A stretch of 28,422 nt of DNA from IMG/VR virus record IMGVR_UViG_3300042563_001949, positions 1-28,422 of that record, one strand, 5' to 3'. The translations under genes were made by a program, and so were the position numbers. Source of the stretch: a virus. The notes under the pieces are model-generated. The model was not told where the DNA came from. It did no database searches and saw only the letters and a list, made by a program, of their open reading frames with translations. The first letter of the stretch is position 1. Every line of letters begins with the position of its first letter. Of this stretch, positions 1 through 28,422 are shown piece by piece.

Positions 1-40
1 TATATAACATATACATATCTTGTGCATCTTCAAACATCAT
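1..40 (-). CDS. Start of a truncated small gene at the window edge
   Basis: Thirteen open codons read leftward from ATG at 40-38 (MMFEDAQDMYMLY) and run off the window. The preceding leader (ACTAAACTAAATATT before ATG) resembles the AT-rich leaders of the small genes further right. It lies directly downstream of the structured element at 71-150. A second ATG immediately follows the first, so the start could be three bases later. No family can be recognised from so few residues. Confidence 0.4.
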   Translation of the reverse strand, partial: MMFEDAQDMYMLY

Positions 41-70
41 AATATTTAGTTTAGTTAATTAGAATTAAAA

Positions 71-150
71 ATAGCAATGGTAGAACCTTTTATTATACTA
101 CATTTCTGGTGTCTTTACACCCAGTCCCTTGTGCACAGAGACATTGCTAT
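71..150 (-). ncRNA. Candidate structured RNA A, four-way junction with a T-tract
   Basis: A perfect 9-bp stem (71-79 with 142-150) closes three internal hairpins. Read on the minus strand they are a 4-bp stem with a G-U pair (141-125), a 7-bp hairpin with one bulged base (124-106) and a 4-bp stem (101-80). A short T-tract follows the closing stem (70-66), as in a terminator. The outline is a cloverleaf, but it lacks the D-loop GG, a 7-nt anticodon loop and a TTCRA T-loop, so it is not a normal tRNA. The strand is inferred from the T-tract and flanking minus-strand genes. Confidence 0.35.
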
Positions 151-154
151 TCAT

Positions 155-257
155 TGGTACTCTCACAAGGTTGCAACCCTTGAATTATAAGTAACATTTC
201 CACGTTCTTATAAGAAGACCCGCACAAGGCTAATGTCTAATCTGCTTGGATGAGAGT
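155..257 (-). ncRNA. Candidate structured RNA B, tRNA-like outline ending in ACCA
   Basis: A perfect 7-bp stem (251-257 with 159-165) closes about 85 nt and is followed on the minus strand by A then CCA (158-155), as in a tRNA acceptor end. Inside are a 5-bp hairpin with one bulge (248-244 with 230-225), a self-complementary TTCTTATAAGAA (216-205) and a 5-bp stem with 7-nt loop next to the 3' acceptor strand (182-178 with 170-166), placed like a T-arm. The loop GTTGCAA is not a canonical T-loop and no anticodon arm is visible. It could be a degenerate tRNA, a tRNA mimic or an unrelated RNA. Only four bases separate it from element A. Confidence 0.33.
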
Positions 258-264
258 ATTATAA

Positions 265-290
265 TCCCACAAGAAATTAATCTTGCGGGA
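265..290 (-). terminator. Hairpin after the 50-codon gene
   Basis: Ten-bp stem, loop of six. On the minus strand all ten positions pair, one as G-U; on the plus strand the same position is an A-C mismatch. This favours transcription from the minus strand. It begins 7 nt after the stop of the upstream gene. The following T-rich tract is imperfect. Confidence 0.55.
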
Positions 291-297
291 ATATATA

Positions 298-450
298 TTA
301 TACTAACTCTGACTTATAACTATTACTAAGGAATAGTAGATCATCTATAGAGAGAGTATTAAGATAATCTGCATAGGCAGCTTTATCTAATTTCTTGTTT
401 GATGCTTTAGAAGCATCTTTAATAATCTGTGAAATTAACTGAAAAATCAT
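298..450 (-). CDS. Small hypothetical protein, 50 aa
   Basis: ATG at 450-448, TAA at 300-298. The product begins MIFQLISQIIKDASKASNKK and ends in SYKSELV. It looks mostly helical and amphipathic, with an acidic and leucine-rich second half (LSIDDLLFL). A hairpin lies just after the stop, as for neighbouring minus-strand genes. The AACTTCTT motif used by genes at 1215-3625 is not visible upstream, so its promoter differs or is further away. An overlapping ORF starting at 475 encodes only 18 residues and is less attractive. No family recognised. Confidence 0.55.
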   Translation of the reverse strand: MIFQLISQIIKDASKASNKKLDKAAYADYLNTLSIDDLLFLSNSYKSELV

Positions 451-873
451 AACTGTAAGGTTTTATTGCAATCATAGTAACAGTATCAAGCCCTGTTATT
501 TGGCTGTATATATAAAAATTTATAAATTCCGGAAATGCTTATTATGTTTCTCTAACTATAGAGAGAAGTAATACTAATAGAGATAGTAATAGAGAAAGCT
601 ATTTAGCTATATAAAAGAATAGTATGTAAGGCTAAGGCCGGATAAAGGCCGTAGATATTAGAGTATAGAAGGAGGAAGAGGTTGTTAGTCCTATTATCTC
701 ACACTCTTTTCCTAACATTTATTAATCTTTTCTACAAGAATTACCGTGATTTACTAAATACCTCTTTTTGTAACTACCTGAGTATCAATACCAAAGTCTA
801 CTTGTTACACCGCGTGGTAAGAATAATTATTTTACCGTGCCCTGTCCCTGATATAAAAGATAGTTTATATAAA
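451..873. other. Gap of about 420 nt without a confident gene
   Basis: No convincing ATG-started ORF was found on either strand. Visible structure: AGCC/GGCT inverted repeat near 490-507, CTCT/AGAG inverted repeat at 550-567, GGCC/GGCC pair near 637-652, and an AT-rich inverted repeat near 817-837 (GGTAA/TTACC). The only long open frame on the plus strand begins with TTG and has no supporting signals. The stretch may hold untranslated RNA or regulatory DNA. Confidence 0.3.
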
Positions 874-905
874 AAAGAGTAACAAGGTTTCCCCTGTTAC
901 TCTTT
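874..905 (-). terminator. Rho-independent terminator
   Basis: Eleven-bp stem AAAGAGTAACA/TGTTACTCTTT followed on the minus strand by a T-tract. It starts 7 nt after the stop of the gene at 913-1215. Confidence 0.85.
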
Positions 906-912
906 CTCAGCA

Positions 913-1215
913 TTACTTAATTACTGCTACATCTGCAAGACTGAAAGTATGTAATACTTTACGCTCACCAATAGTATGAATTAAATTACCTTTAATCTCT
1001 ACTCCATCTTCTGTAACTCCGTCAATATAACTTACTTGTAGCAAGTTTACATTTTCAGCATTAATTACTTGTCCTACTTTCTTGGCAAGCATTGCCGTTA
1101 AAGTACCACCAAAAGATACATAAGCACCACCACTTTTGCTTTCACAAATTTCTAATGTTACTGCTTTGTTCTCATTCATAAAATCTAGTAAGCTAACTGT
1201 GTTTGAAAAATTCAT
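913..1215 (-). CDS. Hypothetical early-type protein, 100 aa
   Basis: The chosen start is the ATG at 1215-1213 (MNFSNTVSLLDFMNENK). The frame stays open upstream, but the extension would translate through the cassette motif at 1249-1263 and the preceding intergenic sequence, so the longer version is very unlikely. The product is soluble and seems beta-rich in its second half (a VSFGG segment and a VEIKGNLIHTIGERK segment). It is the leftmost gene with the repeated upstream motif, here 33 nt from the start rather than the usual 23-25. Terminator at 874-905. Function unknown. Confidence 0.7.
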   Translation of the reverse strand: MNFSNTVSLLDFMNENKAVTLEICESKSGGAYVSFGGTLTAMLAKKVGQVINAENVNLLQVSYIDGVTEDGVEIKGNLIHTIGERKVLHTFSLADVAVIK

Positions 1216-1248
1216 AATAATAAAATTTAAATGGTTAATAATCAAAAT

Positions 1249-1263
1249 AAGTAAAAAGAAGTT
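1249..1263 (-). promoter_or_regulatory. Cassette motif copy 1
   Basis: Minus-strand AACTTCTTTTTACTT, 33 nt upstream of the ATG at 1215. Fits consensus AACTTCTTNNTACTT. Confidence 0.6.
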
Positions 1264-1290
1264 AACTAAAGCTCCGAAGGAATATAAAAT

Positions 1291-1322
1291 AAACCTACTA
1301 CACACTTTGGCATAGTAGGTTT
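1291..1322 (-). terminator. Rho-independent terminator
   Basis: Perfect 10-bp stem AAACCTACTA/TAGTAGGTTT downstream of the 32-aa gene at 1345-1443. Confidence 0.75.
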
Positions 1323-1344
1323 AAAATAAGTTAAGGTATATAGT

Positions 1345-1443
1345 TTACTTACACGTCTGTAAGTATGGCCCTAATATCAGTAATGCATTACCTTTATTAT
1401 TACTAGCCACCCAGCTAAGGTGCGCTACTTTAACCTGTACCAT
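1345..1443 (-). CDS. Micro-gene, 32 aa
   Basis: ATG at 1443-1441, TAA at 1347-1345. The product begins MVQVKVAHLSWVASNNKGNA and ends in QTCK. It is supported by its position in the array rather than by homology: motif copy 2 lies 18 nt upstream and a clean 10-bp terminator lies 22 nt after the stop, and it is the only ATG-started frame filling the cassette. The protein is basic to neutral with a short hydrophobic stretch (ALLILGPYL). No known family. Confidence 0.5.
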   Translation of the reverse strand: MVQVKVAHLSWVASNNKGNALLILGPYLQTCK

Positions 1444-1461
1444 TTGGATATAAAGCAAAAC

Positions 1462-1476
1462 AAGTAATAAGAAGTT
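1462..1476 (-). promoter_or_regulatory. Cassette motif copy 2
   Basis: Minus-strand AACTTCTTATTACTT, 18 nt upstream of the ATG at 1443. Confidence 0.6.
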
Positions 1477-1510
1477 GACTAAAGCTCTGAAAGAATATAA
1501 AAATAAAAAA

Positions 1511-1524
1511 GGGGATTACTCCCC
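1511..1524 (-). terminator. Rho-independent terminator with stop codon in the loop
   Basis: Stem GGGGA/TCCCC, loop GTAA on the minus strand, followed by TTTTTTATTTTT. The TAA stop of the upstream gene (1518-1516) lies in the loop. Confidence 0.75.
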
Positions 1525-1773
1525 TATTAGTTCCATAGTAAAACTTGTACTAAAACCTGTACAATATTCACAAACTTGTTTAATATCAAAATATGTTTTT
1601 GCTAATTTCCAATCAATTTCTGAAGGTGTAACTGTACCTCTGTATCTGAATCCATGTTTATCTTCTTCTTCAGGGTCATAAGCATAAAAGTCCATTATAT
1701 TTATTTCAGGATTTATTCTGTCTTTAATCATTGTTAATACAAAGTTTACTGTGTCTTTATCAAGTTTGTTCAT
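1516..1773 (-). CDS. Hypothetical early-type protein, 85 aa
   Basis: ATG at 1773-1771, 23 nt downstream of motif copy 3. The product starts MNKLDKDTVNFVLTMIKD, has an acidic centre (DPEEEDKHGFRYRG) and a single CxxC pair (VCEYCTGF) near the C-terminus. One CxxC pair is not enough to claim a zinc site. The TAA stop is inside the terminator loop at 1511-1524, leaving almost no 3' untranslated sequence. No family recognised. Confidence 0.7.
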   Translation of the reverse strand: MNKLDKDTVNFVLTMIKDRINPEINIMDFYAYDPEEEDKHGFRYRGTVTPSEIDWKLAKTYFDIKQVCEYCTGFSTSFTMELIGE

Positions 1774-1796
1774 AATATATAGTTTAAGGTTACTGT

Positions 1797-1811
1797 AAGT
1801 AAAAAGAAGTT
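1797..1811 (-). promoter_or_regulatory. Cassette motif copy 3
   Basis: Minus-strand AACTTCTTTTTACTT, 23 nt upstream of the ATG at 1773. Confidence 0.65.
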
Positions 1812-1824
1812 TAAGCGTAGTAAA

Positions 1825-1846
1825 AAATAGAGCCTAAGCTCTATTT
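1825..1846 (-). terminator. Rho-independent terminator, TTAG loop
   Basis: Perfect 9-bp stem AAATAGAGC/GCTCTATTT with minus-strand loop TTAG, then TTTT. The TAG stop of the lipoprotein gene falls in the 5' arm. Confidence 0.85.
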
Positions 1847-2080
1847 ATATCTAGCATTAAATTGTGCTTGAGTTACAAATGCAGATGGTATGCTTTCATT
1901 AAAGGCAATCTCATCCACAAACTCTTTGTTCTTAGGATTAAGAATAGTCTCACTGTATGCATCACACTTGCAATGGCAATTCTTAGCTGAGCCACAGCTC
2001 GACAGTACTAATACTAATAATGTGATGATAATAATCATCGTTGATAGGCAGAACATACCTACGCTTGCTTGTCTTTTCAT
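1841..2080 (-). CDS. Predicted phage lipoprotein, 79 aa
   Basis: The N-terminus is a lipoprotein signal peptide: KR near the start, a hydrophobic stretch over residues 9-26 (MIIIITLLVLVL) and a lipobox L-S-S-C with the acceptor Cys at about residue 29. The mature part of about 50 residues is short, begins Cys-rich (CGSAKNCHCKCD) and is polar. It should be lipidated and held in the host envelope. ATG at 2080, 23 nt from motif copy 4. Phage lipoproteins expressed early or from prophages are often superinfection-exclusion factors that block DNA entry; that role is inference here. A lysis lipoprotein (o-spanin) is another possibility, but it sits far from the lysis cassette. Confidence 0.75.
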   Translation of the reverse strand: MKRQASVGMFCLSTMIIIITLLVLVLSSCGSAKNCHCKCDAYSETILNPKNKEFVDEIAFNESIPSAFVTQAQFNARYK

Positions 2081-2103
2081 AATAAATAGTTTAAAGTTTA
2101 AAT

Positions 2104-2118
2104 AAGTATAAAGAAGTT
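2104..2118 (-). promoter_or_regulatory. Cassette motif copy 4
   Basis: Minus-strand AACTTCTTTATACTT, 23 nt upstream of the ATG at 2080. Confidence 0.65.
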
Positions 2119-2123
2119 GTTTA

Positions 2124-2157
2124 AACTAAGACTCAGAATTTCTCCTGAATCTTAGTT
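2124..2157 (-). terminator. Rho-independent terminator
   Basis: Thirteen-pair stem with one G-T pair (outer arms AACTAAGA/TCTTAGTT), then a short T-tract. It contains the TGA stop (2135-2133) of the 52-aa gene in its 3' arm. Confidence 0.75.
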
Positions 2158-2291
2158 GCATTCATCTGCATATATAACTTAATATATAATGCATCTAACT
2201 TGTCTGAATCTACCATACCTTTCACAGCATATAATGCTGATAACATAGTTGTGTATTCATTCCAAGTTAAGGTTAATGTAGTTGTTTCCAT
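2133..2291 (-). CDS. Small helical protein, 52 aa
   Basis: ATG at 2291-2289 gives METTTLTLTWNEYTTMLSAL as N-terminus. The frame is open further upstream with a TTG start, but that extension would read through motif copy 5 and the terminator at 2339-2360, so the shorter form is chosen; its start is 23 nt from the motif. The product looks like two amphipathic helices separated near KGMVDSDK, possibly an oligomerising or inhibitor-type mini-protein. No family recognised. Confidence 0.65.
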   Translation of the reverse strand: METTTLTLTWNEYTTMLSALYAVKGMVDSDKLDALYIKLYMQMNATKIQEKF

Positions 2292-2314
2292 AGTAAATGT
2301 ATTAAGGTTAGAAT

Positions 2315-2329
2315 AAGTATAAAGAAGTT
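2315..2329 (-). promoter_or_regulatory. Cassette motif copy 5
   Basis: Minus-strand AACTTCTTTATACTT, 23 nt upstream of the ATG at 2291 and directly after the preceding T-tract. Confidence 0.65.
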
Positions 2330-2338
2330 TTAAAAAAA

Positions 2339-2360
2339 AGAGAGGACATAAATCCTCTCT
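2339..2360 (-). terminator. Rho-independent terminator
   Basis: Stem AGAGAGGA/TCCTCTCT with a 6-nt loop, then eight T on the minus strand. Confidence 0.85.
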
Positions 2361-2371
2361 AATTGTGAGTG

Positions 2372-2443
2372 CTAACTCTCTTGTGGTATTACGGTCCAAA
2401 GCAATAAGGAACCAACCCTTTGGTATACATAGGTAAGCTTCAA
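2372..2443 (-). CDS. Candidate TTG-started micropeptide, 23 aa
   Basis: The cassette between motif copy 6 and the terminator at 2339-2360 has no good ATG at the usual distance. A TTG at 2443-2441 lies exactly 23 nt from the motif, matching copies 3, 4 and 5, and opens a frame MKLTYVYQRVGSLLLWTVIP ending in QES and TAG (2374-2372), 11 nt before the terminator. The centre is hydrophobic (VGSLLLWTVI). The leader lacks the TTTAAATTATTT element. Alternatives are a 13-codon ATG ORF (2389-2430) or a non-coding transcript. Confidence 0.35.
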   Translation of the reverse strand: MKLTYVYQRVGSLLLWTVIPQES

Positions 2444-2466
2444 TTGGTCTACTTACTAGTCAAGAA

Positions 2467-2481
2467 AAGTATAAAGAAGTT
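2467..2481 (-). promoter_or_regulatory. Cassette motif copy 6
   Basis: Minus-strand AACTTCTTTATACTT, abutting the T-tract of the structured RNA unit at 2493-2580. Confidence 0.6.
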
Positions 2482-2492
2482 TAAAAAAAAAA

Positions 2493-2580
2493 GAGAAAAC
2501 CCCGCAGTTACTACATGCACTTAATTTTAGATGTGGTATATATTAGTTGTGCACACCACTTATCATGTTGGGATTTTCTC
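2493..2580 (-). ncRNA. Candidate small structured RNA in a cassette
   Basis: Motif copy 7 (2586-2600) is followed after only 5 nt by an 11-pair closing stem: GAGAAAATCCC (2580-2570) pairs with GGGGTTTTCTC (2503-2493) and is followed by a T-tract. Nested inside are ACATG/CATGT (2568-2564 with 2517-2513) and GTGGT/ACCAC. The whole transcript would therefore fold as one terminated, roughly 90-nt structure. The only ORF is seven codons (ATG at 2566). A non-coding RNA fits better than a protein gene. Confidence 0.5.
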
Positions 2581-2585
2581 AAGAT

Positions 2586-2600
2586 AAGTAAAAAGAAGTT
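2586..2600 (-). promoter_or_regulatory. Cassette motif copy 7, with an adjacent partial copy
   Basis: Minus-strand AACTTCTTTTTACTT. A second, incomplete copy (TTCTTTATACTT, 2602-2613) lies directly upstream, overlapping the terminator arm of the next gene. Confidence 0.6.
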
Positions 2601-2611
2601 TAAGTATAAAG

Positions 2612-2631
2612 AAAGGAGCCTAAGCTCCTTT
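2612..2631 (-). terminator. Rho-independent terminator, TTAG loop holding the stop
   Basis: Eight-bp stem AAAGGAGC/GCTCCTTT, minus-strand loop TTAG. The TAG in the loop is the stop codon of the 69-aa gene. Confidence 0.8.
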
Positions 2632-2829
2632 AATTCTAAGTATTCTGTGTCTAATGAATCCATTAGGCAACACAGACTCTTCAGCCTTAATTAATACACC
2701 TGTGGTAATCCAAGTGTTTAGCAATTTCTGCATAAACACGGAAGAACAAATCCTATCATCATTAAGACTCTTTTCTGTTCTTAACATTGGATCTTCCAAC
2801 ATTATGGTAATTTTTACATCAGTTCTCAT
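2620..2829 (-). CDS. Hypothetical early-type protein, 69 aa
   Basis: ATG at 2829, 24 nt from motif copy 8, leader containing TTTAAATTATTT. The product (MRTDVKITIMLEDPMLRTEK at its start) is basic towards the C-terminus (GFIRHRILRIKGA) and may be a small alpha/beta nucleic-acid or protein-binding fold. TAG stop in the terminator loop. No family recognised. Confidence 0.65.
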   Translation of the reverse strand: MRTDVKITIMLEDPMLRTEKSLNDDRICSSVFMQKLLNTWITTGVLIKAEESVLPNGFIRHRILRIKGA

Positions 2830-2853
2830 AAGAAATAATTTAAAGGTTAAGAG

Positions 2854-2868
2854 AAGTAAAAAGAAGTT
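2854..2868 (-). promoter_or_regulatory. Cassette motif copy 8
   Basis: Minus-strand AACTTCTTTTTACTT, 24 nt upstream of the ATG at 2829. Confidence 0.65.
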
Positions 2869-2882
2869 CTTTATTATAAAAA

Positions 2883-2907
2883 AGAAAGAGCCATTACAGC
2901 TCTCTCT
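2883..2907 (-). terminator. Rho-independent terminator
   Basis: Nine-pair stem (one G-T) AGAGAGAGC/GCTCTTTCT on the minus strand, loop TGTAATG, then TTTTTT. Confidence 0.8.
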
Positions 2908-2916
2908 CTTAAACCT

Positions 2917-2985
2917 TTAAGCATTAGGATTTATGGCCCATTGCTTAACTGTTATAATTCCGTTAATAACAACATATACTATCAT
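2917..2985 (-). CDS. Micropeptide, 22 aa
   Basis: ATG at 2985-2983, 24 nt from motif copy 9; leader has TTTAAATTATTT 3 nt before the codon after it (GCC-ATG). Product begins MIVYVVINGIITVKQWAINP and ends in NA before TAA. The first 13 residues are hydrophobic, the rest polar. The terminator at 2883-2907 closes the unit. The strict match to the cassette layout makes translation likely despite the length; function unknown. Confidence 0.5.
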   Translation of the reverse strand: MIVYVVINGIITVKQWAINPNA

Positions 2986-3009
2986 GGCAAATAATTTAAA
3001 GATTAAAGT

Positions 3010-3024
3010 AAGTATAAAGAAGTT
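3010..3024 (-). promoter_or_regulatory. Cassette motif copy 9
   Basis: Minus-strand AACTTCTTTATACTT, 24 nt upstream of the ATG at 2985. Confidence 0.65.
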
Positions 3025-3035
3025 CTTTAAAAAAC

Positions 3036-3055
3036 AAAGAGGCCTAAGCCTCCTT
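3036..3055 (-). terminator. Rho-independent terminator, TTAG loop
   Basis: Eight-pair stem AAGGAGGC/GCCTCTTT (one G-T), minus-strand loop TTAG, then GTTTTTT. Confidence 0.8.
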
Positions 3056-3058
3056 ATA

Positions 3059-3139
3059 TTACTCTCCTGTTTTATAACTTGCATAAGTCATAACAACACA
3101 GAAAGATACCCAGATAATATTACCAATAGCAATGTACAT
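3059..3139 (-). CDS. Membrane micropeptide, 26 aa
   Basis: ATG at 3139-3137, 24 nt from motif copy 10, leader with TTTAAATTATTT. The product has one predicted membrane span covering most of its length (IAIGNIIWVSFCVVMTYA) and a short tail SYKTGE before TAA. Single-span micropeptides of this size in phages can act on envelope proteins, but nothing here identifies a target. Terminator begins 4 nt after the stop. Confidence 0.5.
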   Translation of the reverse strand: MYIAIGNIIWVSFCVVMTYASYKTGE

Positions 3140-3163
3140 AATAAATAATTTAAAGATTAAAGA

Positions 3164-3178
3164 AAGTAATAAGAAGTT
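3164..3178 (-). promoter_or_regulatory. Cassette motif copy 10
   Basis: Minus-strand AACTTCTTATTACTT, 24 nt upstream of the ATG at 3139. Confidence 0.65.
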
Positions 3179-3188
3179 ATAAGAAGAA

Positions 3189-3210
3189 AAGAACTACCAA
3201 GGTAGTTCTT
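3189..3210 (-). terminator. Rho-independent terminator overlapping the stop
   Basis: Near-perfect palindrome AAGAACTACC/GGTAGTTCTT then TTTCTTCTT. The final Trp codon and TAG stop of the 52-aa gene lie in the stem. Confidence 0.8.
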
Positions 3211-3352
3211 CTTTAGCTTTGGAGAAGAAGCCTTGAGCTATCAATTCTTCTAGTCTAACTATGTGGTATACTAACTCCTCATAGGTGTGCATACGCAGTT
3301 CTTCCTCTCTTGTGAGTATCTCACGTAAGTCATTGTCTAGTCCTTCTTGCAT
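3194..3352 (-). CDS. Small acidic helical protein, 52 aa
   Basis: ATG at 3352-3350, 25 nt from motif copy 11, leader TTAAATTATTT. The product starts MQEGLDNDLREILTREEELR, is strongly acidic and predicted all-helical, probably a short coiled coil (heptad-like LxxxxxELxxLIxxL pattern), ending in KEELPW. TAG stop lies in the terminator stem. Acidic mini-proteins in early phage regions are often inhibitors of nucleic-acid-binding host proteins; this is only a general expectation. Confidence 0.6.
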   Translation of the reverse strand: MQEGLDNDLREILTREEELRMHTYEELVYHIVRLEELIAQGFFSKAKEELPW

Positions 3353-3377
3353 TGTAAATAATTTAATTGGTTAAGAT

Positions 3378-3392
3378 AAGTAATAAGAAGTT
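3378..3392 (-). promoter_or_regulatory. Cassette motif copy 11
   Basis: Minus-strand AACTTCTTATTACTT, 25 nt upstream of the ATG at 3352. Confidence 0.65.
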
Positions 3393-3401
3393 CTATAAAA
3401 A

Positions 3402-3423
3402 AGAAAGAGCCTAAGCTCTTTCT
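3402..3423 (-). terminator. Rho-independent terminator, TTAG loop
   Basis: Nine-bp stem AGAAAGAGC/GCTCTTTCT with minus-strand loop TTAG and following TTTT, 10 nt after the stop of the 63-aa gene. Confidence 0.85.
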
Positions 3424-3433
3424 ATGTGGCATA

Positions 3434-3625
3434 CTAACTTATCAGAGCTAAAAGAAGAAGAGATACTACCTTAGTATTATAGTCTTTTATTTCTTCCTCA
3501 TAAGTCTCCTCATAGTAGTGCATTTCTTCCGCCTTATAGTAGCACTGCCAACAATTTGCCTCTGCTTGGTTCTCATCAGCTAACCAATGATACCCTGTGT
3601 CTCCACATGTACATACATCATTCAT
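3434..3625 (-). CDS. Cys-rich small protein with hydrophobic tail, 63 aa
   Basis: ATG at 3625, 24 nt from motif copy 12, leader with TTTAAATTATTT. The N-terminal half has a C-x-C (CTCGDTGYHW) and a C-x2-C (CWQC) pair about 20 residues apart, with a nearby His: a plausible four-ligand zinc-ribbon-like site. A very acidic stretch follows (YYEETYEEEIKDY) and the last 11 residues are hydrophobic (VVSLLLLALIS). First gene of the leftward array. No family recognised. Confidence 0.65.
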   Translation of the reverse strand: MNDVCTCGDTGYHWLADENQAEANCWQCYYKAEEMHYYEETYEEEIKDYNTKVVSLLLLALIS

Positions 3626-3649
3626 AGTAAATAATTTAAAGATTAGAAA

Positions 3650-3664
3650 AAGTAGTAAGAAGTT
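3650..3664 (-). promoter_or_regulatory. Cassette motif copy 12
   Basis: Minus-strand AACTTCTTACTACTT, 24 nt upstream of the ATG at 3625. Rightmost copy; none is seen to the right of it. Confidence 0.65.
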
Positions 3665-3726
3665 ACAAAAACTTTCTCTGGAGGAAAAAAAAGTAGAAAA
3701 TGTTTTTACACACAGTAACTGCCTGC

Positions 3727-3780
3727 CTAGACAACAGGGGGGTGGCCTTCAGCTGCAGCTAGGGGGGGATGCTGCTGCAT
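3727..3780 (-). CDS. Doubtful 17-codon ORF behind a perfect Shine-Dalgarno
   Basis: AGGAGGAGGG (3794-3785, minus strand) lies 4 nt before an ATG at 3780 that opens a 17-residue Pro/Ala-rich frame (MQQHPPLAAAEGHPPVV) ending at TAG. Such a strong ribosome site is absent from all other genes here and is not normally used by Bacteroidota. It could be a chance product of the G/C-tract composition. Confidence 0.15.
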   Translation of the reverse strand: MQQHPPLAAAEGHPPVV

Positions 3781-3983
3781 AAGACCCTCCTCCTGGTAAC
3801 ATATACTAAGAAAATAAAACCTCCTAATCTTTTGTCCAGTTTTTGGTGCAAGAAACTTGACATTCTGGGGGGGACATCTGTGGCAAGAAGTGCCCGGGGG
3901 GTCTGGCTATTCTAAGGTACCTATAACAGTTCACCTTACTCTAAAGGATAGGTATAGTGAGTATACTTTTATATAGGATTGTT

Positions 3984-4079
3984 TGTCACAAATTTAATTA
4001 GTATTTGTTACAGATTGTGTCTCAAGTATTTACTATATTTGCGACATAAGTTGTCACAGTTATTTAAAGATATGTGACA
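3984..4079. repeat. TGTCACA-type repeats
   Basis: TGTCACA at 3984-3990 and 4052-4058, the variant TGTTACA at 4006-4012 and the inverted form TGTGACA at 4073-4079. The last two TGTCACA-type sites form a 7-bp inverted repeat. They could be operator or initiator-binding sites. Confidence 0.45.
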
Positions 4080-4080
4080 G

Positions 4081-4138
4081 AATTTTCCACTATAATCGGA
4101 ATATAACCGCTTTAATGATGGAAATTTTCCACTATAAT
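4081..4138 (+). repeat. 16-bp direct repeat containing TATAAT
   Basis: AATTTTCCACTATAAT is present exactly at 4081-4096 and 4123-4138, start-to-start 42 bp (about four helical turns). Each copy ends in TATAAT, which resembles a sigma-70-type -10 element. Confidence 0.6.
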
Positions 4139-4180
4139 GTAACATATAAGTTACAAAATAGTATAGTTTTGTAAACTATA
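4138..4180. repeat. Inverted repeats, possible operators
   Basis: TGTAAC/GTTACA with a 6-nt spacer (4138-4155) and TATAGTTT/AAACTATA with a 3-nt spacer (4162-4180). Confidence 0.45.
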
Positions 4181-4191
4181 TTACACATTAT

Positions 4192-4237
4192 AAGGTTATA
4201 GCCTTACAGAAATCCAATGCTGTAAGGTTATATCCTT
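4192..4237 (+). promoter_or_regulatory. Long imperfect hairpin upstream of the first rightward gene
   Basis: Arms 4192-4209 and 4220-4237 match at 16 of 18 positions around a 10-nt loop. The right arm ends 9 nt before the candidate -7 element. As it precedes the likely start of transcription, it is more likely a protein-binding or cruciform site than an mRNA structure; a terminator for incoming transcription lacks a T-tract. Confidence 0.45.
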
Positions 4238-4246
4238 AATTATATA

Positions 4247-4254
4247 TAAATTTG
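4247..4254 (+). promoter_or_regulatory. Candidate Bacteroidota-type -7 element, leaderless start
   Basis: TAAATTTG matches TAnnTTTG. The ATG of the next gene begins only 4 nt later, so the mRNA would have almost no leader. Confidence 0.45.
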
Positions 4255-4258
4255 TAGT

Positions 4259-4894
4259 ATGGCATATCTAAATTCAAACATTCCTACTATAACTTGTTTT
4301 ATAAGAAATGAATTTTTGTTTAATCATGAACAGGGTCATGAGGAATATACACTAGCTGATGTACACTCAGTAGCATCTATACAAAAGAGAGCTCCTTTAT
4401 TTGAAGCATTCTTAGAGAATGGAGTTAATTGGACAAGAAGACCAATACATGCTTTTTGTTGGAAAAAAGATGCTGAGGTATTACCACTTACAGAACATGT
4501 ATACTGGGATTGTTTTTCTTCTTATGTAGATGTGCAAGTAAGAGAAAGAATGTTTGGCTTACGGGCAGATTTAATTTCTATAACAAAAGTTAAAAGACAA
4601 GGAACATATATGTTTACTCTTGACTGGTCACATGAAAATAGAAATATGTTAGATACTAACTTTTCTGAAACACCGGAACATAAATGTGGTCATGTATTTA
4701 AAATGGATAATGGTAATTACTTTATATATCCTAACAACAGAATAATTTGGTCAGATAAAGCATGGACATATAACAGGATAGAAAGTAATCCGGGATATAA
4801 AATTGACATGACTATATACTCAGTAGAAAATGATAATAGATATGAAACTGATTATAGTTATATGACAGAATTCAAGGAAGACTTACCAAAATAA
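4259..4894 (+). CDS. Conserved phage hypothetical protein, 211 aa
   Basis: First gene of the rightward region. It starts MAYLNSNIPTITCFIRNEFL and has a series of aromatic and Cys/His-rich segments (RRPIHAFCWKK, YWDCFSSY, EHKCGHVFKMDNGNYF, YPNNRIIWSD). I recall similar proteins from large marine phages as an uncharacterised family, but cannot name one. Cytosolic; no signal peptide or membrane span. The start is supported by the -7 element just upstream, though this leaves almost no leader. Function unknown. Confidence 0.8.
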   Translation: MAYLNSNIPTITCFIRNEFLFNHEQGHEEYTLADVHSVASIQKRAPLFEAFLENGVNWTRRPIHAFCWKKDAEVLPLTEHVYWDCFSSYVDVQVRERMFGLRADLISITKVKRQGTYMFTLDWSHENRNMLDTNFSETPEHKCGHVFKMDNGNYFIYPNNRIIWSDKAWTYNRIESNPGYKIDMTIYSVENDNRYETDYSYMTEFKEDLPK

Positions 4895-4935
4895 TAGATG
4901 TTTGTATAAGTAAATTATATTTAGTATATTATATT

Positions 4936-5382
4936 ATGAAGAAAGTTGATATGGGTAAGTATATCTTACTTATAGGTAATGATGCTACTGAAGTCTTTGA
5001 CTACTATAAAGTAGAAGAGATGCACGGGCTAAATAAAGCTGATGCCCAAGCTGAAGAAGTAGATATGACTAAAGGTAATGGAGTTTACATATATGGATTA
5101 ACTAATTATGATCCAGCAGATAAAAAGTTAACTGCTAAAGATCCATATAAACCATTCTTGTTTTTAAACATGGGTACTTTTAAAAAGTATAATGTTACAG
5201 AAAAAGCCACAGCTGTTATGCATGAAACTATGCACATGAGTATCTTACTAAACAACTGGAATATAAAAGATAAAGAAGAAGAGGTAATAACTTATGCTGA
5301 AGATGAGGCAAACAAGATTATTGAAAAACTAAAGAGTACTAAAATAGAAGCACCCAAGAAAGGGTTCTTCTCTAGAAAATAA
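4936..5382 (+). CDS. Zincin-like putative metallopeptidase, 148 aa
   Basis: The protein has the motif AVMHETMHMSILL at about residues 93-105: HETMH is an HExxH zinc-binding and catalytic signature in a helix, preceded by a region that could form the edge beta strand. A downstream acidic helix (EEEVITYAEDEANKII) could supply the third zinc ligand. The C-terminus is basic and ends GFFSRK. It has no secretion signal, so it would act in the cytoplasm or in the virion. Targets are unknown. A short HExxH can occur by chance, but its setting in a hydrophobic helix is typical of zincins. Confidence 0.65.
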   Translation: MKKVDMGKYILLIGNDATEVFDYYKVEEMHGLNKADAQAEEVDMTKGNGVYIYGLTNYDPADKKLTAKDPYKPFLFLNMGTFKKYNVTEKATAVMHETMHMSILLNNWNIKDKEEEVITYAEDEANKIIEKLKSTKIEAPKKGFFSRK

Positions 5383-5386
5383 AACT

Positions 5387-5698
5387 ATGAACATACCTAA
5401 AAGACTTACTAAAAGAACCAGAGAAGTTGTAAAAACAGATGGTGGAAAAAACATACAAATTTCTTCTTATAATAGACTTACAAAAAAAGGTGTAAGTAAA
5501 GAAAAAGATATTACATATAAAACTAAAGAAACACCTAGAAGTAAATTTATAGAAAAACAAGTTGTAAAAAGAAATGCAGATGGAGATTGGACATCACAAA
5601 AAGAAACTAAAAAGTTAGTAAAAGGTGGTAAAAAAGTTAGATCTGATGTACAATATGAAACTTATAAAAAAGGTGGAGTAATTAAAAAGAAAAAGTAA
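5387..5698 (+). CDS. Lys-rich basic phage protein, 103 aa
   Basis: ATG at 5387, 4 nt after the previous stop; its stop overlaps the start of the next gene (TAATG). The product is extremely rich in Lys, Arg and Thr with low-complexity character, begins MNIPKRLTKRTREVVKTDGG and ends GGVIKKKK. It is the first of three consecutive small basic proteins. By composition they are probably DNA-binding virion or capsid-interior proteins; this is inference. Confidence 0.75.
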   Translation: MNIPKRLTKRTREVVKTDGGKNIQISSYNRLTKKGVSKEKDITYKTKETPRSKFIEKQVVKRNADGDWTSQKETKKLVKGGKKVRSDVQYETYKKGGVIKKKK

Positions 5699-6036
5699 TG
5701 CCAAAAGATGCATGTTATTCTAAAGTAAAAGCACAGTACGCTGTGTTCCCTTCAGCAAGGGCTTCTCAAGCTATTGCAAAATGTAGGAAAGGTTCTGGCA
5801 CTGTTAGAAAAACTAAAGCTGGATCAGATCTTAAAAGATGGCAAGCAGAAAAATGGCAAGATACTAAATCAGGAAAAGCTTGTGGTGCTGGTGGTAAAAA
5901 TGAATACTGTAGACCTACCAAAAGAGTATCTAAAGCTACACCTAAAACTAAAAGTGAAATAACACCCTCTAAGTTAGCTGCTAAAAAAGCAGAAAAATCT
6001 AGAGTAGGTATGGGTAATAAAGTTAAAAAAGTATAA
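5698..6036 (+). CDS. DUF5872-like basic protein, 112 aa
   Basis: The N-terminus (KDACYSKVKAQYAVFPSARA followed by SQAIAKCRK) and the later segment with WQAEKWQDTKSGKACG and NEYCRPTKR match what I remember of DUF5872, a small Cys-containing family found in phages and large eukaryotic viruses. Cys positions are spaced so that metal binding or disulphides are possible. The C-terminal 40 residues are Lys-rich and disordered. The start overlaps the preceding stop by one base, showing translational coupling. Molecular role unknown. Confidence 0.65.
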   Translation: MPKDACYSKVKAQYAVFPSARASQAIAKCRKGSGTVRKTKAGSDLKRWQAEKWQDTKSGKACGAGGKNEYCRPTKRVSKATPKTKSEITPSKLAAKKAEKSRVGMGNKVKKV

Positions 6037-6038
6037 TC

Positions 6039-6311
6039 ATGGCAAAGACAGCAGCTTGGACCAGAAAAGAAGGTAAAGATCCTAAAGGAGGATTGAATGC
6101 TAAAGGAGTAGCTTCTTATAGAGCAGCTAATCCTGGTAGTAAACTTCAGACAGCAGTAACAACTAAACCATCTAAATTAAAAGCTGGAAGTAAAGATGCT
6201 AAAAGAAGAAAGAGCTTTTGCGCAAGAATGTCTGGTATGCCAGGACCTGCAAAAAAACCAAATGGTGAACCAACAAGAAAGACTCTTGCATTAAGAAAAT
6301 GGAACTGCTAA
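6039..6311 (+). CDS. DUF6321-like basic protein, 90 aa
   Basis: It contains TAAWTRKEGKDPKGGLNAKG near the N-terminus and RRKSFCARMSGMPGP followed by a C-terminal LRKWNC. This set of motifs is, from memory, the DUF6321 family, common in marine phages and often next to DUF5872 proteins, as here. It is small, highly basic and Gly/Lys-rich, consistent with nucleic-acid binding. Its 3' end overlaps the AlkB-like gene by 13 nt. Role not established. Confidence 0.7.
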   Translation: MAKTAAWTRKEGKDPKGGLNAKGVASYRAANPGSKLQTAVTTKPSKLKAGSKDAKRRKSFCARMSGMPGPAKKPNGEPTRKTLALRKWNC

Positions 6312-6790
6312 CAATAAAACCAGAACTAAATATACTATCTATAGAAGAAGAAAAAGATTTATTAGATAAGTTATTAAATAAACAAGGTACAAGATCAAAC
6401 AGCAGAACTTTATTAAGATATGGAAACTCAGTTTATGGTAATGATAAACTAGATCCTATTCCAGAATATTTATTAGAGTTAATTAATAAGTTAATTGATA
6501 GAAAAGTATTAGATAGTTTTCCAGAAGATGTAACTATAAATACTTATTATCCAGGAGACAGTATACCAGCACACATAGATAAGATAGATGCAGGACCTGT
6601 AATAACTATATTAAGTTTACTGTCTGAAGCAAAACTTACTTTAACTTACGGATTAAAAAAACAAATTATATTATTACCTTCCAGATCTATTATACAACTT
6701 AAAGGAGTATATAGAACACACTGGAAACACAGCATAGAAAAATTAAAAGAAAAAAGAATATCAGTAGTATTTAGACAAACCGGTAAATAA
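6299..6790 (+). CDS. AlkB-like 2-oxoglutarate/Fe(II) dioxygenase, 163 aa
   Basis: Diagnostic segments appear in order: NTYYPGDSIPAHIDKIDAG (around residues 81-99, iron ligands H and D in HID), VITILSLLSEAKL, LLPSRSIIQLKG, YRTHWKHSI (second His ligand) and RISVVFRQT (Arg contacts to 2-oxoglutarate). These fit the AlkB family, which removes alkyl groups from nucleic-acid bases oxidatively. In a phage it could repair alkylated DNA or RNA, or act on a modified base. Expression is coupled to the DUF6321-like gene by overlap. The catalytic set looks complete. Confidence 0.85.
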   Translation: MELLTIKPELNILSIEEEKDLLDKLLNKQGTRSNSRTLLRYGNSVYGNDKLDPIPEYLLELINKLIDRKVLDSFPEDVTINTYYPGDSIPAHIDKIDAGPVITILSLLSEAKLTLTYGLKKQIILLPSRSIIQLKGVYRTHWKHSIEKLKEKRISVVFRQTGK

Positions 6791-6796
6791 AAAGTT

Positions 6797-6937
6797 ATGG
6801 CAAAGATTAAAGAAAGTGGAATGACCACTAAAGTAAATAAGAATATCTCTAGACCAGGAATACATGCTAAGAGTGGAACCTCTCAGTTGAAGTCTTCAAA
6901 AAAATATAAAAAATTATATCGCGGCCAAGGAAAATAA
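6797..6937 (+). CDS. Small basic protein, 46 aa
   Basis: ATG at 6797, 6 nt after the previous stop, ending TAA at 6935-6937. It starts MAKIKESGMTTKVNKNISRP, followed by GIHAKSGTSQLKSSKKYKK, and ends LYRGQGK. The segments RPGIHAKS, LKSSKKYKK and Y-x-GQGK recur in small basic proteins I recall from marine phages. Strongly cationic; likely a DNA- or RNA-binding or virion-internal peptide. It continues the run of basic proteins begun at 5387. Confidence 0.65.
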   Translation: MAKIKESGMTTKVNKNISRPGIHAKSGTSQLKSSKKYKKLYRGQGK

Positions 6938-6940
6938 TTA

Positions 6941-6948
6941 TATATTTG
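6941..6948 (+). promoter_or_regulatory. Candidate Bacteroidota-type -7 element
   Basis: TATATTTG fits TAnnTTTG, 20 nt before the ATG at 6969. Partly downstream of the preceding gene, in AT-rich sequence. Confidence 0.5.
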
Positions 6949-6968
6949 TACAAACCAAATAAATAGTT

Positions 6969-7226
6969 ATGGAAGAAAATGTTATAATTAAAGAAACTAA
7001 GATCTACAAGTTTGGAGAAATCTTAGTAGGTTTAGATTCTGAAGATATTGAAGAATCAGTAGAAGTAGAAGTAAGAAAAAAGTTTGCAGAAATTGCAGAA
7101 TTAGTATTAACTAACTATTCTACAGAAGATAGATCTCCAGTAAAGAGTTTAGTATTTGATCATACTATAGGAGAAATCCTTAATGCTCAAATGTGTGTAA
7201 GTAAATTATTAAAAACCAAAATATGA
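6969..7226 (+). CDS. Hypothetical helical protein, 85 aa
   Basis: An N-terminal stretch (NVIIKETKIYKFGEILVG) is probably beta, followed by a helical region (VRKKFAEIAELVLTN) and a C-terminal helix (GEILNAQMCVSKLLKTK). The helix-loop-helix spacing is loosely reminiscent of small anti-CBASS Acb2/Tad1-type proteins, but I see no decisive motif and do not assign it. The gene overlaps the next by 4 nt (ATGA). Confidence 0.65.
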   Translation: MEENVIIKETKIYKFGEILVGLDSEDIEESVEVEVRKKFAEIAELVLTNYSTEDRSPVKSLVFDHTIGEILNAQMCVSKLLKTKI

Positions 7227-7510
7227 AACCGTTTAAAACCCTAAGAGGAAGAAGGATACTTATTGAAGTACCTGTTAAAAAAGAATCAGTAATTAAATTA
7301 TCTGCTAAAGATGATGATGCTTTAATGTATGAAGCAATGAAGCAGTGGAATAGACTTACTATATATGCTATTGGTGATAAAGTAGAAGATGTTGTTGTTG
7401 GAGATGTTGTGTATATTGCAGTTAGTCAGTTAGAACATGCAGAAAAAGTTGACATTGACGGAAGTGTAAAGCTTATGTTGAATGAAATGGACATTGCAAT
7501 AATCTGGTAA
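7223..7510 (+). CDS. GroES-like co-chaperonin, putative, 95 aa
   Basis: The pattern fits the cpn10 fold: an N-terminal strand RILIEVPVKKES, a mid-region WNRLTIYAIGDKVED, the hallmark VVGDVVYI (compare GD-x-V in GroES) and a C-terminal strand MLNEMDIAIIW (compare the final E-x-DI-x-A of GroES). Length equals GroES. It would form a heptameric lid for host GroEL and help fold capsid protein, like T4 gp31. Sequence identity is low and the mobile loop is not obvious, so this rests on fold-level pattern. Confidence 0.5.
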   Translation: MKPFKTLRGRRILIEVPVKKESVIKLSAKDDDALMYEAMKQWNRLTIYAIGDKVEDVVVGDVVYIAVSQLEHAEKVDIDGSVKLMLNEMDIAIIW

Positions 7511-7513
7511 GTT

Positions 7514-7852
7514 ATGGTAAATATATCTCATGATGATCATCCTACTTATAGTTCTACTATTACAAAAGTTTGGACTCTTGATAAACCAGATACAGATATT
7601 AAAGGAACACTTTGTGAAGATTGGAAAAATAGAGTAGTAGATCTTTCTGATCCAACAAGACCTGAGTACTATGGTGGCAAAGATAATATCTATGAAGTGT
7701 TTAATGTGCTGGAAGAGTGGGAGTTAGATAAAGATTTTTACTTAGGTAATGTAATTAAATATGTAGTAAGAGCTGGTAAAAAAAGTTCTAGTGTTAAGCA
7801 AGACTTAGAAAAAGCTTTAGTATATTTACAAAAAAGAATTGATACATTATGA
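7514..7852 (+). CDS. DUF3310-like protein, 112 aa
   Basis: The C-terminal half has the DUF3310 signature: PEYYGGKDNIYEVFNVLE, then FYLGNVIKYVVRAGKK, then DLEKALVYLQKRI. The N-terminal 40 residues are variable. The family is widespread in phages and sometimes labelled nucleotide kinase without evidence; its biochemical role is not clear to me. Its 3' end overlaps the membrane protein gene by 4 nt, indicating co-translation. Confidence 0.75.
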   Translation: MVNISHDDHPTYSSTITKVWTLDKPDTDIKGTLCEDWKNRVVDLSDPTRPEYYGGKDNIYEVFNVLEEWELDKDFYLGNVIKYVVRAGKKSSSVKQDLEKALVYLQKRIDTL

Positions 7853-8040
7853 AAATTGTAGCCATAGCAGTAGTATTAGTATTTGTAACTATCTTATGGT
7901 TACTAGCACACATAATGTATAAACCTATTTTTGATAAGGTAACACAAAACTTTATTATAGATAAAGCAGGAATGGAACTAGCTAATGTCTGTATAATGAT
8001 AATGTTATTACTTACCTTTCTATTAGGTACATGGATTTGA
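7849..8040 (+). CDS. Two-span membrane protein, 63 aa
   Basis: Two hydrophobic segments: residues about 3-24 (IVAIAVVLVFVTILWLLAHI) and about 44-62 (NVCIMIMLLLTFLLGTW) joined by a charged linker. Last gene before a strong terminator. It could be an inner-membrane accessory or holin-like protein, but the lysis cassette lies 10 kb away. No family recognised. Confidence 0.65.
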   Translation: MKIVAIAVVLVFVTILWLLAHIMYKPIFDKVTQNFIIDKAGMELANVCIMIMLLLTFLLGTWI

Positions 8041-8079
8041 CTTAAGAGACTAGTGAGGCTATCCTTTTAAGTTAAACAG

Positions 8080-8107
8080 ATCCCTAGTTGACGCTAGGGA
8101 TTTTTTT
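8080..8107 (+). terminator. Rho-independent terminator
   Basis: Stem ATCCCTAG/CTAGGGAT (8080-8087 with 8094-8101), loop TTGACG, followed by a run of T to 8107. It separates the 4259-8040 operon from the fibre module. Confidence 0.9.
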
Positions 8108-8178
8108 ATGTTATTAATTTTGTTATCTAAACTATTTTTTGTATATTATAGTATATAAATATTATAACTTATACAATC

Positions 8179-9192
8179 ATGGACATTCTAAATTTTATAT
8201 CTTGGATTAAAGGCGGTAGACAAGTAACTTCAGTAGATGCTACAAAAACATTATTACCAATTGGTCTTAAAGATGGTAGAAGAGATGATGACTATCTTGC
8301 TGGTGCAATAACTGCACAAGATTTTATTACACAAGTAGCAGGTGTTATACCACAAGGTGCACAAGGACCAATGGGTCCTCAAGGTGTTGCTGGTCCTGTA
8401 GGTCCTGCTGGTTTAAACTGGCAAGGTGCATGGTCTGCAGCAGGAACATATGTTATTGATGATGCAGTAGGTTATGGTGGAGCATCATGGTTCTGTATTG
8501 CAAATGTAGGTCCAACTGCAACTACACCAGATTCTGATCCTACTAAGTGGGCATTACTTGCATCTCAAGGTTCTCCTGGAGCACAGGGACCACAAGGTAT
8601 TCAAGGACCACAAGGTCCAGCTGGATCAGGTGGTGGTGGAAGTCTTCCATTAGGAACTGGTATTGGTAATACTTTATATTGGACTGGTTCTCAATGGAAT
8701 GCAAATTCTTCATTATCAAATAATAATGGTAGAGTTGGTATTGGTACAACTAATGTAGTTGGTCAAGCTCTTAAAATTGCACAAACTAATCCTGCTGGAG
8801 CTTCTGCAGGAATTAGAATAGATCAAGGTGTTGTAGGTTATGGAACAAGTTTTTTAATGACAAATCCAAATCCTAATCCAGTAAGTTTTCAAATGGGAAC
8901 AAATGCACCAAATGTAAATCCAATTTTTGATAGTTCTGTTTTCTTTAATGTTGTTCAATCAAGATTAATGAAATTTTCTACTGCAGGAATTGAAAGATTA
9001 CTTATTCAAGGCAATGGTCAAGTTACTGTAGGAGCTACACAAGCTTTATATGCAGATGCAAGTTTTATTATAAAAAATTCTAATATGGAATTAGAAGAAC
9101 CTGATGGAGGTATTATTCTTACTTCAGGTGGTGGTTTTAGATTTAGACTTACTGTAAATGATTTAGGAAATTTAATTATTTTACCTGCATAA
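8179..9192 (+). CDS. Collagen-like tail fibre with conserved N-terminal anchor, 337 aa
   Basis: Residues 1-53 (MDILNFISWIKGGR at the start, then LPIGLKDGRRDDDYLAGAIT) are nearly the same as in the protein at 11261 and are inferred to dock onto the virion. Gly-x-y collagen-like triplets follow in two blocks (about 57-78 and 132-150) around a small beta domain with YVIDDAVGYGGASWFCI, a carbohydrate-binding-like pattern. The C-terminal part (from about 155) is rich in N, G and T with beta strands, typical of a trimeric receptor-binding tip. First gene of the fibre module, after a terminator and AT-rich upstream sequence. Confidence 0.8.
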   Translation: MDILNFISWIKGGRQVTSVDATKTLLPIGLKDGRRDDDYLAGAITAQDFITQVAGVIPQGAQGPMGPQGVAGPVGPAGLNWQGAWSAAGTYVIDDAVGYGGASWFCIANVGPTATTPDSDPTKWALLASQGSPGAQGPQGIQGPQGPAGSGGGGSLPLGTGIGNTLYWTGSQWNANSSLSNNNGRVGIGTTNVVGQALKIAQTNPAGASAGIRIDQGVVGYGTSFLMTNPNPNPVSFQMGTNAPNVNPIFDSSVFFNVVQSRLMKFSTAGIERLLIQGNGQVTVGATQALYADASFIIKNSNMELEEPDGGIILTSGGGFRFRLTVNDLGNLIILPA

Positions 9193-9212
9193 TAATTTAA
9201 AACACATATACA

Positions 9213-10949
9213 ATGTTAAATAACTTATCAAATTTTTGGAATATCATCACAGGAAGGATGATAAAAAAACTAGCTGAACCAAGTGACTTAATACCTTTAG
9301 GTACAAGAGACAGTAGGTATGGTGGTAATTATAAACCTACTGCTATTTCTTTTGAAGACTTATTAATTCAAATTACTCCAGCTCCAGAAATTATTACTGA
9401 TATAAATACTCTTTTTGTATCACCAAATGGTTTAGATACAAATCCCGGTACTTTAGAAAATCCTTTAAAAACTCTAATAGCAGCTAAAAATTTATCTGCA
9501 TCAGGTGATTTAGTATATGTATTACCAGGGACTTATATTTTTGATAATAGAGATTTAAAATATAATGCTACTGTAAACACAGAAGTTAATCTTTGGAAAA
9601 CTGGAGTTAGTTATTATTTTTCTCCAGGAGCAATTATTAACATGTATAACATTACAGTTACAGGAGTAGAATTACATTTATTTAGACCAACAGGAGGAGT
9701 ATATGATACTTGTAATGTATATGGTTCATTAGAATATAATCAATTTTCTCAAGGACCTGATACTTTTAACGGAGCAAGTCTTTTCTTTTACGGTGATGAA
9801 ATAGGTACTAAATTAGGATATACATTTAATGCTACAGTTAAATCTATTATTTCTACTTGTAATCAGCCTGTATCAACTAGTAGAACAACTATTGATGGTG
9901 CTGCACAAAAAAGTATTTTTAATCTTACTGCTGATGAAGTATCAGTAAAATATGTTACAGGTCAAACAGGTGCTGGATGTGCAATACTGCTACGTGATAT
10001 TGGATTTTTAGAAACTAATGTAAAAGTTAAAAAAATAAACAGCAATTTTGTAGGTTTTTATGCTAGAAATACTAATGCTTTAAATACAATAGTATTAGAT
10101 GTTGATTATATGCAATGTGGTTTAGAATTAGTTTCAGTAGCTGGTGATGTATCTGCTAGAAGTACTTATAGAATTAAACAAGGATATTACAATAACTATA
10201 CAAATGTTGCTGGAGCTGCTTTAGGAGTTTCAGGAACAAGTGCAGGTAATATTTCTTTAGAGGGAGATTTTTATGATGCAGTAGGTAATAATACTCGTCC
10301 TGTTATGGGATCTACAGCTACAGGTGTTGTAACAGTCAATTTTAGCGGAAATGTTTATACTAATAATATTTCAGGAGCAGGAAGACCAATTGTATTAGTA
10401 ACTAATGCTAATACAATTTTTAAATTTTCAGGTACTATACATTACTTAGGTACAGTAGCTACAACAACAGCAATGGCTACGGCAACCAATGGTACTATTA
10501 TAATGACAGGAACAGCAATTACAGGAAATATGGGAGGAGCAATGACTGCTACAACTAATGGTTCTGTAACATTTGAAGCATGTAGATTTAACTCTGCTGT
10601 AATAGGTTCTTGTATTTCTACTACAAGTTTTACAGTAGGTAATTGTTCAATTTCTAATTGTTTAATTACAGCATCTCACACAACTGCTTTAGCAACTGTT
10701 GGTAATTATACAATTGTTAATTCAGCAATTAAAAATGCAGGAGCGGGAGTAGGATTTATAAATGCAGGTGCAACAGGTTACTTAAGATTACTTGGGTCTA
10801 CACTTGTTACAACAGCAGGTGGAGCATTAGCAGTAAATTATACAAGTACAGCTCCTGTAACAACAGCAAACTCTAATTCTAATTCTACTATTACTGCAAC
10901 AACACTTAACGGAACAATCACTACATTATCAGGAATTAATATTATATAA
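9213..10949 (+). CDS. Beta-helix tail fibre or tailspike, 578 aa
   Basis: The N-terminal 55 residues (NLSNFWNIITGRMIKKLAEP, PLGTRDSR, AISFEDLLIQ) are a diverged version of the shared anchor. From about residue 68 the pattern FVSPNGLDTNPGTLENPLKT, then LVYVLPGTY, is the usual opening of right-handed parallel beta-helix proteins. The rest is a long series of short strands rich in T, N, G and A, as in pectate-lyase-like tailspikes. No catalytic acidic pair was identified, so whether it degrades polysaccharide or only binds is unknown. Trimeric by family. Confidence 0.8.
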   Translation: MLNNLSNFWNIITGRMIKKLAEPSDLIPLGTRDSRYGGNYKPTAISFEDLLIQITPAPEIITDINTLFVSPNGLDTNPGTLENPLKTLIAAKNLSASGDLVYVLPGTYIFDNRDLKYNATVNTEVNLWKTGVSYYFSPGAIINMYNITVTGVELHLFRPTGGVYDTCNVYGSLEYNQFSQGPDTFNGASLFFYGDEIGTKLGYTFNATVKSIISTCNQPVSTSRTTIDGAAQKSIFNLTADEVSVKYVTGQTGAGCAILLRDIGFLETNVKVKKINSNFVGFYARNTNALNTIVLDVDYMQCGLELVSVAGDVSARSTYRIKQGYYNNYTNVAGAALGVSGTSAGNISLEGDFYDAVGNNTRPVMGSTATGVVTVNFSGNVYTNNISGAGRPIVLVTNANTIFKFSGTIHYLGTVATTTAMATATNGTIIMTGTAITGNMGGAMTATTNGSVTFEACRFNSAVIGSCISTTSFTVGNCSISNCLITASHTTALATVGNYTIVNSAIKNAGAGVGFINAGATGYLRLLGSTLVTTAGGALAVNYTSTAPVTTANSNSNSTITATTLNGTITTLSGINII

Positions 10950-10951
10950 AA

Positions 10952-11239
10952 ATGGAAACTAATCAATCAAATGAAATTATAACTACAGTATTACCAGAAT
11001 TTACATCAGTAGAAGAAGGTACAACATTTATGGAAACTTATGAGTATCCATGTGCTTTTTCAGTAGAAAATGTTTCATATACTTTTGAAGGAAATGATTT
11101 TATTCCTACAGATCCATTTGTAATCTGTACAACTGAAGTATTTATTACAGTGTATGGTTATGGTGATGAAACTACAACTCCTGGAGTTATATATGTACAA
11201 GACAATATTTTAAAGTATAATAAAATTATATATTCTTAA
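10952..11239 (+). CDS. Small appendage-associated protein, 95 aa
   Basis: It starts 2 nt after the tailspike stop. The product is acidic, Thr/Glu/Tyr-rich and likely all-beta (YPCAFSVENVSYTFEGNDF, VITVYG-like segment FITVYGYGDE). It lacks the anchor. The position suggests a tip accessory, decoration or assembly factor of the tailspike. No family recognised. Confidence 0.65.
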   Translation: METNQSNEIITTVLPEFTSVEEGTTFMETYEYPCAFSVENVSYTFEGNDFIPTDPFVICTTEVFITVYGYGDETTTPGVIYVQDNILKYNKIIYS

Positions 11240-11260
11240 TAAATTAATAAAAAATAAACA

Positions 11261-11608
11261 ATGGATATTTTAAACTTTATAAGCTGGATCAAAGGTAGCC
11301 GTGTTGTTACAACAGTAGATCCTACACAAACTCTTTTACCTGTTGGTCTTAAGGACAATAGAAGAGATGATAGATACCTTGCAGGTGCAATTTCAGTAAC
11401 AGACTTTATTACACAACTTAATATTCAACCTGATGTAACAGTAGTAGGTCTTTCTATCTGGGCAAATGGTTTTAGAGTTGTAGGTTGTATAGATGAAGAT
11501 ATTTTATTACCAGATAATGCAACCTTAGAGTATACAAGTCCCTTAACAATGTGTGCTGGTAGAACTTTAACTATTCCAGCAGGAACAACTTTAACAATAG
11601 TACCTTAA
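11261..11608 (+). CDS. Short fibre protein: shared anchor plus mini beta tip, 115 aa
   Basis: Residues 1-53 (MDILNFISWIKGSR, then LPVGLKDNRRDDRYLAGAIS) match the anchor of the fibre at 8179 at roughly four out of five positions. Only about 60 residues follow, with repeated strands (ILLPDNATLEYTS, RTLTIPAGTTLTIVP). It may be a linker that carries one of the following S74 fibres, or a minimal fibre remaining after tip loss. The completeness of the anchor argues it is functional. Confidence 0.75.
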   Translation: MDILNFISWIKGSRVVTTVDPTQTLLPVGLKDNRRDDRYLAGAISVTDFITQLNIQPDVTVVGLSIWANGFRVVGCIDEDILLPDNATLEYTSPLTMCAGRTLTIPAGTTLTIVP

Positions 11609-11629
11609 TAATATTTAAAAATAATAATC

Positions 11630-12616
11630 ATGAGCACAATAAATGTAGATATAGTAGACTATTCATCTAATTCATTTCAAAATGTAACAGTAGGAGGAGC
11701 TCCTATTAAAATGCGACCATTACAATATCAACTTAGAGTAGGTACACTTGTTACTCTTGCAACTAATACCGCTCAATATGAAACTTCATTTGGTATTAAT
11801 AATTTAATTAATAGTACGGGTAATGGAAATACAGCATTTGGATTTCAAGTGTTACAATATAACACAACAGGTAATTCAAATGTAGGAGTAGGTTCAAGAG
11901 CATTAAATTTTAATAGCACAGGTAATGGAAATACAGCTGTAGGAGATAGTGCATTACAAACTACTAATGTTGGTTTAGGAAATAGTGCATTAGGTCAAAA
12001 TGCTGGATATTATAACACGGCTGGAAGTGGTAATGTATTTGTTGGAAGTAGTTCTGGATTTGTAAATACTACAGGTAATTCAAACACATATGTTGGAACT
12101 GGAGCAGGTAATTCAATGACTACTGGAAATGGAAATATTTTTGTAGGAAGTAGCGCTGGATATAATCATATTAGTGGTGGCAATAATGTGTTTGTGGGTA
12201 ATTCATCAACTGGAGCTACAAACACAGCTAGTGATTCTATTACCCTAGGTAACAGTTCTAATAATGTTTTAAGATGTGCAGTAACATCTATAACATCTCT
12301 TTCAGATGTAAGAGATAAAGAAGATGTTGTTGAATTAACAGCAGGTTTAGAATTTGTTAATGAACTTAACCCAGTATCTTTTGTATGGAATGACAGAGAT
12401 GAAAATGGTAAGCATGGTGTAAAAGACTTTGGTTTTATTGCACAAGACTTAAAAGCTACTCAAGAAAAACATGATATGGCTGAAACATTAGGTTTAGTAT
12501 ATGAAGAAAACCCAGAGAAGTTAGAGGCAAGTTACGGAAAATTAATTCCTATTCTTGTTAAAGCTATTAAAGAATTGTCTTCTAAAGTAGAAGCATTAGA
12601 ATCAAAAAAGAAATAA
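11630..12616 (+). CDS. YadA-like fibre with S74 intramolecular chaperone, 328 aa
   Basis: Residues about 45-205 are about 20-24-residue repeats with a G-N-G/S-N-T-x-x-G core (TGNGNTAFG, TGNSNVGVG, TGNGNTAVG, TGNSNTYVG, TGNGNIFVG), as in the head domain of trimeric adhesins. From about 223 the endosialidase-type chaperone domain (Peptidase_S74) begins at SLSDVRDKEDV and includes FGFIAQDLK and YGKLIPILVKAIKELSSKVE. In this family the domain drives trimerisation, then cuts itself off at the Ser before Asp. First of three tandem paralogues. It lacks the shared N-terminal anchor. Confidence 0.88.
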   Translation: MSTINVDIVDYSSNSFQNVTVGGAPIKMRPLQYQLRVGTLVTLATNTAQYETSFGINNLINSTGNGNTAFGFQVLQYNTTGNSNVGVGSRALNFNSTGNGNTAVGDSALQTTNVGLGNSALGQNAGYYNTAGSGNVFVGSSSGFVNTTGNSNTYVGTGAGNSMTTGNGNIFVGSSAGYNHISGGNNVFVGNSSTGATNTASDSITLGNSSNNVLRCAVTSITSLSDVRDKEDVVELTAGLEFVNELNPVSFVWNDRDENGKHGVKDFGFIAQDLKATQEKHDMAETLGLVYEENPEKLEASYGKLIPILVKAIKELSSKVEALESKKK

Positions 12617-12642
12617 TAATAACAATACTTAAAAAATAAATT

Positions 12643-13638
12643 ATGCCAACACCAGCTTATTTAAACGTAGATATAATAAATCCATCAGGAACTACTGATG
12701 TTATAGTAAATGGAATTCAGTTAAAATCTTTAGCTGGAGGTCCAGGTACTGTAAATAAATATATTGGGACATCAGCGCCTGCATCATTAACAGCTAATGC
12801 CAATCTTATGGTTGGTAGTGGAGGAAGTGGTATTAGTACAGGAAATCGTAATACTGTATTAGGTTTGTTTAGCGGAGGCTCCATAACAACTGGTGATGAT
12901 AATGTTGCAATAGGCACTGGAGTTTTGTCAGTTACTAATTTTGGTTCTGACAATATAGCAATAGGTAGAAATTCACTTGCACTGGTAACAAATCCGTTTG
13001 GTGAAGTAGCAATTGGTCATTTGGCTAATCAATTTTTTACAACTGCAACTGTTGGTCCTAATACAGCTGTTGGACATAGAGCGTTGTGGCAAAATTTAAC
13101 AGGTGGAGAGAATACAGCATTAGGCGTTGAGGCAGGTGCTTATATTACAACAGGCTCAGGTAATACTTTTTTAGGATCATATACAGGTGCACTTGCCACT
13201 ACCGGTACAAACAATATTTGTATTGGGCATGGTTCTACAACGCCTGCACCAACTACTAGTAATTCAATTACTTTAGGTAATATTTCTAATAATGTTTTAA
13301 GATGTGCTGTTACTTCTATAACATCATTGTCTGATTCTAGAGATAAGGAAGATGTTAAAGATTTAAGCACAGGTTTAGATTTTGTGAAATCTTTACGACC
13401 TGTAGAATTTACATGGAATGACAGAGATGAAGCTGGTAAACACGGTGTAGCTGATTTTGGATTCATTGCTCAAGACTTGAAGAAAGCACAAGAAGATGCT
13501 GAAAAAGCAGAAGTTCTTAAGTTAGTTTATGATGAGAATCCAGAGAAACTTGAAGCATCATACGGTAAACTTATTCCTATCCTTGTTAAGGCAATACAGG
13601 AATTATCTGCTGAGGTAACTTCATTGAAAAAGAAATAA
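12643..13638 (+). CDS. YadA-like fibre with S74 intramolecular chaperone, paralogue 2, 331 aa
   Basis: Same plan as the gene before it: N-terminal PAYLNVDIINPSGTTDVIVN, adhesin-head repeats (TGDDNVAIG, GSDNIAIG, GGENTALG, GSGNTFLG) and a C-terminal S74 chaperone starting SLSDSRDKEDV, with FGFIAQDLKKAQED. The upstream spacer AATAATAACAATACTTAAAA is repeated before paralogue 3. The head repeats diverge more than the chaperone between paralogues, as expected if the tips vary for receptor choice and the folding domain is retained. Confidence 0.88.
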   Translation: MPTPAYLNVDIINPSGTTDVIVNGIQLKSLAGGPGTVNKYIGTSAPASLTANANLMVGSGGSGISTGNRNTVLGLFSGGSITTGDDNVAIGTGVLSVTNFGSDNIAIGRNSLALVTNPFGEVAIGHLANQFFTTATVGPNTAVGHRALWQNLTGGENTALGVEAGAYITTGSGNTFLGSYTGALATTGTNNICIGHGSTTPAPTTSNSITLGNISNNVLRCAVTSITSLSDSRDKEDVKDLSTGLDFVKSLRPVEFTWNDRDEAGKHGVADFGFIAQDLKKAQEDAEKAEVLKLVYDENPEKLEASYGKLIPILVKAIQELSAEVTSLKKK

Positions 13639-13670
13639 TAATAATAATAACAATACTTAAAAAATAAATT

Positions 13671-14708
13671 ATGCCAATTATACCAGCAACTTTAAACGTA
13701 GATATAATAAATCCTTCAACAGGACCTAGCGTTACTGTAAACGGAATAATAGTAAGTTCTTATGCTGGTAGTAACTTCAACATAGGATCTCTTCAGACTG
13801 GAATGACTGTAGGAGCTAATAACAATACTTCCGTAGGTAGTAGTGCAGGTTCATCAATAACAACAGGTTATCAAAATACTGCAGTAGGTACAGGAGCGCT
13901 TCCTTCTTGTACAACAGGACATGATAATGTTGCTATTGGACCAAGTTCATTACAGAATCTTGTTACTGGAACAGATAATATAGCTATTGGAAGTTTTTCA
14001 GCATATTCACAAACTGGTAATTTTGATACAATTGCTATAGGAAGAGATGCATTAAGATTTTGTACAGATTATGCAAATATAGCAATCGGAACTAATTCAC
14101 TCAGAACTCTAGTTACTGGATTTAATAATTGCGCAGTTGGCAGATATTCTTTTTCAAATACAACAAGCGGTTCAGGAAATACAGGTTTTGGTTTTCTATC
14201 TGGTCAAGCATTTGTTTCTGGAAGCAACAATACATTTATTGGATATTCTACAGGAGATGCAACACTTTTAAATGGAAGTAATAATACACTTATTGGATAT
14301 GATGCAGAGCCATCAACATCTTCTACTAGTAATCAAATAACACTTGGTAATGCATCTATTACATCTTTAAGATGTGCAGTAACATCTATCACTTCATTAT
14401 CTGATGCAAGAGACAAAAAAGAAATTACTGAACTACCTGTAGGTCTTGAATTTATAGAAGGTTTAAAACCAGTATCTTTTACATGGGATGATAGAGCAGA
14501 AGAAGGAAAACATGATGTTAAAGATTTTGGATTTATAGCACAAGATTTAAAGAAGTCTCAAGAAGATGCAGAATTATCTGATGTACTTAAATTAGTATAC
14601 GAAGAGAATCCTGAAAAGTTAGAAGCTAGCTATGGTAAACTTATACCTATTTTAGTTAAAGCTATACAAGAGTTATCTGCTGAAGTTAAACAATTAAAAA
14701 ATAAATAA
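13671..14708 (+). CDS. YadA-like fibre with S74 intramolecular chaperone, paralogue 3, 345 aa
   Basis: N-terminal PATLNVDIINPSTGPSVTVN is close to paralogue 2, followed by adhesin-head repeats (TGYQNTAVG, TGHDNVAIG, GTDNIAIG, GSNNTFIG) and the S74 domain from SLSDARDKKEI, with FGFIAQDLKKSQED and a C-terminal coiled stretch. The stop codon overlaps the ATG of the next gene (TAATG), so translation is coupled to the collagen-like fibre. Confidence 0.88.
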   Translation: MPIIPATLNVDIINPSTGPSVTVNGIIVSSYAGSNFNIGSLQTGMTVGANNNTSVGSSAGSSITTGYQNTAVGTGALPSCTTGHDNVAIGPSSLQNLVTGTDNIAIGSFSAYSQTGNFDTIAIGRDALRFCTDYANIAIGTNSLRTLVTGFNNCAVGRYSFSNTTSGSGNTGFGFLSGQAFVSGSNNTFIGYSTGDATLLNGSNNTLIGYDAEPSTSSTSNQITLGNASITSLRCAVTSITSLSDARDKKEITELPVGLEFIEGLKPVSFTWDDRAEEGKHDVKDFGFIAQDLKKSQEDAELSDVLKLVYEENPEKLEASYGKLIPILVKAIQELSAEVKQLKNK

Positions 14709-15766
14709 TGGATATTTTAAACTGGATATACTTAAAGACACATAATCTTATTAGGATAACTCCTAATGATCCTGCTACAGACTTAATTGTATTAGGTGCT
14801 GAAGTACCAACAAAAAGATCTGATAAATATCAAACATATGCTATGACAATAGCAGACTTTACTGCACAGTTAGGACCTGGTCCAGTAGGACCACAAGGAC
14901 CACAAGGAGTGCAGGGTGTACAAGGTATTCAGGGTAATCAGGGAATTCAAGGTATACAAGGTAATACAGGTGCTCAAGGAACAGCAGGTAACTCTGTAAC
15001 TATATTAGGATCTGTTGCAGATTTAGCAGCATTTTTAGTAGGTCCTGGTGCATCTCCTGGTGCTAATATAGGTGATGCATGGATATTACTTTCTGATGGA
15101 AGTTTAATGACATGGAATGGAACTATATGGTTTGATGCTGGTGATATTCAAGGACCTCCAGGAGCAACTGGTGCTACCGGTGCACAAGGAGTACAAGGTA
15201 ACCAAGGAATACAAGGTGTGCAAGGAGTACAAGGAATACAAGGTCCTGCAGGATTACCAGGTTTATTTGCTCAAACTGCAGATAGTACACCTGTTACAGC
15301 TACTATAGTTGAATCTTCATTAATAGGAACTGGTGTTGGTACATTAACTGTTCCTGCAAATGGATTTTCTATTGGAGATAGTTTTACTGCATTTTTTGAT
15401 GGAAGAATTAGTTGTGTTGGAACTGCAACTTTACATATTAAAGTTAAAACTTTAACAGGAGTTTTATTAGCTGATACAGGTATAATTGCAATGGATGCAG
15501 CTACAGATCATAATTGGAAATTAGATTTGCAATTTACAATAAGAACATTAGGAACAACAGGAGTAGCTTCTATATCTTCAGGAGGACTATTTGGATATGT
15601 TAAAAATTCAGGTAATAACTATGAAGGTTATGTATTAAGTACAGTTAACAATACAACTTTTAATACAACAATAAATAACACTTTGATAGTAACAGCTCAA
15701 TGGAATACAACCAATGCTGGAAATTCAATATTTTCAAGAAACTTTACACTTACTAAAGTATATTAA
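14708..15766 (+). CDS. Collagen-like tail fibre with C-terminal beta domain, 352 aa
   Basis: The N-terminus MDILNWIYLKTHNLIRIT followed by a YAMTIADFTAQL segment is a diverged form of the shared anchor. Two collagen-like blocks of G-P-Q/G-V-Q/G-I-Q triplets (about 57-96 and 147-185) flank a domain with LAAFLVGPGASPGANIGD and WNGTIWFDAG, a phage-fibre pattern near tips. From about 190 a jelly-roll-like all-beta domain follows, perhaps a TNF/C1q-like trimer head that binds receptors. Gln at the Y position rather than hydroxyproline-type Pro is common in phage collagens. Confidence 0.8.
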   Translation: MDILNWIYLKTHNLIRITPNDPATDLIVLGAEVPTKRSDKYQTYAMTIADFTAQLGPGPVGPQGPQGVQGVQGIQGNQGIQGIQGNTGAQGTAGNSVTILGSVADLAAFLVGPGASPGANIGDAWILLSDGSLMTWNGTIWFDAGDIQGPPGATGATGAQGVQGNQGIQGVQGVQGIQGPAGLPGLFAQTADSTPVTATIVESSLIGTGVGTLTVPANGFSIGDSFTAFFDGRISCVGTATLHIKVKTLTGVLLADTGIIAMDAATDHNWKLDLQFTIRTLGTTGVASISSGGLFGYVKNSGNNYEGYVLSTVNNTTFNTTINNTLIVTAQWNTTNAGNSIFSRNFTLTKVY

Positions 15767-15785
15767 ACTAATTAAATAAGAAACT

Positions 15786-16133
15786 ATGTCAATAGGAGAT
15801 ACTAAATCATACGGAAATAAAGGAAATAATTTCCCGTGGCAATTAAAAATGTTGCAAGGATTACAAGGTATCATTGATGCTTTAACAGTAGGAACTTGTT
15901 GTCCACCTGAAATAAGAAATACTAATATTGTTTCTGCTACAGGAATAGGTACTGTACCTGCTAATACATATAGTCTTTCTATAGCAAATGTTGGAAATGC
16001 AGCAGGATCAGTAGGTGGAGTTTCAGTACCAGCAGGAGTAGTAATTAACTATAATGCAGAACTAAACAATACTCTAACAGGAATAGCTTATAATGCAACA
16101 GGAACTACATTTTTAATTACTTATATATCTTAA
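15786..16133 (+). CDS. Small virion-associated protein, 115 aa
   Basis: The N-terminal segment MSIGDTKSYGNKGNNFPWQL followed by KMLQGLQGIID recurs in my memory in proteins of Bacteroidota phages. An internal CCPPE is followed by a C-terminal beta domain (YSLSIANVGNAAGSVGGVSV) that resembles surface-exposed decoration or fibre-base proteins. It sits between fibre and Cys-rich genes and ends 1 nt before the next ATG. Structural role inferred. Confidence 0.65.
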   Translation: MSIGDTKSYGNKGNNFPWQLKMLQGLQGIIDALTVGTCCPPEIRNTNIVSATGIGTVPANTYSLSIANVGNAAGSVGGVSVPAGVVINYNAELNNTLTGIAYNATGTTFLITYIS

Positions 16134-16134
16134 G

Positions 16135-18003
16135 ATGAGCACACAGATATTTACATCCCCGCAAGATAATTGTAAAGTTGATCATATTAAAGTAGCAACA
16201 TTAGCTAGTAGTTTTGATACTAGTGATGGATTCTCTAATAATGATGACTGGGCTTTTATAGGTGGAGGATACAGTTGGATGTCTAATCCTACAGATTTTC
16301 CTACTACAGCATTAGGTGGTAATATATTAAATGTTCCAACAAGATTTCCATCTATGGCAATTATATTACCTGTAGATGTAGATGTAAATGATATTATAAC
16401 TTTACAAGGAATAGCACTTGGAGCTGGAAATGGAGCCAATGCTTGTCAATTCTTAATAGGTGTATCATATGTAGATTGTAATGAGTTTGCAAATTCTAGA
16501 GAAAAAGTTAATGTATTTACATTAATACCTGCAGAATTATTTCCTCAAACACCAGCAGTTAATTTTACTACTTGTTTTTCTTTAGAAACAACAGGTGTAA
16601 CATTACCAGCAGGTACACTATTATTTGTTGGAGTAAATTGCCCTACTTTTTATAATTCTTCTGCTAATTGTAATTTTTCATATACACTTGATATTACTAA
16701 ATCTTGTGCACCAATACCAGTAATTACAAATGTAAGAATTCAAAACTGTTGTGAACAAGCAGTATTTGAAGTTATAAGTTTAAATACTCAAAACTTACCA
16801 GCATCAGGAACATTCTCAGATACAGAAGGTAACTGTTGGACAATTATAGGAATAACATCAGATCCTATAGATACTGTAAGATTTGTTGATACTCCATATG
16901 ATGATTGTGCTGCATGTCTTATTGCTAATCCATGTCCGATGAATTTAACTGTAGTATCATGTTGTAGTGGTCAACCTGAATCATTTACAGGATCATTACC
17001 AGGAATTAATGTAGGTGATACATTTATAGATACTTATGGTTTCTGTTGGAATGTAACAGCAGAAACATCTGGTCCAATAACTGGAATAGTAATAGTTGAT
17101 TCAATTACTGCAGGTTGTGAAGTTTGTATTACTACACCAGGAGCATGTCCTGATGTTTACAACTTAACAAGTTGTTGTGAAGTAAGAGTAAATTTATTTA
17201 CAACACTTGATCTTCTTGGTTCTGGTGTAATTGGTGGAGATACATTTATGGATCAATATGGATATTGTTGGCAAATATCACCTACACCTCAGCCAGGTTT
17301 CACTGTTAATGCAGCATTTATTCAAGCAGTAACTAATTATGGTCCTGGTGCATGTCAAACATGTATTCTTGATTTAGATAATTGTAGAGTTCCTGTAATT
17401 TACAAAGTACAAAATTGTTGTTCTGGAATAATAGAATATGTTAGTTATACCTTTGGACTTGATGTAGATGCTGTTATTAGTATTTCAACTATAGTAACAC
17501 CAGCTGAATTTACATGTTATACAGTTCTTGATTGGGATAATACAACTACTCCAACTATTACTATTGATACTTTTGATGGTGTATATGAAGATTGTAGAGA
17601 GTGTGGAAGCTGTCCTAATTTTTATATAGCATATGATTGTGCTGAGATATTAGAACCTCAAGTTGTCTATACTACTATTCTTGGACCACTACCATATTCA
17701 TTTGTAACTAATGATGGTAATTGTTGGTATAGTGACGGTAAAATAACTTCAGGACCTGCAACTATTACAGTATCAAGAAAAACTAAAAATTGTGGAATAT
17801 GTTCAACGGAAGGTTTTTATACTGCTGTAGCTTGTGATGGTGTATCACCAAATGAAGTTATATTTGTAGCTGATACTCAAGTAGGATTAGTTACAGTAGG
17901 TAATAATGGTAATTGTTATACTATAACAACTCCAACATCAGGACCTCAAACAATTACTTCTATTGGTGCTTATACTTCAGATTGTGGAACTTGCGTACCT
18001 TAA
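16135..18003 (+). CDS. Large Cys-rich repeat appendage protein, 622 aa
   Basis: Residues 1-200 form a beta-rich head (WAFIGGGYSWMSNPTDFPTT; a possible lectin-like domain). From about 203 to the end there are about six modules of 60-80 residues. Each has an opening C-C or D-C, then about 30 residues, a G-x-C-W or N-C-Y/W, then about 25 residues and a closing C-x2-C (NCCEQ, GNCWT, CAAC; SCCSG, GFCWN, CEVC; SCCEV, GYCWQ, CQTC; and so on). The last modules lose one Cys of the CC pair. Many Cys in a protein probably exposed outside the cell suggests disulphide staples or metal binding. I do not know a named family. Confidence 0.75.
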   Translation: MSTQIFTSPQDNCKVDHIKVATLASSFDTSDGFSNNDDWAFIGGGYSWMSNPTDFPTTALGGNILNVPTRFPSMAIILPVDVDVNDIITLQGIALGAGNGANACQFLIGVSYVDCNEFANSREKVNVFTLIPAELFPQTPAVNFTTCFSLETTGVTLPAGTLLFVGVNCPTFYNSSANCNFSYTLDITKSCAPIPVITNVRIQNCCEQAVFEVISLNTQNLPASGTFSDTEGNCWTIIGITSDPIDTVRFVDTPYDDCAACLIANPCPMNLTVVSCCSGQPESFTGSLPGINVGDTFIDTYGFCWNVTAETSGPITGIVIVDSITAGCEVCITTPGACPDVYNLTSCCEVRVNLFTTLDLLGSGVIGGDTFMDQYGYCWQISPTPQPGFTVNAAFIQAVTNYGPGACQTCILDLDNCRVPVIYKVQNCCSGIIEYVSYTFGLDVDAVISISTIVTPAEFTCYTVLDWDNTTTPTITIDTFDGVYEDCRECGSCPNFYIAYDCAEILEPQVVYTTILGPLPYSFVTNDGNCWYSDGKITSGPATITVSRKTKNCGICSTEGFYTAVACDGVSPNEVIFVADTQVGLVTVGNNGNCYTITTPTSGPQTITSIGAYTSDCGTCVP

Positions 18004-18015
18004 TAAAAAATAAAA

Positions 18016-18564
18016 ATGAAAACATTATTTACAAAATTAGTAACAGCATCAGGATATAGAGACATGAATCATTTTGTAGATAGTGCATTTCATCCACAGA
18101 TGGCAGGAACATGTGCTGGTTTTAGTATTTTTTTTGCAGGACTTGCTTATTATTTTAATGCAGTGTTTGGAATTGTTTTACCAGTAGGTATTGGTATTAT
18201 TATACTTTTTGCTCTTGAGTTTTATACAGGACTTAAAGCATCTAGAAAAGAAGGTAAACAATTTGATTCAGAACTTTTTGGTAAAGGTTGGTTTAAGCTT
18301 TTTGTGTATATGTTAATGATAGGAATATCTCATGCAATGGCAGAGAACATAATTATTAAACCTGTATTTGAAGTAAAGTTTAATATATATGAATGGCTAC
18401 ATTATGGTTTTTATAATTATATTATTATAAATTTGTTCTGGTCAAACTTAGAAAACTTTAAAAGACTAGGTTGGACAGAATACATACCTTTGCTAAAAGA
18501 ATTATCAAAGCATATTAAAGATGAACCAATAAAAATAACAAAAAATGAAAGACAAAACCCTTAA
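18016..18564 (+). CDS. Holin-like membrane protein (Bacteroidota holin type), 182 aa
   Basis: Three to four hydrophobic segments: about 33-50 (GFSIFFAGLAYYFNAVFG), 53-72 (LPVGIGIIILFALEFYTGL), 92-108 (LFVYMLMIGISHAM) and a weaker one near 130-145. The TM2-loop motif EFYTGLKASRKEGKQFDSE resembles the TG-x-x-A-S/x-x-EG of phage_holin_4-type proteins. N-terminal leader and charged C-tail are cytosolic. First gene of the lysis cassette; overlaps the following ORF by 20 nt. It would form the membrane lesions releasing or activating the endolysin. Confidence 0.7.
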   Translation: MKTLFTKLVTASGYRDMNHFVDSAFHPQMAGTCAGFSIFFAGLAYYFNAVFGIVLPVGIGIIILFALEFYTGLKASRKEGKQFDSELFGKGWFKLFVYMLMIGISHAMAENIIIKPVFEVKFNIYEWLHYGFYNYIIINLFWSNLENFKRLGWTEYIPLLKELSKHIKDEPIKITKNERQNP

Positions 18565-18781
18565 AGAAAGATGGAGTTCAAAGACTCCTAAGTTTTGGAA
18601 AAGAGTCCAAAGATGGGCTATTATTACAGGAACTGTGGCAGGTATTATTATTGCTGCACCAGTAGCATTACCAACAGCACTTATTACTACTGCAACATAT
18701 CTAGCAACAGTAAGTGCAACTATGGCAACAGTATCACAGTTTACTGTAGAAGATAGATTGAAAAAATTTATAAACCCTTAA
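18545..18781 (+). CDS. Small membrane protein of the lysis cassette, 78 aa
   Basis: A basic N-terminus (KDKTLKERWSSKTPKFWKRV) precedes an Ala/Thr-rich hydrophobic region (about 25-68: ITGTVAGIIIAAPVALPTAL) that could form one long or two short spans. It begins inside the preceding gene. Role as antiholin, holin or pore accessory is possible; no family recognised. Confidence 0.65.
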   Translation: MKDKTLKERWSSKTPKFWKRVQRWAIITGTVAGIIIAAPVALPTALITTATYLATVSATMATVSQFTVEDRLKKFINP

Positions 18782-18792
18782 ATTAAATAAAA

Positions 18793-19089
18793 ATGATTAA
18801 TAAAAAAATAAAAGACATTGATGTTGAAGTAAAAACTAAAAAAATCAATGCTGCAATAAAAAAAGAAGGTGATAAACTTGATCTTACAGTTGATACTGAA
18901 AAGGTTGATGTAGAAATTCATGCAGATGGAGAAAACAAAAAATTTATACTAGACAGTAAAAAACTTGATGTCACTGTTACTAAAACAGAAGAAGGTACTA
19001 CTGTAGTAGTAGATTCTCAAAATGCTTTGTTAAAAAAAGCAGGTGAATTGATATCTAAGATTCTAGTTAAAAAGTTTAAAAAAAAATAA
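18793..19089 (+). CDS. Charged beta-repeat protein, 98 aa
   Basis: Strand-like imperfect repeats alternate Val/Asp/Lys: DVEVKTKKINAA, KLDLTVDTEKVDVEIHA and KKLDVTVTKTEEG. The C-terminus is an amphipathic basic helix (LISKILVKKFKKK). No signal peptide. It may bind the membrane face via the C-terminal helix. Located within the lysis cassette; function unknown. Confidence 0.65.
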   Translation: MINKKIKDIDVEVKTKKINAAIKKEGDKLDLTVDTEKVDVEIHADGENKKFILDSKKLDVTVTKTEEGTTVVVDSQNALLKKAGELISKILVKKFKKK

Positions 19090-19104
19090 TTTAAAATAAA
19101 TACT

Positions 19105-19380
19105 ATGATACTTTCTGCTCAAGCTCCATCTTTTGGAGTATTTGAAACATTAACACAATATGGTGCACTTGGTGTAGTTGTAATTGGATTAGGAGCTGTC
19201 TTATGGTTTATGTTAAAAAGACAAATAGCTTCAGAAGATAAGTTAAAATCTAAAGTAGATGAGTTACAAAAAGAACTTACTACATATATTGGTTCAGATG
19301 CTTATAAAACTACTGAAGCATTAAATAATAATACAAAGGCATTAGAAAAATTACAAGACATTATAATTACTAAGCGATGA
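19105..19380 (+). CDS. Single-span coiled-coil membrane protein (holin/BhlA-like), 91 aa
   Basis: One transmembrane segment at about residues 18-37 (YGALGVVVIGLGAVLWFMLK) followed by a long charged coil (DKLKSKVDELQKELTTYI ... ALEKLQDIIITKR). The short outside N-terminus and coiled inside tail match small BhlA/XhlA-type lysis-accessory proteins. The stop overlaps the ATG of the next gene (ATGA). Confidence 0.65.
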   Translation: MILSAQAPSFGVFETLTQYGALGVVVIGLGAVLWFMLKRQIASEDKLKSKVDELQKELTTYIGSDAYKTTEALNNNTKALEKLQDIIITKR

Positions 19381-19730
19381 AAAACAAGCTTATATTACTA
19401 GGACTTATAATAATAATCATGGGTCTTATGATCACTCAAATATTTAAGAGTGGTACTGAACATGTTCATGTTGTTGATAAAGCAAAAACTCTTGAAGTTA
19501 ATAATGAAAAATTAACTAAAGAGAATGGAGTATTAGAGTTAGATGTAAAACAGCTTGAGCAAACTGTATCTAGGACAGAAGAGCAACTTGCACAAACACC
19601 TGTTGCAGAAACTATTGAAATTATAAAAAAAGTAAAAGTTTATATTTATGATACTATCATTGTACATGATACTATTATTATTAAAGAACAGAAAAACTTT
19701 TGGGGTAAAACTAAATCAGATACATTATGA
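19377..19730 (+). CDS. Spanin-like (Rz-type) protein, 117 aa
   Basis: N-terminal membrane anchor at about 4-24 (KLILLGLIIIIMGLMITQIF), then a periplasmic coiled coil (about 35-70: KTLEVNNEKLTKENGVLELD) and a C-terminal part with a repeated VYIYDTIIVHDTIIIKE. Type II topology with a periplasmic coil fits an inner-membrane spanin. No o-spanin lipoprotein is visible in or beside it, so the partner may be elsewhere or absent. It overlaps both neighbours by 4 nt. Confidence 0.6.
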   Translation: MKNKLILLGLIIIIMGLMITQIFKSGTEHVHVVDKAKTLEVNNEKLTKENGVLELDVKQLEQTVSRTEEQLAQTPVAETIEIIKKVKVYIYDTIIVHDTIIIKEQKNFWGKTKSDTL

Positions 19731-19981
19731 GAAAATTATTTAGAGAACTTATTTCAGATAATAATCAAGTAAATGAACAAGCATTTGCAGGAATAGTAGC
19801 ATTTTTTGCTATGGTATTTATTTTAATAGTTGATGTAATTACAGGTATTTGGGGTAGAGAATTAGTAATTAAAGAATTTATCTTTGATGGCTTTATGATC
19901 ATTACTCTTGGAGCATTTGGAATTACTACAGCAGGTAAAATTATGTCAAATAAAAAAAATAATCAAGATGAAAATAACTAA
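19727..19981 (+). CDS. Two-span holin-like protein, 84 aa
   Basis: Spans at about 20-40 (FAGIVAFFAMVFILIVDVIT) and 52-70 (FDGFMIITLGAFGITTAGKI), charged N- and C-termini (polar, Lys/Asn/Asp-rich tail). Size and topology are those of small class-II-type holins. The lysozyme gene starts inside its 3' end at 19968. With the 18016 gene there would be two holin-like proteins, perhaps a holin and antiholin. Confidence 0.6.
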   Translation: MRKLFRELISDNNQVNEQAFAGIVAFFAMVFILIVDVITGIWGRELVIKEFIFDGFMIITLGAFGITTAGKIMSNKKNNQDENN

Positions 19982-20426
19982 GACAGGAAAGGCTGGAATT
20001 GAAATGATTAAAACCTTTGAAGGATTTGTAGGAAAACCTTACAAATGTCCTGCAGGTATTCCTACAATAGGATACGGAGCTACATTTTATCCTAATGGTA
20101 AAAAAGTAACTATGGCAGATGCTGCTGTAACTGAAGAACAAGCAACTGAGTTATTGGCCAATATGCTTGTAAGTTTTGAAAAATATGTAGATAGCTACTG
20201 TGTAGATACAATTACACAGAATCAGTTTGATGCATTAGTATCATTTGCTTATAATCTAGGACCTTCAAACTTAAAAGTTTCTACTCTACTTAAGAAAGTA
20301 AATGCTAATCCAAATGATGAATTAATTAAATTAGAATTTATGAAGTGGGTTAAAGCAGGAGGTAAAACTTTAAAAGGTTTAGTAAGAAGAAGAGAAGCTG
20401 AAGCAAACTTATATTTTAAAAAATAA
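19968..20426 (+). CDS. GH24 phage lysozyme (endolysin), 152 aa
   Basis: Start chosen at the ATG at 19968 (MKITKTGKAGIEMIKTFEGF); an upstream TTG at 19908 would extend it inside the previous gene without signals. The catalytic motif is E-x8-C-x5-T: E in KTFEGF, C in KPYKCPAG, T in IPTIGYG. The Asp of T4 lysozyme is replaced by Cys, as in many GH24 endolysins. Further lysozyme signatures: QFDALVSFAYNLG and LKGLVRRREAEANLY. It hydrolyses the MurNAc-GlcNAc bond. No signal or SAR segment, so it needs a holin. Confidence 0.9.
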   Translation: MKITKTGKAGIEMIKTFEGFVGKPYKCPAGIPTIGYGATFYPNGKKVTMADAAVTEEQATELLANMLVSFEKYVDSYCVDTITQNQFDALVSFAYNLGPSNLKVSTLLKKVNANPNDELIKLEFMKWVKAGGKTLKGLVRRREAEANLYFKK

Positions 20427-20437
20427 ATAACATAAAA

Positions 20438-21232
20438 ATGGCACTAAAAAAAGGAGATAACAATGATACTGTTAAGAAGATTCAAGCAGTATTAGGTGTA
20501 GAACAAACAGGAAACTTTGGTCCTAAAACAGAAGCAGCTGTTATTGAGTTTCAGAAAAAACATGGATTAACTTCAGATGGAGTTGTAGGTCCTGTTACAT
20601 TAGCTAAACTAGGCATTACTGTAGATGTTAAACCAGCATTAGCAAGCAAGTATACTAAAGAACAAATTGAAACTGCTGTTAAAACAAAAGGTCATAAGTG
20701 GTTTGATGATAAAGATTTTGCATTAAATATTGTAGGAATAAGAAATTCTTCAACAGGTCAAAAAGTAAGTAATCTATTTGATGATAACATAACTCTTTCA
20801 TATAAAGAAGAAGGTGTTTGGAAATGTCATGTATGGTCAGCTACTACAGATCCAGGAACAAAAGGAGTTATGCAATATGGAAACAAAGCTGGTGTTGCTA
20901 GACTAGTTGAAGGACAATATATTAACTCTCATATCATGAGACTTCATTCAGGTAAGTATGAAGCATTAGGTCAAAACAAACCAGTAAAGGTTTACCGTGA
21001 TCCAAACAAGGATATGATATATGATGAGAAATCTATTCAAGAAGGATTGTTTGGTATTAACATTCATAAAGCTGGTGCAGATTCCACCTATGTAGAGAAC
21101 TGGTCAGAAGGATGTCAAGTATTTAAGAAGTCTGCAGATTTTGAAACATTTATGACTATATGCCGTAAAGCAAAAGAACTACATGGTAATAATTTTACCT
21201 ATACATTAATTGAATCAACAGATATTATATGA
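20438..21232 (+). CDS. Peptidoglycan-binding protein with YkuD-like catalytic domain, 264 aa
   Basis: Residues about 3-65 are a PG_binding_1 domain (NDTVKKIQAVLGVEQTGNFG, KTEAAVIEFQKKHGL, DGVVGPVTLAKLG). The C-terminal domain has INIHKAGAD ... WSEGCQVF, with the H-x2-G ... S-x-GC arrangement like the His and Cys of L,D-transpeptidase (YkuD) folds. It could be a second endolysin or a peptidoglycan-remodelling enzyme. The His-Cys pair is suggestive but not proof of activity. Its stop overlaps the start of the next small gene. Confidence 0.7.
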   Translation: MALKKGDNNDTVKKIQAVLGVEQTGNFGPKTEAAVIEFQKKHGLTSDGVVGPVTLAKLGITVDVKPALASKYTKEQIETAVKTKGHKWFDDKDFALNIVGIRNSSTGQKVSNLFDDNITLSYKEEGVWKCHVWSATTDPGTKGVMQYGNKAGVARLVEGQYINSHIMRLHSGKYEALGQNKPVKVYRDPNKDMIYDEKSIQEGLFGINIHKAGADSTYVENWSEGCQVFKKSADFETFMTICRKAKELHGNNFTYTLIESTDII

Positions 21233-21387
21233 AATTTAGAAACAGCTGGAGATCAGCAACAAAACAATGGGATAAGTTAATGATTAGACTAAGAGTCTCT
21301 TCATTAGATATTCTAACAGTAGAGATAGATATCTCTAGAGACTTTTATTTATTAACAGTAATGAACTTTACATTTAAAAACAGGTAA
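21229..21387 (+). CDS. Small hypothetical protein, 52 aa
   Basis: ATG at 21229 overlaps the preceding TGA stop (ATGA), ends TAA at 21385-21387, 2 nt before the next gene. The product starts MKFRNSWRSATKQWDKLMIR, has a basic amphipathic N-terminal helix, then strands (LDILTVEIDISRDFYLLTVM). The overlap and tight spacing make it likely translated. No family recognised. Confidence 0.55.
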   Translation: MKFRNSWRSATKQWDKLMIRLRVSSLDILTVEIDISRDFYLLTVMNFTFKNR

Positions 21388-21389
21388 TC

Positions 21390-21680
21390 ATGATAGATGA
21401 CAAAAATCAGATCATTAGATCTTCAAGAAGTTATGCAGTAGGTGGTGCTTCAGATGATTCATGCATGGAAGAATATGTAGCAGCCGATGGTAAAAGAAGA
21501 AAAAGAAGAAGAAGTGGTTGTGGAAAAGTAACTAGATCTAGATCATCTTCTGGAAGTAACAATGGTGGTGGTGCATTAAGTGCACTGTTAGGTATTGGTG
21601 CTGGTGTTGCTGGAGGACTTGGTATTAAAAAAATGTTGAAAAAAGAAAAAATGGGTGGAACAACCAAAAAGAAAAAATAA
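21390..21680 (+). CDS. Arg/Lys-rich protein with Gly-rich hydrophobic segment, 96 aa
   Basis: Contains an acidic/Cys start (SDDSCMEEYV-like: ASDDSCMEEYV), a strongly basic core (GKRRKRRRSGCGKVTRSRSS), a Gly/Ala hydrophobic stretch (LSALLGIGAGVAGGLGI) and a Lys-rich tail. It resembles a nucleic-acid-binding or membrane-active small virion protein. Two Cys are about 25 residues apart. Last gene before a terminator. Function unknown. Confidence 0.6.
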   Translation: MIDDKNQIIRSSRSYAVGGASDDSCMEEYVAADGKRRKRRRSGCGKVTRSRSSSGSNNGGGALSALLGIGAGVAGGLGIKKMLKKEKMGGTTKKKK

Positions 21681-21700
21681 TTAAACCATAGAACACATAG

Positions 21701-21735
21701 AAATCCAGGTAAGTTAAGTTATCTGGATTTTTTTT
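21701..21735 (+). terminator. Rho-independent terminator
   Basis: Stem AAATCCAG/CTGGATTT (21701-21708 with 21723-21730) followed by TTTTT. It ends the fibre and lysis region. Confidence 0.9.
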
Positions 21736-21766
21736 GTTTAAATATTTTTTATTTAAACATTTTTAG

Positions 21767-21774
21767 TATATTTG
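21767..21774 (+). promoter_or_regulatory. Candidate Bacteroidota-type -7 element for the packaging block
   Basis: TATATTTG fits TAnnTTTG, 26 nt upstream of the ATG at 21801, just after the terminator. Confidence 0.55.
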
Positions 21775-21800
21775 TCTAAACCTATATAAATTAATGTCTT

Positions 21801-22082
21801 ATGGAAAATGTAAACCAACAACCTGAACAAGAGTTAACTGCTGAACAACTTGCTGAGCAAAAAGAAAATATGCTTAGATTTTACACAGAATCTCTACCTT
21901 ATTTAAATGCACAATTAGTGTATGAAGAACTTTTAGTAAAGATTGATGAAGCAAGATTTAAAAGATCTAGTATTCAATATCAATTTGCAATGATGATGAA
22001 TCCTCCACAAGAAGAAGCAGTAGATTCAGATGATGATATAAATGCAACTCCTCCAGTAGAAAGAAAACTTAAAAGAAATTAA
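21801..22082 (+). CDS. Hypothetical helical protein of packaging block, 93 aa
   Basis: Acidic, mostly helical; a Glu/Gln-rich start (PEQELTAEQLAEQKENMLRF) and a central coiled-coil-like stretch (QLVYEELLVKIDEARFKRSS). The C-terminal 30 residues look disordered (EEAVDSDDDINATPP). First gene of the packaging operon. I recall small coiled-coil proteins at this position in related phages but cannot name a function. Three bases separate it from the next ATG. Confidence 0.65.
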   Translation: MENVNQQPEQELTAEQLAEQKENMLRFYTESLPYLNAQLVYEELLVKIDEARFKRSSIQYQFAMMMNPPQEEAVDSDDDINATPPVERKLKRN

Positions 22083-22084
22083 TC

Positions 22085-22462
22085 ATGGCCTTGGTAAATC
22101 AAGTACAGAAAAGAGTAAGAATGTCAAAGTGGAATGTTGTTAAATTCCAAATACTTACACATTGTTATATAAAAAGAATACTATTAAGTGATTCAGATCT
22201 TAATTGCTTGACCTTACTATGCTTTAATGAACCTATTGAATTAACTAGTTTTTGTTATGATGCATCTTCAGAAGAAGATCCTATTTTTAAATCTCCGCAA
22301 ACAGTAAGAAACTGTATTAATAAAGCTGAGAAAAATAACTTAGTAATTAAAGATGCAACAAATAAAAAACTTATTAAAGTAAATCCTGAATTAAAAATAC
22401 AAACTGAAGGAACTATATTATTAGATTTTAAATTTTTAGGAGATGAACCCAAAAAAAGTTAA
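22085..22462 (+). CDS. Winged-helix-like hypothetical protein, 125 aa
   Basis: N-terminal basic segment (VQKRVRMSKWNVVKFQ) followed by helices and SPQTVRNCINKAEKNNLVIK, a recognition-helix-and-wing pattern of a winged helix, then KKLIKVNPELKIQTEG. It may bind DNA, for example in packaging or regulation. The downstream IHF-like gene starts inside its 3' end by 20 nt, indicating coupling. Not assigned to a family. Confidence 0.6.
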   Translation: MALVNQVQKRVRMSKWNVVKFQILTHCYIKRILLSDSDLNCLTLLCFNEPIELTSFCYDASSEEDPIFKSPQTVRNCINKAEKNNLVIKDATNKKLIKVNPELKIQTEGTILLDFKFLGDEPKKS

Positions 22463-22835
22463 AGTACTATATAATATAGTTTCTGAAGATTTAAATATTA
22501 AAACTGAATTAGTTGAGGATTTAATAGAATTTTATTATAAAGAAGTAAGAAGTCTACTTTCTAATTTAAAAAGCCCAAGAATTAATGTAGATGGTTTAGG
22601 ACAATTTGTAGTAAAACCTGGTGTAGTTATAAAATCAATAGAACATATTGATAGAGTAATTAGTAATCATGATACATCCACATTTAAAGCATACCATAAT
22701 TTAAAAGGTGTGGAACAAAAATTAGAACAACTAAATAAACTTAAAGTAAAACTTAAAGAAGACGCAGATAAGAAGTCACAATTTTTTAAAAATAAAAATA
22801 ATGAAAAATCTACTAAAACTGATTTGGAAGAATAA
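22443..22835 (+). CDS. IHF/HU-like DNA-bending protein, 130 aa
   Basis: Residues about 14-60 fit the N-terminal helices and first strand of the HU/IHF fold (LVEDLIEFYYKEVRSLLSNL, then INVDGLGQFVVKPG, compare v-l-p-GfGtF-x-v). After the fold a charged C-terminal extension (KLEQLNKLKVKLKEDADKK) takes the protein beyond the usual 90 residues. An IHF-like gene next to the terminase is a hallmark of crAss-like phages. It probably bends DNA at the packaging or control sites. It overlaps the next gene by 35 nt. Confidence 0.8.
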   Translation: MNPKKVKVLYNIVSEDLNIKTELVEDLIEFYYKEVRSLLSNLKSPRINVDGLGQFVVKPGVVIKSIEHIDRVISNHDTSTFKAYHNLKGVEQKLEQLNKLKVKLKEDADKKSQFFKNKNNEKSTKTDLEE

Positions 22836-23103
22836 ATCTCAGATAATGGAAGGTATTAAAAATGCAGTAGTTAGAGATGAATTTGTTGAAGATGTTGCAA
22901 GATTAAGACATGAAGTATGTGATGGCTGTGAATTAAAAGGAAAAAAATGTGCAGTAAAAGGTACAGCTCCTTGCTGTAATGAGTGTGGTTGTTCACTAGC
23001 ATTTAAGACTAGATCACTTTCATCTGAATGTCCACATCCTGATGGTCCTAAATGGAAAGCAATATTAACAGAAGAAGAAGAAGATAAACTAGATGAGTTA
23101 TGA
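22801..23103 (+). CDS. Zinc-binding Cys-rich protein, 100 aa
   Basis: Residues about 37-75 have HEVCDGCELKGKKCAVKG then CCNECGCSLAFKTRS and CPHP: C-x2-C, C, C-C-x2-C-x-C and a C-x-H pair, enough for two zinc sites. The N-terminal part is helical and basic. Similar Cys-cluster proteins occur in phages of this group next to TerL, in my recollection. Likely a DNA- or protein-binding structural element. Its stop overlaps the nuclease start (TGAGT/ATGAG). Confidence 0.75.
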   Translation: MKNLLKLIWKNKSQIMEGIKNAVVRDEFVEDVARLRHEVCDGCELKGKKCAVKGTAPCCNECGCSLAFKTRSLSSECPHPDGPKWKAILTEEEEDKLDEL

Positions 23104-23927
23104 GTATAGTATTTAAATCAGAAGATCATTCTTATAAAAGTTTAAATGATGATAATATTACTTGGACAAGTGTAACAACTTTAGTATCAAATTTTAAAAA
23201 ATCTTTTGACTCAAAAGCAGTTGCAGAAAAAGTCTCAAAAAATAAAAAATCTAAATGGTATGGTATAGAGCCAAAGGCTGTGCAAGCTATATGGAATGCA
23301 GAGTCTGATAGAGCAATGACTCTTGGTACATTTTATCATAACCAAAGAGAAGCTGACTTATGTTCTTTTGCTTCTATGGAAAGAGAAGGAATGGTTATAC
23401 CGGTATTTCCACCATCTGGAGAAAACAATGGAATTAGAAATGCTCCTTCACAAAAGTTAGATCCAGGAGTATATCCAGAACATATGGTTTATCTTAAGTC
23501 TGCAGGTATATGTGGTCAATCAGATTTTGTTGAAGTAATAAATGATAAAATAAACATCATAGATTATAAGACTAATAAAGAGATTAAAACTGAGTCATAT
23601 AAAAACTGGGAAGGCATATCAGATAAAATGAGCCCTCCTATATCTTCATTAGATGATTGTAACTTTAGTCACTATGCATTACAGTTAAGTATTTACATGT
23701 ATATTATACTTAAACACAACCCTAAGTTAAAACCTGGGTATATGCATATACATCATATTTTATTTGAAGAAGATGGTAAAGATGAATATGGTTATCCTAT
23801 TACAAGTTATAATAGTAATGGTGATCCAATAGTAAAAGAAGTAGTAGTATTAAAAGTGCCCTATCTATATGATGAGGTTATAGCAATTATTAACTATATT
23901 AAAGATAATCCAATTAAAAAGAAATAA
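23100..23927 (+). CDS. PD-(D/E)XK (RecB/Cas4-type) nuclease, 275 aa
   Basis: Motifs of the RecB-type nuclease core are visible: GTFYHNQREAD near residue 76-86 (motif with His), GQSDFVEVIND at about 139-149 (catalytic D142) and NIIDYKTNKEI at about 152-162 (D155, K157), followed by a Tyr-rich helix (YALQLSIYMYIILK) that fits motif QxxxY. It cuts DNA in a metal-dependent way. Placed next to terminase, it may process DNA ends for packaging or recombination. A four-Cys iron-sulphur site as in Cas4 is not visible. Confidence 0.85.
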   Translation: MSIVFKSEDHSYKSLNDDNITWTSVTTLVSNFKKSFDSKAVAEKVSKNKKSKWYGIEPKAVQAIWNAESDRAMTLGTFYHNQREADLCSFASMEREGMVIPVFPPSGENNGIRNAPSQKLDPGVYPEHMVYLKSAGICGQSDFVEVINDKINIIDYKTNKEIKTESYKNWEGISDKMSPPISSLDDCNFSHYALQLSIYMYIILKHNPKLKPGYMHIHHILFEEDGKDEYGYPITSYNSNGDPIVKEVVVLKVPYLYDEVIAIINYIKDNPIKKK

Positions 23928-23928
23928 T

Positions 23929-24444
23929 ATGTTTGTAAGACTATTTGATGTACAAAACGGTATTGTAGTACCTACAGAACATTGCTATACACTAAAGGCT
24001 TTAAAAGATATAATGGATAACTATCCTGATAACTATTTAAAGATATACTTGTATTTATTCTACATGACCTGTCCTAATCCAGATATGAATCCTTTCTTTT
24101 ATACACCGGATATGGATAAAGAATATTTAATTATGAAAGAACTAGATGGAGACTTCTCATTAGAAGATGATGATATACACACTGCATTAGAATTTTGTAA
24201 AAGAATGTATGAGACACCAACATCTAGAGCATATAAAGGTATTGCATCTATGTTAGATAGATTAGGAAGATATATGGAGAATACTGCCATTACAGATGGT
24301 AGAGATGGTAACATTAATTCTATAGTAGCTGCCGCTAAAAACTTTGACCAGATTAGAGCCTCATTTAAAGGAGTGTATAAAGATCTACAAGAAGAACAAC
24401 AAAGTAAAGTTAGAGGCGGTCAAGGTCTTGCATATGACAGTTAA
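23929..24444 (+). CDS. Hypothetical protein upstream of TerL, candidate small terminase, 171 aa
   Basis: Mostly helical, starting MFVRLFDVQNGIVVPTEHCY. Segments KALKDIMDNYPDNYLKIYLY and AYKGIASMLDRLGRYMENTA are helical, the C-terminus basic and Gln-rich (QEEQQSKVRGGQ). It sits 2 nt from TerL. Position and size fit a small terminase subunit or packaging accessory, but no HTH is evident, so this is positional inference. Confidence 0.6.
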   Translation: MFVRLFDVQNGIVVPTEHCYTLKALKDIMDNYPDNYLKIYLYLFYMTCPNPDMNPFFYTPDMDKEYLIMKELDGDFSLEDDDIHTALEFCKRMYETPTSRAYKGIASMLDRLGRYMENTAITDGRDGNINSIVAAAKNFDQIRASFKGVYKDLQEEQQSKVRGGQGLAYDS

Positions 24445-24446
24445 TT

Positions 24447-26654
24447 ATGGATGATATTTATAAAGATATTCCTACATGGGATAATGGTACATGGACAACA
24501 ACATCTTTTGATTCAAGAGATGACTGGAGAGACTTTTTATTTTCCATATTTAGAGAACCTGGTAAATATGAATTCAATGAGGTAACCAATGAAATATTTA
24601 TTGCTGAGTCTAGAAAGTTTAGAGAAACTAAAGTATACTGCACTGCACCATTTAAATCTAAAGACTTTGTTAATTACTGGGATGATCAGAAGAATAAATG
24701 CAGGCTAGGAGTATTAATTAAATCAGATAATAAAACATGGTATCTTACTAGAGATTATTATATGTGGCTAAACTTCTTACCTATCTTTGATAAGGAACAA
24801 CAAAAGTTTGACTTTGCTCAGATAAGAGATGCACAATATCATATGGCCTTATATGAAGTGCTTGCAGAGTTATTTTATTTACATGCTGCTATACTAAAGA
24901 AAAGACAGATTGCATCTAGTTATTTTCATGCAGGTAAATTAATTAATCAGTTATGGTTTGAGGCCGGAGTCACACTTAAAATGGGAGCCAGTCTTAAAGA
25001 TTACATTAATGAGAAAGGTACATGGAAATTCTTAAATGAATATGCTGCATTCTTAAATGAACACACTGCTTGGTACAGACCTATGTCTCCAGATAAAGTA
25101 ATGATGTGGCAACAAAAGATTGAAGTAAGAAAAGGAGATAGAAAAGCTGAAGTAGGACTAAAAGGAACACTGCAAGGAATGTCTTTTGATAAAGATCCAA
25201 CAAATGGAGTAGGGGGACCAGTTAAATACTTCTTTCATGAGGAAGCAGGTATTGCTCCTAAGATGAATACAACATTTGGATATATTAAACCTGCACTAAA
25301 ATCAGGTATGATTACTACAGGATTATTTATAGCAGCAGGATCAGTAGGTGATTTAGATCAATGTGAACCATTAAAGAAAATGATTCTAGATCCAGAAGCT
25401 AATGATATATTTTCTGTAGAGACAAATTTATTAGATGAGAATGGTACTTTAGGTAAGTCAGGTTTATTTATACCTGAGCAGTGGTCAATGCCACCTTACA
25501 TAGATGACTATGGTAATTCACTTGTAGAAGAAGCATTACAAGCATTAGATGATTATTTTGAGAAGATAAAGAAATCTATGGATCCTGAAGATTATCAGTT
25601 GGAAATATCTCAGCACCCTAGAAATATAGCAGAAGCATTTAAACATAGAAAAGTATCTAAGTTTCCATCACATCTTGTTACTGCACAGATAAGAAGAATA
25701 GAAGATAAAGAATATGCATATGAGTACTTGGATATATCTAGAGATGATACAGGAAAAGTAAAAGTTAAGGATAGTAATAAGTTACCAATATCTGAATTTC
25801 CAATAAGTAAAAAAACTATAGATAAAACTGGTTGTTTAGTAGTATGGGAAAGACCTGTAAAAGATCCAGGATATGGTCAGTACTATGCATCTATTGACCC
25901 TGTAGCAGAAGGAAAGACAACTACTTCAGATTCATTATGTTCTATCTATGTTATGAAGGCTCCTGTAGAAGTAACTAAAGTTACTAATGGTGAAACAGAA
26001 ACATATATAGAACAAGATAAAATAGTAGCTGCTTGGTGTGGAAGGTTTGATGATATCAAGCAAACACATGAAAGATTAGAAATGATTATAGAATGGTATA
26101 ATGCTCAGACTGTAATTGAGAATAATATATCTTTATTCATTCTATACATGATATCTAGAAAAAGACAAAGATATCTAGTTCCTAAAAATCAGATAATGTT
26201 CTTAAAAGACTTAGGTGCAAATGCTAACGTCTTCCAGGAGTATGGTTGGAGAAATACAGGAGTACTGTTTAAGCATCATTTACTAAGTTATGTCATAGAA
26301 TATTGTAAAGAAGAATTAGATACAGTAACTAAGCCAGATGGAAGTATTGTAAAAACTACATATGGTGTAGAAAGAATACCTGATATAATGTTACTTAAAG
26401 AAATGCACGCATATACAGATGGACTGAATGTGGATAGACTTGTTGCATTTTCTGCAATGGTTGCATTTATGAGAATACAACAAGCAAATGTAGGTTATAC
26501 TAAAAGAGTTATAATGGATGATGCAAGCAAAAACTTGCAAAAGTCAGAAAATTTGTTTAAATTAAATAGCAGTCCTTTCCGTCATATAGGAAGGAGAGGA
26601 ACTAAAAGTAATGGTCAATATATAAAAAGATCAGCATTTAAAAATATTAAATAG
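24447..26654 (+). CDS. terL: Terminase large subunit (TerL), 735 aa
   Basis: Crassvirales-type TerL. A degenerate Walker A lies at about residues 150-160 (LKKRQIASSYF; R-Q-I-x-x-S rather than GKS/T), a Walker B-like strand at about 260-267 (VKYFFHEEAG). The nuclease domain has D484 in YYASIDPVAEG, E558 in TVIENNISL and a late acidic site in the C-terminal region (YTDGLNVDRLVAFSAMV). It is longer than typical TerL (about 450-600 aa), with extra sequence before the ATPase and between the domains. It pumps DNA into the capsid through the portal and cuts concatemers. TAG stop. Confidence 0.9.
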   Translation: MDDIYKDIPTWDNGTWTTTSFDSRDDWRDFLFSIFREPGKYEFNEVTNEIFIAESRKFRETKVYCTAPFKSKDFVNYWDDQKNKCRLGVLIKSDNKTWYLTRDYYMWLNFLPIFDKEQQKFDFAQIRDAQYHMALYEVLAELFYLHAAILKKRQIASSYFHAGKLINQLWFEAGVTLKMGASLKDYINEKGTWKFLNEYAAFLNEHTAWYRPMSPDKVMMWQQKIEVRKGDRKAEVGLKGTLQGMSFDKDPTNGVGGPVKYFFHEEAGIAPKMNTTFGYIKPALKSGMITTGLFIAAGSVGDLDQCEPLKKMILDPEANDIFSVETNLLDENGTLGKSGLFIPEQWSMPPYIDDYGNSLVEEALQALDDYFEKIKKSMDPEDYQLEISQHPRNIAEAFKHRKVSKFPSHLVTAQIRRIEDKEYAYEYLDISRDDTGKVKVKDSNKLPISEFPISKKTIDKTGCLVVWERPVKDPGYGQYYASIDPVAEGKTTTSDSLCSIYVMKAPVEVTKVTNGETETYIEQDKIVAAWCGRFDDIKQTHERLEMIIEWYNAQTVIENNISLFILYMISRKRQRYLVPKNQIMFLKDLGANANVFQEYGWRNTGVLFKHHLLSYVIEYCKEELDTVTKPDGSIVKTTYGVERIPDIMLLKEMHAYTDGLNVDRLVAFSAMVAFMRIQQANVGYTKRVIMDDASKNLQKSENLFKLNSSPFRHIGRRGTKSNGQYIKRSAFKNIK

Positions 26655-26659
26655 AAACT

Positions 26660-28422
26660 ATGCAAGTATTTAATGCAATGCAGCTCAAAAAAGGAGCTAA
26701 GTCAGAACAAACCAGAATGGGTACTATTACCCAGCCTCTTCAATTTATACCTAAGAAAGATAAAGATGGAGAATGGTCAGCATGGAATCTTGACTGGTTA
26801 GAGTGGAATGGTATTAAACAGATCCGTAGAAATTCTAATAGATTAATGAAAAACTATAATCTTGCAAAAGGTATTATAGAAAGAGGTGATTATATAGTAG
26901 AAGCAGATAATGAATATAAAGATATAGTTGAAGTGCTTCAGAGAGAAGAAGCTTCAGCAATGGAACTTAAGTTTTATCCTATTATCCCTAATGTAATTAA
27001 TGTACTTGTTTCAGAGTTTGCAAAGAGATCTACTAAACTTACATATAGAGCAGTAGATGAATTCTCATATAATGAGATGTTAGAAGAAAAAAGAAAGATG
27101 GTAGAGGAAACTCTTCTATCAGATGCACAGACTAAAATTCTTGCTGCATTAATGGAACAAGGATTAGATCCTTCTTCTGAAGAAGCACAAGCAGAATTAT
27201 CTCCAGATAAATTAAAGACTCTTCCTGAAATAGAAAACTTCTTTAAAAAAGATTACAGATCTATGGTAGAAGAGTGGGCATCTCATCAACATAAAGTAGA
27301 TATTGAAAGATTTAGAATAGATGAACTTGAGGAAAGAGCATTTAGAGATATGCTTATTACAGATAGAGAGTTCTGGCATTTCCACATGATGGAAGATGAC
27401 TATGATGTAGAGTTGTGGAATCCTGCAGTAACATTCTATCATAAGTCTCCAGATGCTAGATATATATCTCAAGGTAACTGGGTAGGTAAAATAGATATGT
27501 TAACTGTATCAGATGTTATAGATAAGTATGGATACTTAATGACAGAAGAGCAATTAAAAGCATTAGAAGCTATATATCCAATTAGAGCCGTAGGTTATAA
27601 CTTAGGAGGAGTACAAAATGATGGTTCTTTTTATGATGCAACTAAGTCTCACTCTTGGAATACTAATATGCCTTCTCTTGGAATGAGACAATATACTTCA
27701 GCTATTGGTAATTCTATGCATGGTGGAGGTGATGTAATTGCGCAAATATTTGCTCAAGGAGAAGACTATCATGATCAAGGTACTGCTTTTTTATTAAGAA
27801 CTACAACAGTGTATTGGAAGTCTCAAAGAAAAGTAGGTCACTTAACTAAGGTAACAGAGAATGGTGAAGTAACAAATGAAATTATTACAGAAGATTACAA
27901 GGTTACTGATAAGCCAATATATGATGACAGACTATTTAAAAACAAAACAAAGGATACTGTAGTATTTGGAGAACATATAGACTGGATCTGGATTAATGAA
28001 GTATGGGGAGGAGTTAAGATAGGACCTAATATTCCTTCTTACTGGGGCATGAACAATCCAAGTGGTTTCTCACCAATGTATCTTGGTATACAAAAAAATA
28101 CAATAGGACCTCTTAAATTCCAATTTAAAGGAGACCAAAGTTTATATGGATGTAAACTTCCTGTAGAAGGATCGGTATTTTCTGATAGAAATACTAAATC
28201 TACAGCTCTTATTGATTTAATGAAACCATACCAGATTGGATATAACATAGTAAACAACCAGATTGCTGACATATTAGTAGATGAGTTAGGAACTATTATC
28301 ATGTTAGACCAGAACACTCTTCCTAAGCACTCTTTAGGAGAAGACTGGGGAAAAGGAAATTATGCTAAAGCATATGTAGCAATGAAGAACTTTCAGATGC
28401 TTCCTCTTGATACATCTATTGC
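26660..28422 (+). CDS. Portal protein, truncated by window end (587 codons visible)
   Basis: ATG at 26660, 5 nt after TerL; the frame is open to the window end. The N-terminus is MQVFNAMQLKKGAKSEQTRM, followed by a stem-like region (LSPDKLKTLPEIENFFKKDY). Other portions are helical (FRIDELEERAFRDMLITDR, SDVIDKYGYLMTEEQLKAL). The sequence and length (likely over 700 aa) fit portals of crAss-like phages. As a dodecameric ring at the capsid vertex it would couple to TerL and the tail. The assignment is by gene order and remembered patterns; no catalytic motif exists in portals. Confidence 0.8.
   Translation, partial: MQVFNAMQLKKGAKSEQTRMGTITQPLQFIPKKDKDGEWSAWNLDWLEWNGIKQIRRNSNRLMKNYNLAKGIIERGDYIVEADNEYKDIVEVLQREEASAMELKFYPIIPNVINVLVSEFAKRSTKLTYRAVDEFSYNEMLEEKRKMVEETLLSDAQTKILAALMEQGLDPSSEEAQAELSPDKLKTLPEIENFFKKDYRSMVEEWASHQHKVDIERFRIDELEERAFRDMLITDREFWHFHMMEDDYDVELWNPAVTFYHKSPDARYISQGNWVGKIDMLTVSDVIDKYGYLMTEEQLKALEAIYPIRAVGYNLGGVQNDGSFYDATKSHSWNTNMPSLGMRQYTSAIGNSMHGGGDVIAQIFAQGEDYHDQGTAFLLRTTTVYWKSQRKVGHLTKVTENGEVTNEIITEDYKVTDKPIYDDRLFKNKTKDTVVFGEHIDWIWINEVWGGVKIGPNIPSYWGMNNPSGFSPMYLGIQKNTIGPLKFQFKGDQSLYGCKLPVEGSVFSDRNTKSTALIDLMKPYQIGYNIVNNQIADILVDELGTIIMLDQNTLPKHSLGEDWGKGNYAKAYVAMKNFQMLPLDTSI

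Follow-up and report, generated by a model that had tools for sequence, protein, structure and literature searches.

The DNA that we analysed is a 28,422-base IMG/VR fragment (the window) from a phage that, judged by its marker genes, is crassvirus-like: TerL matches phrog_6681 (E 7e-63) and the portal protein phrog_6547 (E 3e-56), both crassvirus-type, and the conserved ring and muzzle genes are represented in a relative, L126, by gp40-, gp43- and gp44-like proteins. A tblastn search with TerL returned mostly crassvirus-type records and also Flavobacterium phages, at ~25% identity. The gene discussed here, P0001, comes at the end of a fibre cluster that encodes collagen-like, beta-helix and S74-chaperone proteins (Table 1). 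Its slot is the last fibre position, since the holin gene at 18016 opens the lysis genes. Elsewhere in the window, three consecutive fibre genes (11630-14708) have different bodies and a common C-terminal S74-type chaperone region.

Table 1. Features of the P0001 locus, in window coordinates, and core Cys-module proteins of relatives, in coordinates of the named record
Feature	Position	Strand	Remarks
Cys-module protein gene P0001	16135..18003	+	complete, ATG to stop; 622 aa, 39 Cys
First 8 codons, MSTQIFTS	16135..16158	+	possible docking peptide
N-terminal domain, aa 1-195	16135..16719	+	all-beta (AlphaFold)
Module 1, aa 196-268	16720..16938	+	6 Cys
Module 2, aa 269-339	16939..17151	+	6 Cys; modelled alone
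Module 3, aa 340-418	17152..17388	+	6 Cys
Module 4, aa 419-494	17389..17616	+	6 Cys
Module 5, aa 495-559	17617..17811	+	4 Cys; lacks one CC Cys and the closing Cys
Module 6, aa 560-622	17812..18000	+	4 Cys; same paired absence as module 5
Holin family protein	18016..18564	+	PF05105, E 9e-9; lysis genes begin here
Conserved 115-aa anchor gene	15786..16133	+	directly 5' of slot; 180 relatives in IMG/VR
Collagen-like fibre	14708..15766	+	C-terminal domain (aa 180-352) fills slot in other phages, ~62-65% identity
Core Cys-module protein	L126:5812-7659	+	4-Cys modules, structural block
Core Cys-module protein	L128:5438-7852	+	4-Cys modules, structural block
Core Cys-module protein	L129:6095-8011	-	4-Cys modules, structural block
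Core Cys-module protein	L127:6181-9141	-	4-Cys modules, structural block

Cysteine makes up 6.3% of P0001, as against 0-1.9% in the 12 other window genes counted. The open reading frame is real, since the frame and all 39 cysteines are kept in full-length relatives (76-81% identity) on independent contigs. In the N-terminal domain, which has an odd number of cysteines (seven), C13, C115, C147 and C191 are unvaried across 22 relatives. Foldseek with the whole P0001 model was dominated by long alignments of poor quality; with this small domain, the most probable matches were TNF-like jelly rolls (probability up to 1.00), at an E of ~1e-3 and a TM over the target of at most 0.48, a low value (0.5 is the match threshold).

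The remainder of the protein (aa 196-622) follows the plan CC ... C(W/Y) ... C-x2-C ... C, and its repetition is beyond chance: P0001 has six degenerate repeats. Compared with shuffles, z is 11 for modules 1-2, 13 for modules 2-3 and 10 for modules 5-6; the most divergent pairs (3-4, 3-5 and 4-5 among them) have no significance alone and can be aligned through intermediates and a profile. A previous sequence-only reading of this DNA had described about six modules with a CC, CW and C-x2-C plan. The number of modules in the 622 residues was right, but the plan is not uniform: C-x2-C is found in 6/6 modules, CC in four (modules 1-4, the same that are closed by a sixth cysteine) and CW also in four (modules 1, 2, 3 and 5), with CY instead in modules 4 and 6, and modules 5 and 6 have only four cysteines.

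The same reading had proposed a new module family, to be abandoned if the protein were recognised as a known one. The sequence of P0001 has no match in Pfam, NCBIfam, PHROGs, PDB sequences or INPHARED (50,697 phage records), module profiles gave only chance-level matches against the PDB, Pfam and PHROGs, and INPHARED holds neither the arrays of the relatives nor the core protein described below; we therefore retain the proposal. In the literature searched, we found no match to phage fibres with a Cys-rich repeat of this kind. GTDB genomes gave no relatives with the patterns used and so indicate no host or prophage. AlphaFold modelling of a single module, one of the checks that had been suggested, agrees with a new family. 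From an alignment of 49 diverse modules, module 2 was predicted (pLDDT 88.1, pTM 0.74) as five strands and a short helix that bears the C-x2-C; the model matched no PDB structure (best E 2.0, TM 0.47). Against predicted viral structures (BFVD) the best match had E 1.5e-3, TM 0.77 and probability 1.00, and the top matches are uncharacterised or unnamed proteins. One match is a 189-aa Cys-poor protein of Sulfitobacter phage phiCB2047-B that adjoins rIIB and that we take, from its length, to be SUFG_00037. As this protein is Cys-poor, the bare fold is wider than the Cys family, and the cysteines seem to have been added to it; for the same reason, and given the position next to rIIB, the fold alone is no proof of an adhesin. 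The module resembles EGF, knottin, sushi and other small disulphide-rich domains in having few residues, six cysteines in three probable pairs and a tolerant surface. However, it has no Pfam match to any of them, and its five strands and helix, with the CC/CW/C-x2-C spacing, match nothing in the PDB.

A search for repeat homologues, also suggested earlier, found IMG/VR relatives with 5, 6, 7 or 8 modules, so the array gains and loses units. Besides the close relatives, free-standing homologues occur at ~30-32% identity (the L061 and L100 groups), and L005 has seven modules with an extra copy in the module 5 region. In other relatives, the array forms the C-terminal end of collagen-like fibres, with eight modules (L093-L098) or five (L026 and L101-L105), in proteins of up to 2815 aa. 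On the strength of these fusions, we regard the C terminus of long fibres as the natural place of the array in the relatives. The collagen-Cys fibres of L026, L093, L097, L098, L102 and L103 are followed by a protein of ~750 aa (L026:5142-7394) that weakly matches a glycosyltransferase (phrog_13126, E 1.8e-6), has a TPR-like stretch and might glycosylate the fibre. The fibres of L093, L097, L098 and L026 also have a common N-terminal motif, C-I-x-Y-x-G-x2-I-x-C ... T-D-T-N or similar; this motif recurs in Cys-rich core-block proteins (L126:9361-10431 and L126:7666-9357) and is possibly a common docking domain.

We surveyed the gene 3' of the 115-aa anchor in all loci and obtained 71 distinct proteins of several unrelated classes. 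Cys-module proteins account for 16/71. A 416-aa family (17/71) matches a phrog_1645 virion structural protein (E 3e-134); its members (L049:4196-5443 and relatives) are ~64% identical to annotated virion structural proteins of Synechococcus cyanophages and Puniceispirillum phage HMO-2011. This similarity points to the passage of a virion part between phages of very different hosts. Another 12 occupants have a C1q-like domain, as at the tip of the window fibre at 14708-15766, four have adhesin-like repeats (Pfam matches to YadA_head, UspA1 and beta-roll), and the remainder include beta-helix-like proteins; the labels C1q-like and beta-helix-like were read from the sequence and are not profile matches. 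In L107, L108 and L110 a 416-aa protein and a Cys-module protein occur together 3' of the anchor. This variety of occupants marks the slot as an exchange site for surface proteins. Most slot proteins, whatever their body, begin with MST, MAT or MGT followed by x-I. The fibres of crAss001 dock via short N-termini (the first 26-58 residues; PMC10172136), and a docking role for the MST-x-I start is therefore plausible. The idea of an appendage at the end of the fibre genes thus gains support: P0001 lies in a fibre cluster, the arrays of its relatives are fused to collagen-like shafts, and the slot is otherwise filled by virion or adhesin-type proteins. Modular C-terminal tips, exchange at a single locus and collagen-like shafts are all features of known exchangeable phage adhesins and fibre tips. 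The differences are that the Cys module is in no listed family and that dN/dS is above 1 around invariant cysteines.

Over the whole gene, dN/dS of P0001 in the window's clade, a pairwise counting estimate made with no codon model, is 1.06-1.68 in 15/15 pairs. When four pairs were bootstrapped, nonsynonymous change exceeded synonymous change in 300, 300, 282 and 200 of 300 replicates. The ratio for other genes in these phages is 0-0.76, with TerL at 0.08-0.21. At synonymous sites the P0001 gene is less divergent (0.09-0.12) than TerL (0.25-0.51), which is consistent with recent exchange. Shallow divergence alone is insufficient to account for the high ratio, since genes with equally low synonymous distance give 0-0.44. 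Other clades lie near or below 1 (0.40-1.19). Within the window's clade none of the 39 cysteines is variable, as against 46% of the non-Cys module residues. We suggest that the rate pattern points to recognition rather than to stability outside the cell and, as part of the explanation set out below and with the same moderate confidence, that the gene is diversifying under positive selection within the slot. The changes are scattered along the gene and are not adenine-specific, and C/T changes are common; given this spread and spectrum, a diversity-generating retroelement (DGR) is not a likely source of the variation.

The cysteines themselves indicate what holds the modules together. Among 116 distinct modules from 20 arrays, 102 have six cysteines, 14 have four and none has an odd number. 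In all 14 the CC partner and the closing cysteine are missing together, and neither is ever missing alone. Module 5 of L076 has lost the CW-Cys together with the second cysteine of C-x2-C, and module 5 of L005 has gained two cysteines. Counting relatedness, there were about four such events, all even. Even numbers with paired loss and gain are what is expected of disulphide-rich domains, and the paired changes argue for disulphides with the pairing proposed below and against a four-ligand metal site. The sequence-only reading had left the choice between disulphide and metal staples open. Modules resembling zinc knuckles or ribbons would fold in the reducing cytoplasm, where virion proteins are made, with no oxidation; every module of P0001 has the C-x2-C pair, and the core set of four cysteines could in principle hold one metal. 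However, that set is not retained, because module 5 of L076 has lost two of the four and would thus be left with half a site, the cysteines come and go in pairs (the 14 modules, and module 5 of both L076 and L005), and the residues inside C-x2-C vary freely (10/12 are variable in the window's clade). We consider metal stapling quite unlikely and conclude that the modules of P0001 are probably disulphide-stapled.

A rival account, in line with the earlier reading's idea of a part that is stable outside the cell, is that of a passive element; P0001 would then decorate or stabilise the particle, and its high dN/dS would reflect relaxed constraint or an escape unrelated to receptor change. Capsid decoration proteins can be dispensable, and structure-locking disulphide-rich virion parts exist in phage Milano (PMC10811340). 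Relaxed constraint, however, brings the ratio towards 1, whereas here it is above 1 in every pair with all cysteines kept, and the slot is common to adhesin-type repeats and fibre tips. We judge this account unlikely. The holin gene directly 3' of P0001 raises another thought, that the protein is no part of the virion and is secreted or associated with lysis, being produced together with the lysis genes beside it. Secreted proteins often contain small Cys-rich modules. Yet inspection by eye shows no signal peptide in P0001, the arrays of its relatives sit on collagen-like fibres and the slot is otherwise occupied by structural proteins of the virion, all of which makes a secreted or lysis protein very improbable.

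Disulphides are chemically reasonable in a crassvirus virion, because that of crAss001 has several (PMC10172136) and the particle of Agrobacterium phage Milano many (PMC10811340). Milano likewise has Cys-rich structural proteins, and real disulphides in the particle are its feature. There, most of the bonds hold subunits of the sheath and baseplate together, in structural proteins with 2.1% cysteine (PMC10811340), whereas the cysteines of P0001, at 6.3%, are apparently paired inside small repeated modules. The fibres of crAss001 (gp21, gp22 and gp29) come from a crassvirus whose fibre genes likewise end at the lysis genes, and disulphides in the virion are a feature of crAss001 (PMC10172136); P0001 and the anchor, however, have no sequence match to gp21-gp30, which lack Cys modules and have 0-10 cysteines each. 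A thioredoxin is encoded in one of eight long relatives (G004, the contig of L097, at 96428-96721; E 3.5e-32). A search for an Erv/ALR oxidase gave no match anywhere, control genomes included, and hence is uninformative.

The module is not confined to the slot. When the module profile was run against five long relatives, each had a further module-bearing ORF (weak in G005), and in four it is a module protein of 621-987 aa with 52-62 cysteines in the structural block (Table 1), between a weakly crAss001 gp34-like gene and gp40-, gp43- and gp44-like genes. This core protein has mainly the 4-Cys plan and is in no family library; in a profile-profile comparison its modules match those of the slot (probability 95.7%, E 9e-9). 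It is also found in 4/7 relatives that were chosen for other slot occupants (the remaining three records may be fragments), and as it is present where the slot holds other proteins, the module is native to these phages. The version in the slot seems to be an expanded form of the core module that has one disulphide more. The L100 genome has, in its structural block, an 880-aa protein (L130:6593-9232, minus strand) that combines a VWA domain and BNR-type repeats with a weak match to the Cys module; it adjoins a 440-aa protein with 31 cysteines. The Cys-stapled beta module could be a general building block of this group of environmental crassvirus-like phages. A four-module 4-Cys version would be conserved in the core structural block, and an expanded 6-Cys version would have been mobilised into the exchange slot, where it would serve as a hypervariable adhesin scaffold that evolves under positive selection while its cysteines stay invariant, with no diversity-generating machinery; we offer this tentatively, with our doubts slightly the weightier. 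The core protein, the exchange-site slot and a dN/dS above 1 with fixed cysteines all go beyond the sequence-only reading.

We favour, as a reasonably probable though not secure explanation, that P0001 is an exchangeable fibre-tip adhesin of the virion in which a fixed scaffold, probably stapled by disulphides, carries a surface that diversifies. It would be a virion surface protein of a crassvirus-like phage, most likely the adhesive distal part of a tail or head fibre, attached through its N-terminal peptide and jelly-roll-like domain. The six modules would follow one another as small beta domains with two or three disulphides each, presumably closed after lysis, on release from the cell. 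We propose that one CC cysteine pairs with the closing cysteine, the CW-Cys with the second cysteine of C-x2-C, and the remaining two with each other. Fixed staples would leave the rest of the module surface free to change. Whole adhesins would be swapped between phages at the exchange slot, and positive selection would diversify P0001 within it, as is to be expected of a surface that recognises the host.

For receptor recognition in environmental crassvirus-like phages, the P0001 family would provide a concrete candidate and a sequence signature with which to find more. It may represent a natural scaffold that combines fixed staples with fast-changing surfaces, a logic comparable to that of animal disulphide-rich binding scaffolds, and it suggests that phages can use disulphide architecture of an extracellular type in the part that contacts the host.
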